Origin: Leptothermofonsia sichuanensis E412
Lineage (GTDB): Bacteria > Cyanobacteriota > Cyanobacteriia > Leptolyngbyales > Leptolyngbyaceae
Length of the DNA stretch: 64,000 nt
Direction of reading: 5' to 3'
Assembly (NCBI RefSeq): GCF_019891175.1
Contig: NZ_CP072600.1
Location: 248,001-312,000, forward strand
The notes under the pieces were generated by a model. That model saw only the letters and a program-made list of their open reading frames with translations, had not been told where the DNA came from and ran no database searches. The translations under genes were made by a program, and so were the position numbers. Position 1 is the first letter of the stretch. Each line of letters starts with the position of its first letter. Shown here one piece after another: positions 1-64,000 of the stretch.

Positions 1-1
1 C

Positions 2-2365
2 ATAACTCAAATTTTCATCCATCCCTATGCCGGTGTGCTGTCTGCCTATGGGATTGGACTGGCGGATGTGCGATCGCTACGAGAAAAGGCGGTGGAGGCG
101 GAATTAAGCGAACGTATATTGCCTGAAATAACCCGCCTGCTGGATGGGATCGCCGCAGAGGGACGGGCTGAAATTGTCCAGCAGGGGATTGAAGTTTCTC
201 GCATTCATGTCCTGCTCAAAGTCCATCTTCGCTATGCTGGAACCGATTCTGCCTTAGTCGTGGACTTTGGCGATCCGGAAACCATGCGCTCCCAGTTTGA
301 ACAGATCTATCAGCAGCGGTATGGCTTCACCATGCCAGATAAGGCTCTGATTGTGGAAGCGGTTTCTATCGAAGCGATCGGGCAAACCAGTGATATTGAA
401 GAACCCTTGCTGACCGTGGACAGCCAGCAACCCCCTATCCCCACAGCCAGGGCACGAATGTATACCAGAGGCGCCTGGCACGATGCGCCTGTTTATCTAC
501 GCAGCGATCTCAGACCCGGCCATCGCATTTTTGGAGCCGCCCTGATTATTGAGCCGACCGGGACCAACGTGATTGAACCGGGCTGGTCAGCAGAACTCAC
601 CTGTCGCAATCATTTGATTCTGAAACGAGCACACGAGGATAGGGAAGGGTTGCTGAATCGCCCGATGAATTGGGACAACGCTTCCATTCATACAATTCCT
701 GATTCATCCCCAGAATCTGCAACGCCGGATGGGAGAGATGAAGCGATCGGAAAGCCGGAAGCTAGCGGTCATGATTCCAGGGTTTTCAGCACTGCGGCCT
801 TCTCTCTGAATACGAAACCGGACCCTGTATTACTGGAAATTTTCAACAATCTGGTGCGGGCGATCGCCGAGGAAATGGGCATTACTTTGCAAAACACGAG
901 TTATTCCGTCAACATCAAGGAACGGCTCGATTTTTCCTGCGCCATTTTTGACCAGCAGGGACAGTTAGTTGCCAATGCACCCCATATCCCAGTCCATCTG
1001 GGTTCTATGGGCGAAAGTGTCAAAAGTTTAATCCAGGCAAAGGGCAATTCCCTCAAACCGGGTGACGCCTACGCTTCCAACAATCCCTACAACGGCGGCA
1101 CCCATTTACCGGATATCACCGTCATCACCCCCGTTTTTGTCTCTCCTTCTTCTTCCACCCCGCCTCGCCCTCTCTTTTATGTCGCCTCACGGGGACACCA
1201 CGCTGACATCGGCGGGATTACCCCAGGTTCCATGCCACCTGCCAGTACAGCGATCGACCAGGAAGGAGTATTGCTGGATAACGTGCAAATTGTGGAGCAG
1301 GGACGATTTCGAGAAGCTGAATTATTGGAATTACTGACGGCTGGTCCCTATCCGGCACGTAATCCAGTTCAAAATTTAGCTGATTTACAAGCCCAGATCG
1401 CGGCGAATGAGCGGGGGGTACAGGAACTCCGGCGCATGGTGTCCCATTACGGACTGGCAACAGTACAGGCCTATATGCAACACGTTCAGGACAATGCAGA
1501 AGCGGCGGTGCGGCGCGTGCTGAGTGTGCTGAAAGATGGCCGCTTTACTTACCCAATGGACGATGGCAGCCAGATTCAAGTCAAAATCACCATTGATTCC
1601 CAGGAACGCTCCGCCTGTATCGATTTCACTGGCACATCCCCTCAACAATCGACCAACTTGAATGCACCCCAGGCAATTTGTAAAGCGGTGGTGCTTTATG
1701 TGTTTCGTACCCTGGTCGAGGATGATATTCCGCTGAATGCCGGCTGTCTCAAACCGTTGCAGATTGTGATTCCAGAGGGATGTCTGCTGAACCCCCACTA
1801 TCCGGCGGCAGTGGTGGCTGGCAATGTGGAAACCTCCCAGGCGATCGCCAACGCCCTCTATGGAGCACTGGGTGTGATGGCGGCTTCCCAGGGCACCATG
1901 AACAATTTCACCTTTGGCAATGACCAGTACCAGTACTACGAAACGATCTGTGGGGGGTCTGGCGCTGGGGCAACCTTCAACGGTACGGATGCCGTCCACA
2001 CTCATATGACCAACTCCCGGCTGACTGACCCAGAGGTACTGGAATGGCGGTTCCCGGTTCTGGTACAGGACTTTGCGATTCGTCCTCACAGTGGAGGGCA
2101 GGGCAAATACCAGGGTGGCAATGGTGTGATTCGACGGATTCTATTTCGGGAAGCAATGACCGCCGCTATTCTGTCCAGCCATCGAGTGATTCCCCCCTTT
2201 GGCCTGGCGGGCGGCCAACCTGGTGCAACGGGACGTAATACCGTGGAACGTCAGGAGGGTACGATTGAAATCCTCCCCAGCAGGGCAGCCGTGCAGATGA
2301 ACCCTGGTGATGTGTTTGTGGTTGAAACGCCAGGTGGAGGAGGATTTGGCAGCCCACTAACATGA
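2..2365 (+). CDS. 5-oxoprolinase / hydantoinase (HyuA-HyuB fusion), 5' end missing
   Basis: This reading frame is open to the left edge, so the gene starts outside the window; about 787 C-terminal residues are present of a protein that is normally 1,200-1,300 residues. The family hydrolyses 5-oxoproline to glutamate with ATP, in the cytosol (glutathione turnover). The first residues (IHPYAGVLSAYGIGLADV) match the end of the HyuA-like ATPase half. A variable linker follows at about residues 205-250. The HyuB-like half then starts near FNNLVRAIAEEMG and runs through SNNPYNGGTHLPDITVITP to a glycine-rich end, TPGGGGFG. A hydantoinase of related specificity cannot be excluded without the N-terminus. 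It ends in TGA 78 bases before the next gene. Confidence 0.88.
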   Translation: MTQIFIHPYAGVLSAYGIGLADVRSLREKAVEAELSERILPEITRLLDGIAAEGRAEIVQQGIEVSRIHVLLKVHLRYAGTDSALVVDFGDPETMRSQFEQIYQQRYGFTMPDKALIVEAVSIEAIGQTSDIEEPLLTVDSQQPPIPTARARMYTRGAWHDAPVYLRSDLRPGHRIFGAALIIEPTGTNVIEPGWSAELTCRNHLILKRAHEDREGLLNRPMNWDNASIHTIPDSSPESATPDGRDEAIGKPEASGHDSRVFSTAAFSLNTKPDPVLLEIFNNLVRAIAEEMGITLQNTSYSVNIKERLDFSCAIFDQQGQLVANAPHIPVHLGSMGESVKSLIQAKGNSLKPGDAYASNNPYNGGTHLPDITVITPVFVSPSSSTPPRPLFYVASRGHHADIGGITPGSMPPASTAIDQEGVLLDNVQIVEQGRFREAELLELLTAGPYPARNPVQNLADLQAQIAANERGVQELRRMVSHYGLATVQAYMQHVQDNAEAAVRRVLSVLKDGRFTYPMDDGSQIQVKITIDSQERSACIDFTGTSPQQSTNLNAPQAICKAVVLYVFRTLVEDDIPLNAGCLKPLQIVIPEGCLLNPHYPAAVVAGNVETSQAIANALYGALGVMAASQGTMNNFTFGNDQYQYYETICGGSGAGATFNGTDAVHTHMTNSRLTDPEVLEWRFPVLVQDFAIRPHSGGQGKYQGGNGVIRRILFREAMTAAILSSHRVIPPFGLAGGQPGATGRNTVERQEGTIEILPSRAAVQMNPGDVFVVETPGGGGFGSPLT

Positions 2366-2443
2366 CAAAGGTTGCCAAACTTATATTGCAGTCTACCAGT
2401 CTTTTGATATATTTAAGGGCATTATCTAGACGAAAGCAGTGTA

Positions 2444-2719
2444 ATGCCCAAAAAAATTATAGATGGCAAAGTAAGAATCAGCCCTTCAATCACCCTAAAC
2501 CAGGAAATTTTCGATTATTTGGAGCTATGGGCTGAGGAGGACGATCGCTCCCTCTCTGGGCAGATCGCTTACATCATTAGACGCGAGGTCAAAGAAAAAT
2601 ATGGTGCAATTGAAACAAAAGTTAAAATCAGTCATCGCCGCGCCCGCACCGTACCCGCGCCCCAACCCGAAGAAACCAGGCCCAGAAGAGCAAAGAAAAC
2701 TGGAAGTCGGCAAACCTGA
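2444..2719 (+). CDS. small ribbon-helix-helix-like protein
   Basis: A 91-residue basic protein. Residues 10-50 (a strand RISPSITL, then EIFDYLELWAEEDDRS and a helix with IRREVKEKY) fit a CopG/Arc-type ribbon-helix-helix DNA-binding fold. The tail is proline- and arginine-rich (PAPQPEETRPRRAKK) and probably disordered. Such proteins act as small repressors or antitoxins, but no toxin gene is adjacent: the next gene is on the other strand. A DNA-binding role is inferred from the fold pattern only. Confidence 0.6.
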   Translation: MPKKIIDGKVRISPSITLNQEIFDYLELWAEEDDRSLSGQIAYIIRREVKEKYGAIETKVKISHRRARTVPAPQPEETRPRRAKKTGSRQT

Positions 2720-2779
2720 ATGGGTTTAGATGACGATCAGGTTAGGGGTTGACATTGTTGGCTTTGGGTATGGATTGAA

Positions 2780-2835
2780 CATTGCTGAACATTGCATGAA
2801 TGGAAACGTCGTTCCAATTTATTGGGCGATTCAAG
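2780..2835. repeat. degenerate copy of the ~80 bp MITE-like repeat
   Basis: ATTGCTGAAC at the left, a central GAAACGTCGTTCC and GGCGATTCAA at the right match the element family seen intact at 54051-54130. The ends are eroded and no target duplication is visible. It lies in the 121-base gap between two 3' ends. Confidence 0.55.
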
Positions 2836-2840
2836 CCCCC

Positions 2841-3476
2841 CTACCTGGCATCATAGAGTGCCTGGATATTGTTGCCCATAATTAGATGAATACTGCGGGT
2901 AATTTTAGCCCTATCCCAGTCCCACCATTTGATTTCCAGGAGTTGGGCAACTTCGGTATCATTAAACCGCTGCTTTATGGGTTGGGCAGGATTGCCCCCA
3001 GCAATTGTATAGGGAGGAATGTCCTTTACCACAACTGACCTGGCGGCAATCACAGCACCGTCACCAATCCTGACGCCAGGCATGATCAGAGATTCGTAGC
3101 CAATCCAGACATCATTACTGACAATAGTGTCTCCCCGACTGGGTAAATTCATCACCTGCTCAATCTCAGTTTCCCAACCCTGTCCAAAAATGGGAAAGGG
3201 ATACGTGGAAATGCCATCCAGTTTATGATTCGCCCCACCCATAATAAATTTGACCCCCGTAGCGATCGCACAGAATTTGCCAATTATCAGGCGATCACTA
3301 CCGTAATTATAAAGTACATTTCGTTCAAACCCTTCTGGATCAACGGGATCGTCATAGTAGGAGTAATCCCCAACGATAATGTTGGGGGATTGAATAAAAT
3401 TTTTGATAAAACAAACCCGACGATGATCTGCCATTGGATAAGGTCGATCGGGATCAGGTCCATGCAGTCCTGTCAT
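2841..3476 (-). CDS. CatB/Vat-type hexapeptide acetyltransferase
   Basis: Member of the xenobiotic acetyltransferase family (left-handed beta-helix), which uses acetyl-CoA to modify hydroxyl groups; relatives inactivate chloramphenicol or streptogramins. I start it at the Met of MTGLHGPDPDRPYPM because family members begin this way and because an upstream start would overlap aat by 80 bases. Visible features: IGKFCAIATGVKFIMGGANH with the His expected for catalysis, then repeats VSNDVWIGYESLIMPGVRIG and GDGAVIAARSVVVKDI, and GGNPAQPIKQRF. Length (211) is normal. It lies 31 bases after aat and may be cotranscribed. True substrate unknown; most chromosomal members are not proven resistance genes. 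Confidence 0.85.
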   Translation of the reverse strand: MTGLHGPDPDRPYPMADHRRVCFIKNFIQSPNIIVGDYSYYDDPVDPEGFERNVLYNYGSDRLIIGKFCAIATGVKFIMGGANHKLDGISTYPFPIFGQGWETEIEQVMNLPSRGDTIVSNDVWIGYESLIMPGVRIGDGAVIAARSVVVKDIPPYTIAGGNPAQPIKQRFNDTEVAQLLEIKWWDWDRAKITRSIHLIMGNNIQALYDAR

Positions 3477-3507
3477 TGGCTGTCTCTCCAGGCGTAAGTG
3501 AATGAGT

Positions 3508-4116
3508 TTACTCCAGACTGCATTGGCGATTGAGGGCCTGTCTGAGTAAATCTTTGTACTGTTTACTGTCAATAATATAAGCGCCAAACCGTTCTAGATG
3601 GGGATTCATCATCTGAGCATCAAACAGGACAAACTGTCGTTCTCGCAGGCGCTCAACCAGTCTCACCAGTGCCACCTTGGAGCCTTCAGGGATGCTGAAA
3701 AACATGGACTCCCCGATAAAAGCTCCCCCAATCACAATGCCCAGGATTCCCCCTGCCAGCCGATCGCCCTGCCAGGTTTCAAAACTGTGTGCCCACCCCG
3801 CCTGATGCAGGGCAAAGTAAATTTCCTTGAGTTCGTTTGAAATCCAGGTTACTTCTCGATTTGCACACCCTTCCACTACGGCCCCAAAGTCTTGATTCAC
3901 GGCAACTGTAAATCGATTCTGGTTCAGGATACGACGCAGCGATCGCGGATAACGAAACCGTTGATCCAGGGGAATGAGTGTCCGTTGACGGCTGGAATAC
4001 CAACTCAGACTTCCTTCCGCCTCTTCTGCCATCAAAAAGTAGCCCTGAGCATATCCCTGGACAATAGCTGAAATATCAAACCGACTATCGTTCAACGACC
4101 GCTGTCCCTCATTCAC
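3508..4116 (-). CDS. aat: leucyl/phenylalanyl-tRNA-protein transferase
   Basis: Transfers Leu or Phe from aminoacyl-tRNA to N-terminal Arg or Lys of proteins, marking them for ClpS/ClpAP-type degradation (N-degron pathway, cytosol). Seen: the N-terminal [11 protein letters not shown] region followed by [14 protein letters not shown] (family WWSPxxR-like), [39 protein letters not shown] and [15 protein letters not shown], all in family order. Length 202 is slightly short but complete. A GTG start is used. Divergent from glyK, separated by about 380 bases filled with repeats. Confidence 0.93.
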
Positions 4117-4188
4117 CGGCTGCTTCTAACGGGCAATTTAACCACCTGCCAGCCATTTTAGAAGATCGCTGAGAAAGAAGATCGCTTG

Positions 4189-4244
4189 TGGTGCTGAATA
4201 GCAGGATGAATTGAAATTTCATTTCAATTAAATCCTGAAAATAC
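4189..4244. repeat. truncated copy of the ~80 bp MITE-like repeat
   Basis: GTGCTGAATAGCAGGATG then GAATTGAAATTTCATTTC and AATCCTGAAAATACC resemble one end and the central hairpin of the element. The far end is missing. Confidence 0.6.
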
Positions 4245-4267
4245 CTCGTTTCCACAGTTCCGCCTGG

Positions 4268-4366
4268 AAATGGCAAATCCGAGGCGCTGCCTCCTTTCAG
4301 GTTTACTTGAGGTAGAGCCTCTGAACCTCCATTCCAGGCTGAAAGCCTGGGACAAGGGTTAGTTAT
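4268..4366. repeat. dispersed imperfect-hairpin repeat
   Basis: Several short inverted pairs (GAGGCGCTGCCTC, GAGGTAGAGCCTC, CCAGGCTGAAAGCCTGG) are arranged in series. Similar stacked hairpins occur at about 25146-25240 and 52380-52437. The open frame that crosses this stretch is explained by the repeat. Confidence 0.55.
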
Positions 4367-4398
4367 AAATTTTTCCAGCAGAAGTGACAGAAGAGGGA

Positions 4399-4493
4399 TA
4401 TAGCGTTTCTCAATTGAATCAGGTAAAGGAATATGAGGCACAATCGGGTGCTTTGCCCCCTCACTGTACCTCATATCGTTGAAAAGGGCTGTA
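4399..4493. repeat. ~95 bp palindromic repeat, family 2
   Basis: Begins TATAGCGTTTCTCAATTGA and ends TTGAAAAGGGCTGTAA. The same layout, in the opposite orientation, is at 12826-12919. The 5' end of glyK lies 4 bases beyond it, so this repeat supplies the leader of that gene. Confidence 0.65.
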
Positions 4494-4496
4494 ATT

Positions 4497-5552
4497 ATGG
4501 ATTTAGTTAAACGCCTGCTGACGGAGGGTTCCCTCCCCTTAGACCTGTGGCAATCACTGGCAGAACTGGCGCTTCAGGATAAACGCTATGCCAGAGCCTT
4601 TGACATTACGTCCGGGAATGTCCAGGAGACTCTGCAAGCGCGATCGCAATTACTTCAGGCGGCCTATCCAGAGTTCCAGCAGTTCTGTCAAACGCGGTTC
4701 TACCGTTCAGAGAATTTGTTGCCAGTTCTCTGGCATTTGTGGTTGCCGCTTGCCCTGGATCTGGCAAATCGCCGTCAGGCTCAGGCTCGTCCCTTTGTTC
4801 AGGGTATTTTGGGTGGACAGGGGACAGGCAAAACAACCCTGGGAGCCATCCTTACCCTGCTGCTCAAACATGCAGGTTACCAGACGCTCAGCCTTTCCCT
4901 GGATGACCTTTACAAGACCTATCGCGATCGCCAGTTGCTGCGCCAGCAAGATCCCCGCTTAATCTGGCGCGGACCGCCTGGCACCCATGACATTGAATTG
5001 GGGGTGCAGGTTCTGGATCAACTGCGTCATGCCGTGCCCGGTGAAATGATTGCCATTCCCCGGTTTGATAAGTCGCTGCATGGAGGAGCGGGCGATCGCA
5101 CCGCGCCAGAACTGGTAACCCCTGTGGATATTGTTTTGTTTGAAGGCTGGTTTATGGGTGCTCGCCCAATTGACCCGGCTCTGTTTGATACTGCGCCCCT
5201 ACCCATTACAACCGAAGCAGACCGTACCTTTGCCCGTGATATGAACATCCGTCTGTATGATTACCTTCCCCTGTGGGAACGGTTAGATAGCCTGATGGTT
5301 CTCTATCCTATCGATTACCGTTTCAGCAAACAATGGCGTCAGCAGGCAGAACAGGAAATGCGATCGCCTGGCAAACACGGAATGAACGATAACGAAATCG
5401 ATAAATTTGTGAATTATTTCTGGAAAGCACTCCATCCTGAACTATTTATCAAACCACTGGTAGAAACTCCAGGCTATGTTGATCGGGTGATTGAAATCGA
5501 TCAAAATCACACCCCCGTCACTGTATACCGGGGAGGTGATCTGATTAAATAG
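4497..5552 (+). CDS. glyK: D-glycerate 3-kinase
   Basis: Phosphorylates glycerate to 3-phosphoglycerate with ATP, the last step of photorespiratory 2-phosphoglycolate salvage in cyanobacteria and plants. Start taken as ATG at 4497 (MDLVKRLL); a TTG 18 bases upstream lies inside a repeat. A P-loop ILGGQGTGKTT is at about residues 104-114. It is followed by LSLDDLYKTYRDR, DPRLIWRGPPGTHD, FDKSLHGGAGDR and the Walker-B-like VLFEGWFMGARP, all typical of the plant/cyanobacterial GLYK family. Length 351 is normal. Its stop lies 3 bases from the convergent kinase gene stop. Confidence 0.92.
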   Translation: MDLVKRLLTEGSLPLDLWQSLAELALQDKRYARAFDITSGNVQETLQARSQLLQAAYPEFQQFCQTRFYRSENLLPVLWHLWLPLALDLANRRQAQARPFVQGILGGQGTGKTTLGAILTLLLKHAGYQTLSLSLDDLYKTYRDRQLLRQQDPRLIWRGPPGTHDIELGVQVLDQLRHAVPGEMIAIPRFDKSLHGGAGDRTAPELVTPVDIVLFEGWFMGARPIDPALFDTAPLPITTEADRTFARDMNIRLYDYLPLWERLDSLMVLYPIDYRFSKQWRQQAEQEMRSPGKHGMNDNEIDKFVNYFWKALHPELFIKPLVETPGYVDRVIEIDQNHTPVTVYRGGDLIK

Positions 5553-5555
5553 ACA

Positions 5556-7316
5556 TCACGCAGCAGAGCGCCAATGGCTTTGTCGGATTGGAATTTGAAT
5601 CATAAATTCAGTTCCCTGACCCGGTGCAGAAATGCACTGGAGCGTCCCTTTATGTCGCTCGGTAATGATCTGATGGCTGATCGACATTCCCATTCCAGTT
5701 CCTTTGCCGACAGGCTTGGTCGTGAAGAATGGGTCGAACAATCGTTTCTGAATACCCTCAGACATACCGGGACCGTTATCGGCGATGCGGATCAGGATGT
5801 AGTCCTGGTCAATCTGTTCGGTTTGAATCTTAATCATTGGGGATTCTTTTAACCCATTATCTATAGCATCTGATACAGAGGTTTTCATCTGCTCGTCTAA
5901 GGCATCGATCGCGTTGCTCAAAATATTCATAAACACCTGATTGAGTTGCCCCGCATAACATTCAACCCTGGGCAAATTACCATAGGCTTTGATCACGGAG
6001 ATAGCTGGATGATCTGGTTTGGCTTTCAGTCGGTTTTGGAGAATCATCAGGGTACTATCGATCCCTTCATGAATATCAACATCCTTCACTTCTGCCTCAT
6101 CCAGCCGTGAGAACGCTCGCAGGGATTGCACAATTTCACGAATGCGATCAGCCCCAACCTTCATTGAAGAAAGCAACTTAGGCAAATCATCCTTCAGAAA
6201 CTCCAAATCGATTTCATCAGCCAGTTCCTGCACGGCTGGGGCGGGGCTGGGGTAGTGCTGCTGATAGATTTCTAATAACTTCAGTAAGTCCTGAGCATAT
6301 TGATTGGCATGGTGAATATTGCCATGAATAAAATTGACCGGATTATTGATTTCATGGGCAACTCCTGCCACTAACTGCCCCAGGCTGGACATTTTCTCAC
6401 TCTGAACCAGTTGCGTTTGAGCCTGGCGCAATTCCTGCAAGGTTTTTTCTAACTCCTGGGATTTGCTTCGCTCTCTTGCTTCGCTTTCCCGCAGCACCGC
6501 CTCTACCTGTTTCCGCTGGTAAACTTCTGCCTGCAACTGATCGTAAGCCTCTAACTGTTTGATCACGGTATCAAAGGTGGTTGCCAGAAACCGGATCTCG
6601 TTGGCAGGAATATTACCCGGCATCACAAAGACCCCTGTTTTTTTACTCTGGGCAACCGCATCATTAAGAGCATTGAGGGGACGCAGCACGCTCTGATGAA
6701 TCAGGATTGCTGTAAACAGTAAGATCGCAACAATGCCCCCCACCAGAGTCAGTGTGGAGGTCAGGAAGGTTCTTTCAGCGTCCTGCCGCATTTTCTGGAG
6801 GTCGATGATGGCGATCGCTAACCCCCGTTGTCCAGACAGACCAAATAAGGTACTGCTGAAGGGCAAAATTTCTGCCATTACAGGTCTATTATCGACCTGC
6901 ATTTCATGGCTGACTGCCAGACCCGTCATAGAAGCCCGTTCCATAGCCTGAGTCAACTCAGGATGCAGCTTTTTATAGGGCTGATCCCTGACATCGAGGG
7001 AACTGTGCGCCAGCACCAATCCATCGGGACTGACAATGGCAATTTCCATCACCGCTGGCAGGGTTGCATAGTTCTGCACTGTTCGCCGCAAAAGGCTTCT
7101 GTGCTCCAGTTCCAGCAATCCTTCTGTGGCAAATTCCAGCGATTGGGTAATCGACTGTGCCTGCTGTTTTACCTGTTGAGCTAAATCTGCCTGGATCAAC
7201 CGATAGTTGACCCACAAAGTCGCGGCTCCAACGGTCGCCAGCGAAATCCCAACCCCCAACAGGAGTCGCTTTGATAAACTTTGTTTACGGAGAAACTGGT
7301 TGCTCAAGATTTCCAC
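5556..7316 (-). CDS. membrane sensor histidine kinase, partner of an ABC-type binding protein
   Basis: 586 residues. One transmembrane segment lies at about 18-42, a periplasmic sensing region at 43-184, a second membrane segment at 185-207, then a HAMP-like stretch and a coiled coil (255-305). The dimerisation domain has the phospho-acceptor His in GVAHEINNPVNF (His321). The ATPase domain shows VFMNILSNAIDAL, IADNGPGM and FDPFFTTKPVGKGTGMGM. All catalytic boxes are present. The gene begins 13 bases inside the upstream binding-protein gene, so the two are surely cotranscribed. No response regulator lies nearby. The likely role is sensing whatever the binding protein captures; the ligand is unknown. 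Confidence 0.9.
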   Translation of the reverse strand: MEILSNQFLRKQSLSKRLLLGVGISLATVGAATLWVNYRLIQADLAQQVKQQAQSITQSLEFATEGLLELEHRSLLRRTVQNYATLPAVMEIAIVSPDGLVLAHSSLDVRDQPYKKLHPELTQAMERASMTGLAVSHEMQVDNRPVMAEILPFSSTLFGLSGQRGLAIAIIDLQKMRQDAERTFLTSTLTLVGGIVAILLFTAILIHQSVLRPLNALNDAVAQSKKTGVFVMPGNIPANEIRFLATTFDTVIKQLEAYDQLQAEVYQRKQVEAVLRESEARERSKSQELEKTLQELRQAQTQLVQSEKMSSLGQLVAGVAHEINNPVNFIHGNIHHANQYAQDLLKLLEIYQQHYPSPAPAVQELADEIDLEFLKDDLPKLLSSMKVGADRIREIVQSLRAFSRLDEAEVKDVDIHEGIDSTLMILQNRLKAKPDHPAISVIKAYGNLPRVECYAGQLNQVFMNILSNAIDALDEQMKTSVSDAIDNGLKESPMIKIQTEQIDQDYILIRIADNGPGMSEGIQKRLFDPFFTTKPVGKGTGMGMSISHQIITERHKGTLQCISAPGQGTEFMIQIPIRQSHWRSAA

Positions 7317-8332
7317 CCTTTAATTGCAGCCATCACTGGTTCAGCGCTAATTTCCACATCTTCGCGAGCCATGCGCCCATGTCGGGGGTCTTCTCGCAGG
7401 AGCTGGGCTAATTGTTGGGTTGCCCCTCTCAGGCGACCTTCTGATTGAAACATGCGTTTCTGCATTTCAATGTCGCCTTTTTTGAGTCCACTGTAGTCAC
7501 TGGCAAAGGATTTACCACTTTGCCCCAACACCTTACCCACCTGTTCAAATACCTCATCAGGCCTGGTGTCTACGGCAGCCATCACTTCAAACCAGGTAGA
7601 GATGAACCGGGTCAGTTCGGCCTGTTTGGAATTCACCACCTGCGATCGCGACATCAGAGTATCAATGACCAGGCTGTCCAGATCTTTCGTTGTAAAAACA
7701 ATATTTCCCTTAATTTTCTTTGCCGTCTCCCCCAGCATCGGTTCCCACAACACAGCCCCGTCCAACTTGCCCTGCTCCATCATCTGGGCCGCCGTTTCGT
7801 TAGAAACATCTTCGATCGTGACTTCCCTGGGGTTGACCTGGTGCAACTTCAACGCCTCCAGCAGGATGAGATGGTTCACCGTACCCAGTTTTGCCCCTAC
7901 CCGCTTACCCCGCAGGTCCGTAACAGACTGAATTCCAGGTTGAGCAATCATGCCATCGGCACCGTGGGAGATATTGCTGACCATAATCACAACAGGCTTA
8001 TCATTGCCAGGATCGACCTGCATCACATCCCACAGGGAGGCAAAAGTCGCATCCAGAGAACCCCGAAGCACAGCACGGGCAGAGTCTTGCTGGTTTTCAA
8101 AGCGGACCAGTTCCACATCCAGTCCATTTTTTTGGAACAGCCCCGCTTCCCTGGCATACAGTGCAATATCAAAACCAGGCCAGGGTGTAATCCCGACTTT
8201 CAGTGGCTGCAATCGGGTTTGCCCAGGACTACAGGCATTCAAAATCAGACTCGTGATGAGCGCAATCAGAAACAATCCTCCTAACCACCAGCCTTGTCCT
8301 GTTCTGGCTCTACTGGTTACTATCTGGAGCAT
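7304..8332 (-). CDS. NitT/TauT/SsuA-like substrate-binding lipoprotein
   Basis: A 342-residue exported protein. It has a basic N-terminus, a hydrophobic core and a lipobox LNAC (Cys34), then LKVGITPWPGFDIALYAREAGLF, which is typical of periplasmic binding proteins for nitrate, taurine or thiamine precursors. Further family marks are LRGSLDATFASLWDV, LRGKRVGAKLGT and DGAVLWEPM. No permease or ATPase gene is next to it. Instead its 3' end overlaps a sensor kinase by 13 bases, suggesting a sensory rather than a transport job. Ligand not predictable from sequence alone. Confidence 0.88.
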   Translation of the reverse strand: MLQIVTSRARTGQGWWLGGLFLIALITSLILNACSPGQTRLQPLKVGITPWPGFDIALYAREAGLFQKNGLDVELVRFENQQDSARAVLRGSLDATFASLWDVMQVDPGNDKPVVIMVSNISHGADGMIAQPGIQSVTDLRGKRVGAKLGTVNHLILLEALKLHQVNPREVTIEDVSNETAAQMMEQGKLDGAVLWEPMLGETAKKIKGNIVFTTKDLDSLVIDTLMSRSQVVNSKQAELTRFISTWFEVMAAVDTRPDEVFEQVGKVLGQSGKSFASDYSGLKKGDIEMQKRMFQSEGRLRGATQQLAQLLREDPRHGRMAREDVEISAEPVMAAIKGWKS

Positions 8333-8504
8333 GGTTTACCTCTGAGTAGGGGGGGTGAGCAATTTTTCACTTTCAATATGCCCAACCCCACCCTCAGGCT
8401 CACAACCGAAGGGCTAAATTTATAGCGATCGCTTCGTCAAACGGTAATTTTTGCCAGGACAGTTCAGGCATTATCAGTGCGTCTTATTTGCAACCGTTGC
8501 AAGC

Positions 8505-8915
8505 TCAGTCTTCCACGCCTGCGATCGGCTGGAAGTTCCTGACCCACTCCTGACCCTGGCGCTCGACTCGAAACTTAAACACATGGCTCTTGCCCCGATC
8601 GCTGGTCAGCGAAGCGTCCGATGTAAGCATCTTCATCCGGGTTAAATAGCCAGTTGTTGTCCTGGTTGGGTGGGTTGCCAGCGTCATCGGTGATGGAGCT
8701 GATACCGTCTTTGTAACCCTTCTCGCCTGAACTCAGAAGGAAGCGAAGCATGGCGGGGGCGACTTTGTTCAACTGCTCCGGCGTGGCGGACTCTGGCAAA
8801 GATTCGGCAAAATCAAGCTCTCCCAGGGATTCGGAGAGGTCTTGCTCAAAGCTCAGTTCCAGTTCCAGCTTGTTCAGGTAAAAGGGGAAGAGGCATGGCG
8901 ATCGGGTGGAGTGTC
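8505..8915 (-). pseudogene. broken phage-type gene (unknown function)
   Basis: Two minus-strand pieces join across a frameshift near 8580. The first reads YLNKLELELSFEQDLSESLG...ATPEQLNKVAPAMLRFLLSS...NPDEDAYIGRFADQRSGQEP, and the second continues VFKFRVERQGQEWVRNFQPI. There is no start codon for the first piece, and the frame upstream changes again. It lies downstream of the broken portal gene on the same strand, so I read it as another decayed prophage gene. No family recognised. Confidence 0.55.
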
Positions 8916-8948
8916 GCCTTTAGGATGCCCGTTGAGGGTTAACTGTCT

Positions 8949-9137
8949 TCATCCTCGTCTTCGTCGTCTTCGTCCTCTTCGCCTCTCTGCCTTTTTTCCC
9001 GCCACCTCAGCGATCCTCGCCTCGCGCAGTTTCTCAACCTCAGCCAGCATCTTTCGCAGAAAGGGTATGACCGTTTTGTGGGTTAAGCCCTGCTTTTCTA
9101 ATTGTTCGACCGCTCCATAAAACCAATCTGGGAGCAT
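8949..9137 (-). pseudogene. small phage-type protein, probably frameshifted near its end
   Basis: 62 residues starting MLPDWFYGAVEQLEKQG, with a helical KMLAEVEKLREARIAEV region. After an A6 run (GGGAAAAAAGG) the present frame ends in poly-arginine. The next frame instead gives an acidic tail, RGEEDEDDEDEDEDS, then stop, which looks far more like a protein. I infer a one-base indel in the A-run. It may still be translated. Function unknown. Confidence 0.45.
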
Positions 9138-9180
9138 TGAGTCTCCCGCCTCGGCATTAAACTGGAAGCAGGAGGTTTCT

Positions 9181-9780
9181 ATGACGCAAGCAGCCAGAAA
9201 ACTCACGTTTGAGGAATACGCCAGTCTGGATGCGGAGGACTGGGCACGGCTGGGACTGCCAGAGGGACGGTGTGAGTATTGGGATGGGGAGTTGTTTGAA
9301 TTGCCGACCGAATCAGAGCCAAACGACTTTATTGCCAATTTCCTGATGTTCCTGCTGGCAAGCACCGGAGTGATTCCGCTTCGATTAATCCGCCCTCATT
9401 CCTGTGAAATTGAGGTTTCAGGCAGACCCCGCACCCGATACCCCGACCTGGTAATTCTCAGGGATGAACATATCTCTGCAACCAAAAGACGATTATTCAT
9501 CACCCTCAAGATGGCACCACCCCAACTGGTTGCAGAAGTGGTTAGCCCTGGAAATGCGAACCAGAGACGAGACTATGAGGCAAAGCGCACCCAGTACCAG
9601 GAACGCGGCATCCCAGAATACTGGTTGATTGACCCCGATCAGCAGAGCATTACCGTGCTGGTACTGGAAAACGGGAAGTACCGGGAGTCTGGTTGCTTTA
9701 AAGGCAGCGATCGCGTGGTTTCTCCTGCGTTCCCTACCCTGACACTGACAGCCGATCAACTGTTTGCAGGCAGTTCCTGA
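9181..9780 (+). CDS. Uma2-family PD-(D/E)XK nuclease-like protein
   Basis: 199 residues of the Uma2/DUF820 family, highly expanded in cyanobacteria. Seen: LTFEEYASL at the N-terminus, GRCEYWDGELFEL, RYPDLVIL (catalytic Asp region), QLVAEVVSPGN (Glu-x-Val) and YQERGIPEYWLIDPDQQ. It has a strong ribosome site (AGGAGG, 6 bases upstream). The gene lies within a decayed prophage but is intact and on the opposite strand; its 3' end overlaps the end of the portal pseudogene by 25 bases. The biological role of this family is not established; nuclease fold is known, substrate is not. Confidence 0.85.
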   Translation: MTQAARKLTFEEYASLDAEDWARLGLPEGRCEYWDGELFELPTESEPNDFIANFLMFLLASTGVIPLRLIRPHSCEIEVSGRPRTRYPDLVILRDEHISATKRRLFITLKMAPPQLVAEVVSPGNANQRRDYEAKRTQYQERGIPEYWLIDPDQQSITVLVLENGKYRESGCFKGSDRVVSPAFPTLTLTADQLFAGSS

Positions 9781-10450
9781 ATCACCTCATAGCGCCCTGC
9801 CAGTTCTGCCACCGCCAGCGCCTGACCCATGACCTCGGCAAAGTTGCCAGAAAGCAGTTCTGGGTACAGGTCAAACAGGCGATCGCGGACTGCTTCCAGG
9901 GAGTCTGACTGTTTAATCAGTCCCTTTACCTGGTCCAGCTAGGTGTTAATTGCCGGAGCAGATTGCTGAAGTGCCTGCTGAGTGTAGCGATCGGGGGTAT
10001 CCAGAGCATCATCCGCTTCCGCCATATCTGTCGGTTCAGTCGGTGGGGGGAGATCCTCCCCTTCCGCCTCCTGGCTTCCATCTCCGGAGTCCTCACCCAG
10101 TAGCCCGCCAGGTCTGGGGGCGAGTCCGGACTTCCGGCCTGTGGTTGCTCTTTCTCTTCTGGCAGTTCAACCTCGAATCGCTCTGCCACTCACTCGCGGG
10201 TGGGCACAAACCCGGCGTTGACCAGGGATACCACCACGCCCGCTTCAGCCGAGCGATTGAACTTCTTCTCCAGTTCCGGGAACTTGCGCCAGATTTTATC
10301 CTTCTGCTCTTTGCTGGCATTGCGGGGATATTTGGCAACAGCAGTTGGAGTCGCCCACTTGTCAGCAAACACCAGCCAAAACTTGACGGCATTGCGCTTG
10401 AAATAGGTCGGATAAAACAGTCGCGTGCCCAACCCCAGTCCGTGACGCAA
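9756..10450 (-). pseudogene. Mu-type phage portal gene (DUF935), decayed
   Basis: Reading right to left: RHGLGLGTRLFYPTYFKR, FWLVFADKWATPTAVAKYP, FNRSAEAGVVVSLVNAGFVP and ERFEVELPEEKEQ are in the order of DUF935 (Mu gp29-like) portal proteins. The C-terminal SLEAVRDRLFDLYPELLSG and VMGQALAVAELAGRYEV is also typical. The gene is broken by an in-frame TGA (10190-10192, likely a former Trp), a frameshift near 10055 and an in-frame TAG (9939-9941). Its N-terminal half is missing, replaced by integrase sequence joined in frame at about 10450. Confidence 0.75.
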
Positions 10451-10968
10451 AAACGGGTTGTCAGAAACAAGTTTTTTCTCCCTGCCCCAGTCATAGGCAG
10501 CCTTCAGCAGTCCAACTCGCTCCTTGACGGTAATGGGGGCGAGTTTTTTCGTATCTAGCAGCCAGAGCCGAAAATTCTCAGCATCTTCTCGTGTGACTGA
10601 GACGGCAGTCTTCTGCTGAAAAAATTCTCTCAGCTTAGGGTTTAAGCCCTCGTACTTCTCAAGCGTTCTCCAATCTACATCGGTTTTCGCTTTAAATAAC
10701 TTGAATTTATTAAGCTGAATTTACTAAATAACTCAACTAATAAAATTCCCCCATCTTGATTAGCTGCTGGACGGTACTTCACCAGTGTTGAGTCAAAGTT
10801 CCCGGTAGCAATGTCCGCTTCAATCACCCTGGCTTTTTGTTCCCCCACCAGGCGGTTAACCGGGCGATCGCTCAACCCCAACGCCAGGCAATACCGCTTG
10901 CCGCCGTGCCTCCACCGCAGCCGCAGCCGCCCCTCAAAAGCTTCCAGATTGACCTGTACCCTTGCCAT
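10451..10968 (-). pseudogene. tyrosine-recombinase integrase, N-terminal part, frameshifted
   Basis: Starts MARVQVNLEAFEGRLRLRW with GKRYCLALGL and EQKARVIEADIATGNFD, the arm-binding domain of cyanobacterial phage/plasmid integrases. A frameshift near 10690-10700 leads to WRTLEKYEGL and EDAENFRLWLL, then ITVKERVGLLKAAYDWGREKK, the core-binding domain. The catalytic domain is gone: the frame runs straight into the portal remnant at SDNPF/LRHGLGLG. The start lies about 145 bases from the 3' end of tRNA-Val, the usual position for an integrase at a tRNA attachment site. Confidence 0.75.
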
Positions 10969-11111
10969 TTTCCGTACCCACTGCCATACCCAATAATGGC
11001 TGAAACTGTCATATCTTGGTACAGGTTGGCATACCTATCAGAGGTAATATTCAGGTTTCAAGGTTTTTGTTTGAATTCCTCAAAGCTTTTACTGGAAGAG
11101 GTTTTGGAGGA

Positions 11112-11185
<74 letters not shown>

Positions 11186-11397
11186 GGAACGGTATATAAG
11201 TATAACATAACTCTCAAAACTTAAAACCTTTATTTATGAAGGCCCATCAATAAAGGAATCTGCCCTGTTCTTTAAGTTTCTAAACAGTTTCCCCCCCAAT
11301 TGGTTAAACTTCGTTGCAAAGCCAAAACCGTACCCCACTGCGTGATACCTTCGTTTACGTTGATTCCCATTGAAAGAGTACGGAAAGGAGAACACTT

Positions 11398-11598
11398 TTG
11401 GATACGCGTTCACGGCAGGCTCTCGATTCCTCTCCCCGCGAAGACTTTAGTGAATACGTTGCCCATCTCCAGCTTCACATGTCTTTGCAAGCACGCAATC
11501 TAGTTCCTACTCTCACAAAAACCGTTGATAGCCGCGAGCAACTTTTACACCAGACTCAGGCAAATTTTGAGAAATTGGTTTCTCGTCAGGTTCTTTAA
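11398..11598 (+). CDS. hypothetical small protein, TTG start
   Basis: 66 residues starting at TTG (LDTRSRQALDSSPREDF...), with a good ribosome site AAAGGAG 7 bases before it. The sequence is mostly helical and polar (EYVAHLQLHMSLQARNL, REQLLHQTQANFEKLV). No domain recognised. The composition looks protein-like and the ribosome site decides for it, but no ATG is available. Confidence 0.45.
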   Translation: MDTRSRQALDSSPREDFSEYVAHLQLHMSLQARNLVPTLTKTVDSREQLLHQTQANFEKLVSRQVL

Positions 11599-11724
11599 AT
11601 ATTTCATTCTTTCAGAGTAATCCTGATTTGGGTCGTGAGGGAGAATTCAGCAGGAGTGCTTTCTCACACATTTGTTTCTTCTCACAATTGATTTAGAGCC
11701 TGGTAAAAAATAACTGTGCTCCCC

Positions 11725-11805
11725 GGTGATGCTGAATAGCAGCATGAATTAGAATGACGTTTCAATTCATACAAGGCTGAATTCATACCCGAGATCAGCA
11801 ACGCC
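11725..11805 (+). mobile_element. MITE-like element, 81 bp, with target duplication
   Basis: Starts GGTGATGCTGAATAG, ends GATCAGCAACGCC, with a central GACGTTTCAATTCAT. The 9-base sequence GTGCTCCCC occurs directly on both sides (11716-11724 and 11806-11814), as expected for a transposed element. Confidence 0.8.
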
Positions 11806-12039
11806 GTGCTCCCCTGGTTGCGAGGTGGAGGCTTTGTTGCGGGAAAGTGCGAATTTATTTCTCAACCACCCTTATTAGGACTGCTGTATATTCATTGGAA
11901 TCAGAGCTGGAACCTGGCTCTGATTTTTTGTTGTAATTTGTGGTTGAAAGGAGGTCAGTGTATATGGCCGGTGTCAGGTGTCAGGTGTCAGGAGAGGCAA
12001 GGACGACAAGCAACCTATACAAGAGTGCCAGGAATTTGC

Positions 12040-12813
12040 ATGAGTAGTGTGACAGCCATTTACAAGAACTTGCAGCGTAAGTCGAAACGAGTGGTGAAAC
12101 GGCTTCTATCTCCGTTTGAGTTGGATCTGTCTCAGCAAAGCATTGTTGAAAAGTACTTGAAGGGATGTGGCATTGAAATTGGTGCCCTTCACAATCCGCT
12201 CAAGGTTCCTCCTTCCCTCAACGTCAGGTATGTTGATCGCATGGCTAAGGCTGACCTGCAAAAGCATTACCCGGAACTGGAATCCCACAATCTGGTTGAG
12301 GTTGACATCATCGATGATGGAGAGCGGCTTGAGCAGATTAAAGATGGCTCCCAGGACTTTGTGATTGCCCATCAATTTCTGGAACATTGCCAAGATCCAA
12401 TTGGTGCTATCCAAAACATGTTGAGGGTGCTGAAGCCGAAAGGGATTTTGTATCTGTCTGTACCGGATAAGCGCTATTGCTTTGATCAGCATCGACCGAT
12501 TACTCCGATTGAACACCTGCTCAGGGACTACAGGGAAGGGCCAGCCTGGTCAAGAGAACAACACTTTCATGAGTGGGTGGTTTTTGTTAACCTCGGTTAC
12601 ACCAATGAAAAGGACAGTTACGGCGATTCACGGGTGGAGAAACAGCGCGATCGCCTGATGGCAATGGACTACAGCATTCACTATCATGTCTGGACCCCGC
12701 TCGAAATACTCGAACTGATGGTGACCTTGAAAAAGACCCTGAACTGGAACTTCGAGGTTGAATTATTCTACTTAGAGGACGGTAATATCATTTTGATTTT
12801 AAGGAAGCCGTAG
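12040..12813 (+). CDS. class I SAM-dependent methyltransferase
   Basis: 257 residues. Start at ATG 12040 (MSSVTAIYKNLQRK), because the upstream extension is repeat-like sequence. Motif I is GIEIGALHNPL (unusual, replacing the E/DxGxGxG form), followed by VRYVDRM, a post-I VEVDIIDDGERL and a methyltransferase-11-like core DFVIAHQFLEHCQDP with NMLRVLKPKGILYLSVPDKR. Proteins with EIGALHNPL and PDKRYCFDxHR are common in polysaccharide or glycan clusters, but no such cluster is here. Substrate unknown. Confidence 0.82.
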   Translation: MSSVTAIYKNLQRKSKRVVKRLLSPFELDLSQQSIVEKYLKGCGIEIGALHNPLKVPPSLNVRYVDRMAKADLQKHYPELESHNLVEVDIIDDGERLEQIKDGSQDFVIAHQFLEHCQDPIGAIQNMLRVLKPKGILYLSVPDKRYCFDQHRPITPIEHLLRDYREGPAWSREQHFHEWVVFVNLGYTNEKDSYGDSRVEKQRDRLMAMDYSIHYHVWTPLEILELMVTLKKTLNWNFEVELFYLEDGNIILILRKP

Positions 12814-12825
12814 GAAGTGGGGGGT

Positions 12826-12919
12826 TATAGCCCTTTTCAAGGGTGTGAAGTACAGTGGGGTGCTCAGCACCCCACTGTACTTCACACTCTCGTACTTTAC
12901 TCAATTGAAAAACGCTATA
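12826..12919. repeat. palindromic repeat, family 2, with perfect 22 bp stem
   Basis: Outer ends TATAGCCCTTTTCAA and TTGAAAAACGCTATA. The inner arms 12843-12864 and 12866-12887 are perfect complements around one base (stem GTGTGAAGTACAGTGGGG...). It follows the methyltransferase stop and could end transcription in both directions. Related to 4399-4493. Confidence 0.75.
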
Positions 12920-13043
12920 GAAGTCGGGTATCGGAGGTTGGGGGAGCCGTTGTCAGCGATTGGTGGTTAGTGGTCAGGGATGTTTGGGTACTCTCGGTAC
13001 CCACTGCCTCCTACTCGATACCCGATACCCTGTCCTCTAAACC

Positions 13044-13910
13044 CTACTCCCTTTCTCCCATCACCAATTGTTGAATTCGAGCTGGAGTCAGTTCCTCCAC
13101 ATTTCTCAGAACTGTCATGGCACCTGCTCTTTGAAGGGTGGTTGTATAGGCAGTTTGCTGCGCTTCTGTTGCTTGAACATGGGGGGGCAAAACTCCTATG
13201 CCTATCCAATTCCAATCGGGTTGAACCTGGCGGGCATTGGCGACCGTATACATATCGGCGACGGTGTCTCCCACATAAATGATTGGGATCGATGAATCAG
13301 CCCCATCCAGCATTTCAACGATCTTCAAAAGTCCGGTCGGGTCAGGTTTTCCAGGGGCATCTTCCATCGCTACCAGAGCGGGCGATCGCAGGCCAAGTCG
13401 TTTCTCCAGCACATACCGGGCTGATCCCGTGGTTGCACCGCTAAAAAAGCCCCAGCGAATGCCTGCCTCAGTTAAACGATCAAGATAGGCAGGCTGTACT
13501 AATAGAGGCTCTTGGCAGATATAGCCTGTCCAGTGAAGCGGATCTGTTCCTCGATAACGAGATTGAAAAAAGGCAACTAACGCTTCATAATTCAGGGCGA
13601 TGCTTTCCCGACATAATGGGCGTTCCACCGAAACGGCTGTTTCGCCCGACGCCAGTTTCCCCTCAAAGTAGCGATATATCAGTTCCTGCGAGGCTTCCCA
13701 GTCGTTGTTCCAGCTCCCTTCTGCCTTCAAGCTATCAATGTCTGCCTGGGAAGGGCGATAAGCTCCGGCAGTAAAATGCTCAACGGTATCTGCCAGTGCT
13801 CGTCGATACGAATTTCCCACATCACGAATCACCCCATCAATGTCAAACACTACGATAGTGGCAACTGAACAAACAGAAAGTGTTCGTTGAAATGACACTG
13901 GCTCTGTCAT
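13044..13910 (-). CDS. HAD-superfamily hydrolase (TIGR01548-like)
   Basis: 288 residues. Motif I VVFDIDGVIRDVG gives the nucleophile Asp and acid-base Asp. GFFSGATTGSARYVLEKRLG is the motif II region, and EDAPGKPDPTGL (motif III Lys) and IYVGDTVADMYTVANA (motif IV) follow. The layout fits the HAD-IA subgroup TIGR01548 seen in cyanobacteria and haloarchaea. Phosphatase on an unknown small metabolite. Stands alone on its strand. Confidence 0.85.
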   Translation of the reverse strand: MTEPVSFQRTLSVCSVATIVVFDIDGVIRDVGNSYRRALADTVEHFTAGAYRPSQADIDSLKAEGSWNNDWEASQELIYRYFEGKLASGETAVSVERPLCRESIALNYEALVAFFQSRYRGTDPLHWTGYICQEPLLVQPAYLDRLTEAGIRWGFFSGATTGSARYVLEKRLGLRSPALVAMEDAPGKPDPTGLLKIVEMLDGADSSIPIIYVGDTVADMYTVANARQVQPDWNWIGIGVLPPHVQATEAQQTAYTTTLQRAGAMTVLRNVEELTPARIQQLVMGERE

Positions 13911-13937
13911 AGGTGATTAGCTCAGGATGAAAGGACT

Positions 13938-14020
13938 CTGCTGAAAAGCTTATACCAATTGAAGTGAGCATGCCCTATGAGTTGAAACGTCGTTCCAGGT
14001 CACACGGCGATTCAGCAACA
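13938..14020 (-). mobile_element. MITE-like element, degenerate copy
   Basis: CTGCTGAAAAGC at the left, GTTGAAACGTCGTTCCAGG in the interior and CGATTCAGCAACA at the right match the family in the reverse orientation. No clear target duplication. Confidence 0.6.
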
Positions 14021-14122
14021 CTCTTCTTCCAGAGAGCGAGTCTGTGTATGGGGTGGGCGATCGCCTCCGAAAACTGCCGTCACAATTACTCATCCTTTCG
14101 GAGTGTCCTGCAATTCTGACAA

Positions 14123-14209
14123 CGGAGAGAGAGGGATTCGAACCCTCGTTAGAGTTACCCCTAAACAGCATTTCCAGTGCTGCGCCTTCAACCACTCGGC
14201 CATCTCTCC
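14123..14209 (-). tRNA. tRNA-Ser (GGA)
   Basis: Minus-strand class II tRNA of 87 bases. Acceptor GGAGAGA/TCTCTCC; discriminator G; anticodon loop CTGGAAA (anticodon GGA) in stem GCAGCA/TGCTGT; long variable arm TAGGGGTAACTCTAACGAG; T-arm with GGTTCGAATCC. CCA not encoded. Confidence 0.95.
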
Positions 14210-14296
14210 AGGGGGGTTGTGCTGCATCAACAGTCACAGAAGAATTATATTAGCAGAAGCCGGTATCAACTGGTGATAACAACTCGGATTTTATCC

Positions 14297-14665
14297 ATGA
14301 CTCGATCTTATACCGTCCGCATTCGCGATCGCCGTCGCAATATCCTTCATACAGTCGAAGTTCCCGAAGACCGCTATATTTTACATAGTGCCGAAAACCA
14401 GGGAGCTGAACTCCCCTTCTCCTGCCGCAACGGTGCCTGTACCGCCTGTGCAGTCCGTGTTCTCTCAGGGGAAATACACCAGCCAGAGGCAATGGGGTTG
14501 TCCCCTGGCTTGCGCAGACAGGGCTATGCGCTGCTCTGTGTCAGCTACCCGCGCTCAGACCTGGAAGTTGAAACCCAGGATGAAGACGAAGTTTATGAAC
14601 TCCAGTTCGGTCGCTACTTTGGCAAAGGCAGAGTGAAGCGAGGGCTACCGCTAGATGAGGATTAG
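14297..14665 (+). CDS. plant-type [2Fe-2S] ferredoxin with C-terminal extension
   Basis: 122 residues from ATG 14297 (MTRSYTVRIRDRRRN); a longer frame upstream crosses the tRNA-Ser region and is not used. Cluster ligands are in CRNGACTAC (Cys-x4-Cys-x2-Cys) plus the later Cys of GYALLCVSYPRSD. After the ferredoxin fold there is a charged extension, DEDEVYELQFGRYFGKGRV, absent from photosynthetic PetF. This places it with the extended ferredoxins (FdC-like) of cyanobacteria, whose partner is not well defined. Soluble electron carrier. The next gene follows closely. Confidence 0.88.
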   Translation: MTRSYTVRIRDRRRNILHTVEVPEDRYILHSAENQGAELPFSCRNGACTACAVRVLSGEIHQPEAMGLSPGLRRQGYALLCVSYPRSDLEVETQDEDEVYELQFGRYFGKGRVKRGLPLDED

Positions 14666-14723
14666 TCAGGGAACAGGGGGCAGGGTCTGGTACCTTACAC
14701 CCCGTCCCCCCATTGCAAGTGTC

Positions 14724-15215
14724 ATGGCTTCTTCAGGTCGAGGTCTGATTTGTCTACTGATTTGCCTGCTGCTTGTTGCCTGCCAGCCTGCCCCGGTGGT
14801 GGAGGGAATAACCCTTCAGGTGCAGCAAGTGCTGACTGGGCGTGACCTTGAAGTGGCGGGTGTGGCGGGGCAGCCGGAGATTACCGAGCGAGTCCGCCTG
14901 GAAGGAATTGATGTGCCTGACCTGGCTCAACAGCCCTGGGGGAGGGCTGCTAGGGATTGGTTGCAGCAAGTACTGGGCAATCAATCCGTATTGTTGGAGT
15001 CAGATATAGAACCCAGGGATGACAGTGGACAACGACTGGCTTACCTCTGGCAAAATGGCGAATTAGTGAATGAAAGACTGGTTGCTGAGGGCTACGCTCT
15101 GGCAGTCCCCCACCCACCAAACCACAAGTACGATCAGCGCCTTGCCCGTGCCCAGGATCGCGCCAGGGTTATGGGACTCGGTATCTGGAACACCAGGAAC
15201 CCGTGGAGAGGGTGA
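14724..15215 (+). CDS. thermonuclease-like (SNase) lipoprotein
   Basis: 163 residues from ATG 14724. The signal peptide has core LICLLICLLLVAC and a lipobox Cys, so it is probably membrane-anchored outside the cytosol. The SNase-fold body contains VRLEGIDVPDLAQQPWGRAARDWL (catalytic Arg-type region), LAYLWQNGELVNERLVAEGYA and a C-terminal ALAVPHPPNHKYDQRL with RAQDRARVMGLGIW. Calcium/nuclease residues look partly conserved; activity is not certain. Cotranscription with the ferredoxin gene is likely (58 bases apart). Confidence 0.8.
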   Translation: MASSGRGLICLLICLLLVACQPAPVVEGITLQVQQVLTGRDLEVAGVAGQPEITERVRLEGIDVPDLAQQPWGRAARDWLQQVLGNQSVLLESDIEPRDDSGQRLAYLWQNGELVNERLVAEGYALAVPHPPNHKYDQRLARAQDRARVMGLGIWNTRNPWRG

Positions 15216-15260
15216 GGAGTGTTTGTCTTTGGCGTTCCCGCAGGGTGGGGAAGGGCTGCT

Positions 15261-15326
15261 GGTTGTTAGTTGTTAGTTGTTGGTTGTTGGTTGTTGGTTG
15301 TTGGTTATTGGTTGTTAGTTGTTAGA
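15261..15326 (+). repeat. heptamer tandem repeat (GTTGTTA/GTTGTTG)
   Basis: About nine units of TTGTTAG or TTGTTGG in a row. Similar short arrays follow other genes at 18551-18598 and 49494-49529. Likely slippage-prone intergenic sequence. Confidence 0.85.
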
Positions 15327-15358
15327 GAGGGGGTGACGCTGGATGTTCTTGCCTTTGA

Positions 15359-15391
15359 GACCTCTGAGGTTTTCAAAAACCTCGGAGGTTC
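15359..15391. repeat. palindromic CCTCGGAGGT repeat
   Basis: GACCTCTGAGGTTTT meets CAAAAACCTCGGAGGTTC as an imperfect palindrome. The same motif frames a longer inverted repeat at 46158-46317. It lies in the leader of the inositol-phosphatase gene. Confidence 0.6.
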
Positions 15392-15434
15392 AGACCCAGT
15401 GAAACTTGCAACTCTCAACTCCCTATTTCCCACC

Positions 15435-16283
15435 ATGAACTTTAATCTCGATCAGCTTCAAATCTTTCTTGATGTCGCAACAGAGGCCGCGTTGGCGGCA
15501 GGTGTTGTATTGCAAGATTATTTTGGCAATCTGGAGAGCATTGAAGAAAAGGGGCGTCCGGGAGATCTGGTCACTGCTGCCGACAAGGAAGCTGAAGTCG
15601 AAATCCTGACCGTGCTGCGCCGCCATGTGCCGGACCATGCCATTCTGGCGGAAGAGTCGGGGAAAGCTGGTGATGGGGGTAGCCCCTATCTGTGGGCGAT
15701 CGACCCGCTGGATGGCACGACTAACTATGCTCACCAGTACCCCGCTTCAGCGGTTTCGATTGGACTTCTGATCGATGGGGTGCCCCAGGTAGGGGTGATC
15801 TATGATCCGTTCCGACAAGAACTGTTTCGAGCCGCCAGGGGACTGGGTGCCACCCGAAATCGGCGTCCGATTCAGGTATCCAGGACCACTGAGTTGAGTA
15901 AAAGCCTTCTGGTTACAGGCTTTGCCTACGATCGCCGCCAAACCAGCGACAATAACTATGCAGAGTTTTGCTATTTAACCCATCTGACTCAGGGGGTGAG
16001 GCGGAGTGGCTCGGCATCGCTTGATCTGGCTGCCGTTGCCTGTGGTAGATGTGACGGTTTTTGGGAGCGGGGGTTGTCGCCTTGGGATGTCACCGCGGGA
16101 ATTATCATTCTGGAGGAAGCAGGCGGTATGGTCACAGCCTATGATGGAAGTCCCTTCCAGATGGGATCTGGGCGCATACTGGCAACCAACGGTCATATCC
16201 ATTCCAGCCTCAGCACTGAACTACAACGAGTTCCCCCCATATCAATTTGGGCAGATTTCGACAAGTTTAGTAGGCTAGGCTAA
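15435..16283 (+). CDS. inositol monophosphatase family protein
   Basis: 282 residues from ATG 15435; the open frame upstream is tandem-repeat sequence. Metal-site motifs ILAEESG, WAIDPLDGTTNYAH and, near the end, ERGLSPWDVTAGIIILEEAGG are complete, so a Mg-dependent phosphatase is expected. The family hydrolyses myo-inositol 1-phosphate, but related members act on histidinol phosphate or fructose bisphosphate. The closeness to hisZ (two genes on) makes a histidinol-phosphatase role possible but unproven. Followed after 61 bases by the DnaJ-TPR gene. Confidence 0.88.
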   Translation: MNFNLDQLQIFLDVATEAALAAGVVLQDYFGNLESIEEKGRPGDLVTAADKEAEVEILTVLRRHVPDHAILAEESGKAGDGGSPYLWAIDPLDGTTNYAHQYPASAVSIGLLIDGVPQVGVIYDPFRQELFRAARGLGATRNRRPIQVSRTTELSKSLLVTGFAYDRRQTSDNNYAEFCYLTHLTQGVRRSGSASLDLAAVACGRCDGFWERGLSPWDVTAGIIILEEAGGMVTAYDGSPFQMGSGRILATNGHIHSSLSTELQRVPPISIWADFDKFSRLG

Positions 16284-16344
16284 CATCAGCTTGCTCAGGG
16301 GATATTACACTAGAAGCAATTCACGGCAGGTAAGCACAGGCACC

Positions 16345-17325
16345 ATGTCTTTTTTAATTGAGCGAGGGCTTTTTCTCTTAGACTTCACAGATCATCACGC
16401 GATTTTGGGCATCTCGGTCGATGCTGAGGTTAAAGATATTCGCAAACGATATCTAAAAATCGCCCGGCGCTTGCATCCCGATAGCTGTGTGTCTGAAAGC
16501 GAAGAGGACAGGCAGCGTGCCAGTCAGTTTTTGTCTAAGCTGGTCAACCCTGCCTGGGAAAAGCTGTCTCAGGAAAAAGAGCGATCAGAGTACATCCTAC
16601 TTCTGAAGTTGAAAGGACAACAGGCCCTTCAGAAAAGGGGATCGATTGAATTCCTCAGCAATCTGGCAAAACAACTTTTGACCAGTAACAATCCGGATCA
16701 CTTTTACCAGATTTCATTAAAAGACCTGGCAAACAAGCAGTATGACCATCTAGACCAGACAATTGAGCTAACAGCTCAAATCAGTGAGCTAAATCTGGCG
16801 TACCTGATGCGCAAAGAAAACGGCGATAGCGCAGTAGGAGAAGAGAGACGGTCAATCTACACAGGCGGAAACATTCCAGATTCGACTCAATCCCCGACCA
16901 AATCTCCCAGGTCTGCGGCCCCTGAACCTCCTAAACGAGAATCTTTTACCGATCAGTACTATCGACGGGCTGAAGCGTTTTATGGCAAAGGCAACTTTGC
17001 GCAGGCCATTCTGGAACTGCGGGACGCCCTGAAAATTGAGCCAAATAATAGTCGCTGCCACAGCTTACTGGGGATGATTCATTTGCGACAAAACCAGTTA
17101 CCGATGGCAAAGGTTCACATCAACAAGGCATTGCAGATTGATCCCAGGGATGAAAATGCCTTGAAAGCGAAGCAGAAACTGGAGGAACTTCAAGGAGGAG
17201 GTGTGGGATCAACGGGGTCTGCGAATGGCACCCAAAAGGTACCACAAAAGGCACCCCCAAAAACCAGTAAACCGGACGATAAGGGGGGTGGATTATTCGG
17301 GTTGTTTGGCGGGAAGAAAAAATAA
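16345..17325 (+). CDS. DnaJ-domain protein with TPR repeats
   Basis: 326 residues from ATG 16345. The J-domain is at about 12-75 (DHHAILGISVDAEVKDIRKRY); the helix II-III loop reads RRLHPDS, keeping the HPD motif needed to stimulate Hsp70. A spacer follows, then TPR motifs at about 210-285 (YYRRAEAFYGKGNFAQAILE, HSLLGMIHLRQNQLPMAKVH). The C-terminus is glycine- and lysine-rich (GGGLFGLFGGKKK). Probably a DnaK co-chaperone that docks partners by its TPRs. The stop overlaps the start of hisZ by one base (TAATG). Confidence 0.85.
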   Translation: MSFLIERGLFLLDFTDHHAILGISVDAEVKDIRKRYLKIARRLHPDSCVSESEEDRQRASQFLSKLVNPAWEKLSQEKERSEYILLLKLKGQQALQKRGSIEFLSNLAKQLLTSNNPDHFYQISLKDLANKQYDHLDQTIELTAQISELNLAYLMRKENGDSAVGEERRSIYTGGNIPDSTQSPTKSPRSAAPEPPKRESFTDQYYRRAEAFYGKGNFAQAILELRDALKIEPNNSRCHSLLGMIHLRQNQLPMAKVHINKALQIDPRDENALKAKQKLEELQGGGVGSTGSANGTQKVPQKAPPKTSKPDDKGGGLFGLFGGKKK

Positions 17326-18551
17326 TGGTTTACCAGTCTCCAGCAGGAGCCAGGGATTTACTGCCTCTGGATGTGACGCAAAAGCGATGGATTGAAGAGC
17401 GTCTGCAACAGGTTTTTCATCACTGGGGCTACCACCGGATCATTACTTCAACCCTGGAACGAATGGACACCCTTATGGCAGGGGGTGCCATCCAGCGATC
17501 AACGGTCATTCAACTTCAGGAGTCAGAAGATGAAGCGTTGGGGCTACGCCCGGAGCTGACTGCCTCCATTGCCCGTGCTGCGGTTACCCGGATGGCTGGT
17601 AGTACACTTCCACTTCGGCTCTACTACAATGCCAACGTCTTTCGTCGTGCTCAGGAAGGCAGTCACAGCCGACAACAGGAGTTTTATCAGGCAGGCGTAG
17701 AATTGTTAGGGGCAGGCGGGTTACTGGCAGATGCGGAGGCGCTGCTACTGTTAGTCGATTGCCTCAACGCCCTGGGATTACAGGATTGGACCTGTGTGCT
17801 GGGTGAAGCGGGACTGACCCGATCGCTCCTGGCTCTGTTTCCCCTGGCTCTGCGTGATCAGGTGAGGTGGGCGATCGCCCACCTGGATCGCATCACCCTG
17901 GAGTCTTTACCCCTCACTCCAGAACTGCGAACTCAGGCATTGATGCTGCTTGATCTGCGGGGTCACCCGGCGGATGTTTTGCAACGAGTCGCCAGTCTTA
18001 AACTGGATGCTTACCAGCGCAAAGCACTTGATAACCTGAAATCGCTGGTTGAACTTCTGGAAGAAAGCCAGGCGTCTCCCTTTCCGCTTGTTCTGGATCT
18101 CAGCCTGATCCGGACTTTTGATTACTACACTGGCATCGTGTTTGAAGTTGTCAATCCCAGCAATGCTGGACTGCAAGTCCTGGGGCAGGGAGGACGCTAT
18201 GACCAGCTTCTGGGACTTTACCATCCGCAGGGGCAAAGTTATCCTGGCATTGGGTTTTCTCTACAAATTGAACAACTACATCAGGTATTGCTGTCCACAG
18301 GGCAATTGCCTGCTCAGACCCCAGATAGTGAGTGGCTGGTTGTTCCTGACAGCCCCCGGGCATACACCGCTGCCCTTGCCCACGCTCAAACCCTACGGAA
18401 TGCCGTCCCCCCGGCTAAAGTGGAGCTTGAACTGGGAGGGCGTACCCCAGCCGAAATTTATGACTATGCCCGTCATCGCCAGATTGCCCAAATTGCCTGG
18501 GTCAAGGCGGAGGGAAAAATCGTGATTGAAACGGTTAACAATCAGTCATAA
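17325..18551 (+). CDS. hisZ: ATP phosphoribosyltransferase regulatory subunit
   Basis: 408 residues, a HisRS-like protein without aminoacylation that pairs with short-form HisG to control the first step of histidine synthesis. Seen: VYQSPAGARDLLPLDV, a class II motif 2-like RLYYNANVFRRAQEGSHSRQQEFYQAG (in two parts), DLSLIRTFDYYTGIVFE and LGQGGRYDQLLG. There is no anticodon-binding domain of HisS type. Translationally coupled to the DnaJ-TPR gene by a TAATG overlap. hisG is not in this window. Confidence 0.93.
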   Translation: MVYQSPAGARDLLPLDVTQKRWIEERLQQVFHHWGYHRIITSTLERMDTLMAGGAIQRSTVIQLQESEDEALGLRPELTASIARAAVTRMAGSTLPLRLYYNANVFRRAQEGSHSRQQEFYQAGVELLGAGGLLADAEALLLLVDCLNALGLQDWTCVLGEAGLTRSLLALFPLALRDQVRWAIAHLDRITLESLPLTPELRTQALMLLDLRGHPADVLQRVASLKLDAYQRKALDNLKSLVELLEESQASPFPLVLDLSLIRTFDYYTGIVFEVVNPSNAGLQVLGQGGRYDQLLGLYHPQGQSYPGIGFSLQIEQLHQVLLSTGQLPAQTPDSEWLVVPDSPRAYTAALAHAQTLRNAVPPAKVELELGGRTPAEIYDYARHRQIAQIAWVKAEGKIVIETVNNQS

Positions 18552-18598
18552 AGTTGTTAGTTGTTAGTTGTTAGTTCTTAGTTATTTAGTTGTGGTCA
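18551..18598 (+). repeat. heptamer tandem repeat
   Basis: AGTTGTTAGTTGTTAGTTGTTAG and a degenerate continuation directly after the hisZ stop; same unit as at 15261-15326. Confidence 0.75.
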
Positions 18599-18639
18599 TT
18601 AGTTATTCATGGTCGAGTGGCACGGACACAAGGGGTGAG

Positions 18640-18700
18640 AGATTTGCAACTTTTTCAAGAAGTTGGAGATCTGGACGATCGTATCTGGCTTACTTCAGTG
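18640..18700 (+). repeat. dispersed repeat shared with 34267-34330
   Basis: AGATTTGCAACTTTTTCAAG then AAGTTGGAGATCTGGACGAT folds on itself (AGATYTGCAA/TTGGAGATCT). It is followed by a TGGCTTxxTTCAG stretch also found in the other copy. Confidence 0.65.
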
Positions 18701-18761
18701 CTATTGATTCATGGTCTTTGCATCCATTGCAGGAAACGACCTATAGCGATCCTATCTGGAT

Positions 18762-18796
18762 TGTGAGAAAGGATTCCCCAGGAATCCTTTCTCACA
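18762..18796. terminator. perfect 16 bp hairpin
   Basis: TGTGAGAAAGGATTCC and GGAATCCTTTCTCACA are exact complements around a 3-base loop. It lies upstream of the ferredoxin gene and may terminate readthrough from hisZ. No U-run follows, so it may simply be a repeat; a related TTTCTCACA / CTCACAATTGATTTAG stretch lies at 11660-11695. Confidence 0.45.
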
Positions 18797-18864
18797 AAGC
18801 CTCTCACTCTCACAACTGATTTAGGACTGCTACATAATTCATGACCTTTGGGAGAGGAAAGACT

Positions 18865-19092
18865 GTGTCACATACTATTGTTACAAACATCTGCGAAGGC
18901 ATTGCTGACTGTGTAGATGCCTGCCCGGTTGCCTGTATCCACCCCGGTCCGGCAAAAAACTCAAAGGGTACCGACTGGTACTGGATTGACTTTGCAACCT
19001 GTATTGATTGCGGCATTTGTTTACAGGTCTGTCCAGTGGAGGGGGCGATCGTTCCTGAGGAACGCCCCGACCTGCAAAGAACACCCCAATGA
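18865..19092 (+). CDS. bacterial-type ferredoxin (two Fe-S clusters)
   Basis: 75 residues. I choose the GTG at 18865 because a ribosome site (GAGAGGAAA) precedes it and homologues begin with SHTIVT; an in-frame ATG lies 24 bases upstream. Cysteines: NICEGIADCVDACPVACIHP and CIDCGICLQVCPVEGAI give one complete 4Fe-4S set (Cys-x2-Cys-x2-Cys...CP). The first cluster motif is modified, as in 7Fe (3Fe-4S plus 4Fe-4S) ferredoxins. Soluble electron carrier; partner unknown. No neighbouring oxidoreductase. Confidence 0.88.
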   Translation: MSHTIVTNICEGIADCVDACPVACIHPGPAKNSKGTDWYWIDFATCIDCGICLQVCPVEGAIVPEERPDLQRTPQ

Positions 19093-19352
19093 GGAGAACC
19101 GGGATATGGGGTATTGGCTACGGGGAAATACCTTAGTGCTCAGGGGGCAGAGGTTCGTTGGTGGTGGTTAGATTGGCTTCCTGATTACTATATCGGTAGC
19201 CATTCAGTTTAGTCCAGGTTAGAAAGCCAAAGCTGCCCCCTGCTGCTATCCTTTCTTCCCTGTCCCCTGCTATATATAGCTCTAGCTGAGGCTCACTTTA
19301 TTCCGATCCCCCATACCCCATACCCCATACCCACCTTCACCCACTATCCACA

Positions 19353-20090
19353 ATGCCCGACCCCGCTCCCCTACTCGAAGTCCAAAACGTTTTTGCTGGC
19401 TATATTCGAGATCTCGACATTTTGCAGGGGGTCAATTTCAAAATTTACCCCGGTGAGATGGTGGCGGTAATCGGTCCCAATGGTGCCGGCAAATCAACCC
19501 TGGCAAAAACAATTTTTGGACTGCTATCTCCCCATCAGGGCAGTATTTTATTTCAGGGGCAGTCAATCGCCGGACTGAAGTCAGATCGAATTGTGCAGCT
19601 TGGGATGGGCTATGTGCCCCAAATTGCCAATGTGTTTCGCTCGCTGACAGTAGAAGAAAACCTGGAAATGGGAGCATTTGTTCAGAGAAATGCTTCATTG
19701 CCAGCTTTAAAGGAAGAAATTTTTATGCGCTTTCCTAAACTGGCAGAGCGCCGGAAGCAGCGGGCAGGTACCCTCTCTGGTGGAGAACGCCAGATGCTGG
19801 CAATGGGGAAAGCTCTGATGCTGAAGCCAACGCTGTTGTTGTTGGATGAGCCGTCAGCCGCCCTGTCTCCGATTCTGGTCAATAGTGTGTTTGACCAGAT
19901 TAAGCAGATTAATCAGGCTGGAACAGCAATTGTTCTGGTTGAACAGAACGCTCGTAAAGCGCTGGAGATGTCCGATCGCGGCTATGTGCTGGAAGCAGGG
20001 CGCGATCGGTTTGAGGGGAGTGGTGCCGCTTTGCTGAACAATCCCAAAGTCGGTGAACTCTATCTCGGTGTCACAACCGACTCGCTCTGA
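19353..20090 (+). CDS. LivF/NatE-type ABC transporter ATPase
   Basis: 245 residues. Walker A GPNGAGKST, Q-loop YVPQIANVF, signature LSGGERQML, Walker B LLLLDEPSAAL and switch His replaced by Gln-rich VEQNARKAL, a hallmark of branched-chain/neutral amino-acid or urea transporters of the HAAT class. Energises uptake at the inner face of the plasma membrane. The matching permease, binding protein and second ATPase (LivG type) are not in the window, so this is a dispersed subunit, as is common for the cyanobacterial Nat systems. Its 3' end overlaps the convergent MerR gene by 20 bases. Confidence 0.9.
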   Translation: MPDPAPLLEVQNVFAGYIRDLDILQGVNFKIYPGEMVAVIGPNGAGKSTLAKTIFGLLSPHQGSILFQGQSIAGLKSDRIVQLGMGYVPQIANVFRSLTVEENLEMGAFVQRNASLPALKEEIFMRFPKLAERRKQRAGTLSGGERQMLAMGKALMLKPTLLLLDEPSAALSPILVNSVFDQIKQINQAGTAIVLVEQNARKALEMSDRGYVLEAGRDRFEGSGAALLNNPKVGELYLGVTTDSL

Positions 20091-20526
20091 GAAGCTGTTT
20101 CCCTCTGTTTCTGGCTGTTTCCCCCTGTTTTTGAATATTCGGGCAGATGGTTTGGGAAATCAGCTCTGGGGGAGGGTTTTCTTGCCAGCCAGAAAGTAAG
20201 CCTTCCAGTTCTGAGCGTAAGGTTTCCAGTGCTCTGATCTGCTCGCTGATGGCATGTACTCTGTCCTGGAGATGCTGCTTCACTTCGCCACAGGGAAGTT
20301 CTCCCCGGTCATGTATGGTCAAGATATCTTTAATCTCGTTCAGGGTTAACCCCAGGGACTGTGCCCGTTTAATGAACGCCAGTCGGTTTGTGATTTGCCC
20401 ATTGAACAGTCGATAGCCGGTTTGCGATCGCTCCACTGCCGGTGTTAACAGTCCAATCTCTTCGTAGTAGCGAATTGTTTTGACCGGCAGTCCGCTACTG
20501 CGGGCAACTTCACCAATCTTTAGCAT
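20071..20526 (-). CDS. MerR-family metal-type regulator
   Basis: 151 residues from ATG 20526 (MLKIGEVARSSGLPVKTIRY). Winged helix-turn-helix, then LAFIKRAQSLGLTLNEIKDIL and a dimer helix. Cys in ELPCGEVKQHL and Cys in ISQTICPNIQ are placed like the metal ligands of CueR/ZntR/CadR proteins, so a heavy-metal sensor is likely. The gene starts 20 bases after the end of a small membrane-protein gene on the same strand. No metal transporter is adjacent; its target may be elsewhere. Confidence 0.83.
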   Translation of the reverse strand: MLKIGEVARSSGLPVKTIRYYEEIGLLTPAVERSQTGYRLFNGQITNRLAFIKRAQSLGLTLNEIKDILTIHDRGELPCGEVKQHLQDRVHAISEQIRALETLRSELEGLLSGWQENPPPELISQTICPNIQKQGETARNRGKQLLRASRL

Positions 20527-20546
20527 CGGTCCCAAAGAAATCGCTA

Positions 20547-20855
20547 TCATCGGTTTCCCCGTCCTGGGGGGTTCTTCTTACCCGTTGTCAACGTTGGCAA
20601 ACTGGGTCGAGAAGACTGGGGAGGAAGGAGATGCACCGGATTTTGATGGATTTGCTCGATTGCCTGACGACGCTGGAGTTGCCATAGGCGCAGGGCGATC
20701 GCCCCACCTACCGTCCCGAACCCAAGGGTTAATAACAACCAGTGTTCAGTCAGCCCACCAATGGCGGCATCTACCACACCCACCGTTGCCACAAATCCTA
20801 CAATCGGTTCCTTCCGATACAGCGCTCTCAAAAACCGTGACCACAAAATATCCAT
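20547..20855 (-). CDS. small conserved membrane protein
   Basis: 102 residues. Two predicted membrane segments (about 17-37, IVGFVATVGVVDAAIGGL; about 39-58, WLLLTLGFGTVGGAIALRL) follow a basic N-terminus (SRFLRALYRKEP), with a proline-rich cytosolic tail. No family name recognised. It is upstream of the MerR gene and probably in one transcript with it. Confidence 0.65.
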   Translation of the reverse strand: MDILWSRFLRALYRKEPIVGFVATVGVVDAAIGGLTEHWLLLTLGFGTVGGAIALRLWQLQRRQAIEQIHQNPVHLLPPQSSRPSLPTLTTGKKNPPGRGNR

Positions 20856-20898
20856 GTTCGAGTGCTCTATACCTCTGTTCTAATTCTAATCTCTTCCT

Positions 20899-21282
20899 TC
20901 ATCCCTCACCTTTGACTCCTGCCAGACTGTGACAACCCTGCAACCCCAGTTCTGGATTGTTTCGATAGGCATCTCCCGGTACCCAGACGCTGATCTGACG
21001 GTCAGGAGATATCCAGTAAAGATACTCCACCTTTGGGTCGTATCGCACCCCAACCCGTAAATTAGAAAAGTCATCCTCACAAATTTCAAAACCAAACCGG
21101 ACAACAATTTGAGCCACCAGGCAATCCGGAGTGTAGCTGGTTTCCCCAGAACTATCTCGCTCTTGCCAGAACTTGTCAAGGAAGCGTTTGAGCGTGGGAA
21201 GAATCTTGTCAGGGGTGCCGCCCCTACTGGCATAGATAATTGCCGGGTTACCTGCGACAATAATGTGACAGGGATGAGCCAT
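20899..21282 (-). CDS. conserved hypothetical protein
   Basis: 127 residues (MAHPCHIIVAGNPAIIYASR...). It has mixed alpha/beta character with conserved-looking VRFGFEICEDDFSNLRVG, VEYLYWISPDRQISVW and a C-terminal GLQGCHSLAGVK. The overlapping frame at 20886-21260 is a shadow. No signal peptide or membrane segment. I do not recognise the family. Confidence 0.65.
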   Translation of the reverse strand: MAHPCHIIVAGNPAIIYASRGGTPDKILPTLKRFLDKFWQERDSSGETSYTPDCLVAQIVVRFGFEICEDDFSNLRVGVRYDPKVEYLYWISPDRQISVWVPGDAYRNNPELGLQGCHSLAGVKGEG

Positions 21283-21535
21283 TTTGACGTGCTATTAAGA
21301 GTTCGTAGAGGGTTTGTAGAGATTCCAGATCAGGGCGGCGGCCCTTTCTTCTGGAACGGATTAATCACCAACTTCTAAAGTCTAAACGACCAATGCGTCC
21401 AGAATGCGCAAAATCACGGATTTGGTTGAAGGGGGATTCAGAGAATATAAATGTAGAAGTGTTAAGCTTCCTTAATAATCAAGGCTGGTGCGTGTAAGTC
21501 ACTGCTCACTCCGTTCCGATTTTCGAGGTTTATTC

Positions 21536-22132
21536 ATGCTGCCTTCGACGTTCCCCCAGTCAACTAACCAATCTTCTTCATTGAATCCCAGGCTGCTAGA
21601 ATCCCGCACCCAGTACCGTTCCTGCCACATCCGTTTACCAGGAGATAGCCACCGCACGGCTGCCATCGTTGTTGAGGGGAAGTATTACAGTCTGGTCAAG
21701 GTCACTCAAACCAGGCAACAGACCCTCGAAATCTGTCGGCGGCTGATTGTGAAAGGGCATCAAATCCTGATCACAAAAATTGCCAAAGGCTATGCAATCT
21801 GGGTTTTTGAACCAGATGCGATTCCCCAGACTCCGCCTCGCTCTTCCACTTCACCAGTCCACAAACCCATCGCGTCACCAACCTGTCGCATTTTAAGTGA
21901 TCGCAGCCGCTATTTGATGTGTCAGATTCGGGTTCCAGATCTGGATGAGCACCTGGAAGCTATTCAGGTAGATGGTCGATACTACGGTTTATTCAAGGTA
22001 GCAGAGACTCGCCAGCAGGCTCTGGAGTTTGCGGTTAAATTAGGTCGCAGGGGAGACGAAACGATTATTACCCGCACCCCTGAAGGGGATGCGATCTGGG
22101 TGCTGGAAGCGGATGCTCAGTCAGTCGGGTAG
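21536..22132 (+). CDS. protein with two tandem copies of an unnamed ~70-residue domain
   Basis: 198 residues from ATG 21536. Two homologous units are visible: RTQYRSCHIRLPGD...EGKYYSLVKVTQTRQQTLEICRRL...ITKIAKGYAIWVFEPDA (about 29-99) and RSRYLMCQIRVPDL...DGRYYGLFKVAETRQQALEFAVKL...ITRTPEGDAIWVLEADA (about 124-194). They are joined by a Pro/Ser-rich linker. Each unit has a Cys, a KYY/RYY pair, an ETRQQ helix and a terminal IWVxExDA strand. No family recognised; probably cytosolic. Freestanding gene. Confidence 0.7.
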   Translation: MLPSTFPQSTNQSSSLNPRLLESRTQYRSCHIRLPGDSHRTAAIVVEGKYYSLVKVTQTRQQTLEICRRLIVKGHQILITKIAKGYAIWVFEPDAIPQTPPRSSTSPVHKPIASPTCRILSDRSRYLMCQIRVPDLDEHLEAIQVDGRYYGLFKVAETRQQALEFAVKLGRRGDETIITRTPEGDAIWVLEADAQSVG

Positions 22133-22313
22133 AGAATCCTGATTACCTGAATGATTGTTCCATCGCAAAAGAGGCTGTCCCCTCCCATCGATCCTTTCCA
22201 GGCAGAGCCGTGGAAACCAGGTAGTCTCAGAATTTATCTTCCTCAAGCGTGATCAGAGCGGGATAAAAGGGTGACACTTTAAGCAGTAGAAAATTAAACA
22301 GTAGAAAACACAA

Positions 22314-22341
22314 CAGAGGAGAGGCGATCGCCCCTCCTCTG
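22314..22341 (-). terminator. hairpin downstream of apcF
   Basis: CAGAGGAG and CTCCTCTG enclose GGCGATCGCC, giving a near-perfect 28-base palindrome 44 bases after the apcF stop; the following minus-strand bases are T-rich. Confidence 0.65.
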
Positions 22342-22384
22342 CTAAAACCTTTGGGCTTTTCCCCCACAGGGCAAGTCAGTACTT

Positions 22385-22894
22385 TTATAGATCCTTTTCA
22401 CCCAACTCACGGGTCATGTAGTCAAATGGCTGCTCTACAATTCCCACATCCTCAATTCCAGCTTCTGATACCAGTTCCTTGACGATATTCTTCATAATCT
22501 GAATACCCTGAACGGTTGGACCAATAGGTACACCCAGAGAATTGTAGGTTTCTCGCAACCCTTCCAGAACCCGCTCATCTAAAACATCGGTATCTCCAGC
22601 CACAAGCGCATAGCTTGCATAGCGCAGATAGTAATCCATGTCTCGTAAACAGGCAGCATAGCGGCGGGTGGTGTAGGCATAACCGCCCGGTCGAATCAGT
22701 TCAGGCTGTTCGTCAAACAGTTGCAAACCTGCCCGCTTCACGATATCCGCTGCATTTGCATTAATTACTGCGGCAGCCCGAACCCGCGCCATCCCCGTAT
22801 TGAAATAGGACTTCAGGTTATCCATCGCGTCACGGTCTAGATACCGACCTGTAACGTCGTAATTTCTAATCAGGCTTGTTACTGCATCCCGCAT
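22385..22894 (-). CDS. apcF: allophycocyanin beta-18 subunit
   Basis: 169 residues, the usual ApcF length (ApcB is 161). Part of the core-membrane linker disc of the phycobilisome core, where it helps pass energy to photosystem II. Starts [20 protein letters not shown]. The bilin-binding Cys lies in [20 protein letters not shown], with [18 protein letters not shown] following. The tail [18 protein letters not shown] is typical of ApcF and separates it from ApcB. A ribosome site GGGAGAAG precedes the ATG. Single-gene unit with a terminator hairpin. Confidence 0.96.
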
Positions 22895-23097
22895 GGAATT
22901 CTTCTCCCACTAGTCCTCATAAAAATCAGTTTCACTATCTTGGCTGACCTTGCAGGCGAATCCAAACCGCAGAGTTGGGGATCTGTCGCCTCCAGTCGCA
23001 AGAATCAGTTTACCACGGAGCGATCGCTGGATTAGTCTGGCATCCAGGCAAAATTTCAACTTTGATTTTACAGGATCGGGGATGTAATACCCTGGAG

Positions 23098-23165
23098 GGT
23101 TAACCACAAAGGCACAAAGGACACAAAGCAAGTTTCTGGTGTCCTTTTCTGCGTGTCTTCTTTGG
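23098..23165. repeat. dispersed CACAAAG-type repeat
   Basis: AACCACAAAGGCACAAAGGA followed by a complementary GTGTCCTTTTCTGCGTGTC. Related stretches with CACAGAGACACAGAG are at 36780, 40329, 42632 and 54019. Confidence 0.6.
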
Positions 23166-23258
23166 GATCAGGAGTGGGGCTATTTCAGTACGCTATCTTA
23201 CCTCCACAGTCCTGAGTTCTTAATCTAAGTTTAAGTCTGCCTTATCAGAAGAAGAAAA

Positions 23259-23326
23259 TGTATTTCTTGATACAAAACATGCCGGAACCAATCTCTAGGA
23301 TGATTCAGATACAGCCACACTATAAT
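23259..23326 (+). promoter_or_regulatory. glnA promoter with NtcA site
   Basis: TGTATTTCTTGATACA (23259-23274) is a perfect GTA-N8-TAC NtcA box. Exactly 22 bases after it comes TAGGAT (23296-23301), a TA-N3-T -10 box, which is the canonical NtcA-activated class II layout. A second, consensus -10 (TATAAT, 23321-23326) suggests a basal promoter downstream. Confidence 0.85.
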
Positions 23327-23467
23327 TCTCAGGGGTATTTTTACGGAGGTAGTGAATCTCTTAATTGATCGCCCTTTCAGGGTTTGAGCCGTTCACAGAA
23401 AATTCTCTCTGTGCTGTTTCAATCTGTTGTTTAGTTTTTGAGTCCGTACACCACTAAGGAGTAATTC

Positions 23468-24889
23468 ATGGCAACCCCGCAGGAAATTCTGGAATGGATT
23501 AAGCGCGATAACATCCAGATGATTGATCTGAAGTTCATCGATATGCCAGGGATCTGGCAGCACCTGACGCTGTACCACAACATGATCGATGAGAGTAGCT
23601 TCACGGATGGCGTTGCCTTCGATGGATCTAGTATCCGGGGTTGGAAAGCCATCAATGACTCAGACATGGCAATGGTGCCCGATCCAGATACAGCCTGGAT
23701 TGATCCCTTCATGGAAGAGCCAACCTTAAGCCTGATTTGCAGCATTAAGGAACCACGGACTGGTGAACCCTACAGCCGTGACCCCCGGTCCATTGCCCAG
23801 AAAGCACTCGATTACCTGAAATCGACTGGAATTGGTGATGTTGCCTACTTTGGTCCAGAGGCTGAATTCTTTGTCTTCGACGATGTTCGCTTTGATCAGA
23901 CCCAAAGTTCAGGCTATTACTTTGTTGACAGTGTTGAAGGACGATGGAACTCTGGTCGGGAGGAACCCGGTGGCAACCTGGGCTACAAACCTCGCTACAA
24001 AGAAGGCTACTTCCCAGTGGCTCCTACCGATACGTTGCAAGACATCCGCACCGAAATGTTGTTGACCATGGCGAAGTGTGGAGTTCCCATTGAAAAGCAC
24101 CACCACGAAGTCGCTACCGGTGGGCAGTGCGAACTCGGTTTTCGGTTTGCGGCTCTGGTCAATGCAGCTGACTACCTGATGACGTATAAATACTGCATCA
24201 AGAATGTTGCCAAGAAGTATGGCAAATCCGTAACCTTCATGCCCAAGCCGTTGTTCAACGATAACGGTACCGGGATGCACTGCCACCAGTCTATCTGGAG
24301 CAATGGTCAACCCACCTTCTATGGCAAGGGTGGCTATGCAGATTTAAGTGAAACAGCGCTGCACTATATTGGAGGGCTACTGAAGCACGCTCCAGCACTG
24401 CTGGCACTGACTAACCCAACCACCAACTCTTACAAGCGTCTGGTTCCCGGGTTTGAGGCTCCAGTGAACCTGGCGTACTCTCAGGGCAACCGTTCTGCAT
24501 CCATTCGAATTCCGCTGTCTGGCGACAACCCCAAAGCCAAGCGTCTGGAATTCCGCTGTCCAGATGCCTCTTGCAACCCCTACCTGGCATTTGCAGCCAT
24601 GCTTTGTGCTGGTATTGATGGCATTAAGAACAAGATTGATCCGGGCGATCCTTTAGATGTTGATATCTATGACCTTAGCCCTGAAGAACTGGCAAAAGTG
24701 CCCTCCACGCCGGGTTCACTGATGGATGCGCTGAAGAATCTGGAAGCTGACCATGAATTCTTAACCGCTGGTGGCGTGTTCACGGAAGACTTCATCAATA
24801 CCTGGATCAGCTACAAACTCGACAACGAGGTGATTCCGATGAGCATTCGCCCTCACCCCTATGAGTTTGCGCTTTACTACGATGTCTAA
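23468..24889 (+). CDS. glnA: glutamine synthetase type I
   Basis: 473 residues, the length of dodecameric GSI. Fixes ammonium into glutamine with ATP, feeding the GS-GOGAT cycle. Seen: [13 protein letters not shown], the catalytic [19 protein letters not shown], metal-binding [11 protein letters not shown], the NRSASIRIP loop and the adenylylation-loop position [14 protein letters not shown] lies 8 bases before the ATG. Expression is expected to respond to nitrogen through NtcA (see the promoter entry); a strong terminator follows. Confidence 0.98.
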
Positions 24890-24916
24890 CTCCTCACCTC
24901 GATTGAGCTAGTAGTC

Positions 24917-24944
24917 AGCCGTCCTGTAAAAGGACGGCTTTTTG
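24917..24944 (+). terminator. Rho-independent terminator of glnA
   Basis: AGCCGTCCT/AGGACGGCT stem with a GTAAA loop, followed directly by TTTTT. 27 bases after the glnA stop. Confidence 0.92.
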
Positions 24945-25134
24945 TTGCCTGGAATCCGGTATGGCAGGGGATAGGGAGCAGGGAACCGGGTGAAAAGGAT
25001 GGCATGACAGAAGTTTAAGCTTGCTAACGAGGCTTGCTACGGCTATAGCTACAGCACAGCATGAGATGGCTCTGGATTTAGCCTGAATAATTCATCAGAA
25101 GGATAGCCCCAATGGACAAAGCTCAAATCCAGAC

Positions 25135-25240
25135 TGAGGAAGTTTTCGGATAGGCTTTAATGCGGCTCTGCCGCTGATATGGGAGGCAGAGCCTCCAGAA
25201 CCCATTCCCACGCAGAGCATGGGAACGAGAACCGCCTTCA
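25135..25240. repeat. stacked short hairpins (dispersed repeat)
   Basis: AAGTTTTCGGATAGGCTTTA resembles the inverted pair at 39107-39168. GCGGCTCTGCCGC, GGAGGCAGAGCCTCC and CCCACGCAGAGCATGGG follow. In the 610-base gap between glnA and trx I see no gene. Confidence 0.55.
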
Positions 25241-25500
25241 AAAATACCCTGTCGAACCTGAGCAATCGCTCAAAGCTTCTCCAGGTAAAGAATCTAAGCA
25301 TTTTTTAGAAAAGTCATGAATAATGCAGGTTAGAGCATTGGTTCAGAATTCTAAGAAAGCGGATTTCTTGCGCGAAATTTGACGAATTGGGTATCCAGTG
25401 GAAGAAATCCGATTTTTGTGCCGGCGTTTTAGCATAAAGGTATTGACAAACCTTTGTCAGAAGAGATTTGTCAGGAAAGATACGTCAGGAGAAATACGAG

Positions 25501-25818
25501 ATGACGGTAAAGAAACAATTTGGCAGCTTTCAGGAAATGTTAGCAAGTTCTGATCTGCCAGTTCTGGTTGATTTCTATGCGACCTGGTGTGGTCCCTGTC
25601 AGATGATGGCAACCATTCTGGAGCAGGTAAATGCCCAGATGAACCACCAGTTAAGGATCGTCAAAATTGACACAGAGAAATATCCTCAACTGGCGTCTAC
25701 TTACCAGGTTCATGCCCTACCCACTCTGGTTCTGTTTAAACACGGACAGCCTGTAGAGCGAATTGAGGGTGTATTGCCCCCAGAGCAACTGATTCAGCGA
25801 TTGCGGAGGTTGGTTTGA
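25501..25818 (+). CDS. trxA: thioredoxin
   Basis: 105 residues from ATG 25501, where TCAGGAGAAA supplies a ribosome site; a frame extension upstream is not needed. Active site ATWCGPCQMM, cis-Pro in HALPTLVLF, FYATW and IEGVLPPEQL are typical. General disulfide reductase of the cytosol, reduced by ferredoxin- or NADPH-thioredoxin reductase. The N-terminus (KKQFGSFQEMLASSDLPVLVD) resembles the cyanobacterial m- or y-type group rather than the main TrxM, so the paralogue class is uncertain. Confidence 0.9.
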   Translation: MTVKKQFGSFQEMLASSDLPVLVDFYATWCGPCQMMATILEQVNAQMNHQLRIVKIDTEKYPQLASTYQVHALPTLVLFKHGQPVERIEGVLPPEQLIQRLRRLV

Positions 25819-25863
25819 CTGGTGCTCTGTTTTTGGGATAGCGGGAGTTGCTATGGGTCAAGT

Positions 25864-25908
25864 GGCAACCGGGATTGCATAAAGCAGCAATCCTGTTTAG
25901 CGGTTGCC
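25864..25908 (+). terminator. hairpin after thioredoxin gene
   Basis: GGCAACCGGGATTGC pairs with GCAATCC...GGTTGCC. No T-run, so termination is only likely. A further inverted pair (ACATCCAGGAA 25989-25999 / TTCCTGGATGT 26036-26046) lies before the next gene. Confidence 0.5.
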
Positions 25909-26150
25909 GGAAATTAAATTTGCAGAGAGGGATGATGAAATAACCAGGCTATGTCTATAGGATCAAGTTAATTCAATTAAGTTTCAACACATCCAGGAAG
26001 AACTTCTGCTGCACGTACTAGAACTTGTGAGGTCATTCCTGGATGTTTTCTCTCTGAATTTACCTTTTGATTGCCTGGATCACTGTAGATTACATTCCCC
26101 AGCCAGACAGTTGATCACCACTTGTTTTGTTGTTTAGCCCCCCGATAAAC

Positions 26151-26759
26151 ATGCTGAGTCAACTCGAACGAACTGAAAATACTATCCAAATTAATCCCTT
26201 ACTGCTGCAAGGGGTGCTGGAAGGCATGACTGACGGCATCCTCATTTTGTCTGAGGAAGGTGATGTAGTTTATCACAACTACTATGCTCATAGTATTTGC
26301 CAGCAGCTAGATCCGGAGAAAACGATTAATCAGGGGATTCCTGAAGCAATCTGGCGGAACTGTCAGGCGTTGATTGACAGCCGCGACATTTACTCAGATC
26401 AACCTGTTGTGATTGAGTCTGATCTTAGCCTCAGTCCATCCAGGGTATATCGAATTCGGGTCCGGTGGCTGGTACTGGAGGATCCTCAACGCCCTTACCT
26501 GGTTGTTTTGCTGGAGGATCGCTGCCAATCATCCCACAACCGGGCACTGGCGGAAGCAATCCTGTACAACCTGACTCCCCGGCAAGCAGAGGTGTGGCTA
26601 CTGCGCCGTGCAGGGTTCAGCTATCAGCAGATAGCAGTTGAGCTGTTTATTACGGTCAATACTGTGAAGCGCCACATGAAAGAAATTCACGTTAAGCGAA
26701 AAATGGCGATTGACCCTGAGTATTCAGAACCACCCAGGGTAGAGGCAGGGTATTGCTGA
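26151..26759 (+). CDS. PAS-like sensor with LuxR-type HTH
   Basis: 202 residues from ATG 26151 (MLSQLERTENTIQ). A PAS-like sensor (about 20-125: LLQGVLEGMTDGILILSEEG, VYHNYYAHSICQQL, YRIRVRWLVLED) is followed by a GerE/LuxR helix-turn-helix (about 145-195: LTPRQAEVWLLRRAGFSYQQ, IAVELFITVNTVKRHMKEIH). Transcription regulator of unknown target; the signal is not predictable, and no cofactor-binding residue stands out. The last codons and the stop (TATTGCTGA) lie in a MITE-like repeat, which may have changed the C-terminus. Confidence 0.8.
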   Translation: MLSQLERTENTIQINPLLLQGVLEGMTDGILILSEEGDVVYHNYYAHSICQQLDPEKTINQGIPEAIWRNCQALIDSRDIYSDQPVVIESDLSLSPSRVYRIRVRWLVLEDPQRPYLVVLLEDRCQSSHNRALAEAILYNLTPRQAEVWLLRRAGFSYQQIAVELFITVNTVKRHMKEIHVKRKMAIDPEYSEPPRVEAGYC

Positions 26760-26803
26760 ACACACCCATTGAGACTTCAATTCATAGGATTGTTCAGCAG
26801 TAG
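26751..26803. repeat. partial MITE-like copy at the 3' end of the LuxR-type gene
   Basis: TATTGCTGAACACACCC ... GACTTCAATTCATAGG ... TGTTCAGCAG keeps both ends in short form. It provides the TGA of the upstream gene. Confidence 0.55.
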
Positions 26804-26815
26804 CTCATATCACAC

Positions 26816-28387
26816 TCATATCACAAAGGGGGCGATTTCTAGATCATGCCACTGACGCTGAAACCGCTCTGACACCAACGGGTGCACCACAAACTTGGGT
26901 GGACGACCATTTTTTACATCAATTCGTAAGGCGGAGTAGGGACGCCGCTTCTGTGAACCCTGTCCCGATCGCCCAATAAACAGAAGCGATTGAGCAACTG
27001 GACGAACATCAGTCTGACTGGATTGCCCAAACGCTTCCATCAAATAAGGACCCTCTTGCCGCTGCCGCCGCAGACTAAACCCACTGCCGCCACAGATGAG
27101 CCAGTTGATATGGGCATCTGCATGGCCAGTATCCAGCGTGCGGAGATGCTCCAGGCAGTGAGCATGACCATTGAGCACCAGATCAACCACAGGCTGCCCC
27201 CGGGTTCCTTCCCCTACTGCTGCCGCCACTGCATCCAGCACTCCCCGCAGGTGGCGACGGACGGTCAGAGTTTGTGCCTGGTACCACTTTGTTGCCTCAG
27301 TTACATAGGGTGGATGGTGGAAGAAAAGTACTCGCCCTCGCACCGACTCTGTATGCCAGGATTCAATCAGGCGCTGCTGAAGCCAGTCAAGCTGCTCGAT
27401 GTCAACCACATTTCCGCTTCTCCCATTCAACTGTTTATCAATGTCCCGTTTTGCCTCCGCCAGTTGCTCTAATTTTGCACTCAAATCATCAAGCTGTTCT
27501 GAGTCTTCTGCTTTATTCGGGTCAAGCCGGGCAGAGGTTTCATAAATCGCCTGAGTTTGTTGCTCCAGATCAGCCCGCTGGTTTTCTAACAACCGTCGAA
27601 AGTCAATGCCATCGGGTGTAGTGGGCAGTGGAGCGGGTTCGTTGAAGGTTGTGGAATCAAGAGCAAAAAAATCGATGCCACCTGCTCGAAAGGTGTAGTA
27701 GCGATTGGGCAGGCGGGTAAAGTAACCGGGCTGGTAGCGCAGACAGAGTCCATTCCTGGTTTGGGCGGTGTAATGTTGATCCAGGTGTTGCTCCAGTTCA
27801 GACAGGGGATGGAATGCTCGCAAGTAGTCTAGAAAAGCGCGGGCGTAAGCATTTCCCTGTCTTGAGCCGTGCCAGCCGATATCCAGATCAAGTTGAGATT
27901 TAAGTAGCCAGCGCAGAGGGAGAGCTACCTGTGCCAGCAGCCCGTATACACAGGGAAGGTCGTAGTAATCATGGTTTCCCGGAACAGGTAAAAATGGCAG
28001 GTTGAATACCATCTGGTCGTAGGCAATCTGCCGGGGTTGGTCACCTCCCACCAAAAATTCCCGATAGGGTTCAATGAAATTTTTGAGATAGTATTCGCTT
28101 GACCCGACCAGATAAACAACATCACCCGTGTGGAGAATGAAGCGACAGTCGGATCGATGGGGCAGCATTCGCTCGGCTACTTTGCGTTGGGGATGGTGGC
28201 CCCGATGGGGTCCAGAACCACTGTCGCCGATAACCAGGAAGGAGAAGTCAGGCTTGTCTTCCCCGTCATCCAGCACAAGGCACGTCTGGTCAATTTGTCG
28301 TTGCTGGATCAGCAGCTCCTGCCAGCGGACACGCTGGCGCATTTTCTGAATTTTAGTGGCGATCGGTGGATCGGTCACAAATTTCAT
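26816..28387 (-). CDS. calcineurin-like metallophosphoesterase
   Basis: 523 residues. All metal-site blocks are present in order: FLVIGDSGSG, FILHTGDVVYLVG, VPGNHDYYD, LFFHHPPY and LNGHAHCLEH. A charged helical insertion (about 285-335, RADLEQQTQAIYETSARLD to EAKRDIDKQL) separates the halves. No signal peptide is seen, so it is probably cytosolic despite likeness to purple acid phosphatases. Substrate unknown. Divergent from the MFS gene. Confidence 0.85.
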   Translation of the reverse strand: MKFVTDPPIATKIQKMRQRVRWQELLIQQRQIDQTCLVLDDGEDKPDFSFLVIGDSGSGPHRGHHPQRKVAERMLPHRSDCRFILHTGDVVYLVGSSEYYLKNFIEPYREFLVGGDQPRQIAYDQMVFNLPFLPVPGNHDYYDLPCVYGLLAQVALPLRWLLKSQLDLDIGWHGSRQGNAYARAFLDYLRAFHPLSELEQHLDQHYTAQTRNGLCLRYQPGYFTRLPNRYYTFRAGGIDFFALDSTTFNEPAPLPTTPDGIDFRRLLENQRADLEQQTQAIYETSARLDPNKAEDSEQLDDLSAKLEQLAEAKRDIDKQLNGRSGNVVDIEQLDWLQQRLIESWHTESVRGRVLFFHHPPYVTEATKWYQAQTLTVRRHLRGVLDAVAAAVGEGTRGQPVVDLVLNGHAHCLEHLRTLDTGHADAHINWLICGGSGFSLRRQRQEGPYLMEAFGQSSQTDVRPVAQSLLFIGRSGQGSQKRRPYSALRIDVKNGRPPKFVVHPLVSERFQRQWHDLEIAPFVI

Positions 28388-28533
28388 GGTCAGTCGCTCC
28401 CAGGTTCAACCTGTGAAATTGTAGATAAGACGTGCTGATTCTACCGCTGGCGCTGGTCATCCATCAGCGCCTGATGGTATGGAAGATGAGAAGTTGTTGT
28501 GATAGGGTGATCTTTCTTTCAGTCCTTAACTTC

Positions 28534-29727
28534 ATGAGCCGTAATTTTTGGATCACTGTTCTGATTGCGTTTGCAAATTCAATCAGTTTTACCATTCTGA
28601 TTCCAGTCATTTACCTGTATGGCAAGCAGCTTGGACTGACTGATTTTCAAACCAGCTTGCTGTTTTCTATCTATTCGGGTGCTCAATTTTTTGCCACGCC
28701 TGTGATTGGTAAACTGTCCGATCGCTTTGGACGCAAACCCCTACTGATCATTAGTTTGACCGGCACAGTGATTGCAAATTTTGTGGCTGGAACCGCCAGC
28801 AGCGCCAGTATTCTGTTCTTTGCCCGGTTTCTGGATGGGATTACGGGGGGAAATGTTTCCGTCTCCCAGGCGGTTGTTTCCGATGTGGTGCCCCCCCAGG
28901 AGCGGGCAAAGGCATTTGGGATTTACAGTGCGCTCACCTTTGGGCTGGGATTTATTTTGGGTCCGGCAACCAGTTTGCTGGCGCAGCAGGTTTCTCTGGG
29001 AGCAAGCTTTCTGGTATCAAGCGCGATCGCCCTGATTGCCCTACTGGTCACGCTCTTTTTTCTGCCAGAAACAGTCCAAACCAGAGCTGCCAGAGCACAA
29101 AATATTTTTGATCTGGGGTTAGGAAATCTGGTCAAAGGACTGCGGCTGCCAGGAATTGGGATTCTGTTGATTATCAATTTTTTGATTGGCACCACTTTTA
29201 CCATTTTCACCTTTGCTTTTCAACCTTACTTCATTCAAGTGCTGGGACAAAACAGCCAGTCTCTAACGTTGCTGTTTGTGACGTTTGGCAGCCTGACCAT
29301 GATCATGCAAACCAGAGGAATTGCCTGGCTAACCCAAAAATTTAGTCTGGTATCAATTCTGTTTCTGGGAATCTGCGTGCGTAGTTTGTCCTTTATGCTG
29401 ATGCCCCTGATCCCCAATATTATTTACTTTGTGGCGGTCAGCATCTTGTTTTCCTTGTTCAATTCACTGGTTCAACCGATGATTACAACGCTGATCTCGC
29501 TTAATGCTAAACCAGAAATTCAAGGAACAGCCCTCGGTCTAAATGCCTCCTACCTTAATGTGTCCAACGCCTTTGGTCCAGTGATTGCTGGTATGATCAT
29601 CAATCAATCCAACCCAATCACCTATGGGTATCCCCTGTATCTGGCTGGAGTCCTTACCTTCGCTGTGCTGCTGTTTGCGATTGCAACCCGCCATCGATAC
29701 ATACCCGGTCAGGTTTCTGACTCATAA
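28534..29727 (+). CDS. MFS transporter (drug efflux type)
   Basis: 397 residues from ATG 28534 (MSRNFWITVLIAFANSISF); about 12 membrane segments. The loop 2-3 signature is GKLSDRFGRKPLLI, and the DHA1 motif C region FGLGFILGPATSLL is clear, so it belongs to the DHA1 (TetA-like) proton antiporters. FLDGITGGNVSVSQAVVSDV is also TetA-like. The real substrate is unknown. Its 3' end overlaps the convergent CDF gene by 19 bases. Confidence 0.87.
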   Translation: MSRNFWITVLIAFANSISFTILIPVIYLYGKQLGLTDFQTSLLFSIYSGAQFFATPVIGKLSDRFGRKPLLIISLTGTVIANFVAGTASSASILFFARFLDGITGGNVSVSQAVVSDVVPPQERAKAFGIYSALTFGLGFILGPATSLLAQQVSLGASFLVSSAIALIALLVTLFFLPETVQTRAARAQNIFDLGLGNLVKGLRLPGIGILLIINFLIGTTFTIFTFAFQPYFIQVLGQNSQSLTLLFVTFGSLTMIMQTRGIAWLTQKFSLVSILFLGICVRSLSFMLMPLIPNIIYFVAVSILFSLFNSLVQPMITTLISLNAKPEIQGTALGLNASYLNVSNAFGPVIAGMIINQSNPITYGYPLYLAGVLTFAVLLFAIATRHRYIPGQVSDS

Positions 29728-30650
29728 CTGATGTGATTTTCCTGATAGGAGGGGGGTTCAACGTGGATCAAAATGCGGGCAGGACCAAACCGTTCTTCCA
29801 ACCGGGCTTCAACCTCTTCTGTAATCCGGTGAGCGGTTTCGACATCGGTTGCATTCACAACTAAATGCATCTCAATGAAGATCTGCCGTCCCACCACTCC
29901 ACGAGAGGCGATCGCATGACAATTAATTACCCCCTCTACCTGCAAAGCAACCGCGTGAATGGCTTCCGGGGCGATCGCCATCTCGTCCACCAGCCAGGGC
30001 AGATTCTCCCGGATAACCGTCCAGCCACTCCAGAACACCATCAGGGCAACTGGAAACGCTAACACCACATCCAGCCACTGAAAATTCCAGATCCAGATCC
30101 CAATCAACCCACCCAAAACGGCGATCGTCACCCAGATGTCGCTCATCGTGTGCCTGGCATCAGCAATCAGAATGGGACTACCCACCCGATAACCAACATG
30201 ACGCTCGTAAAACGCCACAAAAATATTGACTCCCAGCACAATCAACAGTAACCACAGTTCGGAAGCCGAAATAGTCACAGGCTCACGATTGGGGGACAGG
30301 ATGCGTTCAATGGCCCCCTGCAAAATCTGAAAGCAGGCAATCCCCAAAAAAGCTGCAATTCCCAGTGCCCCTATAGCTTCAAACTTCTGGTGTCCATAGG
30401 GATGGTCGCGATCGGGGTGCGGTGATGAAAACCGGCTGGCAACCAGACCCAGCACGTTATTTGCCCCATCTGTCACACTATGCAACGCATCTGCCACCAA
30501 ACTGAGAGAACCTGTCAACCAGCCCACAAATGCCTTTAAACCCATGACAAACAGGTTCAGCAGTAATGTAATCAGCAACACCCTGCGCACTTCAGAACGG
30601 TTATCGATGACCACAGTTTTTCTATTTCCACACTCAAGATTTACCGCCAA
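29709..30650 (-). CDS. cation diffusion facilitator (CDF) metal exporter
   Basis: 313 residues with six membrane segments. Metal site in TM2 VADALHSVTDG (Asp, His, Asp) and TM5 ADARHTMSDIW (Asp, His, Asp). Between them is SSPHPDRDHPYGHQKFEAIG, the usual CDF loop. The C-terminal cytosolic domain (VINCHAIASRGVVGRQIFIE, HRITEEVEARLEERF) is of normal length. Exports Zn(II), Fe(II) or Mn(II) by proton antiport; exact metal not decided by sequence here. No adjacent metal regulator. Confidence 0.88.
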   Translation of the reverse strand: MAVNLECGNRKTVVIDNRSEVRRVLLITLLLNLFVMGLKAFVGWLTGSLSLVADALHSVTDGANNVLGLVASRFSSPHPDRDHPYGHQKFEAIGALGIAAFLGIACFQILQGAIERILSPNREPVTISASELWLLLIVLGVNIFVAFYERHVGYRVGSPILIADARHTMSDIWVTIAVLGGLIGIWIWNFQWLDVVLAFPVALMVFWSGWTVIRENLPWLVDEMAIAPEAIHAVALQVEGVINCHAIASRGVVGRQIFIEMHLVVNATDVETAHRITEEVEARLEERFGPARILIHVEPPSYQENHISYESET

Positions 30651-30839
30651 TTAGTTTACCGTTTTGGTCCCGCTCACCAGTAACATGGGAAAGAAAGGAG
30701 GAGTCAGGAGCAACGAAGGCGGAAAGCAGAAGAATAAGCACCTCTTTAACTTTCAGTTTTCAATCTTCAGCCTTCAACCTTCAGTCTTCAACTTTTAGTC
30801 TTTTTCCCTCCTCATTCAACGTTCAATCCCTACCCTGCC

Positions 30840-31190
30840 ATGTCCTCCTCCCAATTAACCTTGAATCTGGTTGAAGGTTCTGTCCGATTTAGCTTCCCTC
30901 CCTCCGCAGCGCGAGAACTTCAGACGGCTCTGGCAGGTTTAATGAGTAGTCTCAAAGCCACCGCCGCCCAGGCAACTCCGGGCGGTCGAGCAACTCCTCA
31001 GAAACCGATGGAATATCAGTATACGGGGGACGTATTTCTGGAAATTTTCTGCAATCCCAATATCTGGGCTTCTCCGTTTGCCGCTAAAGTACTGATTACC
31101 TTAAGAGATGACCGGATTCGATTAACGACTGAAGCTGAACTCAGTCGCTTAGTAGAAGACATTAATCAATACCTGGAGCAGAACGATTAA
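30840..31190 (+). CDS. conserved cyanobacterial hypothetical protein
   Basis: 116 residues. Beta-strand start (LTLNLVEGSVRFSFPPSAA), a short Pro/Gly linker at about 40-55, then YTGDVFLEIFCNPNIW and FAAKVLITLRDDRIRLTTEAE with a final helix. No transmembrane or signal sequence. Paired with the next small gene (56 bases apart), so probably one transcript. Function unknown. Confidence 0.7.
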   Translation: MSSSQLTLNLVEGSVRFSFPPSAARELQTALAGLMSSLKATAAQATPGGRATPQKPMEYQYTGDVFLEIFCNPNIWASPFAAKVLITLRDDRIRLTTEAELSRLVEDINQYLEQND

Positions 31191-31245
31191 CGCCCTGATT
31201 CATACAGTAAGATCAAGGCACCCTCAACAGAAAGTGTGAATTTCC

Positions 31246-31638
31246 ATGAACGCGGACAATTTTGTTGAACTACTCCAAAAAGGTTTTCATGTTACCCTTG
31301 GCGCCACCACCTCTCTGGTTGAATCGGTGCAAGATCCCCAAAAACGGGAAGAAAACCTTGCAAAGCTTCAACTGGAGTGGAGCCAACTTTCAGAAGAATG
31401 GGCTGAAAAAGGTGCTGTGACAGAGCAGGAGGCCCGTCGTTTTGTTGATACACTCCTGAGTCGCCAGAGCAACACTGCCACTTCAGCACCATCCTCGGAG
31501 CGTTCTGATTCTCAGGCAACTGCCTCCCCCCCCACCGCTCCACCGGATATCCAGACAGAATTGCAAGAACTGACTGCAAAAATAGCGGCGATGCGAGCTG
31601 AACTGGAGCAATTAAGAAACTCAAATTCAGCTTCTTGA
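31246..31638 (+). CDS. coiled-coil protein (phasin-like pattern)
   Basis: 130 residues. The N-terminal helix (NFVELLQKGFHVTLGATTSL, EENLAKLQLEWSQLSEEWAEK) is followed by EQEARRFVDTLLSRQ, a Ser/Pro/Thr-rich linker and a C-terminal coiled coil (IQTELQELTAKIAAMRAELE). The arrangement resembles phasin-like or polyhydroxyalkanoate granule proteins, but no pha genes are near. A structural or scaffolding role is inference. Confidence 0.65.
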   Translation: MNADNFVELLQKGFHVTLGATTSLVESVQDPQKREENLAKLQLEWSQLSEEWAEKGAVTEQEARRFVDTLLSRQSNTATSAPSSERSDSQATASPPTAPPDIQTELQELTAKIAAMRAELEQLRNSNSAS

Positions 31639-31695
31639 TTGGACTGACCCAGGAATTGTGGTTATAAGGAATTGTGGCTATAAAGACTGGAAGAA

Positions 31696-31923
31696 TTAGT
31701 CGTTTTCCCACTCTTCACGACCCATCAAGTCACCAATTCGATCTCTTAACAAAAAGTTACAGCGCTCAAGCTCGCACTCAATGCAAGCCCATTCGCGCGG
31801 AGGGATGAACTGGCAGAGGATATAGATGGGTTGCTGACGGCTGACGACTCCTTTATTGACGAGTTCACGCGCCTCGTCCTGAATCATGTCTAATGAGTAC
31901 TGTGCAGACTGAAGCATAATCAC
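31696..31923 (-). CDS. DUF4327 family protein
   Basis: 75 residues. ARELVNKGVVSRQQPIYILC, FIPPREWACIECELERCNFL and LRDRIGDLMGREEW match the small cyanobacterial DUF4327 family as I remember it. Three cysteines (one plus a C-x2-C) could bind a metal, but this is not established. Convergent with the coiled-coil gene. Upstream (31924-32325) I see no gene. Confidence 0.75.
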   Translation of the reverse strand: MIMLQSAQYSLDMIQDEARELVNKGVVSRQQPIYILCQFIPPREWACIECELERCNFLLRDRIGDLMGREEWEND

Positions 31924-32325
31924 CCTTCTGAGGTAGCTAATGGATTATTGCAAACGGGAGGTACAACGTAGTTGGCTCAGGGTCAAATAATGGGCACTCA
32001 ATTGTTTTGCCCAAAATAAATTTGTAGTCACGTATACTGAACAGTTTTCATTTTCGCGTTATTCCCACTTTGATTCTATTAAGAAGCTTTGAAAAAGTCA
32101 TCAAAGCCTGACGTAATATTTTCTCTTTTTGCCGAGACATCTATCGGGGTACTCATCACAGTCGGGCCAGGTTGGGACGCTCAAATTCTTATCCCGTTGT
32201 CCTTTTCCCCACTCTCCCATCCCCCTGCCGCTGCTGTATCTGGAGGGAGATCTGGCTGGATAGTCGTCAAAATTCTCCCCTGGCGGATAGCCCTCTTAAA
32301 ATAGCCCTCTTAAAAAAGAGGAGAT

Positions 32326-33489
32326 TCAGTCTCGGCTGAAAGAGAAGGTCCTTTGCCGTTGCTGGACCAGATCGGTGGCCAGTTGGATGGCGGCATTCAT
32401 ACTGCTGGCACTGGCAATCCCTTTCCCAGCAATATCAAAAGCTGTGCCGTGGTCAGGGGAAGTGCGCACAAAAGGTAAGCCAATCGAACTATTCACAGCT
32501 CGATCAAATGCCATCAGTTTTACCGGGATCAACCCCTGGTCATGATACAGGGCTAAATAGGCGTCTGCCAGATTTGAGAGATTAAAGTTTAGATTTGGGT
32601 TCTTGGCCGGAGAATGAAGGGCTGTCCCAGCGGGTCGCTCATGGAACCTCGCATCCGCCGTGCTCCCCACCCCAAACCAGCCCTGACCGGGCTTGACCCA
32701 GAGGGTGTCGGGGGGGACGGGTCCCTCAAGCTGGACATGGCTTAAACGACATCGGCTGGACTCCAGCCAGGGAATGAGCCAGGTCTGTTCTTCCCAGCCC
32801 AGTTGTCCCTGTTCGCCACTGTGGGGGTTGAGTCCAGAAATCGCAATTTTCGGTTGCTCAATTCCAAAGTCTTGCTGTAAACATTCCACCAGTAAATCCA
32901 GCTTGCAGGTCATTAATTCTGGTGTCAGCGTATCTGGCACCTGACGCAGAGGAATGTGGGTTGTCGCCAGCAGGGTGCGCAGGGTCCAGCCAGTGTAAGG
33001 CGATCGCGCCACAAATAACATGCCAAACCGCTTGACCCCAGCCATTTCTGCCAGTCGTTCCGTTTGCCCGGGGTAATGATGTCCGGCGGCTTTCCAGGCA
33101 GATTTGGCAATTGGGCCAGTAACAATACCGTCAAATTTGCCCCGCAGTGTGTGGGCGATCGCGACTTCCAGGTAATGGAAACTGGCTGCTCCGCTGGCGG
33201 CACTCTCTTTACCTGGCGCGATCGTTCTCTCCAGAGTCGGATCGGAGATATCCAGAATGGTCAACTGAGCCGGATCAGCCAGGGGCAGGTCGGGGTTGAG
33301 TGCTCTTAATTGGCGATAGGTTTGCTCTAGCCAGGGGCGACTCCCTACCACTGTTACCAGGCTCCTCTGTAATCCTTGAGTATCTGCCAGAGCTTTCAAA
33401 ATTACTTCAGGTCCAATTCCTGCCGGATCGCCCACTGTGATCGCCAGATGGGGACGAAAGTCTGCAACTCCAGCCGTGGTGTCAACCAT
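32326..33489 (-). CDS. pdxA: 4-hydroxythreonine-4-phosphate dehydrogenase
   Basis: 387 residues from ATG 33489 (MVDTTAGV); a TTG 12 bases upstream is the alternative. NAD-dependent step of DXP-dependent vitamin B6 synthesis. Seen: [24 protein letters not shown], metal His in GHHYPGQTE, in [11 protein letters not shown] and in [11 protein letters not shown], and [16 protein letters not shown]. Longer than the usual ~330-350 because of an approximately 40-residue insert ([18 protein letters not shown] and following) between the VPPDTLWV and DAYLALYH blocks. Divergent from petM. Confidence 0.94.
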
Positions 33490-33625
33490 GAGGTATTTCA
33501 AGAAGTGTGATCAATCTGGTTTAAAATGCTTTACGCAGTCCATTTACAGTTGATTGTCTAAATCAAACCTCTAAGATCCATCCAAATTTCTAAGAATACG
33601 CGATCGCAAGGGAGAACTTAACACG

Positions 33626-33730
33626 ATGTCTGGTGAAATCTTCAACGCGGCTATCCTGTCCTTCATTCTCGTCCTGATTGGTCTAAGCCTCGGCTTTCTG
33701 ATGCTCAAAATTCAGGGTGGGGAGGAGTGA
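33626..33730 (+). CDS. petM: cytochrome b6f complex subunit 7 (PetM)
   Basis: 34 residues: MSGEIFNAAILSFILVLIGL then SLGFLMLKIQGGEE. One membrane helix and the KIQGxEE end are diagnostic of PetM, a small integral subunit of the thylakoid cytochrome b6f complex. A GGAGAA ribosome site lies about 10 bases upstream. Too short for usual gene-size cut-offs. A bidirectional hairpin follows. Confidence 0.93.
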   Translation: MSGEIFNAAILSFILVLIGLSLGFLMLKIQGGEE

Positions 33731-33734
33731 TTTG

Positions 33735-33779
33735 GAAAGCTGAAGGTTACTCAGCGTTGCCGTGCAGCCTTCAGCTTTC
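33735..33779. terminator. bidirectional hairpin between petM and the ArsR-type gene
   Basis: GAAAGCTGAAGG (33735-33746) and CCTTCAGCTTTC (33768-33779) are 12-base complements. The right arm overlaps the stop codon of the convergent repressor gene. Confidence 0.7.
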
Positions 33780-34208
33780 ATCCTTCCCATCATCCGTCTC
33801 ATCCAGATGTTCTGCCACTTCCCGGTAGAGATTCAACACATGACTGTCTTTCAGGTAATAGAACACATTTCGCCCCTGCTTGCGATAGCCAACCAGCCGC
33901 ATTGCCCGCAAAGCACGGAGTTGATGAGAAACCGCTGACTCACTCATTCTGACGGCGGCTGCCAGGTCACAGACACACAACTCCTGAATTGCCAGCGCAG
34001 AAACGATCCGCAGCCGGTTAGGATCTCCCAGCAGACTGAAGAATTCTGCCATGCGCTGAGACTTATCAACACTCAGGATGTCCCGATGCAATTGACGGAC
34101 ATGAGCCAGATCAATCGGGTGTTGAACCGTACAGTTCAGTTCATCCTTTGTTTTTGCGGATGAGCTGTTAGAGGTCGTGTAATCAGAAGCCGATTTAGAG
34201 CGAACCAT
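33771..34208 (-). CDS. SmtB/ZiaR-like ArsR-family metal repressor
   Basis: 145 residues from ATG 34208 (MVRSKSASDYTT); a GTG start 42 bases upstream is possible. Winged HTH with MSESAVSHQLRALRAMRLVG. Metal sites: alpha3N-type Cys in ELCVCDLA with an N-terminal Cys/His (ELNCTVQH), and an alpha5 set Asp-x-His...His-x2-Glu in DSHVLNLYREVAEHLDE, exactly spaced as in SmtB/ZiaR zinc sensors. The CVC pair points to ZiaR (zinc) or CadC-like sensing. ZiaR normally sits beside its ATPase gene; none is adjacent here. Confidence 0.87.
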   Translation of the reverse strand: MVRSKSASDYTTSNSSSAKTKDELNCTVQHPIDLAHVRQLHRDILSVDKSQRMAEFFSLLGDPNRLRIVSALAIQELCVCDLAAAVRMSESAVSHQLRALRAMRLVGYRKQGRNVFYYLKDSHVLNLYREVAEHLDETDDGKDES

Positions 34209-34266
34209 AGAAGTTAGAAAAGAACAGTTGGACAGTATCAGGGATGGCACTGATATAACGGGTTAA

Positions 34267-34330
34267 AGATCTGCAATTTCTTCGAGAAGTTGGAGATCTG
34301 AGCGATCGCGGTTGGCTTGATTCAGCGCCA
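34267..34330 (+). repeat. dispersed repeat shared with 18640-18700
   Basis: AGATCTGCAATTTCTTCGAG then AAGTTGGAGATCTGAGCGAT; the outer AGATCT pair makes a hairpin. The rest of the 34331-34718 gap holds no gene I can see; it contains the ycf39 promoter region. Confidence 0.65.
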
Positions 34331-34718
34331 TGCGGCAATATAGAGCTTTTGGATCAGGGATTTCAGACCTGGAGACTATAAATAATAATGGGATATACGA
34401 CGCTTTCAAGTTGCACACGGCATAATCAAGTTCCAGAAAGGGATAGGACGTTGGACCAATTGGAACAACGGTTCAATTTATACGACTGTTTAATATCACT
34501 GGCAGGATAGTGACTGTGAAACCTGGTTATTCCCAGCCTAACCTAACATCAACAGGGATTTAACAAAAATCTCTGAGGTATATTTCAGAGACTGCTTATG
34601 ACGGCTTTCTGAAATACTTCTACATAATTTATCCAATTTCTCTGAGAAATCTCCCCAGAGTAGGCAGTAATTTCTGATAGAATTTTACGAAAAGTTAAGA
34701 AATTGTCACCATTCTCTA

Positions 34719-35687
34719 ATGAACCTATTAATCGTCGGTGCAACTGGCACCTTAGGAAGGCAGATCACCCGTCGCGCTCTGGATGAGGGATACCAGGTTC
34801 GCTGCCTGGTTCGCAGCTTTAAGAAAGCCGCCTTTCTCAAAGAGTGGGGGGCGGAACTGGTCTCCGGTGATATCTGTGACCCTGAGACGCTGAAGCCTGC
34901 GCTGGTAGGCGTCACCGCTGTGATTGATGCGGCCACTACTCGCGCCACAGATTCTCTCAGCGTCAAACAGGTGGACTGGGAAGGGAAATTAAATTTAATC
35001 AATGCGGCAAAGGCAGCCAATGTAGAACGCTTTATTTTCTTTTCAATTCTGGATGCTGAAAAGTACCCCAATGTTCCGTTGATGGAAATTAAGCGTTGCA
35101 CAGAGACTTATCTGGCAGAGTCGGGGCTGGGCTATACCATTCTGCGGCCCTGTGGCTTCATGCAGGGCTTAATTGGTCAATATGCCATTCCTATTCTGGA
35201 AGGACAGGCTGTCTGGGTGATGGGAGATACGTCTCCGATCGCCTACATGGATACCCAGGACATTGCCAGGTTTGCCATTCAAGCCCTTAAAGTGCCCGAA
35301 ACCATCAATCGGTCCTTTCCGGTAGTGGGTCCCCGTGCCTGGGGAGCTTACGAAATCATTCGACTGTGTGAACGGCTGTCTGGTAAAGAGGCAAAGGTTT
35401 CGCGGATGCCGATTGGACTGCTGAGAGGCGTTCGCAATGTTACCCGCTTCTTTCAATGGACCTGGAACGTTTCTGATCGACTGGCGTTTACTGAAGTGGT
35501 GGGTACAGGCAAACCCCTCACCGCTCCGATGGATGAAGTGTACGCGACCTTTGGGCTGGACTCCCATGCAACGACGACACTGGAAGCTTACATGCAGGAC
35601 TATTTCAGCCGAATTTTGAAAAAATTAAAGGAATTGGATTACGAAAAATCCAAGAAAAAAGAAAAGCGCAAATATCCGAGATTTTAG
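34719..35687 (+). CDS. ycf39: Ycf39, photosystem II assembly / chlorophyll-delivery SDR protein
   Basis: 322 residues of the atypical short-chain dehydrogenase family. NAD(P) motif LIVGATGTLGRQITRRALDE at the N-terminus; VRCLVRSFKKAAFLKEWGAE, GDICDPETLKPAL and YTILRPCGFMQGLIGQYAIP are Ycf39/HCF244 hallmarks. The C-terminus is basic (KKKEKRKYPRF). In Synechocystis Ycf39 works with Hlip proteins and chlorophyll synthase in D1 insertion. Normal length. Confidence 0.92.
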   Translation: MNLLIVGATGTLGRQITRRALDEGYQVRCLVRSFKKAAFLKEWGAELVSGDICDPETLKPALVGVTAVIDAATTRATDSLSVKQVDWEGKLNLINAAKAANVERFIFFSILDAEKYPNVPLMEIKRCTETYLAESGLGYTILRPCGFMQGLIGQYAIPILEGQAVWVMGDTSPIAYMDTQDIARFAIQALKVPETINRSFPVVGPRAWGAYEIIRLCERLSGKEAKVSRMPIGLLRGVRNVTRFFQWTWNVSDRLAFTEVVGTGKPLTAPMDEVYATFGLDSHATTTLEAYMQDYFSRILKKLKELDYEKSKKKEKRKYPRF

Positions 35688-35823
35688 AGCAACTGTATTG
35701 GGCGCGTGGAAAAATGTGCTGATTTAGAAGCACAAAAGCCACGGCGATCGCCCAGCAGAACTGCATGAAATGGTATAGTCCCTATAACTTAATTCATCTG
35801 CCCTTCTGAACCCAATTGCCACC

Positions 35824-36741
35824 GTGCCTAAAGCTGGCATTATTTACAACGATATCAAACCGATTGCCTGCCGAACGGCTGAAGAGCTAAAGGACAAGTT
35901 GATTTCCTGGGGATGGGAAGTCTATATGGCAACCGGAGTCGGCGGTATTTTGGGTTACTCCAGCCCAAACCGCCCCGTCTGTCATACAGCCATTAACCAC
36001 CTCAATCCACCGGGATTTGATGGAGATATGTCCTTTGCCGTTGTTTTAGGCGGCGATGGTACAGTCCTATCTGCCTGTCGTCAGGTTGCCCCCTATGGCA
36101 TTCCACTGCTGACAGTCAATACCGGACATATGGGCTTCTTGACCGAAACCTATCTCAATCAACTGCCGCAGGCGATTGAGCATGTGGTAGAAGACTGCTA
36201 CCAGATTGAAGAACGGGCCATGCTGACCGTCCAACTCTTTCGGGACGACCTTTTGCTCTGGGAAGCCCTCTGTTTGAATGAGATGGTTATTCATCGGGAA
36301 CCCTTGACCAGTATGTGCCATTTTGAGGTGCAAATTGGCAATCATGCCCGCGTTGACATTGCCGCAGATGGATTGATCATCTCAACCCCGACCGGGTCTA
36401 CTGCCTACTCCCTTTCCGCTGGAGGTCCGGTTGTGACCCCAAATGTGCCTGTGTTGCAGTTGGTTCCAATCTGTCCCCATTCCCTGGCGTCCCGTGCGCT
36501 GGTGTTTGCTGACACAGAGCCAGTTACGATTTTCCCTGCTAACCACAACCAACTGGTTATGGTCGTGGATGGCAATGGCGGCTGCTATATTATGCCCGAT
36601 GACCAGGTCAGGATGCAGCGATCGCCCTATGCTGCCCGCTTTATTCGGCTGGGTCCTCCCGAATTTTTCCGTGTTCTGCGTGAAAAACTGGGCTGGGGAC
36701 TACCCCACATTGCCAAACCCACCTCAGTAGAATTGCCTTAG
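35824..36741 (+). CDS. nadK: NAD kinase
   Basis: 305 residues, GTG start ([15 protein letters not shown]). Makes NADP from NAD and ATP. Seen: [15 protein letters not shown] (GGDGT motif), [21 protein letters not shown] (NE motif) and the conserved [20 protein letters not shown]. Cyanobacteria carry two NAD kinases; this one, with a longer insert after [11 protein letters not shown], fits the second group. 136 bases after ycf39 and perhaps cotranscribed. Confidence 0.93.
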
Positions 36742-36744
36742 GAT

Positions 36745-36835
36745 CATGAATGCAATCAACCGAAAAACCTGGGGGTCTACCATAGAGACGCAGAGGACAC
36801 AGAGGAACGGCTCTGGGTTTTCTCTATGCCTGGTT
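36745..36835. repeat. CACAGAG-type dispersed repeat
   Basis: CAATCAACCGAAAAACC then AGAGACGCAGAGGACACAG and GAACGGCTCTGGGTTTTC. The CAATCAACC(G/C)AAAAAC part recurs (inverted) at 40465-40485 and 54172-54190 beside CACAAAG/CACAGAG stretches. Confidence 0.6.
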
Positions 36836-36952
36836 TAAGCACAAAACTCTCTTGACATGCTAAAACAGGAGAAGTACCAGGAATTAATACCTATTGATTT
36901 TTGGGGCATCCCCTTAAAATGGGATATACATTTAATTTCTTCCTCTGATTCT

Positions 36953-37645
36953 ATGAACTCTACTGCTGAGCCGGGTCCTTCTGTGTTGCTGGTTGAAACG
37001 GATGAAGCGCTGGCAAGGCATGTCAGCCTTGACCTGCAAGAGTCAGGCTATGACACCGTGGTGGCTCAGGATGCGACAAATGGGCTGCGTCAAGCTTCAG
37101 AAATGCACCCATCCCTGATTGTGGTAGACCGGATGCTGTCGGGAGAATCGGGGTTGTGGTTTTGTAATCGGCTGCGATCGCTGGGAAACCATACGCCAGT
37201 ATTGTTGCTAATGGCGCGTGATACTGTGGACGATCGGGTAGCCTGTCTGGAAGCTGGAGCAGATGACTACTTCCTCAAGCCCTATCGTAGCGATGAGTTC
37301 CTAAAACTGGTGCGTCTGTATCTGCAACCGGACAGTCCCAGCAACGAGAAATTGAGGTTTGGTGACCTGGTTCTGGATCTTTCGACTCGACGGGCGATTC
37401 GTAATGGACGGGCGATCGATCTGACCATGAAAGAGTTTGACTTGCTCAAGTACCTGATGGAACACCCCCGTGAAGTATTAACTCGCGAACAGATTCTGGA
37501 AAATGTCTGGGGCTATGATTTTGTCGGTGAATCCAATGTAATTGAAGTCTACATTCGTTATCTGCGGCTCAAGATTGAGGACGAAGGTGAAAAACGCCTG
37601 ATCCAGACCGTTCGTGGCGTTGGTTATGTGATGCGCGAGTCTTGA
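36953..37645 (+). CDS. nblR: OmpR-family response regulator, NblR-like
   Basis: 230 residues from ATG 36953. The receiver domain keeps the phospho-acceptor Asp (LIVVDRMLSGESG) and Lys (DDYFLKPYRS). The usual acidic pair is replaced (VLLVETDEAL), so phosphorylation chemistry may be altered. The OmpR-type winged helix is complete: LTMKEFDLLKYLMEHPREVL and ESNVIEVYIRYLRLKIEDEG. The receiver closely resembles cyanobacterial NblR, which controls phycobilisome breakdown under nutrient stress; that name is inferred from memory of family sequences. Confidence 0.75.
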   Translation: MNSTAEPGPSVLLVETDEALARHVSLDLQESGYDTVVAQDATNGLRQASEMHPSLIVVDRMLSGESGLWFCNRLRSLGNHTPVLLLMARDTVDDRVACLEAGADDYFLKPYRSDEFLKLVRLYLQPDSPSNEKLRFGDLVLDLSTRRAIRNGRAIDLTMKEFDLLKYLMEHPREVLTREQILENVWGYDFVGESNVIEVYIRYLRLKIEDEGEKRLIQTVRGVGYVMRES

Positions 37646-37708
37646 TTGGAACCCTTACACCGCATTCACAGTCTCAAACGTTTAAAGCCGTTTGAATCCG
37701 TTCATAAG

Positions 37709-38242
37709 ATGAACTTAAGCTCGTCCTGGCAAAAATACTTCGCTGGAGTGCTGGTATTGGAACTCGTTCTGGTTAGCTGCACAGCTCCGGTTCCCGCTGT
37801 CCCTCCAACAAACCTATCAAACCCGACGGCTCCACCGCCCAATTCAGGGTCAGCCGGGCTGGGGCAGCAACTACCAATTGAGGCAACGGTCACCATTGGC
37901 GATCAACTGATTCGGCTTGAAGTGGCTAAGACAGCAGAACAGCAGGCGATCGGGTTAATGTACCGCACCGAATTAGCCGATAACCGGGGGATGCTGTTTC
38001 CCTTTGAGTTTCCCCGCCGCACCAGTTTTTGGATGAAAAACTGCTTGATTAGTCTGGATATGGTGTTTCTGCGCGATGGCAGAGTGGAATCCATTTTCAG
38101 TAATGTTCCGCCCTGTCAGGCAGATCCCTGCCCCACATACGGTCCCAATGTCCTGATTGACCAGGTGATTGAACTGCGGGGTGGACGTGCAGCCGAACTG
38201 GGGTTGAAGGTGGGCGATCGCTTAACCGTGAAGTACCAGTAG
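37709..38242 (+). CDS. DUF192 lipoprotein
   Basis: 177 residues from ATG 37709; a TTG right after the previous stop is less likely. Lipobox VLVSC near residue 24, a Pro/Asn-rich linker, then a DUF192 fold: LIRLEVAKTAEQQAIGLMYR, RGMLFPFEFPRRTSFWMKNC and VIELRGGRAAELGLKVGDRL. Exported, lipid-anchored protein of unknown function; homologues are small beta-barrels. 63 bases after the NblR-like gene, so likely in one operon. Confidence 0.85.
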   Translation: MNLSSSWQKYFAGVLVLELVLVSCTAPVPAVPPTNLSNPTAPPPNSGSAGLGQQLPIEATVTIGDQLIRLEVAKTAEQQAIGLMYRTELADNRGMLFPFEFPRRTSFWMKNCLISLDMVFLRDGRVESIFSNVPPCQADPCPTYGPNVLIDQVIELRGGRAAELGLKVGDRLTVKYQ

Positions 38243-38857
38243 CCCTTCGTAACAATTGTTCTAAAATTTACATGACTTCACACTTTGCTTTAACTTTTTT
38301 GGGCAGAGATACGGTAATCTTTCGAGAGATAGAGTTTAGGGCTTCAGGACTCCTCTATCCTTAACCTCTAAGTTCTTTCTGTTAATTGACTGGAACTGCC
38401 TCGTTTGAGGGAAACCAGAAAGCGAGAAGCAAGTCGATAACGGTGTGAGGTCAAGGAAAATTAACTGGATCCAGTCGTTAAACCCATTTCTATAAAGAAA
38501 TTTCTCCAGAAAATGGGATTTGCGACGTTGATCTGGTTGGGTTGGGGTCTGGTGCAGAAGAGTTTAGCGAACTGATTGAGGCAGGTAGCCTAAGCCTGTT
38601 GACTTGAGAGTTGTTAAGCCGCTTAGACCTTAAGGCTCTTTAAATGGCTTAAGTAGAAAAACTGAAGCCATGAATGGTTCAGGTTGTTTAGTCTGTGGTT
38701 TCGCAGATGTATCAGCCTGGCTAAACTGCTTAATTGATGCAGTAACTCAACAGTTGCGGAAACAACTGATTGGGGGCTGTTGTAAATCGAATATACATCA
38801 GCAGACGGATTAAAGATTGTCACCCCTGTGGTTTTCCCTACCTGCTGATACTTCAGA
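38243..38857. other. gene-free stretch
   Basis: About 615 bases. I see inverted pairs such as CCCATTTCTATAAAG...AAAATGGG near 38480-38518 and T-rich stretches, but no convincing reading frame or recognised RNA. The minus-strand frame over 38623-38913 has low-complexity, non-protein-like sequence. Confidence 0.4.
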
Positions 38858-38887
38858 ATGGTGTCCTGAGAAATGGTGTCCTGAGAA
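38858..38887 (+). repeat. exact 15 bp tandem duplication in a leader
   Basis: ATGGTGTCCTGAGAA occurs twice head to tail (38858-38872, 38873-38887). It ends 16 bases before the start of the DUF2949 gene and each unit reads ATG GTG TCC TGA, a three-codon frame. Confidence 0.9.
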
Positions 38888-38903
38888 AGGAGGTGAATGG
38901 TCA

Positions 38904-39101
38904 ATGATGGCACCCGCTACTTACAATCGATTCATCCGGTTCTTACAAGAAGACCTGGCGCTTTCGGCGTCTTCTATTGCGATCGCCCTCCGCCATATCG
39001 AGCAAGACCCTGGTCCAATGCCCATGATTCTGTGGCAGTACGGTCTGGTTACCCTAGAACAGCTTGACCAGATCTATGACTGGTTGGAAAAGGCCGCTTA
39101 A
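38904..39101 (+). CDS. DUF2949 family protein
   Basis: 65 residues from ATG 38904, with a perfect ribosome site AAAGGAGGTG 9 bases upstream. Helical: YNRFIRFLQEDLALSASSIA, IALRHIEQDPGPMPMILWQY, GLVTLEQLDQIYDWLEKAA. Small cyanobacterial family of unknown function. An upstream tandem duplication (38858-38887) may affect its translation. Confidence 0.75.
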   Translation: MMAPATYNRFIRFLQEDLALSASSIAIALRHIEQDPGPMPMILWQYGLVTLEQLDQIYDWLEKAA

Positions 39102-39106
39102 AGCCT

Positions 39107-39168
39107 ATCCGAAAAGCCGTCAACGGCTAAACCAGTTACCAGGTCCAGGAAGTTTTTGGATAGGTTGT
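39107..39168. repeat. inverted repeat CCTATCCGAAAA
   Basis: CCTATCCGAAAA near 39109 and TTTTTGGATAGG near 39157 are complementary around about 35 bases. A half copy is at 25138-25160. Confidence 0.55.
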
Positions 39169-39296
39169 CAGTCAAAATTGAGCCTGACCAGATTTCTTCA
39201 ATGCTCCTGCTCAGGAGGAAATATCCATGAAATCACTGCACTCCGGTGCTGACTTGTTTCCCAGTTACGTTGCCTGTCTAAGTTCCTTCAAAATAA

Positions 39297-39343
39297 ACTC
39301 CTCAAGAGGGCGGACTTTCAGTCCGCCCTCTTGATTTGAGGAG
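39297..39343 (+). terminator. long hairpin, likely terminator
   Basis: ACTCCTCAAGAGGGCGGACT pairs with AGTCCGCCCTCTTGA and TTTGAGGAGT. About 20 bp stem. Lies between the DUF2949 gene and the convergent lipoprotein gene. Confidence 0.7.
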
Positions 39344-39510
39344 TACCCACGTATCTGATTAGCCCGTGCTGATAACCTCGTTGTCAGGCGGGAGCCTGGC
39401 AACCAGTCTGAATAGAGCCAGACACATACCGGAGCTTCACGACCAGAGACGTACAGCTATTTTTTAACAAGCCCTCAGGGCTGGTGCGTCCAGAGGTCGT
39501 TTATCTGTCC

Positions 39511-39948
39511 TCACTTGCCACGACAGTATTGATTCAACTCATCCACTAAGGAGCTTTCCTTTTGGTTTGCTTGCTTCAGAGATTTTACAGAAGCTGTAAC
39601 AGCCTGATTGTCTTTCTTCCGCGCTCCTTCTACCAGGCTGCGAGTGGCTTTACTGGTTTCCTGATATATCTGAATCAAACGGGACTGTAACCCCTGCAAG
39701 GTTTCATCTTTAACCTGAACGGCTTCCAATTCCTGCGCATACTGGTCGATGGAATTCGCCACGTTTTCCAGATTTCCCACCCTATCAGGATTATCGCTTT
39801 TACCCGCTGCCTGCACTTCGCCAGAAGCCTTGTTCACCACAGCAATGATCCGATTGCATTGGGAAACTTTGCTCTCACCACAGGCTACGGCTAGAACACT
39901 CACTGAAAGAGTAATTAAGAAAAAAGCCATCCGTCTGGAAGTATTCAT
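39511..39948 (-). CDS. hypothetical lipoprotein
   Basis: 145 residues. Signal peptide MNTSRRMAFFLITLSVSVLA with lipobox Cys in AVACGES. The mature part is helical (NRIIAVVNKASGEVQAA, QLQ-rich coiled coil IDQYAQELEAVQV, LQSRLIQIYQETSKATRSLV) and ends with a Cys (LNQYCRGK), with another near the start (SQCNRII), perhaps a disulfide. No named domain. Confidence 0.75.
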   Translation of the reverse strand: MNTSRRMAFFLITLSVSVLAVACGESKVSQCNRIIAVVNKASGEVQAAGKSDNPDRVGNLENVANSIDQYAQELEAVQVKDETLQGLQSRLIQIYQETSKATRSLVEGARKKDNQAVTASVKSLKQANQKESSLVDELNQYCRGK

Positions 39949-40195
39949 TAACGGAGTTCCTGGACATACTAAATGTTCTGCTCACTTTAGCCCTTCCATT
40001 CAAAAAAACACGAGACAAATTGCAGAGAGAATATTAAAATTTTTTGACCTTAATCCCTTAAGGAAGGAGGATTTTATAGCGATCGCCATGAAGGTTAAGA
40101 CAAATTAGCAAACGCGAACTCTGGTATCCGATCTTTTTCACCCTGTCCCCTGTCTCCCTTGTCTCCTGCCATACAACCTCACAGAAACACTGAGG

Positions 40196-40310
40196 GCACT
40201 AGTGTTCCGCCAGGAAAATTTTGACGGGTCGCAGACCCTCAAAATTTAACTCCAATCAGCCTTTCAGTATTCAGTTACCTGTCAAATTTAATTTGACAGA
40301 CTACTAGTGC
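40196..40310. repeat. 115 bp repeat with GCACTAG ends, family 3
   Basis: GCACTAGTGTTCCGCCAGG at the left, CTACTAGTGC at the right. Inside are hairpins AAATTTTGACGGGTC/GACCCTCAAAATTT and CTGTCAAATTTAATTTGACAG. Other copies: 50322-50371 and 57948-58051. Confidence 0.75.
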
Positions 40311-40328
40311 ATTGCGGCAGAAGTTTTT

Positions 40329-40386
40329 CACCACAAAGGCACGAAGGGACACAAAATTTCTTCGTGCGCTTTGTGTCTTTGTGGTT
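40329..40386. repeat. CACAAAG inverted repeat
   Basis: ACCACAAAGGCACGAAGGG pairs with TTTGTGTCTTTGTGGT. The remaining sequence to 40789 holds another CACAGAG half-site and a CAATCAACC element (40430-40490) but no convincing gene; a 52-codon frame at 40569 is doubtful. Confidence 0.6.
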
Positions 40387-40789
40387 CAACTTAAAACTGG
40401 CGGGTTATTTTCGGCAACCTGCACCAGGGAGTTACTCGGTGTTCTCTGTGGTGAAGGCTTGAGTTTTTCGGTTGATTGAATCCACGATCTTGAGGATCAG
40501 GTGCCTGGCAGAAATCGGAACCCCTTACTTGAGAAAGTACTGTTAGGCTAGATACAATACCTGGATTTATGGATGCTCGTTTGAAAGCTGTTATCGAAAA
40601 TGGTCTTGTCATTGCTCAACAGTCAATAGTTCAGTCAGTAGTCCAGTCAGGGTCGGAGTCAGGGGTCAATGACTTCAGACTGCAAACCAGGAACTGCGGA
40701 CTACGAGCACAATTCCTCAACTATTAGCTGAAAGCTGGCAACTTCAAAACTCCTATAGTTCACTTCGCTGTACAAATCAGGACAATTCG

Positions 40790-42397
40790 GTGACTCTACA
40801 GACAGAACCGCAACCACAGGTTGCATCACGAAATCAGATTAATCGTCAGATGATTGCCATTCTGGACTTTGGCTCTCAATACTCTGAACTTATCGCTCGC
40901 CGAATTCGGGAAACTCAGGTGTACTCCGAAGTGCTTTCCTACCGAACAAGTGCTGAGCAACTGCGACAACTTAACCCTGCCGGTATCATCCTCTCTGGGG
41001 GTCCCAACTCGGTTTATGATCCGGGTGCACCCCAATGCGATCCAGAGATCTGGAATCTGGATATTCCAGTTCTGGGAGTTTGTTATGGAATGCAGTTGAT
41101 GGTGCAACAGCTTGGGGGTGAGGTCGAGCGTTCTGACCGGGGGGAATACGGAAAAGCATCGCTGTTTATCGATGATCCCACGGACCTGCTGACGAACGTG
41201 GAAGAAGGATCCACCATGTGGATGAGCCACGGCGACTCTGTCAGTAGCCTGCCAAATGGGTTTGGTCTACTTGCTCATACAGACAACACCCCTTGTGCTG
41301 CGATCGCCCATCCAGAGAAAAAACTCTACGGAGTTCAATTTCACCCAGAGGTGGTTCACTCCATTGGTGGGCAGGCACTCATCCGCAATTTTGTTTACCA
41401 CATCTGTAACTGTGAACCTCTGTGGACAACAGCCGCTTTTGTCGAAGAATCTATCCGGGAAATTCGGGCGAAGGTAGGGGACAAACGAGTGCTACTGGCA
41501 CTCTCTGGTGGAGTGGATTCCTCTACCCTGGCGTTCCTGATGCATAAGGCAATTGGGGATCAACTGACCTGCATGTTTATTGACCAGGGCTTTATGCGCA
41601 AGCTGGAGCCAGAACGGCTGATTAAGCTATTCCAGGAGCAGTTTCACATTCCTGTGGAATATGTCAATGCCCGGGAGCGATTCCTGGCAGCCATCAATGG
41701 CATCACTGACCCAGAAGAAAAGCGGAAGCGCATTGGGCATGAGTTTATCCGCGTTTTTGAAGAAGAGTCTCGCCGTCTGGGTCCTTTTGACTACCTGGCA
41801 CAGGGCACACTCTATCCCGATGTAATTGAATCAGCGGATACCAATGTGGATCCCAAAACGGGTGAACGAGTTGCCGTCAAAATCAAGAGCCATCATAATG
41901 TTGGCGGGTTACCAAAAGACCTACGGTTTAAGCTGGTGGAGCCTCTACGGAAACTTTTCAAGGATGAGGTCCGTAAAGTTGGGCGTTCCATTGGTTTGCC
42001 CGAAGAAATTGTGCAACGACATCCATTCCCCGGTCCCGGACTGGCAATCCGGATTTTGGGGGAGGTTACTGAAGAGCGATTGAATATTCTGCGGGATGCG
42101 GACTTTATTGTGCGGCAGGAGATAAATCGCTGTGGCATGTACAGCCAGCTATGGCAGGCATTTGCTGTGCTTTTACCCATTCGCAGTGTGGGCGTCATGG
42201 GCGACCAACGCACCTATGCTTACCCAATTGTGCTGCGGCTGGTCACCAGTGAGGACGGCATGACCGCAGACTGGGCAAAGGTTCCCTACGACCTGCTAGA
42301 ACTGATTTCAAATCGGATTGTGAATGAAGTTCGAGGGGTAAACCGGGTGGTCTACGATATTACCTCTAAACCGCCTGGAACCATTGAGTGGGAGTAG
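40790..42397 (+). CDS. guaA: GMP synthase (glutamine-hydrolysing)
   Basis: 535 residues, GTG start. Amidates XMP to GMP using glutamine and ATP. N-terminal class I amidotransferase: [15 protein letters not shown], nucleophile Cys in [21 protein letters not shown]. The ATP-pyrophosphatase domain has [16 protein letters not shown]. The dimerisation domain [16 protein letters not shown] and the end [15 protein letters not shown] are complete. The first ~20 residues ([19 protein letters not shown]) are an extension; initiation at MIAILDFG cannot be excluded. Confidence 0.96.
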
Positions 42398-42448
42398 GAA
42401 CCGCCAGGATAGATTTCAGGGGTTGTTGAGTGGTGTTTCAGAGGGTGC

Positions 42449-42573
42449 ATGTCACTTTTGCCCTCACCCTAAATCCCTCTCCCAATTTGGGAGAGGGACT
42501 TTGAGATGGCTCGGCTCCCCTTCTCCCAACCTGGGAGAAGGGGCTGGGGATGAGGGCCTGCAAAGGTGACATG
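42449..42573. repeat. long inverted repeat downstream of guaA
   Basis: CATGTCACTTTTGCCCTCA at the left and GATGAGGGCCTGCAAAGGTG-ACATG at the right pair over about 20 bases. Inside are CCCTCTCCCAATTTGGGAGA and CTTCTCCCAACCTGGGAGAA hairpins. Probably also ends the guaA transcript. A CACAGAG repeat follows at 42632-42690. Confidence 0.7.
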
Positions 42574-42711
42574 ATCCCGTTTCAGACCGGTTGGTTTTGT
42601 TTGTAGGGACGGTTTTTATACCCTGAAACTTCACCACAGAGACACAGAGGGCAGAGAGGAATGGCGCTGCTCTCTGTGTCTGTGTTGTTCGATCGCCAAC
42701 CAGCCAGTTCC

Positions 42712-43533
42712 CTAATCCTGCTGGTGAGAAAATTTGTAAGCCCCAATGGCAGATAGGACAATCGCGATCGCCAGCAAAATCGGGATGGAATACCAGGGGA
42801 ACTGAGCCAGGGGCAGGTAGGCAGCGGCTCTCAGCCCCAGGCTGGTATAGGTGAGGGGTAACAGGTAAACGATAGCTTTGAGAATCACTGGCAACGTTGC
42901 CGGATCAAAAAATGTAGCCCCCAGAAATGACATGGGCACAATCACAAAGTTGTTGTAAATACCGACGCTTTCCAGCGACTGAACGCTCAACCCTACAATC
43001 ACACCCAGCCCGGCGAAAACAGCGCAGTTCAGCACCAGTACCAGCAGAAACAGGGGATTTACGAAACTCCAGATTCTGCCAGTAAAAAGAATCGCCACCA
43101 GAATTACTGAACCGGATGTCAGCAACCCACGCACAATTCCTGCCATCATTTTGCCGAGGTATAGTGCCAGGGGATGAACCGGCACCAGCATCAGTTCTTC
43201 AAAGGTTTTGCTGAAGATGCGATCCCCACAGATGGAAAATGTCGTCCCACCGAAACTAATCACCATGGAGGAAAGGGCCACCATTCCCGGCAAAATGAAC
43301 TCCAGGTAAGAGTTCCCCGCTGCCGGCGTGACTGCCCGGTCCAGAGCACTGCCCAATCCCAGGCCAAATCCCACAATATAAATCAGGGGCGATACCAGCC
43401 CGGAAGCCATCACCTGAGTAATTCTGACTCGTAGATCCAGCCAGTCTCCCCAGAAGATGGTGAGGGAGTCGCTCCAAAGGGTCTGAAGCACAGACTTACG
43501 ACGCTGCCGATGGGGGGTTGAGGAAGGGGCCAC
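42712..43533 (-). CDS. ABC-2 type transporter permease
   Basis: 273 residues with six membrane segments. Family region FEELMLVPVHPLALYLGKMM; LGVIVGLSVQSLESVG and FLGATFFDPATLPVILK are typical of ABC-2 permeases of the DrrB/NodJ type. Exports a drug, lipid or polysaccharide across the plasma membrane with an ATPase that is not adjacent here. The gene starts about 100 bases from the SRPBCC gene on the same strand. Confidence 0.87.
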   Translation of the reverse strand: MAPSSTPHRQRRKSVLQTLWSDSLTIFWGDWLDLRVRITQVMASGLVSPLIYIVGFGLGLGSALDRAVTPAAGNSYLEFILPGMVALSSMVISFGGTTFSICGDRIFSKTFEELMLVPVHPLALYLGKMMAGIVRGLLTSGSVILVAILFTGRIWSFVNPLFLLVLVLNCAVFAGLGVIVGLSVQSLESVGIYNNFVIVPMSFLGATFFDPATLPVILKAIVYLLPLTYTSLGLRAAAYLPLAQFPWYSIPILLAIAIVLSAIGAYKFSHQQD

Positions 43534-43635
43534 AATTGCAATATTTCTTCACCATTCCTCTATTGTGGGTTCAGATGACTGAAAAAGACAAGGGGGCGAT
43601 CGTGGTTTGTACCACGATTAAGGGCAGAGAAGCCA

Positions 43636-44205
43636 CTACCGACACAGAACCCGGCGCATATTTTTCAGGTTGTCTGGTAAGTCAAGCTGAATGGCCTGTT
43701 GAATGAACATGGAGGGCACTGGAATACTTGGAGTTGCCTGGACGAAATAACTCAGGAGAGTACCCTTCCCGTGGTCTTGCAGGTACAAATCGGCATAGAA
43801 ATCATTGAAACTGCCTGACTCCAGGTAAAACTGAACTCGCTGTTGTCTGGTTTCAACGGCCTTGAGATAAATATCTGCGTTGGCCGTAAAGAGGAAAAAG
43901 TTTTTGCTGGCAACCTGGTAAAGGCGTTTGATTGTCCTGGTGCCTGCAACGTCATCTTGATGGAGCACATCGCTGCGTGTAATGGCAGGGAAGTAGTTGA
44001 CCCATTGGGGATAGTCAGTCAACTGTTCCCAGGCGATCGCCCGTTCAACAGGCAGATACAGGCGGGCATTCACAGCCGCGCCCCAATCGGTGTGGGATTG
44101 GGTTGTCAGCAGGATTTCGCCTTTGAGCAGGGCTGGCAGACGGGGATTGTCTTGAAGTGGTTTTAGAGTGGGAGAGTAGACAGGGCTGGATAAAGTGGCG
44201 GTCAT
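43636..44205 (-). CDS. SRPBCC (polyketide cyclase/START-like) protein
   Basis: 189 residues from ATG 44205 (MTATLSSPVYSPTLK); a longer start exists upstream. The body, NARLYLPVERAIAWEQLTDY, PQWVNYFPAITRSDVL, FLFTANADIYLKAVE and LYLQDHGKGTLLSYFVQATP, follows the ligand-binding fold of the COQ10/START-like family. Predicted soluble lipid- or quinone-binding protein. Precedes the ABC-2 permease gene on the same strand. Confidence 0.8.
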   Translation of the reverse strand: MTATLSSPVYSPTLKPLQDNPRLPALLKGEILLTTQSHTDWGAAVNARLYLPVERAIAWEQLTDYPQWVNYFPAITRSDVLHQDDVAGTRTIKRLYQVASKNFFLFTANADIYLKAVETRQQRVQFYLESGSFNDFYADLYLQDHGKGTLLSYFVQATPSIPVPSMFIQQAIQLDLPDNLKNMRRVLCR

Positions 44206-44457
44206 CAGGTGAATGTCTCTCAAATGGTAGAAGTGAATCTGAAGCAAGGTTGCTGAGGACTTCAGTGGAAGGGGGCAACCATGATGAGTGCACCCTGCTA
44301 TACAGACCTTACCCTTGCTCCATTAAAAAGTGTTGCAGAGGACCATGAAGATTTGGAAAACTTTCTGTTAGAACCAATAGTTCCCTCAGAGAGTTTTTGG
44401 ATCAACGTTTAACATCGACGTTTAACCTGGCCTGCCGTGGCACAATAGGGGCGATCG

Positions 44458-44700
44458 ATGGTATTTTCGGGTCTGCATGTTGGGCTGACGGAGGCAGAAC
44501 TGGTGGGTGGAACTCCTAACCTTGTAATCTCGATTGTTCTATACATTCTTGGCATCATGCTGGTGTTAACGGCGGTGCTCATCCTGCTGAAGGGGCTGGG
44601 GATAGTAACTACATTGCCCAATTATGCAATCTGGTCCCTGGTGTTGCTCTCTGTTGGAATGGGTATTCTTGGCGGCATCCGCAGCAGCCAGAGGAGGTAG
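44458..44700 (+). CDS. mini membrane protein A (tandem paralogue)
   Basis: 80 residues, two membrane segments (about 22-44 LVISIVLYILGIMLVLTAVL; about 55-73 NYAIWSLVLLSVGMGILGG). Its second half, ILLKGLGIVTTLPNYAIWSL, aligns with the next gene. Its stop codon lies within the ribosome site (GAGGAGGTAG) of that gene, so the two are translationally coupled. No family recognised. Confidence 0.65.
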   Translation: MVFSGLHVGLTEAELVGGTPNLVISIVLYILGIMLVLTAVLILLKGLGIVTTLPNYAIWSLVLLSVGMGILGGIRSSQRR

Positions 44701-44707
44701 ATCGATC

Positions 44708-44878
44708 ATGGCAAGGGCGCTAAAGTCAAGCACAAAGGCATTCCTGACGGTGTTGATGATGACACTGGCTGTCTGGATTTTGCGGGGCATAGGAATTTTG
44801 ACCTTCATTCCTGGCTGGGTTTTATGGGCACTGATTTTGCTGTGTGTGGCAACGGCAGTGGTCAGTGCGGTACGGTAA
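44708..44878 (+). CDS. mini membrane protein B (tandem paralogue)
   Basis: 56 residues from ATG 44708, with GAGGAGGT upstream. WILRGIGILTFIPGWVLWAL matches ILLKGLGIVTTLPNYAIWSL of the preceding protein (same spacing of Gly, Pro and Trp), so the pair arose by duplication. Two membrane segments. It ends 2 bases before folK and is surely cotranscribed with it. Function unknown. Confidence 0.65.
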   Translation: MARALKSSTKAFLTVLMMTLAVWILRGIGILTFIPGWVLWALILLCVATAVVSAVR

Positions 44879-44880
44879 GA

Positions 44881-45429
44881 ATGAATTTTCAGACTGGTGA
44901 AGGAGCCTCCGGGCTATCCCATTCGTTGGAAAACCCTGTTCCTGCGGCGATCGCCCTTGGCAGTAATTTGGGAGATTCACTGACCACGCTGGAATCTGCA
45001 CTTGAAGTATTGGGTCAGACGCCAGGGATTTTACTGGAAGCCCGATCTCACTGGTACCGGACAAAGGCAGTGGGTCCCCCCCAGCCTAATTACCTGAATG
45101 GTTGTGCCCTGCTTTCAGTCATTCTGACTCCCCAGGCGCTCTTGCAGGTGCTGCTGCAAATCGAGGCAACATTCGGGCGTGTCCGGCGAGAACGGAATGG
45201 ACCCAGAACCCTGGATCTGGATTTGTTATTGTTTGATAATTGGGTGCTGGAAACGTCTGATCTCCAGATTCCCCATCCCCGGATGAGAGAACGGGCCTTT
45301 GTACTGGTGCCCCTGGCAGAAATTGCTCCCGACTGGGTAGAACCAGTTTCAAGAAAGGCGATCGCGGAACTCGTCCAAACGGTAGACTGTTCAGAGGTTA
45401 TCAAACTCGATCAGTGGAAGAAACCATAA
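44881..45429 (+). CDS. folK: HPPK, 6-hydroxymethyl-dihydropterin pyrophosphokinase
   Basis: 182 residues from ATG 44881; a frame extension upstream overlaps the mini membrane gene. Catalyses pyrophosphoryl transfer in folate synthesis. Seen: AAIALGSNLGDSLTTLESAL, SHWYRTKAVGPPQPNYLNGC, the ATP-loop region GRVRRERNGPRTLDLDLLLF with the two catalytic Asp, and IPHPRMRERAFVLVPLAEIA. Complete. Third gene of a tight three-gene unit. Confidence 0.94.
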   Translation: MNFQTGEGASGLSHSLENPVPAAIALGSNLGDSLTTLESALEVLGQTPGILLEARSHWYRTKAVGPPQPNYLNGCALLSVILTPQALLQVLLQIEATFGRVRRERNGPRTLDLDLLLFDNWVLETSDLQIPHPRMRERAFVLVPLAEIAPDWVEPVSRKAIAELVQTVDCSEVIKLDQWKKP

Positions 45430-45480
45430 AGCACAAAACTCCCTGCCAACATTTACCCCTCACCCCTCACCTTTTTGTCT

Positions 45481-46026
45481 ATGCCTTACGGTGGAGAACC
45501 GCCCCAACTTCTAAAACGACGTTTTACCTACGAGGGACGGAAGTTTGGCTTTGAGTCCGCCCGTCTGCGTCTACCAAACCGGACAGAGGGAGAATGGGAA
45601 TGTATCCGTCACCCTGGGGGGGCGCTGGCAGTACCCGTCACGGCTAAGGGAAAGTTTGTTCTGGTGCGGCAGTACCGCTTCACCGTACAGGGGCGGCTAC
45701 TTGAGTTTCCGGCAGGGACGCTGGAACCGAATGAAAGCCCCTTAGCAACCATTCAGCGCGAGATCGAGGAGGAAACAGGATATCGTTCTCACCGCTGGCA
45801 AAAATTGGGTGAGTTTTTTGTGGCTCCTGGTTATTCCGATGAGATTATCTATGCCTTCCTGGCACAGGATTTAGAACTGCTGGACAATCCCCCAGAACAG
45901 GACAGCGATGAGGATCTGGAACCTGTGCTGATGACTGCGGAAGAAGTTGAAAAAGCCATCCATACCGGGGATTTAGCCGATGCCAAGTCTATCACCGCTT
46001 TTTTGCTGGCGCGCCCCTACTTGTAA
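45481..46026 (+). CDS. Nudix hydrolase (ADP-ribose pyrophosphatase-like)
   Basis: 181 residues from ATG 45481. The Nudix box is complete: GTLEPNESPLATIQREIEEE then TGY, matching G-x5-E-x7-REUxEExGU. The N-terminal domain (RRFTYEGRKFGFESARLRLP) and VLVRQYRFTVQGRLLEFPAG are typical of ADP-ribose pyrophosphatases, which hydrolyse NDP-sugars. 51 bases after folK, same strand. A MITE-like element follows its stop. Confidence 0.88.
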   Translation: MPYGGEPPQLLKRRFTYEGRKFGFESARLRLPNRTEGEWECIRHPGGALAVPVTAKGKFVLVRQYRFTVQGRLLEFPAGTLEPNESPLATIQREIEEETGYRSHRWQKLGEFFVAPGYSDEIIYAFLAQDLELLDNPPEQDSDEDLEPVLMTAEEVEKAIHTGDLADAKSITAFLLARPYL

Positions 46027-46054
46027 CTTGAAGCCTTCAAGTCAAACCTTTGCA

Positions 46055-46149
46055 GGGGTTGCTGATTCTGCATATGAAAAAGGTGCTACATGCTTGGGTG
46101 CTATATGCCTGAAAGTGCGTTTCGATTCATATTGCTTTTCAGCAACGCC
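46055..46149 (-). mobile_element. MITE-like element, 95 bp, with 8 bp target duplication
   Basis: GGGGTTGCTGATTCTGC to CTTTTCAGCAACGCC, lying in reverse orientation relative to the copy at 48112. CCTTTGCA occurs directly on each side (46047-46054 and 46150-46157). Confidence 0.85.
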
Positions 46150-46157
46150 CCTTTGCA

Positions 46158-46317
46158 GACCTCGGAGGTTTGCAACTTGACTTTAGCCAAGTAGATTAGC
46201 CAATTAATAAAGCAGAGGCAAGCCGTTGAATCAAGCGTTCACCATCGGAGTGAAACGTTTCCTGCTGGCTTGCCTTCTGCAAATGGCTAAAGGTGACTTC
46301 AAAACCTCCGAGGTCTA
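46158..46317. repeat. ~160 bp imperfect palindrome with CCTCGGAGGTTT ends
   Basis: GACCTCGGAGGTTTG ... CTTTAGCC ... AGGCAAGCC on the left and GGCTTGCC ... GGCTAAAGG ... AAAACCTCCGAGGTC on the right. It separates the Nudix and groEL 3' ends and may terminate both. Core motif also at 15359-15391. Confidence 0.75.
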
Positions 46318-46320
46318 AGC

Positions 46321-47979
<1,659 letters not shown>

Positions 47980-48005
47980 CTACGCTCAGTTCTCCACATC
48001 CAAAT

Positions 48006-48032
48006 TTAGCACTCAACTTGTTAGACTGCTAA
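48006..48032 (-). promoter_or_regulatory. CIRCE operator for groEL
   Basis: Plus strand TTAGCACTC, nine bases, GACTGCTAA: the consensus TTAGCACTC-N9-GAGTGCTAA with one mismatch. It lies 33-59 bases upstream of the groEL start. HrcA binding is known for this element. Confidence 0.88.
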
Positions 48033-48111
48033 ATCGGAGAAGAGATTTGCGGTAGGGAAGAGTGGGAAGCAGTGGAGTTGGATGCCTGCCAGTTCTGGTT
48101 GCCTGGGCAGG

Positions 48112-48192
48112 GGCGTTGCTGAAAAGCTGGATGAATTGAAACTTCGTTTCAATTCATCCAGGACCTTTTTCATCCCCAGATTTAGCAATGCC
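48112..48192 (+). mobile_element. MITE-like element, 81 bp
   Basis: GGCGTTGCTGAAAAGCTGG to ATTTAGCAATGCC, with the central hairpin ATGAATTGAAACTTCGTTTC-AATTCAT. The 10-base CCTGGGCAGG lies directly before it (48102-48111) and one base after it (48194-48203). Nearly the reverse complement of the copy at 54051. Confidence 0.85.
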
Positions 48193-48225
48193 ACCTGGGC
48201 AGGTAAGGGAACTCCGATGGAACAA

Positions 48226-49464
48226 TTAGCGGAGCAGCAGCAAACCCGATTGCAATAAGCCAATCACAAATCCCAGAATGCCACCGATATTCACGATCGC
48301 CTGTAGCTCGCTTTTGACAATGCCGTTGATGGCTTTTTCCAGATCCGCGGGTGAAGTTGCTTTGACCCGGTCAATGATGACTTGGTCGATGCTGAGGATT
48401 GGGATCAGTTGGGCGACCAGGGATTCCAGTTCGCGTTCCAGGTAGCGCTCCAGAACCAGTGCCAGTTCCAGACTGACAACTTCCAGGGATTCTGAAACCG
48501 CGGCTGAGGAGGTTAAGCGGTTGAGAATTACCCTGGCCAGATTTTCCCATTCAATCGATTTACTCAACTCCTGAAGCAGGTCACTTCCCTGCTGCTGAAT
48601 ATACTCTCGCACAGTGTCTCGCAAAGTCTTCCGGAGTTGCCGCACGGTGGAGACTGGCAGGTTCTGCGGCGAAAGGTTTTGTAGCAGTTCCTTCAGGCGC
48701 TGCCGGATGCCCAGGGAAACAATTAACTCCTGCACCCGGGCATTGCTTTCTTCCCGCTCGTCCAGTAAGAAGGTACGCAGACGGGTCAGGGAGTTGCGGA
48801 CCCCAAACAGATTCGCCACAACCCAGTAGGTACCACTGGTTTTCTCCCGAAAACCTTCGTCAATCACCTGGATGTTGCGATCGGTCAAGAAATCAATCAA
48901 CCCTTGACGAATCACATCTGGTGGCAGCACAACCTGCAATAGCCAGTCTGCCAGCTTGATGGATTGATCCTCACTCAGTTGAAACTCCAACAGTACCTGA
49001 TCGAAGATCTGATTCAGTTGGGCTTCCAGAAAATCTTCACGCCGCGCCAGCACTTTCAACAGGCGGGGGAGGGATTGCCCAAACAGATCCCGCAGAATAT
49101 TTGCCAGGACTCTGGCAGACTTGGGGTTTTTGTCCGTCTGAATCTGGTCTAACCCCAGTTTCAATAACCACAGGATGGCTCCCTTGACCCGCTCAGTTTC
49201 TAGCAGCCGCCGCGCCAGGTTTTGCAATTCCTCTGGAGTCAACAGGGACCCCATAATTGTGTCAGAAATGCGCTTGGCCAGGCGTTCCTGGTTACGGGGA
49301 ATCAGTCCGGGGGTAAAGGGGATGCGGCGATCGCCAATGTACCAGGCACGGTAAGGGCGAAACAGCATTTTGATCGCAATATCATTGGTACAGTAACCAA
49401 TCACAGCACCCACAATCGGAGGGGCGGCAAGCAGCCAGATTGACTGTAGCGTCGAGAGGTCCAC
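48226..49464 (-). CDS. DUF445 family membrane-anchored protein
   Basis: 412 residues. The N-terminal membrane segment ([20 protein letters not shown]) is followed by the family signature [20 protein letters not shown] and [21 protein letters not shown] long helical middle follows, then a C-terminal membrane segment ([20 protein letters not shown]). The UPF0754/YheB-like family has no established function. Stop lies 34 bases beyond a MITE-like element. Confidence 0.85.
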
Positions 49465-49493
49465 AGGCGGGGGGTGGGGGAGGAGGGAGGAAT

Positions 49494-49529
49494 TGCTGGT
49501 TGTTAGTGGTTGGTTGTTAGTGGTTAGTA
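49494..49529 (+). repeat. heptamer-like tandem repeat
   Basis: GGTTGTTAGTGGTTGGTTGTT and AGTGGTTAG units in the gap between the DUF445 and menG genes; same family as 15261-15326. Confidence 0.6.
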
Positions 49530-49601
49530 AGGAGAGAGATGGGAAGGGAAGGGGTGGGATATCGTTATCCTTTGCTTTTCACCCTTCATCCCTAATATCC
49601 C

Positions 49602-50300
49602 TCATTCTTCACCCTTCTGAACGACCAACACTCCCATCGTACCCCCGGCAATTGGGTAGTGGGTGGCGGAAAACCCTACCTTGCGGGCGAGGCTAACCTG
49701 TTCTGGACCGGTAGGAAACCGGTCCAGGCTGGGGGCAATATAGGCATACTCCTCTGTCAGACCAAATTGCCGGGCAGTGGGCACAACGATCGCATCCAGG
49801 TACCACTGCTGGACGGTGCGCATCCATTCACTGGAAGGGTGGTTGAAGTCGAGAATGGCAGCCCGGGCACCAGGTTTGAGGACGCGATACAGTTCTTTGA
49901 GGCTACCTGCAATATCCGTCACGTTTCGTAACCCGTAACCCATAGTAGCCGCATCAAAGTGCTGTTCAGGGAAGGGCAGGTTGAGGGCATCTCCTTCAAC
50001 CCAGGTAATGGGTAAATCCAGGTAGCGTGCCTGGAGACGCTGTCGGGCAATCGCCAGTTGTGCCGAGGAAAAATCCACCCCAAACACCTGCCCACCTGCT
50101 CCTACCTGCTCTGCCAGCATTTGTGCCAGATCCCCACTGCCACAACACACATCCAGACAGGTATCTCCCGGTTTTGCCTGACTCCACTTCACCGCCATCT
50201 GCTTCCAGATACGATGTTGCCCCAGACTGAGCCAGTGGTTGAGCTGGTCATAGACCGGGGCAATGCGATCGAAGATGGTACGGATTTGTTCAGAATTCAT
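49602..50300 (-). CDS. menG: demethylphylloquinone/menaquinone methyltransferase
   Basis: 232 residues of the UbiE/MenG family; in cyanobacteria it carries out the last methylation of phylloquinone, the photosystem I electron carrier. Start MNSEQIRTIFDRIAPVYDQL; SAM motif I CLDVCCGSGDLAQMLA; VFGVDFSSAQL; GDALNLPFP; MGYGLRNVTDIAGSLKELYR; VLKPGARAAILDF. The tail YPIAGGTMGVLVVQKG is typical. Complete. Assignment to phylloquinone rather than ubiquinone follows from cyanobacterial biology. Confidence 0.93.
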   Translation of the reverse strand: MNSEQIRTIFDRIAPVYDQLNHWLSLGQHRIWKQMAVKWSQAKPGDTCLDVCCGSGDLAQMLAEQVGAGGQVFGVDFSSAQLAIARQRLQARYLDLPITWVEGDALNLPFPEQHFDAATMGYGLRNVTDIAGSLKELYRVLKPGARAAILDFNHPSSEWMRTVQQWYLDAIVVPTARQFGLTEEYAYIAPSLDRFPTGPEQVSLARKVGFSATHYPIAGGTMGVLVVQKGEE

Positions 50301-50321
50301 GGTGATTGGACGTTAGAGACC

Positions 50322-50371
50322 TGGTGTTCCCTCAGGAAAATTTTGACGGGGCATAGACCCTCAAAATTTAG
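50322..50371 (+). repeat. family 3 repeat, left part, interrupted by a MITE-like element
   Basis: GGTGTTCCCTCAGGAAAATT then TTGACGGGGCATAGACCCTC and AAAATTTAG; compare 40199-40250. The continuation (CCATTCCCTGATCAAG) resumes at 50461 after the inserted element. Confidence 0.7.
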
Positions 50372-50452
50372 AGCATTGCTGAATCTGGGTCTGAATTAGA
50401 GCATGGATGAATTGAAACTTCGTTCCAATTCATACGGCTATTCAGCAGCACC
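50372..50452 (-). mobile_element. MITE-like element, 81 bp, with 8 bp target duplication
   Basis: AGCATTGCTGAATCTGGG to CTATTCAGCAGCACC, reverse orientation. AAATTTAG flanks it directly (50364-50371 and 50453-50460). It sits inside a family 3 repeat. Confidence 0.85.
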
Positions 50453-50499
50453 AAATTTAGCCATTCCCTGATCAAGTCTAGAATCTAATGTCCAATTCC

Positions 50500-51456
50500 T
50501 CACGCAACTGGTTTGTAATAGCGGGTACTGGTCAACGCCAGGGCAACCTGTTGAGCCGAGAGGTGCAACAGCAGTAACTCGTCTTCCCGCAGGGTGCAGG
50601 GGTGTTTCCACTGGAGGGAAAGGACTGCCAGTATTTCATTCCGATAGGTGACCGGGATGATCAGGTGGGCCTGAACACCGGAAGTGCTGTAATGCTCTAC
50701 GTCAGCCAGGGCAGTATCGGCAGGAACGTTGACCGCCACCTGGATCTTGTGAGAAGCGATCGCGTCTTTCACCAGAGGATCTCTGTCCAGCCAGTTCTCG
50801 ACGGAATTGCCTTCACTGTAGGTTCCAGCGGTCGCAACCAGATTCTGGGCCTCCACCAGTTGCAGGATGGACATATCTGCCTCAAAGTTTCTGGCAAAAG
50901 CAGCCGCAATGGGTTCCAGACAGGCATCCAGGCTATTGGCTTCCTGAGCTGCTTTCACAATAGTTGATAGCAGTTCGGTCTGGGCTTGGGATCGCCGCAG
51001 TTCTTCGGTTCGCTGCTTTAACAACTCATAGGTTTCCGCCGCCCGCTGCACCACGGCCTTCAGTTCGTTGGGATCCCAGGGTTTGGTAATGTATTTGTAA
51101 ACCTGCCCGGAGTTAATCGCTTCTACCAGATCTTCCACATCGGTAAAGCCAGTCAGGATAATCCGCATGGTGTCTGGAAACTGGGGCACAGTGCGGCTGA
51201 GAAACTCTGTTCCCTTCATTTCCGGCATTCGCTGGTCCGAGATGATCACAGCTACTTCACCTTCAGCCGCCAGCACTTCGAGCGCATGAACGCCGCTCTC
51301 TGCCTTGAGTACGTTAAAGTCCCGACGGAAGGTGCGATACAGCAGATCCAGATTATCTGGCTCATCATCGACCACCAGCATCTTTGCTTTTTTGGGTCGT
51401 TCCAGGCTCATTAACTGACGGCTGATGGTGTCAAGTTCGGGGATCGCATAGGTCAT
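50500..51456 (-). CDS. response regulator with C-terminal GAF domain
   Basis: 318 residues. The receiver at about 25-140 has MLVVDDEPDNLDLLYR, phospho-acceptor Asp in VIISDQRMPEMKG and conserved YITKPWDPNELK. A coiled-coil helix (AAETYELLKQRTEELRRSQA) leads to a GAF domain (about 170-315; LDACLEPIAAAFARNFEADM, SGVQAHLIIPVTYRNEILAV). No DNA-binding domain, so it probably signals to another protein. No partner kinase is adjacent. Confidence 0.87.
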   Translation of the reverse strand: MTYAIPELDTISRQLMSLERPKKAKMLVVDDEPDNLDLLYRTFRRDFNVLKAESGVHALEVLAAEGEVAVIISDQRMPEMKGTEFLSRTVPQFPDTMRIILTGFTDVEDLVEAINSGQVYKYITKPWDPNELKAVVQRAAETYELLKQRTEELRRSQAQTELLSTIVKAAQEANSLDACLEPIAAAFARNFEADMSILQLVEAQNLVATAGTYSEGNSVENWLDRDPLVKDAIASHKIQVAVNVPADTALADVEHYSTSGVQAHLIIPVTYRNEILAVLSLQWKHPCTLREDELLLLHLSAQQVALALTSTRYYKPVA

Positions 51457-51736
51457 AGACAGTAATTTCCTTTAGGAGAAGCCTAAATTCAATGGATTTA
51501 CCTCAGGGGCGGTGCAGAAGTTCTAACTTAGTCTTGCCCAATTTGAGCTATTTCTAACAACCTCTATAAATTTCCCGAAAAAGATAATACATTTTCACCT
51601 GAACTCAAAGCCCCCCAGATCTCTGGGCTTCCACCTGGGGAAAAATTACCCTGAAGGGTAGGCTCTGAGTTGCGAAATCTCCCTCCTGTTGCCTGATATA
51701 GCCTTTAGAACACTGCATTCACTAAAGGCAAACAGT

Positions 51737-52219
51737 ATGAAAACGTCACTGGCAACTCTCCTGCTTGGGGCACAGCTATTAGGGATTTTAGGGATGGCAA
51801 CCGCTGGCATTGTTTCCCAACCCCAACCCGCTCAGGCTCTCTGTGTAGCTAACCCGATGGATGGGGTATGGCAGAATGTGAACCCAAGTGCGCGATCGCT
51901 GGTCAAAGCAGAATATCGCTCCAGTTGTCACGATGTGGTTCTCTGCCCCAATGGTGTTTGCCAACCGCGTCCCCAGGATGTGGGGCAAATCCGTCTGTAT
52001 GGTTCCTGTCATCCAACTGCCTGCGATTGGGGGTGGACCAAGGTCTACTCTCGTTCTCCCTGGGTACGGGGTTACTATAATCAGGGGTTCGCTGATAAAT
52101 GGGTCTGGGCAAGACTTCGGAACAACCAGTTAGAAGTGGTTACCCGGGTGAAATTCAAAGACAACAGCGGACGGGCAGACTACGAAACCCGCGATTACTT
52201 CCACAAAGTTGGGCAGTAA
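51737..52219 (+). CDS. secreted Cys/Trp-rich hypothetical protein
   Basis: 160 residues from ATG 51737. The signal peptide has a hydrophobic core (LATLLLGAQLLGILGMATAG) and an AQA-like cleavage site near residue 34. The mature part has WQNVNPSARSLVKAEYRSSC, a VLCPNGVCQ motif, YGSCHPTACDWGWTKVY and KWVWARLRNNQLEVVTRVKF. Six cysteines suggest disulfides; the strand-rich pattern is like small secreted beta proteins. Function unknown. A hairpin terminator follows. Confidence 0.75.
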   Translation: MKTSLATLLLGAQLLGILGMATAGIVSQPQPAQALCVANPMDGVWQNVNPSARSLVKAEYRSSCHDVVLCPNGVCQPRPQDVGQIRLYGSCHPTACDWGWTKVYSRSPWVRGYYNQGFADKWVWARLRNNQLEVVTRVKFKDNSGRADYETRDYFHKVGQ

Positions 52220-52280
52220 CTTAACTACCCTATTGGCATCAGCCGCAAATTGATAACGGCTGCAGGTTAGAGCGCAAATT

Positions 52281-52314
52281 AGCAACACCCCAAAAAGAGA
52301 TGGAGGGTGTTGCT
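52281..52314 (+). terminator. hairpin terminator
   Basis: AGCAACACCC and GGGTGTTGCT are complementary around 14 bases, followed by TTGT. 62 bases after the secreted-protein stop. Confidence 0.65.
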
Positions 52315-52379
52315 TTGTCAGGGTGGAAGCTCCAGCTTCCACTTTCTACCTGCCAATCGTTCCGTCTACTTGCTCAGAT

Positions 52380-52437
52380 ACTCTGGAAGCTGGAGCTTCT
52401 ATACACCGTTACCAGGCTCCAGCCTGGTAACGAGGCT
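52380..52437. repeat. stacked short hairpins (dispersed repeat)
   Basis: GGAAGCTGGAGCTTC and GTTACCAGGCTCCAGCCTGG-TAAC in series; related to 4268-4366 and 25135-25240. No gene in 52220-52586. Confidence 0.6.
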
Positions 52438-52586
52438 ATGAACGAGGCTATAAGCACACGCTAATCCGATACAACGTTCAATTGATTCTGCTGTTCAGCA
52501 CCACCAGCGGTAGGGAGATTCTGCAAAATTTAGGGGAACTCTAAGACTCAGGAGCGATTCCACTAATCCTTAATCTCACTGCCCCT

Positions 52587-53333
52587 ATGAGCAATGGACT
52601 TTATCTGTACGGCATTTTCCCTGCCCCTGGTCCCCAGGGACTGGCCCTCGAAGGATTGGACAAACAGCCTGTGTTTAACCAGGCGATCGATGGTTTTGTC
52701 TTTCTCTACTCCGAGGCGCAGCAAGAACGTTACCTGGCAAGCCGCAAAAACCTGCTAGGACATGAAAGAGTGTTGGAGCAGGCAATGCAGGCAGGCTACC
52801 AGACCCTGTTACCACTCCAGTTTGGCCTGATCATTCAAGACTGGGACACTGTGGCCCAGCAACTCACCATTCCCCACGGAGAACGTATGAAGCAGTTGTT
52901 CGACAGGCTGGACGGACAACGGGAAGTGAGTATCAAGTTATTCTGGACCCAGGATGTCGAGTTGCAAATGCTGTTAAATGAAAATCAAGACCTCAAAGCA
53001 AAACGAGACAGTCTGGAAGGCAAAACCTTGAGCATGGATGAAGTGGTTTTGATCGGGCAGGCGATCGAACGAGCGATGGAAAGTCGGAAACAGGCCATTA
53101 TCAATGCCTTCCGTGAAACGCTGAATGCCCTGGCCACAGAGGTCGTTGAAAACGATACACTGACTGAATCCATGATTTACAACGCTGCATACCTGATTCC
53201 TTGGGATGCAGAGTTAGAATTCAGTCGTCATGTAGAAGCCCTCGATCGCGACTTCGATGGGCGATTAAAAATTCGCTATAACAATTTAACGGCTCCCTAT
53301 AACTTTGCCCGGCTTGAACGGTTGGGGCAATAA
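52587..53333 (+). CDS. gvpF: gas vesicle protein GvpF/GvpL
   Basis: 248 residues of the GvpL/GvpF family. N-terminal LYLYGIFPAPGPQGLALEGL, VFLYSEAQQERYLASRKNLL, GHERVLEQAMQAGYQTLLPL and QFGLIIQDWD match the family; a helical middle and a C-terminal LTAPYNFARLE follow. Minor, essential assembly component of gas vesicles in other species. The structural gene gvpA is absent from the window; only gvpG follows. Confidence 0.85.
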   Translation: MSNGLYLYGIFPAPGPQGLALEGLDKQPVFNQAIDGFVFLYSEAQQERYLASRKNLLGHERVLEQAMQAGYQTLLPLQFGLIIQDWDTVAQQLTIPHGERMKQLFDRLDGQREVSIKLFWTQDVELQMLLNENQDLKAKRDSLEGKTLSMDEVVLIGQAIERAMESRKQAIINAFRETLNALATEVVENDTLTESMIYNAAYLIPWDAELEFSRHVEALDRDFDGRLKIRYNNLTAPYNFARLERLGQ

Positions 53334-53347
53334 TGGTTTGTCAAGAA

Positions 53348-53381
53348 TTATTTTTTGGGATTAGCCCCCCCAAAAAAATAA
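53348..53381 (+). terminator. hairpin after gvpF
   Basis: TTATTTTTTGGG pairs with CCCCAAAAAAATAA; A- and T-rich ends allow termination on either strand. Confidence 0.65.
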
Positions 53382-53458
53382 CCCTTTCCTGATCCTGGAC
53401 TTGCAATTTCAGGACTGACAGGACAATAGAGTGAAGTGCGCAGGGTGATTGTGAATAG

Positions 53459-53568
53459 TAGACTTAATCGGCAATAAAGTGTCCATGCTCTGAATCGATG
53501 AAAAGACTGCCAGAATTGACGATTTTACGTCAAGAATTTATAGCTTTCCTTGTTTCCGATTAAGTCTA
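53459..53568. repeat. 110 bp sequence bounded by a 13 bp inverted repeat
   Basis: TAGACTTAATCGG (53459-53471) and CCGATTAAGTCTA (53556-53568) are exact complements. It lies between gvpF and gvpG. A 12-base tandem repeat (TTAACTCAGTCT, twice) follows just before gvpG. Confidence 0.7.
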
Positions 53569-53613
53569 GTGATTGATTATTGGTGATTAACTCAGTCTTA
53601 ATTAACTCAGTCT

Positions 53614-53850
53614 ATGGTTCTCCGTCTTCTCTTTGCCCCGATCACAGGACTCACCTGGATTGCTGAACAAATCCAGGAGCGAGTCGATGCCGAGCTGGAT
53701 AACAAGGAAAATTTGCACAAACGGTTGCTGGCGCTACAACTTGCTTTTGATATGGGTGAGGTGTCGGAGGAAGACTTTGAGGAGCAAGAAGAAGCCCTGC
53801 TATTAGCCATTCAGGCAATGGAAGATTGTGAACAAGCGGTGGATGAGTGA
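53614..53850 (+). CDS. gvpG: gas vesicle protein GvpG
   Basis: 78 residues. MVLRLLFAPITGLTWIAEQI then a charged coiled coil, ERVDAELDNKENLHKRLLAL, and MGEVSEEDFEEQEEALLLAI match GvpG. Small helical gas-vesicle assembly factor. Separated from gvpF by 280 bases with repeats and hairpins, so the two may not share a transcript. After it (53851-54330) only repeats. Confidence 0.88.
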   Translation: MVLRLLFAPITGLTWIAEQIQERVDAELDNKENLHKRLLALQLAFDMGEVSEEDFEEQEEALLLAIQAMEDCEQAVDE

Positions 53851-54018
53851 ACTACAACATGGAGCAGACGCTCCAAAAAACTGGCAGGGGGGCGTGCTCT
53901 CATCTTGAAGCGGTCTTATACAGGAAGACGGGAAGAGGGGAAGAGGGGAAGCAGGTTCCACGGGTATTTAATGATTTCTCACAGAGGATCGAGGACTTAA
54001 TCACCTGTAGAAATAATC

Positions 54019-54050
54019 ACAAAGGCACAAAAGACACAAAGGAATGGCTC
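54019..54050. repeat. CACAAAG-type repeat, left part, split by a MITE-like element
   Basis: CACAAAGGCACAAAAGACAC then AAAGGAATGGCTC; the sequence continues at 54131 (AATGGCTCTATGTTTTCTGG), matching the undivided copy near 36780. Confidence 0.65.
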
Positions 54051-54130
54051 GGCGTTGCTAAATCTGGAGATGAAAAAAGTGCAGGATGAATTGAAACTTG
54101 TTTCAATTCATCCTGCTTTTCAGCAACGCC
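54051..54130 (-). mobile_element. MITE-like element, 80 bp, best-preserved copy
   Basis: Ends GGCGTTGCTAAATC and GCTTTTCAGCAACGCC; inner hairpin GGATGAATTGAAAC/GTTTCAATTCATCC near the right end. AATGGCTC is duplicated directly on each side (54043-54050, 54131-54138). No coding capacity. Confidence 0.92.
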
Positions 54131-54330
54131 AATGGCTCTATGTTTTCTGGGCCTCTGGGGTAGAGTTCTAAGTTTTTGGGTTGATTGAATCCACACCCCT
54201 GAGGTTTTCCTTCAAAAACACTTCAAAAACAAATGAGTGGAATCAACCCGGTTGAGGTTTAATCAGATTGGGAGATTTATAGCATCATAAGTAGTCAAGT
54301 TTCTCGGTTGGATTGGTTGAAAGAAGGGTC

Positions 54331-56214
54331 ATGTCATTAATTGTTCAGAAATACGGTGGAACCTCAGTTGGGTCAGTGGAGCGAATTCAGGCTGTGGCAC
54401 AGAGGGTCTGCCGCACGGCTCAGGCAGGTAACCGTGTGGTTGTGGTTGTTTCAGCTATGGGCAAGACAACAGATGGTCTGGTCAAGCTGGCAAATGAGAT
54501 CTCCGCTAACCCCAGTCGGCGAGAAATGGATATGCTCCTGTCTACGGGAGAGCAAATTTCCATTGCTCTGCTCAGTATGGCATTACATGAATTGGGGCAT
54601 CCTGCTGTTTCCCTCACGGGTGCCCAGGTGGGGATTGTGACTGAGGCAGAACATACCCGCGCTCGCATTTTGCGGATTGAAACCGATCGCCTGAATCGCC
54701 ATTTGCAGAAAGGAGAGGTGGTGGTGGTAGCCGGGTTCCAGGGGATCAGCAGCACCGATGATCTGGAAATTACTACCTTAGGGCGGGGTGGGTCCGACAC
54801 TTCAGCGGTTGCTCTGGCAGCGGCACTCAAGGCAGACTTCTGTGAGATTTACACCGACGTTCCAGGTATTCTGACCACCGACCCGCGCCTGGTGCCCGAC
54901 GCCCAACTGATGGCAGAGATTACCAGCGACGAGATGCTGGAACTTGCCAGTTTGGGGGCAAAGGTCCTCCATCCCCGTGCGGTGGAAATCGCACGCAATT
55001 ACGGCATTCCCCTCGTCGTTCGTTCTAGCTGGTCAGACGATCCTGGCACCTGGGTTATCTCTCCACCGCCCAAGCAGCGACCTCTGGAGGGGTTGGAACT
55101 GGTGCGTCCGGTCGATGCGGTTGAGTTTGATACGGACCAGGCAAAAGTGTCGTTGTTACGGGTGCCCGATCGCCCCGGTGTGGCGGCCCGTCTGTTTGGT
55201 GAAATTGCCCTGCAAGACCTGGATGTGGATCTGATCATCCAGTCTATCCATGAAGGTAACTCAAACGACATTGCCTTTACGGTGGTTAAGAACTCCCTTA
55301 ACCGGGCAGAAGCCGTAGCCAGTGCCATTATTCCGGCATTGTGTCAGCCGGATGGTCTGGATTCAGAGAACAGAGGGGGGGATCCCAGGCTACAGGCGGC
55401 TGAGGTGATGGTCGAGAAGCAAATTGCCAAAGTGACCATTTCTGGAGCTGGAATGATCGGGCGGCCAGGAGTGGCGGCTCAGATGTTTTCGACCCTGGCA
55501 GATGCGGGGATTAACATCCAGATGATTTCGACTTCGGAGGTAAAGGTCAGTTGTGTCATTGCTCAGGAAGACTGTGACCAGGCGATCGCCGCACTTTGCG
55601 AAGCGTTTGAGGTCAACAGTTCACCTGTGAGTGAGGGAACCGAATATCGGGCACACATCGCAGGCGAGCATTCCTCCTCTGGTTCCGCTGATGGTTCCCC
55701 TGACTCTGTGGCGGTGCGGGGGGTCGCCCTGGATCTGAAGCAGGCTCGTCTTGCCATTCGCCATGTCCCGGATCGCCCTGGCATGGCCGCCCGTATTTTC
55801 AAGATTCTGGCAGATCAAGCTATCAGTGTAGACATGATTATTCAGTCCCAGCGTTGCCGGGTTATCAATGGCATCACCACTCGTGACATTGCCTGCACCG
55901 TTGCCCAGATGGATGGAGAACTTGCTCGTCTCACCCTGGAAAAGGCGGCTCCAGAACTGGGGTATGGAGAAGTGCTGGTAGACCCCGCGATCGCCAAGGT
56001 TAGCATTGTGGGTTCTGGTATGGTCGGGCAACCAGGGGTGGCTGCCCGTATGTTTGCAGCTCTGGCAGAGCAACAAATTAATATTCAGATGATTGCCACG
56101 TCTGAGATCAAAATCAGTTGTCTGGTTGCCGAAGAAGATGGGGTGCGGGCTTTACAGACAATTCACGCGGCTTTTGGGCTGGCTGGCAGCCAGTCGATTC
56201 AGGTACCTGCATAG
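54331..56214 (+). CDS. lysC: aspartokinase with four ACT domains
   Basis: 627 residues from ATG 54331 ([15 protein letters not shown]). First step of the aspartate family (Lys, Thr, Met). Kinase motifs [28 protein letters not shown] and [19 protein letters not shown]. Four ACT units follow, as two pairs: [60 protein letters not shown] and [20 protein letters not shown]. The double ACT pair is typical of cyanobacteria and suggests concerted feedback by Lys and Thr. Confidence 0.96.
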
Positions 56215-56261
56215 AAGGAACATTCTGTTGCTGAAGAGTTTGCTGGAGATGGGCGATCGCG

Positions 56262-56427
56262 GTGAAATCAGGATTGGTGAATATCCGATTGTTTGAATCA
56301 TGTGATGTGGAACAGGTAGCACGGCTTTTCCATGAAACTGTGCGCGAAATCAATCAGCGTGATTACTCCAGCCAGCAGGTTGCCGCCTGGGCACCAGACG
56401 ACATTTACTTTAGAGATTGGGCTACTA
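56262..56427 (+). pseudogene. GNAT acetyltransferase, 5' part, split by IS630 element
   Basis: GTG start, LVNIRLFESCDVEQVARLF, HETVREINQRDYSSQQVAAW, APDDIYFRDWAT. The reading frame runs into the insertion at 56428. Removing the element and one TA restores FRDWATICSNRFTYVADD with no frame change. Together the two parts would make a normal GNAT N-acetyltransferase of about 170 residues. Confidence 0.9.
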
Positions 56428-56434
56428 TACCTTG

Positions 56435-57013
56435 TCAGGGTATAGTTTTTACTTGTTTAAAGGACTGAAAACGCAAGGTTAACAGTGAATCTAACTCAGG
56501 TTTATACGTCGTATGACACTGGTTGAGACAAGCAGTAATCGCCTCCTTAAATGCAGAGAAGTCAGCATAATAAATCGAATATAAGCATTGCTTCTTGACA
56601 AACTTCCACAAGCGCTCAATCAAGTTGAGATTGGGAGAATAGACCGTTAGATACAACAACTCAATGTTCAATGATTGAGCCAACTCCATCACAACCGCAC
56701 ACTTCTGATACCGAGCGTTATCCAACACAAGCGTAATCGGAATGTCTAATCCCAGAGCTGCCAGTTTGTGCAGTAATTCACAGACACTTTGAGCGTTGAT
56801 ATAAGTCTCATTGGTGACGGTGATTAACGCATGAGTCACGGCGTTGAGGGCCCCTAAGACATTGAACCGTTGCCTTCCTGCCCCCGACTTGATAAACAAG
56901 CGTTCAAAGCACCACAAAAACCCTAAGTAGGCCCCCAGAACAAAATGGGCAGCATCGACAAAGAAGACGGCTCTCTGACCTGCTTTTGCCTCTTGCAGTC
57001 GTGGGTCTAGTTT
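56435..57013 (-). CDS. IS630 transposase, orfB (catalytic part)
   Basis: This frame is entered from orfA by a -1 shift at an A8 run (plus strand 57011-57018) and reads KLDPRLQEAKAGQRAVFFVD. The three acidic residues of the DDE triad are present: Asp in FFVDAAHF, Asp in LVLDNARYQ and Glu in SPNLNLIERLWKFVKK. The stop lies in the terminal inverted repeat (56435-56437). The catalytic residues look intact, so the element may be active. Confidence 0.87.
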   Translation of the reverse strand, partial: KLDPRLQEAKAGQRAVFFVDAAHFVLGAYLGFLWCFERLFIKSGAGRQRFNVLGALNAVTHALITVTNETYINAQSVCELLHKLAALGLDIPITLVLDNARYQKCAVVMELAQSLNIELLYLTVYSPNLNLIERLWKFVKKQCLYSIYYADFSAFKEAITACLNQCHTTYKPELDSLLTLRFQSFKQVKTIP

Positions 57014-57474
57014 TTTTTGACGAACTCCTCCTGCGCTTCTACATCAGCTTTGGCGGGCAACATCCCCACTCGCCGACAACGCATCCCCATCGATTTGAGA
57101 AACACCCTCACTTGCTCCCGACTACGGACAATACCAGTCAGTTCTTCGATCTTGGCGCAAGCCTGCGCTAGGGTCTTTGGAGGATTTGCCCGGAAGTATG
57201 CTTCCAAAGTCTGTTGATGTTGTTTCAGTTCACTCTGGGGTCGATAAAAGGTCAATTCTTTGAGATTGCCGATCCCCCCAGTTTCATAATCTCGCAGATA
57301 GCTCAACAACGTTGGTTTTGTCACCCGAAGCAACCGGGTAATTTCCTGATGCGAGTATCCTTGACTTTTGAGATACAACGCTTCCATTTTTTGTTGCACA
57401 CGCGGATGTGGATGGTGAAAGCGTTCGTAATGTAGTTGCTCAATCTCTTCGGCACTAAAGCTCAGTTGGATCAT
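57007..57474 (-). CDS. IS630 transposase, orfA (DNA-binding part)
   Basis: 155 residues. Helix-turn-helix region: EALYLKSQGYSHQEITRLLR, VTKPTLLSYLRDYETGG; a second helical part TLAQACAKIEELTGIVRSRE and VRVFLKSMGMRCRRVGMLP. Ends EEFVKKN-stop just after the A8 run, where a -1 shift leads into orfB. Confidence 0.88.
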   Translation of the reverse strand: MIQLSFSAEEIEQLHYERFHHPHPRVQQKMEALYLKSQGYSHQEITRLLRVTKPTLLSYLRDYETGGIGNLKELTFYRPQSELKQHQQTLEAYFRANPPKTLAQACAKIEELTGIVRSREQVRVFLKSMGMRCRRVGMLPAKADVEAQEEFVKKN

Positions 57475-57556
57475 TGGGAGGCACCGTGCTCAACACTCAA
57501 CGGTCTACCTCATTTCTACTTTATCTAGAGGGTAAAATCTATACCCCGGCAAAGTA

Positions 57557-57908
57557 TATCTGTTCCAATCGGTTTACCTATGTAGCAGATGACACAGGGA
57601 CGATCGCCGGGTTTGCAGAGTTAGAGCCAGATGGTCACATTGATTGCTTTTACTGTCATAAAAACTATCAGCGGTGTGGCGTGGGAAGGCAGCTTTATCA
57701 GGCGATTGAAGCCAGGGCGCGTGATCAGGGAATTCGCTATCTAACGGTTGAAGCAAGTATTACAGCCCAACCATTTTTTCAACGGATGGGGTTTTCTCTG
57801 ATTAAAGAACAGGAGACTGCTTGCCGGGGTGAAACTTTCACCAATTATGTAATGGAAAAGTGGCTGGAGCCAGATGAGTTGAAAGTCCTCAATTCATACA
57901 ACCTTTAA
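57557..57908 (+). pseudogene. GNAT acetyltransferase, 3' part
   Basis: Continues the interrupted gene: ICSNRFTYVADDTGTIAGFA, acetyl-CoA motif A NYQRCGVGRQLYQAIEARAR (the QxxGxG/A-type loop), then GIRYLTVEASITAQPFFQRM and GFSLIKEQE. No start of its own near the junction, so it is not expected to make a working enzyme. Confidence 0.88.
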
Positions 57909-57947
57909 TTCATACCCCGAATTAGTCCCCCCACGCTGGCATACGGG

Positions 57948-58051
57948 CGTTCTATCGGAAAATTTTTGACGGGTCGCAGATCCTCAAAATTTAACCCTGA
58001 TCAGCTTTTCGGTATTCAGTTACCCATTAAATTTAACTTGATAAACCACTG
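57948..58051. repeat. family 3 repeat copy
   Basis: GGCGTTCTATCGGAAAATTT then TTGACGGGTCGCAGATCCTC and AACCCTGATCAGCTTTTCGG; aligned with 40199-40305. Confidence 0.7.
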
Positions 58052-58103
58052 GCGCGAGCGGGAAACTTGAGTTTAGGATTGAAGCGGACTATGGTGAACC
58101 GCA

Positions 58104-59072
58104 ATGGAAAATCGTCAAAATCCCATTGACCTGGTGAAACAGGGTGATCCCGTTGCGATCGCCCAACTCATCAATCGGGCGTTGCAACCGAAGGGCATCA
58201 CTGCCAGAGTAACACGCACAGGTACCTCGCTGAAGGTGATGCTGGAAGCGGATCAGATTCCTGACCAGAGGGCGATCGTTCCCTACCTTCAGAAAAACCT
58301 GGAAAAATTAGGAATCTTATCCATCAAAACCATTGAGCTATACGGCAAACAGGCGTGTGCGGCAACTCCGGCATGGCGGCAAAGTATATCTGTGGCTAAC
58401 CAGATCATGCCTGCTTCCCAGCCCAGCCCCCCACCCGCACCCCCAGTGGTTACGGAAGAACCGCGGGTTCAGCCAACGGCAACCAATCCTGTTTCCGCTG
58501 CAATGGCTGACCGCATTCGGGCAATGTCACCCGTGGGCAAATCTCAGCGGCTCTATCAAGCCATGTTTTCAGGCGTGATTGCCCTTGTTCTGATTCTGAT
58601 TGGCGCAAACCTGCGATCGCTCCACAGGTTGATAGCGAAACCCAAACAATCGGCGCAACAAGTAGAACTGGCTAAAAAGCCAAAAGGAGTCTATCAGGCA
58701 CAAATTATCAACCGGATTGGAGGCGTGCCTGTGATCATGGTGACTTTCAATGGGAACCACACTACTCCGATGATTGTGGATACAGGGGCAAGCGGTACAG
58801 TGGTGACCCAGACCATCGCGGCTAGATTAGGGATTGTGCCCATTGGTCAATCGATCGCCCAAACTGCCAACGGTTACACTACGTTTGATGTGGGGTATGT
58901 GGACTCGATTGAAGTAGAGGGAGCAAAAATTAACCGGGTACCCGTCGCGATCGGGCTGGCAGATATGAATATTGGATTGCTGGGGCACGATTTCTTTGGC
59001 AACTTTGATGTTACTGTCCGGGAAACAACGGTGGAATTCCGTCCTCGGTCTGGCAACGCTGATCAGGAATGA
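58104..59072 (+). CDS. retropepsin-like aspartic protease, membrane-anchored
   Basis: 322 residues. The N-terminal domain (about 8-80: LVKQGDPVAIAQLINRALQP, KGITARVTRTGTSLKVMLEA) looks like a small conserved cyanobacterial domain. A Pro-rich linker follows, then one membrane helix (AMFSGVIALVLILIGANL, about 155-175) and a C-terminal retropepsin-type domain with MIVDTGASGTVVTQTIAARL (catalytic DTGA) and GLLGHDFFGNFDVTVRE. Probably a periplasm- or lumen-facing protease. Target unknown. Confidence 0.85.
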   Translation: MENRQNPIDLVKQGDPVAIAQLINRALQPKGITARVTRTGTSLKVMLEADQIPDQRAIVPYLQKNLEKLGILSIKTIELYGKQACAATPAWRQSISVANQIMPASQPSPPPAPPVVTEEPRVQPTATNPVSAAMADRIRAMSPVGKSQRLYQAMFSGVIALVLILIGANLRSLHRLIAKPKQSAQQVELAKKPKGVYQAQIINRIGGVPVIMVTFNGNHTTPMIVDTGASGTVVTQTIAARLGIVPIGQSIAQTANGYTTFDVGYVDSIEVEGAKINRVPVAIGLADMNIGLLGHDFFGNFDVTVRETTVEFRPRSGNADQE

Positions 59073-59074
59073 TA

Positions 59075-59260
59075 TTGCCGCCCCTCCTGTGGTCGAGTCC
59101 ACCGTCACGGTGTAAGAGAGGGTCGTGGTGTCGCCTGCCAGGTCGGTGAGGGTGAGTAACAACGGTTCGGTGCCACTTAACCCACTGCCATTGGCATTGG
59201 TGGCGATCGCCAACCACTCATAACCTCCCTGGTCGAGAACAGAAGCAAGGGCGATCGCCA
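59075..59260 (-). pseudogene. fragment of a repeat-rich surface protein gene
   Basis: Minus strand reads ASVLDQGGYEWLAIATNANG, SGLSGTEPLLLTLTDLAGDT, TTLSYTVTVDSTTGGAA: the Thr/Asp/Gly-rich, strand-forming style of Ig-like or cadherin-like repeats. It has no start signal and is cut off at both ends. Likely debris of a rearrangement. Confidence 0.4.
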
Positions 59261-59415
59261 TTGTGCAGCAAAATATTGCCCTGATTACCTTGCCCAACCT
59301 GACGGCCACCACCCTCGGCGTGCTGCTCCTGCTCGATCTGGTACTGGTGGTAACGATCAACAATACCGCCAACCTGCTGGCCCTGCTCAACGCCCTCCGT
59401 CCTTTCTGGTCACAG
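59245..59415 (+). pseudogene. C-terminal fragment of a P1B-type metal ATPase
   Basis: VQQNIALITLPNLTATTLGV, LLLLDLVLVVTINNTANLLA and LLNALRPFW match the last two membrane helices of heavy-metal P-type ATPases (RQNIALxxxPN...NNxxxxLxxLNxLRP). No catalytic core precedes it. Placed in front of two intact metal-resistance genes, so it looks like a relic of an older ATPase gene. Confidence 0.5.
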
Positions 59416-60384
59416 ATGGGGCCAGAGACCCCGGCGACGAATCCACAGTAGGATCTGAGAGATCAGGGCCAGGACAGGCAGTTCAATCAAAGGACCGATG
59501 ATCAGGGCGATCGCAATGAATGGCCGGTGAGGAAACGCCGAAGCTGCGATCGCCAGAGATAGGGGCGAATTGCGGGCCAGGGTGGTACAGCTAAAGCAGG
59601 CCAACTCCGGGTAGGAGAAGCGCCCATAGCAACCAACCACCAGCCCCAGCGCAAAATTAATCCCAAAAAACAGCCCCAGGGGCATTAGCAACCGCAGCAA
59701 AAGATCAGGATTTTGTACCAGGGCGCTACCTTCAGCAGCAAAGATCGCTACAATGGCCAGATTCAGGCAAATAACCTGAAACGGCTCCGCCTGACCCAGC
59801 ACTGAAGCGACGGACCTGGGCACATAGCCCTGGCCTTGCCCCCAGCGCGTCAGCGTCGCTAAGCCCAGGGGCACCAGCAGCACCCAGAACAGACTTTCAA
59901 AGAGCTGTGTCAACTCCAGTTCCACCAGAGTTCCGGCAAACAGCAGCAGGTACAGAGGTAACAGTACCACCTGCAAAACCAGGTTCAACGGCAGTAGCGC
60001 CGTCGCCAGCGCCACATCTCCCCTGGCTACACTTGTGAATACAATGTACCAGTCGGTGCAGGGGGTAACCAACAGCATGATCAGCCCCACCCAGAGGTCA
60101 GGATAGGCCCGCAAAAACAACGCCCCCAATCCCCAGGCCAGCAGCGGTGTCCAGACGAAGTTGACCATGAGGCTGGCAGCCGTGACCTTAATGGTTTTCC
60201 AACTTTGCCCAAAGTGTTTTAGGGATAGGGGCAAAAACGTGGCATATAGCATTGCCCCCAGCAACGGCACAATCACTCCGGAGGCAATACTGGCCATTCC
60301 ATTGATGGGTGCTAACCCCAGCCCCACCGCCACCGACAGCAGAATCAAAACTGGCTGTAGACGCTCAAATAAGGTCGTCCCCAT
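59410..60384 (-). CDS. ACR3/BASS-type arsenite-like permease
   Basis: 324 residues with about ten membrane segments. MLLVTPCTDWYIVFTSVARG is the Cys-containing motif of this arsenic-resistance subgroup of the bile acid:sodium symporter superfamily. FLPLSLKHFGQSWKTIKVTA and TTLARNSPLSLAIAASAFPH (the family Asn/Ser region) fit too. It may export arsenite or another oxyanion. No arsenic regulator or reductase adjoins; the neighbours are cobalt genes. The 3' end lies against a P-ATPase fragment. Confidence 0.75.
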   Translation of the reverse strand: MGTTLFERLQPVLILLSVAVGLGLAPINGMASIASGVIVPLLGAMLYATFLPLSLKHFGQSWKTIKVTAASLMVNFVWTPLLAWGLGALFLRAYPDLWVGLIMLLVTPCTDWYIVFTSVARGDVALATALLPLNLVLQVVLLPLYLLLFAGTLVELELTQLFESLFWVLLVPLGLATLTRWGQGQGYVPRSVASVLGQAEPFQVICLNLAIVAIFAAEGSALVQNPDLLLRLLMPLGLFFGINFALGLVVGCYGRFSYPELACFSCTTLARNSPLSLAIAASAFPHRPFIAIALIIGPLIELPVLALISQILLWIRRRGLWPHL

Positions 60385-60484
60385 AGAAGCATAAAGATTA
60401 AGCCAACTCTATGCATCTTATTCTGCTTCGGCAGCGATAACCTGTCGCACCTGCTTCGGGCGGAGATCGCACTCAGTATCCCCC

Positions 60485-62419
60485 TTACACCCGCAGCATC
60501 CGCAGCCCATTGAGTGTTACCAGCAGCGTCGATCCTTCATGGCCCAGCACTCCGGCAGGCAGGGTGAGTTCCCCCAGGAAGTTGGCGGTCAGCAGCAGCC
60601 CGATGGACACCAGAGCCAGGGTGATATTCTGGCGAATAATGCGCTGCGATCGCTGGCCAATTACAATCGCCTGTTCCAGCTTCTCCAGGCGATCGCCCAT
60701 CAGCACAATGTCGGCAGTCTCCAGGGCCACATCTGACCCGGCTCCCCCCATGGCAATGCCCACTGACGCCTGGGCCAGTGCCGGGGCATCGTTGATGCCA
60801 TCGCCCACCATGGCTACGGTGGAGTACTGCTGTTGCAGGCGCTGCACCACCGCCACTTTGTCTTCTGGCAGCAGATCGGCATAGACCTGGGTGACGCCGA
60901 TTTCCTCGGCCACGGTTTGAGCCGTCGCCTGGTGGTCGCCGGTCAACATCACCGTGGCGGCAATGCCCCACTGCCGTAGGGCGTGCAATAATTGGGCCGC
61001 CTGGGGCCGCACCTGATCGGCCACGGCCAGCAGACCCAAGATCTGCTGACCGTGGCGTACCCAGATCACAGTTTTGCCCACGGCCTCTAGCCGTTGGCTG
61101 GTCTGCAATAGGGTGGGGTCTGTTGGGGTAGTCAGGCCAGCCGTCACATAGGCCAGCTTGCCCACCCTTACAGGTAAACCATCCAGTTCCCCATCAATTC
61201 CCTGGCCCACGCTGGCCTGCACCATAGTAGCGGGATGCAGGGGAATTTGGCGTTGGTGGGCGGCGGTGACCACCGCCTGGGCAATGGGATGTTCAGAGTA
61301 GGTTTCCAGGGAGGCGGCAATTTGCAGCAGGTGTTCAGAGGACACAGCAGCGGCGGGAATGAAGTCACTGACGCTCAACACACCTGTAGTGAGAGTGCCA
61401 GTTTTGTCAAAGGCGATCGCCTGCACCCGACCAATAGTTTCGAGCTGCCCACCGTCTTTGAAGAGAATCCCCTGCCGCGCCCCGCGGGCAATTCCGGACA
61501 GCAGAGCGGGCATAATCGAGGCCATCAGGGCACAGGGAGAGGCAACTACCAAAAAAAACAGTGCCTGGTAGATGGTCCTGTCCCAGGGCCAGTCCAGCAG
61601 CAGCGGCGGCAGAATCGCCAGCAATAGCCCCATAGACACAATTACCCGGGCGTAGCCTCGCTCAAACCGCTCTAAAAATTTTTGAGAAGGGGGCTGACTG
61701 GTTTTGGCCTGCTCGACGAGCTGAATTACCCGCTGAATCAGGCTACTCTCTGGGGGTTTGTGCAGATCCACCAGCAGCACACCGCTGCCGTTGATGGTGC
61801 CCGCATACACTTCATCCCCCACAGTCTTTTCCACCGGAATCGATTCTCCGGTAATGGTTGCTTGGTTGACAGTGCTGTCACCCTCTGCCACCAAGCCGTC
61901 GGTGGGGATCAGATCGCCTGGCTTGATTAAAATGCGATCGCCCACTCGCAGATCCGCCGTGGCCACAGTTTTTTCCTGCCCCTGCACCAGCATCCGGGCC
62001 GTATCCGGTGTTAATCGCATCAGGCTGCGAATATTACGCTCGGTGCGATGCATGGCAATGTCTTCCAGGGCACCGCTGACGGCAAAGATCAAGATCAGCA
62101 CCGCCCCATCCACCAGCAGGTGGTAATCCTGCTGCCACAGCCCCAGGACAGCCGCCCCCAGAGCCGCCACAATCATCAGCAGGTCCACATCCAGCTCGCG
62201 CTCATGCCACAGGGTGGTCAAGCCCTCACGGGCGCTGGCATACCCGCCAATGACATAAGCGGCAAACAATACCCAGATCCCCACCCCCAGCCAATGTACC
62301 TGGAGCGCCAGCCATCCCATCACTGTCAAGCCAGCGCAGAGTCCAGCGGCAAAGGCTTCTGGATAGGTCTGCACCCAGGGGGGCAGCCGTTTTTGCAAGG
62401 GGATTGGCAGGTAAACCAT
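60485..62419 (-). CDS. coaT: cobalt-type P1B-4 ATPase
   Basis: 644 residues from ATG 62419; a TTG 18 bases upstream is possible. Exports metal with ATP at the plasma membrane. TM6 has VASPCALMASI (SPC motif) and the last membrane region has HEGSTLLVTLNGLR (HEG-x-T), the pair that defines subgroup P1B-4 (CoaT, CtpD). Also present: TGES actuator motif ATITGESIPVEK, phosphorylation DKTGTLTTG, HP motif YSEHPIAQAVV and VGDGINDAPALAQA. No N-terminal metal-binding domain, as usual for P1B-4. Divergent from a CoaR-type regulator with a shared operator. Confidence 0.9.
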   Translation of the reverse strand: MVYLPIPLQKRLPPWVQTYPEAFAAGLCAGLTVMGWLALQVHWLGVGIWVLFAAYVIGGYASAREGLTTLWHERELDVDLLMIVAALGAAVLGLWQQDYHLLVDGAVLILIFAVSGALEDIAMHRTERNIRSLMRLTPDTARMLVQGQEKTVATADLRVGDRILIKPGDLIPTDGLVAEGDSTVNQATITGESIPVEKTVGDEVYAGTINGSGVLLVDLHKPPESSLIQRVIQLVEQAKTSQPPSQKFLERFERGYARVIVSMGLLLAILPPLLLDWPWDRTIYQALFFLVVASPCALMASIMPALLSGIARGARQGILFKDGGQLETIGRVQAIAFDKTGTLTTGVLSVSDFIPAAAVSSEHLLQIAASLETYSEHPIAQAVVTAAHQRQIPLHPATMVQASVGQGIDGELDGLPVRVGKLAYVTAGLTTPTDPTLLQTSQRLEAVGKTVIWVRHGQQILGLLAVADQVRPQAAQLLHALRQWGIAATVMLTGDHQATAQTVAEEIGVTQVYADLLPEDKVAVVQRLQQQYSTVAMVGDGINDAPALAQASVGIAMGGAGSDVALETADIVLMGDRLEKLEQAIVIGQRSQRIIRQNITLALVSIGLLLTANFLGELTLPAGVLGHEGSTLLVTLNGLRMLRV

Positions 62420-62456
62420 AGGACACAACTCCGGCAAAGAATGCTCCCAGGGTAAA

Positions 62457-62482
62457 CCTTGACATCAATGTCAAAGTCAAGG
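62457..62482. promoter_or_regulatory. CoaR-type operator and coaT promoter
   Basis: TTGACATCAATGTCAA (62459-62474) is a perfect 7-2-7 inverted repeat, within a wider CCTTGAC...GTCAAGG dyad. On the coaT strand it gives -35 TTGACT, a 20-base spacer and TACCCT, the overlong spacer typical of MerR-activated promoters. Confidence 0.78.
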
Positions 62483-62516
62483 GTAGGATACAAAGCATCA
62501 AGACGGTGCTGCGATC

Positions 62517-63644
62517 GTGTCCTCTTCTCCATCCTCCCAAACTGCTCCGAAGTTCACCATCAAAGCCCTGACCCAGGCCGTGGGCCAGGGGGTTACCCCT
62601 CGCATGGTGCGCCATTATCACCAGATTGGGCTACTGCCCCAGCCAGCCCGATCCGAGGGCAACTATCGGCTCTACAGTGAGGCCGATGTGCAGCGACGTC
62701 AGCGCATAATGGCCCTGAAACAACAGGGGTTTCAGCTCGCCCACATCCAGCAAATGCTGGCCCCGGCCACCGACACCACTCAGGTTGAGCCACTGGTCAC
62801 CCAGTTGCAGCAGCAGTATCAGGCATTGTTGCAGCAACTGGTGCGACTGCGGCAGACAGCAACAGCACTGGAGGGATTGCTGGGTCGCGATTTCGCCTGT
62901 CAATCTCTCCAGGCAGAAGCCCTGGCCCAGTTGCGGTTGCTGGATGTGGAAACTCAGAGCGCCCAAACCCTGGCAGCAGACCTGTGGCAGCATCTGGATG
63001 GGGCGGTAACCGACCATCCTGAGGATTTTCAGGCGGCGCTGCGACGGCTCCTGCCCGATCTGTCGGAACGGCCCGAAATTGAGCTCGATGTGCTGTCCCA
63101 GATGATTTTGGCCTGTGGCGATGTGGGGCTATCAGCCTTTGTGCGCTTCAGCCCAGATGCGATCAAAGCGGCGCGGCAGGCATTGACCCAGGGCTGCACG
63201 GTGGTGGGGGATGTCCCGGCGGTAGTGGCCAGTTTAGATCAGCCGCGGCTGGTTCACCTGGGCTGCCGCTGGCAGGCTCTACTGGACGATGTCCATATCG
63301 ATGGCGTCGTCACTGCCGAGCAGTCTTTTTGGCAGACGAATAAGCACCAGCAGCAGTTGGAGGCCCTGGCGGAGGGCAATATCTGGGTCGTCGGCTATGC
63401 CCCGTCAGTGCTGATGGCGCTCTGCGAGGCGATCGCCAGTCAGAAACTACAACCCGCTCTGGTGATTGGGTTGCCCATTGGCTTTAGCCATGCCCCGGCA
63501 GCAAAGCGATGGTTGATGCAATTGGCGGTGCCCTATATCACCACCGAATGCGCCCTGGGCGGCGGCTTATTGGCAGCGGTAGCCCTGAATCGACTGTCCG
63601 CGTCTCTGATTGAAAAGCCTGACTGCCACTGTTACCTGGGCTGA
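62517..63644 (+). CDS. coaR: cobalt-sensing MerR-type activator with precorrin-isomerase-like domain
   Basis: 375 residues, GTG start. MerR helix-turn-helix at about 12-85 (FTIKALTQAVGQGVTPRMVR, HYHQIGLLPQPARSEGNYRL). A coiled coil follows, then a CobH/CbiC-like domain (about 175-355: MILACGDVGLSAFVRFSPDA, GCTVVGDVPAVVASLD, LVIGLPIGFSHAPAAKRWLM). It ends in a Cys-His-Cys motif (KPDCHCYLG), as in Synechocystis CoaR, where these residues bind Co(II). Expected to switch on coaT when cobalt is high. Divergent from coaT. Confidence 0.9.
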   Translation: MSSSPSSQTAPKFTIKALTQAVGQGVTPRMVRHYHQIGLLPQPARSEGNYRLYSEADVQRRQRIMALKQQGFQLAHIQQMLAPATDTTQVEPLVTQLQQQYQALLQQLVRLRQTATALEGLLGRDFACQSLQAEALAQLRLLDVETQSAQTLAADLWQHLDGAVTDHPEDFQAALRRLLPDLSERPEIELDVLSQMILACGDVGLSAFVRFSPDAIKAARQALTQGCTVVGDVPAVVASLDQPRLVHLGCRWQALLDDVHIDGVVTAEQSFWQTNKHQQQLEALAEGNIWVVGYAPSVLMALCEAIASQKLQPALVIGLPIGFSHAPAAKRWLMQLAVPYITTECALGGGLLAAVALNRLSASLIEKPDCHCYLG

Positions 63645-63687
63645 GAGCAAAACTCCTTGAATTTGACATCACACCCTCCTGACCGAT

Positions 63688-63960
63688 TCAGGTCTCCAGC
63701 ACTTCAGTATCGGGCTGCTGGAACTCCTGCCAGGTGTTAATCAAACCGGGTAGCCCGTGGCGGTAGAATTGAATCACCAAATATAGTGTTGTACATAGTG
63801 TTGTACAACCTACCACAAGGGGAGACAGGGCTTTAAGCCAGGGAACTTCGCAACCCAATCGAGAAAGCCCCACAATTAAAGTATCATCCAGTAAACTCAA
63901 CAACAGCGGCAGGCAAGGACGAAATAAACTCGGAAGAGGGTCTTCAGAATCAGAATCCAT
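63688..63960 (-). CDS. small hypothetical membrane protein
   Basis: 90 residues. Acidic start (MDSDSEDPLPSLF), hydrophobic segments LPLLLSLLDDTLIVGLSRL and LSPLVVGCTTLCTTLYLVIQ, acidic tail. The stretch CTTLCTTLY comes from a 12-base tandem duplication (TAGTGTTGTACA twice, plus strand 63784-63807). A plausible but unproven gene. Confidence 0.45.
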   Translation of the reverse strand: MDSDSEDPLPSLFRPCLPLLLSLLDDTLIVGLSRLGCEVPWLKALSPLVVGCTTLCTTLYLVIQFYRHGLPGLINTWQEFQQPDTEVLET

Positions 63961-64000
63961 ACAGGAGGTTGCGTGTGCAACCTTCTAAACAACAAAGCTG

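Follow-up and report, generated by a model that had tools for sequence, protein, structure and literature searches.

Why should a substrate-binding protein (SBP) of a transport family be encoded directly before a sensor histidine kinase, with no transporter beside the two genes? This question is raised by a locus of Leptothermofonsia sichuanensis E412, whose genome is a single contig of 6.43 Mb and whose relatives within the genome collection used are cyanobacteria. We analysed a window of 64,000 nucleotides (positions 248001–312000), in which the lipoprotein gene comes first and the kinase gene second on the minus strand (Table 1). An earlier reading of this DNA without database searches (hereafter the sequence-only reading) had proposed that the SBP presents its ligand to the kinase. 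The results described below support this proposal from both directions of search, and we consider it probable that the lipoprotein is a dedicated co-sensor, which would bind a ligand, dock on the Cache domain of the kinase and thereby influence a response regulator encoded elsewhere.

The gene pair and its products

Table 1. Features of the SBP–kinase pair (positions within the window)
Feature	Position	Strand	Basis
NMT1/SsuA-type substrate-binding lipoprotein (SBP), 342 aa	7304..8332	-	ORF, Pfam, alignment A1, AlphaFold2 model
Transmembrane sensor histidine kinase, 586 aa	5556..7316	-	ORF, Pfam, sensor-part model, TM prediction
Overlap of lipoprotein and kinase genes, 13 bases	7304..7316	-	Kinase GTG start within the 3' end of the lipoprotein gene
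Kinase periplasmic sensor domain, about residues 40-181	6774..7199	-	Alignment A2, model, TM prediction

Both open reading frames and their overlap were found as the sequence-only reading had described them. An alternative kinase start, a TTG codon 9 bases inward, gives a 4-base overlap (TTGA) lying inside the longer one. The first start codon is kept in all 26 pairs that have the same geometry (spacing −13), and 23 of these have ATG or TTG at the fourth codon as well; for the plasmid copy of Nostoc sp. HK-01, the depositor's annotation uses the 4-base overlap. Chance reading frames and misannotation are ruled out by the frames themselves, the Pfam matches and the conserved pairing.

The lipoprotein had been called SsuA/NitT-like, and this assignment holds both by profile, with NMT1 (PF09084) matched at 70.0 bits against a cut-off of 20.5 and NMT1_2 matched in addition, and by fold. 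The AlphaFold2 model, built with 35 sequences (pLDDT 91.9), has its best matches among solved structures in Escherichia coli SsuA (2x26) and TauA (6ssy), with Z of 27.1 each over 281 and 283 residues, followed by bicarbonate-, nitrate- and thiamine-precursor-binding proteins of the same superfamily. Against the PhnD-type profile PF12974 it scores 18.5 bits, under the cut-off of 27, which places it outside the AioX/PhnD type. Its signal peptide carries the lipobox LNAC with Cys at residue 34; this column is Cys in 32 of the 35 family members in alignment A1, the exceptions being L084, L086 and L087. Lipid anchors are frequent also among cyanobacterial NMT1 transport proteins such as CmpA and NrtA, and the anchor by itself is therefore uninformative about signalling. 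Across the same 35 sequences 31 columns are invariant, and conservation of this degree suggests that ligand binding matters.

In a tree with 18 other NMT1 proteins, the SBPs of the pairs form one supported and separate clade (97/95); the very long branches of L016, L119 and L117 prevent this tree from placing the nearest transport relative. The ligand residues of TauA named in the accessible part of its report include the amine-binding Glu106 and Asp205, together with Trp176, Thr132 and Gln30 (PMC6906117). By profile alignment with the numbering matched by eye, Glu106 and Asp205 correspond to D126 and D224 of the lipoprotein and Trp176 to W196; Thr132 corresponds to V152, and Gln30 falls outside the alignment. 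Because these matches are partial and the two Asp residues are common among the 18 paralogues (D126 in 16, D224 in 15), we dropped the reading of a ligand from the pocket and claim none; a weak guess would be a small anionic or zwitterionic solute of the sulfonate/taurine class.

The kinase matches HisKA (27.1 bits, cut-off 26.9) and HATPase_c (85.1 bits), and its translation contains HEINNP, NILSNAIDAL, DNGPGMS and GKGTGMGMS, which we take to be histidine kinase motifs. Hydropathy places transmembrane segments near residues 18–36 and 182–214, and the approximately 142 residues between them agree with the periplasmic domain of about 140 residues expected earlier; a linker, HisKA and HATPase_c follow the second segment. 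The sensor family shares the motif RxVQNYATLP at residues 78–87 (alignment A2). By sequence, Pfam gave no Cache family for the window kinase at E<=1, and its relatives gave matches below cut-off only. By predicted fold, the domain belongs to the single-Cache class of CitA, DcuS and WalK: among the structures matched by the model of the sensor part (pLDDT 81.7, pTM 0.58) are the WalK/YycG extracellular domain (5is1; Z 15.5, 2.1 A over 132 residues), CitA and DcuS (Z 12.6–14.8) and chemoreceptor Cache domains. The top entry of both sensor fold searches is an integrative WALK-YYCH model, not an experimental map. The pair is thus predicted to combine an SsuA/TauA-like binding protein with a single-Cache sensor.

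Conservation of the pairing

Among 39 genomes, comprising that of E412 and its relatives, 32 gave at least one match at E<=1e-20 with the lipoprotein as query; an orthologue with 47–100% identity was present in just 7 of them, most remaining matches being paralogues with 22–31% identity. The family is sparse, since only 15 of 386 cyanobacterial genomes match at E<=1e-40. A scan of genome contigs gave 16 loci. After removal of double counts, the three sets (7, 15 with two shared, and 16) comprise 36 distinct orthologous SBP loci; a homologue with 31% identity in G036 (L074), which has no such kinase beside it, was left out of this count as non-orthologous.

A relative of the kinase lies directly downstream on the same strand in 35 of the 36 loci (7/7, 15/15 and 15/16 in the three sets). 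The spacing is −13 in 26 of these pairs; seven others have −10, −19, +2 (twice), +4, +6 or +13, and two have +106 and +124. At the 36th locus, L067, both genes are truncated and run together; we rejected it as a natural SBP–kinase fusion (Rosetta stone), because truncation of both halves indicates decay. The lipoprotein and kinase genes decay jointly in G414. An intact second lipoprotein copy without such a kinase was found at C105 of G449 (L180), where a Ser/Thr kinase gene comes next. In Nostoc sp. HK-01 the pair resides on a plasmid before an IS605-type gene, and its products are annotated there as 'hypothetical protein' and 'integral membrane sensor signal transduction histidine kinase'. 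Sequence distances among SBPs and among sensors correlate strongly (r = 0.95 for 34 pairs, a value reached in none of 2000 permutations); the set excludes L068 because of its broken kinase frame, and this mirror-tree result counts little for the pairing with species kinship uncontrolled.

Because the kinase is kept downstream in 35 of 36 loci amid otherwise unrelated neighbours, the pairing is not due to chance. It is extremely improbable that two unrelated genes are merely co-transcribed and travel together through drift or on a single mobile element, as the patchy distribution and the transposase gene adjoining the plasmid copy might suggest: such an origin is opposed by the number of unrelated neighbourhoods, by the joint decay, by the single intact SBP orthologue unlinked to the kinase (L180), and by two results given below, namely that sensor copies mostly lie beside an SBP and that another SBP class can take the same role.

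Absence of transporter genes around the pair

We searched the window and the 36 loci (L052–L087) by BLAST with four permease-like proteins and five ATPases from the NMT1 loci present elsewhere in the E412 genome. No permease match was obtained in the window or in any of the 36 loci. The only ABC ATPase matched in the window is at 19353–20090, 11 kb from the pair, and ATPase matches at the orthologous loci were confined to L082 and L084, several kb off. Twenty flanking genes scanned by Pfam contain no ABC component and no receiver; they include those for shikimate kinase, chorismate synthase, methyltransferase, glycosyltransferase, aminotransferase, glyoxalase and glutamate dehydrogenase. Gene order beyond the pair is common to close relatives only, such as the Nostoc group. 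A transporter operon is accordingly ruled out within the stretches fetched, and the earlier remark that no ABC permease or ATPase lies near is borne out. Loci at which a homologous SBP accompanies a full ABC transporter while the kinase is unlinked had been named as the observation that would speak against a co-sensor. None appeared: 35 of 36 loci are linked to the kinase, and no fetched stretch has an NMT1-type permease. In that part of the neighbourhood covered by Pfam, no response regulator was recognised beside the window pair; linked receivers do occur in relatives (L173 and L175–L177).

The lipoprotein might nevertheless be an orphan transport SBP that feeds a distant ABC importer, while the adjacent kinase controls the genes of that importer and detects a ligand of its own with its Cache domain. 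The lipoprotein has the fold and the pocket of a transport SBP, most of the paralogues share D126 and D224, further NMT1 loci exist in the genome, and Cache domains often bind ligands by themselves. We regard this explanation as improbable in view of the missing permease matches, the position of the paired SBPs in a clade apart from the NMT1 paralogues, and the occurrence of a different SBP class in the same place in one genus.

Reverse search from the sensor domain

Residues 1–240 of the kinase gave matches in 19 of the 386 genomes. The profile of alignment A2 set the family clearly apart: 20 full-length sensor copies were found in 17 genomes at 285–443 bits; below these came fragments in G163, G152 and G414 at 70–170 bits, and the remaining matches were partial, at most 50 bits, and covered mainly the second half of the profile. 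An NMT1 lipoprotein adjoins 15 of the 20 full-length copies, and the co-occurrence that the sequence-only reading had recommended checking is conserved from the SBP and, for most copies, also from the sensor. In G329 the sensor adjoins a truncated SBP, of which the last 125 residues are left, and the kinase frame is open. G013, G071 and G375 each have a second sensor copy with no SBP neighbour and an intact pair elsewhere in the genome.

A further search in the order to which G242 belongs was positive in 16 of 120 genomes and yielded nine new copies, all of which were fetched. Five lie beside an NMT1 lipoprotein (L172, L173, L175, L177 and L178; at L177 the contig ends inside the lipoprotein gene). 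L174, at C166 of G449, is alone in a genome holding a pair, and L176 in G420 has a lipoprotein remnant with stops directly upstream of an open kinase frame. The sensor tree is unrooted with many weak forks, and nine near-copies (L052, L055, L056, L058, L060, L064, L065, L081 and L087) were left out of it; when its labels were shuffled, the orphan copies did not exceed the shuffles.

We counted as observations against a co-sensor that G420 and G329 keep the kinase with a broken SBP gene, and that four sensor copies (in G013, G071, G375 and G449 C166) and one SBP copy (L180) are found alone; the remote homologue of G036 and the sparseness of the family were counted on the same side. Such losses and orphan sensors leave room for a kinase acting alone or for a distant lipoprotein shared among kinases, in which case the two kinases of G013, of G071 and of G375 would depend on a single lipoprotein in each genome.

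The same cases bear on the sign of regulation. The lipoprotein may be an inhibitor, the empty open form of which keeps the kinase inactive or acting as a phosphatase until binding of the ligand or loss of the SBP releases it. A kinase that is modulated and able to act alone would fit the survival of the kinases in G420 and G329 and the unlinked second copies, and the modelled WalK–YycH complex, the top fold entry for the sensor, is itself a Cache kinase with an accessory protein. The invariant columns of the SBPs suggest for their part that binding of a ligand matters, and the present data do not discriminate the sign. We judge inhibition rather unlikely; as it keeps the core of the co-sensor explanation and differs only in sign, its probability overlaps with that of the latter.

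Exchange of the binding protein and of the output

In G242, the source of the remaining full-length copy, 40 bases separate the sensor gene from the gene of a PhnD-type SBP (PF12974, 218 bits) that is read divergently, and the sensor copies L170 and L171 are also beside a PhnD-type SBP. This pairing was found in all three sensor-bearing genomes of genus g49 (G242, G453 and G475). The partners are alike (72% and 61% identity to that of L111), are read divergently from the kinase and score 206–222 bits against PF12974, above the cut-off of 27; no homologue of this partner was found at E<=1e-15 in nine other genomes queried. The three PhnD-paired sensors form one clade (100/100), which joins the NMT1-paired L172 (93/94) in the unrooted tree. 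Because they are a single lineage, one exchange is indicated, not three.

Two sensor residues, F62 and Q81, are invariant in all 41 NMT1-paired copies and kept in all six copies without an intact adjacent SBP. In the three PhnD-paired sensors, F62 is replaced by I or L and Q81 by T. This switch is one evolutionary event, and as a residue pattern it can serve only as a pointer to a possible interface.

The part behind the membrane varies more widely. Pfam gives a plain kinase for the window, L111 and L114; one or two PAS domains and a kinase for L085, L086 and L112; GAF-kinase for L113; PAS-GAF-kinase-receiver for L083; and PAS-GGDEF-EAL for L084. At L059 and L080 a HisKA-HATPase-receiver protein is followed by a separate receiver-kinase, and L066, L077, L079 and L081 resemble this type by BLAST and length only. 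L173 has a kinase with two receivers, then a receiver and then a HisKA-receiver-SpoIIE protein; L174 has a hybrid kinase and a receiver of the same arrangement; L175, L176 and L177 have a kinase, a receiver and a receiver-HisKA protein. The window kinase may be a shortened version of the L059-type relay, because its core (residues 264–580) is matched at 56% by the second, soluble receiver-kinase of L059, and the sensor-bearing protein of that locus matches it at 36% over residues 11–582.

A broader possibility, which we put forward tentatively and would not presume, is that the sensor is a generic reader of SBP closure. It would serve SBPs of two classes, NMT1 in most genomes and PhnD in one genus, and would drive no fewer than five outputs (a plain kinase; a hybrid kinase and receivers; a receiver and SpoIIE phosphatase; a receiver-HisKA relay; GGDEF-EAL), with F62 and Q81 marking the docking face.

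A probable two-part receptor and comparable known systems

Because lipoprotein and sensor are conserved together, no transporter accompanies them, the outputs have been exchanged and the SBP has been exchanged once, a two-part receptor is the simplest reading. Tethered to the periplasmic face of the plasma membrane, the lipoprotein would close its two lobes around a small solute. Probably in the closed form, it would dock on the Cache-like periplasmic domain and change the activity of the kinase, from which phosphate would pass to an unlinked response regulator. The lipoprotein would no longer serve any transporter, and the conserved unit would be the lipoprotein together with the membrane sensor domain, the part behind the membrane being interchangeable.

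Co-sensing by an SBP and a receptor is already known from TorT/TorS, AioX/AioS and NspS/MbaA; what would be new here, provided that docking occurs, is an NMT1/SsuA-type member. In the open-access literature searched, we found no report of a histidine kinase on which an NMT1-type protein acts. If true, the present pair would place an NMT1/SsuA-type protein in a signalling role, and orphan cyanobacterial kinases would gain a handle on their signals. Co-sensor couples have so far been known mostly singly, and here about 40 pairs are available in one family; its natural exchanges of SBP and output would open docking, specificity and signal transfer to evolutionary comparison and to swap experiments.

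TorT–TorS, which senses trimethylamine N-oxide (TMAO) and had been cited as a precedent, is a fitting comparison as a way of working, because a separate periplasmic binding protein presents the ligand to a kinase. Kinship is improbable: TorT has the type I periplasmic-binding fold and TorS senses with a helical domain, whereas the window proteins are predicted to be SsuA/TauA-like (class II) and Cache-like. XylFII and LuxP, which bind a sugar or an autoinducer, have a different type of fold. The couples XylFII–LytS and LuxP–LuxQ resemble the window pair as two-protein sensing by an SBP and a kinase, and are named in the accessible parts of PMC9602780 and PMC5908839.

The nearest system in anatomy is AioX-AioS-AioR for arsenite sensing, in which, according to the portion of PMC5908839 available, a periplasmic transport-family SBP encoded beside the kinase and outside a transporter operon acts as the first component of signalling, and no other member of that family than AioX and its orthologues has a signalling role. 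In the g49 relatives, the window's kinase family is coupled to an SBP of this very PhnD family, whereas the window SBP is of the NMT1/SsuA type and no linked response regulator was seen beside it.

SBP-activated kinases are an established kind, and in 10 of the 11 couples characterised the two genes are neighbours, as stated in the accessible text of PMC11113362 (2024). The same source provides a cautionary case in AgtS of Pseudomonas aeruginosa. Its kinase gene also lies beside SBP genes, with PA0602 outside a transporter operon, and the measured result in the part available was that AgtS-LBD bound neither the neighbouring PA0602 nor AgtB, with or without ligand. This record of neighbouring genes without binding was also counted against a co-sensor.

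NspS–MbaA, which links polyamines to c-di-GMP, is alike as an SBP with a membrane receptor, and its output recalls the GGDEF-EAL protein of L084; the window receptor differs in being a histidine kinase. NspS belongs to an SBP family different from that of the window lipoprotein. In a survey of SBP repertoires, as far as its accessible text goes, the nitrate-sulfonate-taurine category is represented by the NMT1 family, and the receptors listed as SBP-activated include both sensor kinases and c-di-GMP enzymes (PMC9602780).

Genes around homologues of the pair and of the lipoprotein

At L083, an orthologous pair locus, the lipoprotein and kinase genes lie within a series of very long signalling genes that share one strand and encode proteins of 1392, 1035, 1001 and at least 1643 aa. 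Two of these proteins, those of 1001 and 1035 aa, were tested: each is a hybrid kinase that combines PAS or PAS-GAF domains with a receiver. Elsewhere in the same genome (L112), a second sensor-family kinase, which has no binding protein, is directly preceded by a gene for an inward-rectifier-type K+ channel (IRK_C, 89 bits) and followed by a receiver-kinase gene.

In the closest relative (L068), the lipoprotein is intact, but a frame change at about residue 390 interrupts the kinase, through either sequencing error or decay. Where an intact lipoprotein copy occurs alone (L180), a gene for a 692-aa Ser/Thr protein kinase comes after it at a gap of 240 bases, possibly as a further output or by chance.

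Among three unusual NMT1 proteins of the window's own genome, one has a weak C-terminal match to NosL, one is followed by an OprB porin gene and one is fused to an OmpA domain. The remote NMT1 homologue L074 is adjoined, in the opposite direction, by a gene for a membrane protein of the ABC-2/DUF3526 type, not an SsuC-type permease.

Positions of the features within the fetched loci
Locus	Source	Position	Feature
L083	G375:C1:1100500-1117500		Run with pair
L112	G375:C1:1857000-1873000	6646-9595	Second sensor-family kinase
L180	G449:C105	4368-7718	Lipoprotein, Ser/Thr kinase
L068	G006:C1:2041000-2058000	5858-7696	Broken kinase
L121	Own genome	5411-6943	NMT1 protein
L117	Own genome	6260-9501	NMT1 protein
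L123	Own genome	5428-7008	NMT1 protein
L074	G036:C1:3304000-3320000	5842-8693	Remote NMT1 homologue, membrane protein

What the first reader, a model, noticed from the sequence alone, without database searches (positions are those of the whole stretch)
54043..54138. A MITE-like element family with target duplications, at least nine copies in 64 kb
An 80-95 bp non-coding element recurs with ends GGCGTTGCT.AA and TTCAGCAACGCC and an inner GAATTGAAAC/GTTTCAATTC hairpin placed nearer one end. Copies: 54051-54130, 48112-48192, 50372-50452, 46055-46149 and 11725-11805; weaker ones at 13938-14020, 26751-26803, 4189-4244 and 2780-2835. The copies at 48112 and 54051 are almost reverse complements of each other, so both orientations occur. 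Direct duplications AATGGCTC, AAATTTAG, CCTTTGCA and GTGCTCCCC abut four copies; CCTGGGCAGG frames a fifth, one base off on one side. The pattern means transposition by an enzyme encoded elsewhere, with an 8-9 bp target cut.
Basis: seen in the sequence. Interest (0 to 1): 0.8.

Follow-up and report, generated by a model that had tools for sequence, protein, structure and literature searches.

The report
Orphan 80-bp jumping-DNA family in cyanobacterium
The 80-base repeat is a real, non-coding mobile element (a MITE) present in an estimated 400 copies in the genome of a hot-spring cyanobacterium; it jumped leaving mostly 8-base target duplications, but no insertion sequence found in that genome carries the same ends, so it is an ordinary kind of element whose driving enzyme is missing.

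Summary
Confirmed. The window lies in a 6,426,061-bp single-contig cyanobacterial genome, the exact size of Leptothermofonsia sichuanensis E412 (PMC8997340, whose text does not mention MITEs). All five strong copies and their target-site duplications (TSDs) are as described; a profile adds a full copy at 647-726 and a weaker one at 57860-57926. In 2.15 Mb sampled there are 141 copies, about 420 genome-wide by extrapolation, in three subfamilies of 78-81 bp; some unlinked copies are identical. TSDs flank 51 of 115 near-full copies and 0 of 1150 displaced controls. Exact TSDs are mostly 8 bp but range 7-17. Two insertions have an uninterrupted paralogous site with one TSD copy. Elements with the same bipartite ends and 8-10 bp TSDs occur in other cyanobacteria. 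The predicted mobilising IS was not found: the genome's 72 strict ends show no IS-length pairing, and 20 unpaired ones examined were 18 MITEs and two truncated copies. The closest IS ends (IS5/IS903 group, 10-11 of 13 bases) belong to elements making 9-bp TSDs, present here only as relics. So: a real, orphan ('type II') MITE family, a new member of a known kind.

The parts
54051..54130 (+). MITE copy, subfamily B, 80 bp
   Evidence: profile E 2.5e-19; uninterrupted paralogous site
54043..54050 (.). left TSD AATGGCTC
   Evidence: sequence
54131..54138 (.). right TSD AATGGCTC
   Evidence: sequence
48112..48192 (-). MITE copy, subfamily B, 81 bp, opposite orientation
   Evidence: CCTGGGCAGG at 48102-48111 and 48194-48203 (one-base offset)
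50372..50452 (+). MITE copy, subfamily A, 81 bp
   Evidence: TSD AAATTTAG at 50364-50371 and 50453-50460
46055..46149 (+). MITE copy, 95 bp variant
   Evidence: TSD CCTTTGCA at 46047-46054 and 46150-46157
11725..11805 (-). MITE copy, subfamily A, 81 bp
   Evidence: TSD GTGCTCCCC at 11716-11724 and 11806-11814
647..726 (-).
   Evidence: (E 5e-18)
2753..2833 (+). degenerate MITE copy
   Evidence: E 9e-9
4188..4229 (-). partial MITE copy
   Evidence: E 4e-6
13971..14021 (+). partial MITE copy
   Evidence: E 2.8e-7
26749..26804 (.). possible internally deleted MITE copy (56 bp), end motifs only
   Evidence: end pair; not found by the profile
34435..34492 (+). marginal MITE fragment
   Evidence: E 0.001
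   Evidence: E 1.1e-9

Best explanation
These are non-autonomous DNA transposons (MITEs). Each is little more than two imperfect, roughly 26-bp terminal inverted repeats with a bipartite motif (GGCRTTGCTGAAT, a spacer, then ATGA starting at base 20), plus a hairpin that folds the inner part of the right end back on itself. Shown: dispersal in both orientations, three subfamilies, TSDs far above chance, and uninterrupted target sites holding a single TSD copy. Inferred: a DDE transposase acting in trans recognised the bipartite ends and joined them to staggered cuts, mostly 8 nt (range 7-17), whose repair made the duplications. Most likely that enzyme came from an insertion sequence with the same ends that has been lost from, or never resided on, this chromosome (about 0.6). 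Less likely, a resident or relic transposase that tolerates diverged ends moved them. Insertions persist mainly between genes.
For: 40 near-full copies at E<1e-14 from one query. 141 copies in 2.152 Mb, with TSDs at 51 of 115 against 0 of 1150 displaced controls. Three subfamilies (45, 29 and 23 copies); identical copies at unlinked sites (351331, 510409, 1415329); TSDs in 62% of copies with close relatives and 26% of the rest; 7.8% of copies in ORFs of at least 150 aa against 76.2% of the sequence. Exact TSD lengths 7(2), 8(18), 9(4), 11(2), 13(3), 17(1). Uninterrupted sites for the window copy and for the copy at 631725. Same end motif and 8-10 bp TSDs in genomes of other cyanobacterial genera and families: 157-bp, 124-127-bp and 380-bp elements. 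The strict 26-bp end occurs 72 times, and ends that pair do so 79-81 bp apart; 18 of 20 unpaired ends examined have a diverged partner about 80-90 bp away and the other two are truncated MITEs.
Against: No transposase with these ends was found, so the trans-mobilisation step rests on the general biology of MITEs. An IS with both ends several mismatches from the strict motif could lie in the unsampled two thirds of the genome. Movement was not observed, only inferred from its traces. The 11-17 bp TSDs are unusual for most DDE families and suggest an enzyme that cuts loosely.
Confidence: 0.93

Rival explanations
1. The resident IS1 (858 bp, more than 30 near-identical copies) moves the MITEs in trans.
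For: IS1 is the freshest high-copy IS seen here. Its TSD lengths (8, 9 and one of 17 bp) resemble the MITE spectrum in being variable. Both sets of ends share GGnnnTGyT.
Against: Beyond GGnnnTGyT the ends differ (6-7 of 13 bases), and IS1 elements on other cyanobacterial plasmids mostly have GGT..TGTTcTAGA-type ends. PF03400 was not searched in the other MITE-bearing genomes.
Confidence: 0.12
2. The MITEs derive from and are moved by an IS5-family element of the IS903/ISAcma6 group.
For: Best match of ends: 10-11 of 13 bases with GGCGTTGTTGCAT/GGCTTTGTTGAAT, a level reached by 2e-5 of genomic 13-mers. The transposase is IS5 family. Relics occur in this genome.
Against: These IS make 9-bp TSDs in all 8 plasmid copies with intact ends (one could be read as 10), whereas MITE TSDs are mostly 8. 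Only broken copies are present here. No PF13737 hit in G029 or G013, which are rich in the MITE ends. The inner ATGA box is not at the same position.
Confidence: 0.12
3. The MITEs derive from an IS66-like element (GTAATTGCTCAACTGGGG ends).
For: 8-bp TSDs in all 5 copies with a clean TSD. A gapped match of the left ends is reached by 21 of 20,000 random windows.
Against: Only 7-9 of 13 terminal bases match; the right ends do not match beyond chance; no IS66 transposase in G029, where a related 157-bp MITE looks recently active.
Confidence: 0.08
4. Intergenic functional hairpins (terminators, REP-like repeats) that spread by gene conversion or duplication rather than transposition.
For: Strong hairpins (z about -9) and intergenic bias.
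Against: TSDs at fixed ends and uninterrupted sites with one TSD copy are the signature of insertion. A use after insertion is not excluded.
Confidence: 0.03

Closest known systems
Type II (orphan) MITEs of cyanobacteria, as in Anabaena sp. 90 (PMC3542288: 147 copies, 77-541 bp)
   Same: Short, multicopy, inverted-repeat, mostly intergenic, no IS in the genome with matching ends.
Nezha MITE of cyanobacteria (Zhou et al. 2008, cited in PMC10969869; linked to ISNpu3-like elements in PMC3049150)
   Same: Cyanobacterial MITE attributed to transposases acting in trans.
IS5 family, IS903/ISAcma6 group
   Same: Ends GGC.TTGTTGCAT match 10-11 of 13 MITE end bases.
   Different: 9-bp TSD, about 1060 bp, encodes a transposase; no shared inner box.
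IS1 family (resident 858-bp element)
   Same: GGnnnTGyT ends; variable TSD 8, 9, 17 bp.
   Different: The rest of the ends differ; two-ORF transposase.

Membership tests
[quoted passage not shown]
   78-95 bp; profile length 81
[quoted passage not shown]
   paired GGNNYTGCTGAW...ATGAW ends: 73 pairs against 6 control pairs in 1.1 Mb
[quoted passage not shown]
   51 of 115 against 0 of 1150; exact lengths
[quoted passage not shown]
[quoted passage not shown]
   two clear paralogous uninterrupted sites
Type I MITE (ends shared with a resident IS) | An IS in the same genome with the same ends | tested here: not met
   no IS-length pairing among 72 strict ends genome-wide; none in 2.15 Mb with relaxed ends
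IS5 family, IS903 group (as parent) | 9-bp TSD | tested here: not met
   MITE mode is 8 bp; IS controls are 9 bp
IS1 family (as parent) | Ends of the resident or other cyanobacterial IS1 | tested here: not met
   6-7 of 13 bases; plasmid IS1 ends
IS6, IS1595, ISL3, IS66 (as parent) | Transposase present in MITE-rich genomes | tested here: not met
   IS1595 absent from all four tested; IS6 absent from G029 and G000, where hits are IS1; ISL3 absent from G000, G001, G029; IS66 present in G000 but absent from G029
Nezha | Sequence similarity to Nezha or ISNpu3 | not testable with these tools
   sequences not held; open-access papers name them without the sequence

The most novel reading that the evidence does not exclude
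The MITEs are footprints of an undescribed IS group spread across cyanobacteria, defined by a bipartite end (GGC.TTGCTGAAT plus ATGA from base 20) and an unusually loose target stagger of 7-17 bp, whose autonomous member is now rare or extinct.
Probability: 0.3. Interest if true: 0.45.

Novelty: new member of a known kind. Interest (0 to 1): 0.33.

Why it matters
An estimated 400 copies, some recently mobile, make this one of the main repeat families of the genome, yet the paper that appears to describe this genome counts 431 IS and does not mention MITEs. The same end motif recurs in other cyanobacterial genera and families. That makes it a useful case for asking how MITEs spread when no matching transposase is present, and the bipartite end gives a concrete probe with which to find the missing enzyme.

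Tried and rejected
Parent search by family. IS1 (PF03400): present, ends differ. ISKra4 (NF033572): only remnants or an IS256-like element with other ends. IS1595: absent. IS66: ends only partly alike and absent from G029. IS903-like (PF13737): best ends but 9-bp TSD and relics only. PF01609 transposases: none with these ends apart from the IS903-like ones; the commonest has CTMAGTACAGGACAAA ends. IS6 and ISL3: absent. An apparent 1033-bp element with MITE ends and TSD AATGTATG (L076:45-1077) is a MITE interrupted by an IS630-like IS, not the parent. Viral contigs with the end pattern gave coding coincidences. Plasmid blastn with MITE sequences gave only shared palindromes or chance matches. 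Orthologous empty site in a Leptolyngbyaceae relative (L091): the flank is too diverged; that locus carries its own MITE just after the same gene. One regex scan returned nothing and one used a wrong spacer; both were superseded. Rfam: only two tRNAs in the window.

Full report
What was checked. The window is G000:C1:248001-312000 of a single-contig genome of 6,426,061 bp. That length is exactly the one reported for the chromosome of Leptothermofonsia sichuanensis E412 (PMC8997340), and the composition (50.9% GC in the window, against 50.8% in the paper) and the aspartokinase relatives (Leptolyngbyaceae) agree. The identification is an inference from the length. That paper lists 431 insertion sequences, mainly IS630, IS1 and IS4, and the words MITE and 'miniature inverted' do not occur in its main text.

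The observation. A profile HMM built from end-pair copies finds eleven places in the window. They include the five strong copies, three of the four weak ones, and three that were not listed: 647-726 (full length), 57860-57926 and a marginal 34435-34492.

More than chance. The 14-base end GGCGTTGCTGAATC with up to 2 mismatches occurs 460 times in the genome against 18 for the reversed pattern. The strict 26-base end occurs 72 times against 0. In the 2.152 Mb that could be held (one third of the genome, stretches not chosen at random), the profile finds 141 non-overlapping copies, 115 of them near full length. By simple extrapolation this is about 420 in the genome. TSDs of at least 7 bp flank 51 of the 115, against none of 1150 displaced controls.

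Anatomy. Three subfamilies of 81, 80 and 78 bp hold 45, 29 and 23 sampled copies. The window copies at 50372, 11725 and 647 are subfamily A, and those at 48112 and 54051 are subfamily B. Each element has two imperfect ends with a bipartite motif, GGC.TTGCTGAAT followed by ATGA from base 20. The inner hairpin is the inner part of the right end (GGATGAATTGAAAC or GTATGAATTGAAAC) folded back on itself; the whole strand folds with z about -9. Subfamily A includes identical copies at 351331, 510409 and 1415329, so movement has been recent. Copies with close relatives keep perfect TSDs more often (62% against 26%), as expected if TSDs decay with age. Only 7.8% of copies lie in an ORF of at least 150 aa, although such ORFs cover 76% of the sequence. 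These ORFs are mechanical, not annotated genes.

Proof of insertion. Joining the flanks of the window copy 54051-54130 and removing one TSD gives a sequence that matches, without interruption, a dispersed repeat at G000 1276496-1276596 (L387:4496-4596, 82% over 101 bp; one AATGGCTT where the filled site has two AATGGCTC). The copy at 631725 sits inside a different, TA-ended repeat of about 95 bp that exists uninterrupted in about 20 other places, among them window 18742-18830 at 99%, each with a single AGAAAGGA in the copies shown. A third family of uninterrupted repeats gives the same picture for 1168273.

Target cut. With exact element ends, TSD lengths are 7 (2), 8 (18), 9 (4), 11 (2), 13 (3) and 17 (1) among 62 copies, the rest having no exact TSD. 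Examples are TGTTCTCTGTGCCTCTG (17 bp) at 1324680 and TGAAAAAGTCTGT (13 bp) at 1415329. A 157-bp relative in G029 gives 8 bp in 10 of 11 copies with a TSD. The cut is therefore mostly 8 bp but loose.

Distribution. Among 38 relatives searched with the end pattern, several are as rich as this genome, including genomes outside its family. Inspection shows bona fide related elements: 157 bp in G029 with near-identical copies, 124-127 bp in G017, and 380 bp in G026, with TSDs of 8-10 bp. Not every counted match was inspected.

The missing enzyme. A parent IS should carry the same ends at IS distance. The 72 strict ends pair only at 79-81 bp. Twenty unpaired ones were fetched: 18 have a diverged partner about 80-90 bp away, and the other two are truncated copies. 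A relaxed search in the 2.15 Mb plus transposase loci finds, beyond scattered chance pairs, only IS1, IS66 and the nested case described in the tried-and-rejected section. An IS with considerably diverged ends in the unsampled part cannot be excluded. Of known groups, IS5/IS903-like elements have the most similar ends (10-11 of 13 bases; 2e-5 of genomic 13-mers reach 11), but they make 9-bp TSDs in eight of eight plasmid copies and are only relics here. IS1 shares the variable TSD length but not the ends. IS66 shares the 8-bp TSD but only part of one end. None satisfies both criteria, so I leave the mobiliser unidentified and think a lost cognate IS most likely.

Comparison with the known. Orphan or 'type II' MITEs, with no IS of matching ends in the genome, are already described in cyanobacteria (Anabaena sp. 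90, PMC3542288), and Nezha is a MITE attributed to ISNpu3-like elements (PMC3049150). The sequences of those elements were not available, so kinship is untested. This family works like a MITE and meets every MITE criterion tested except a matching resident IS, which is required only of type I. It is a new member of a known kind, apparently not described for this genome.

Noticed in passing
window 18742-18830 and about 20 other places in G000 (e.g. L207:18417-18511, L200:11486-11582): A second short dispersed repeat of about 95 bp with TATAGCGATCCTA...TAGGACTGCTATA ends, up to 99% conserved between copies; TA-ended like IS630-type MITEs.
   Followed up: partly
L178:83-208 and many other G000 places: A third dispersed repeat of at least 127 bp containing TTCACCACAGAGACACAGAGAACACAGAG, which also hosts MITE insertions.
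   Followed up: no
L076:45-1077 (G000:C1:50092-51124): A MITE copy with TSD AATGTATG is split by an IS630-like insertion sequence whose transposase lies in two reading frames: a nested insertion.
   Followed up: partly
G000:C1, 42 PF03400 matches; e.g. L062:1064-1921, L085: IS1 element of 858 bp in more than 30 near-identical copies, with two overlapping frames as in classical IS1 and TSDs of 8 and 9 bp plus one of 17 bp.
   Followed up: partly
G029 (e.g. L235:641-797, L239:976-1132): A related 157-bp MITE with near-identical copies and 8-bp TSDs in a genome of another cyanobacterial family, with none of the IS1595, IS66, IS6, ISL3 or IS903-type transposases tested.
   Followed up: partly
L091:4899-4978: A relative's aspartokinase gene has a full MITE a few bases after its stop codon, where this genome has none; the window's copy lies upstream of the same gene.
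   Followed up: yes
window 54051-54130, hairpin arms: The hairpin arms end in ATTGAAAC, which recalls the common 3' end of many CRISPR repeats (from memory); probably coincidence.
   Followed up: no
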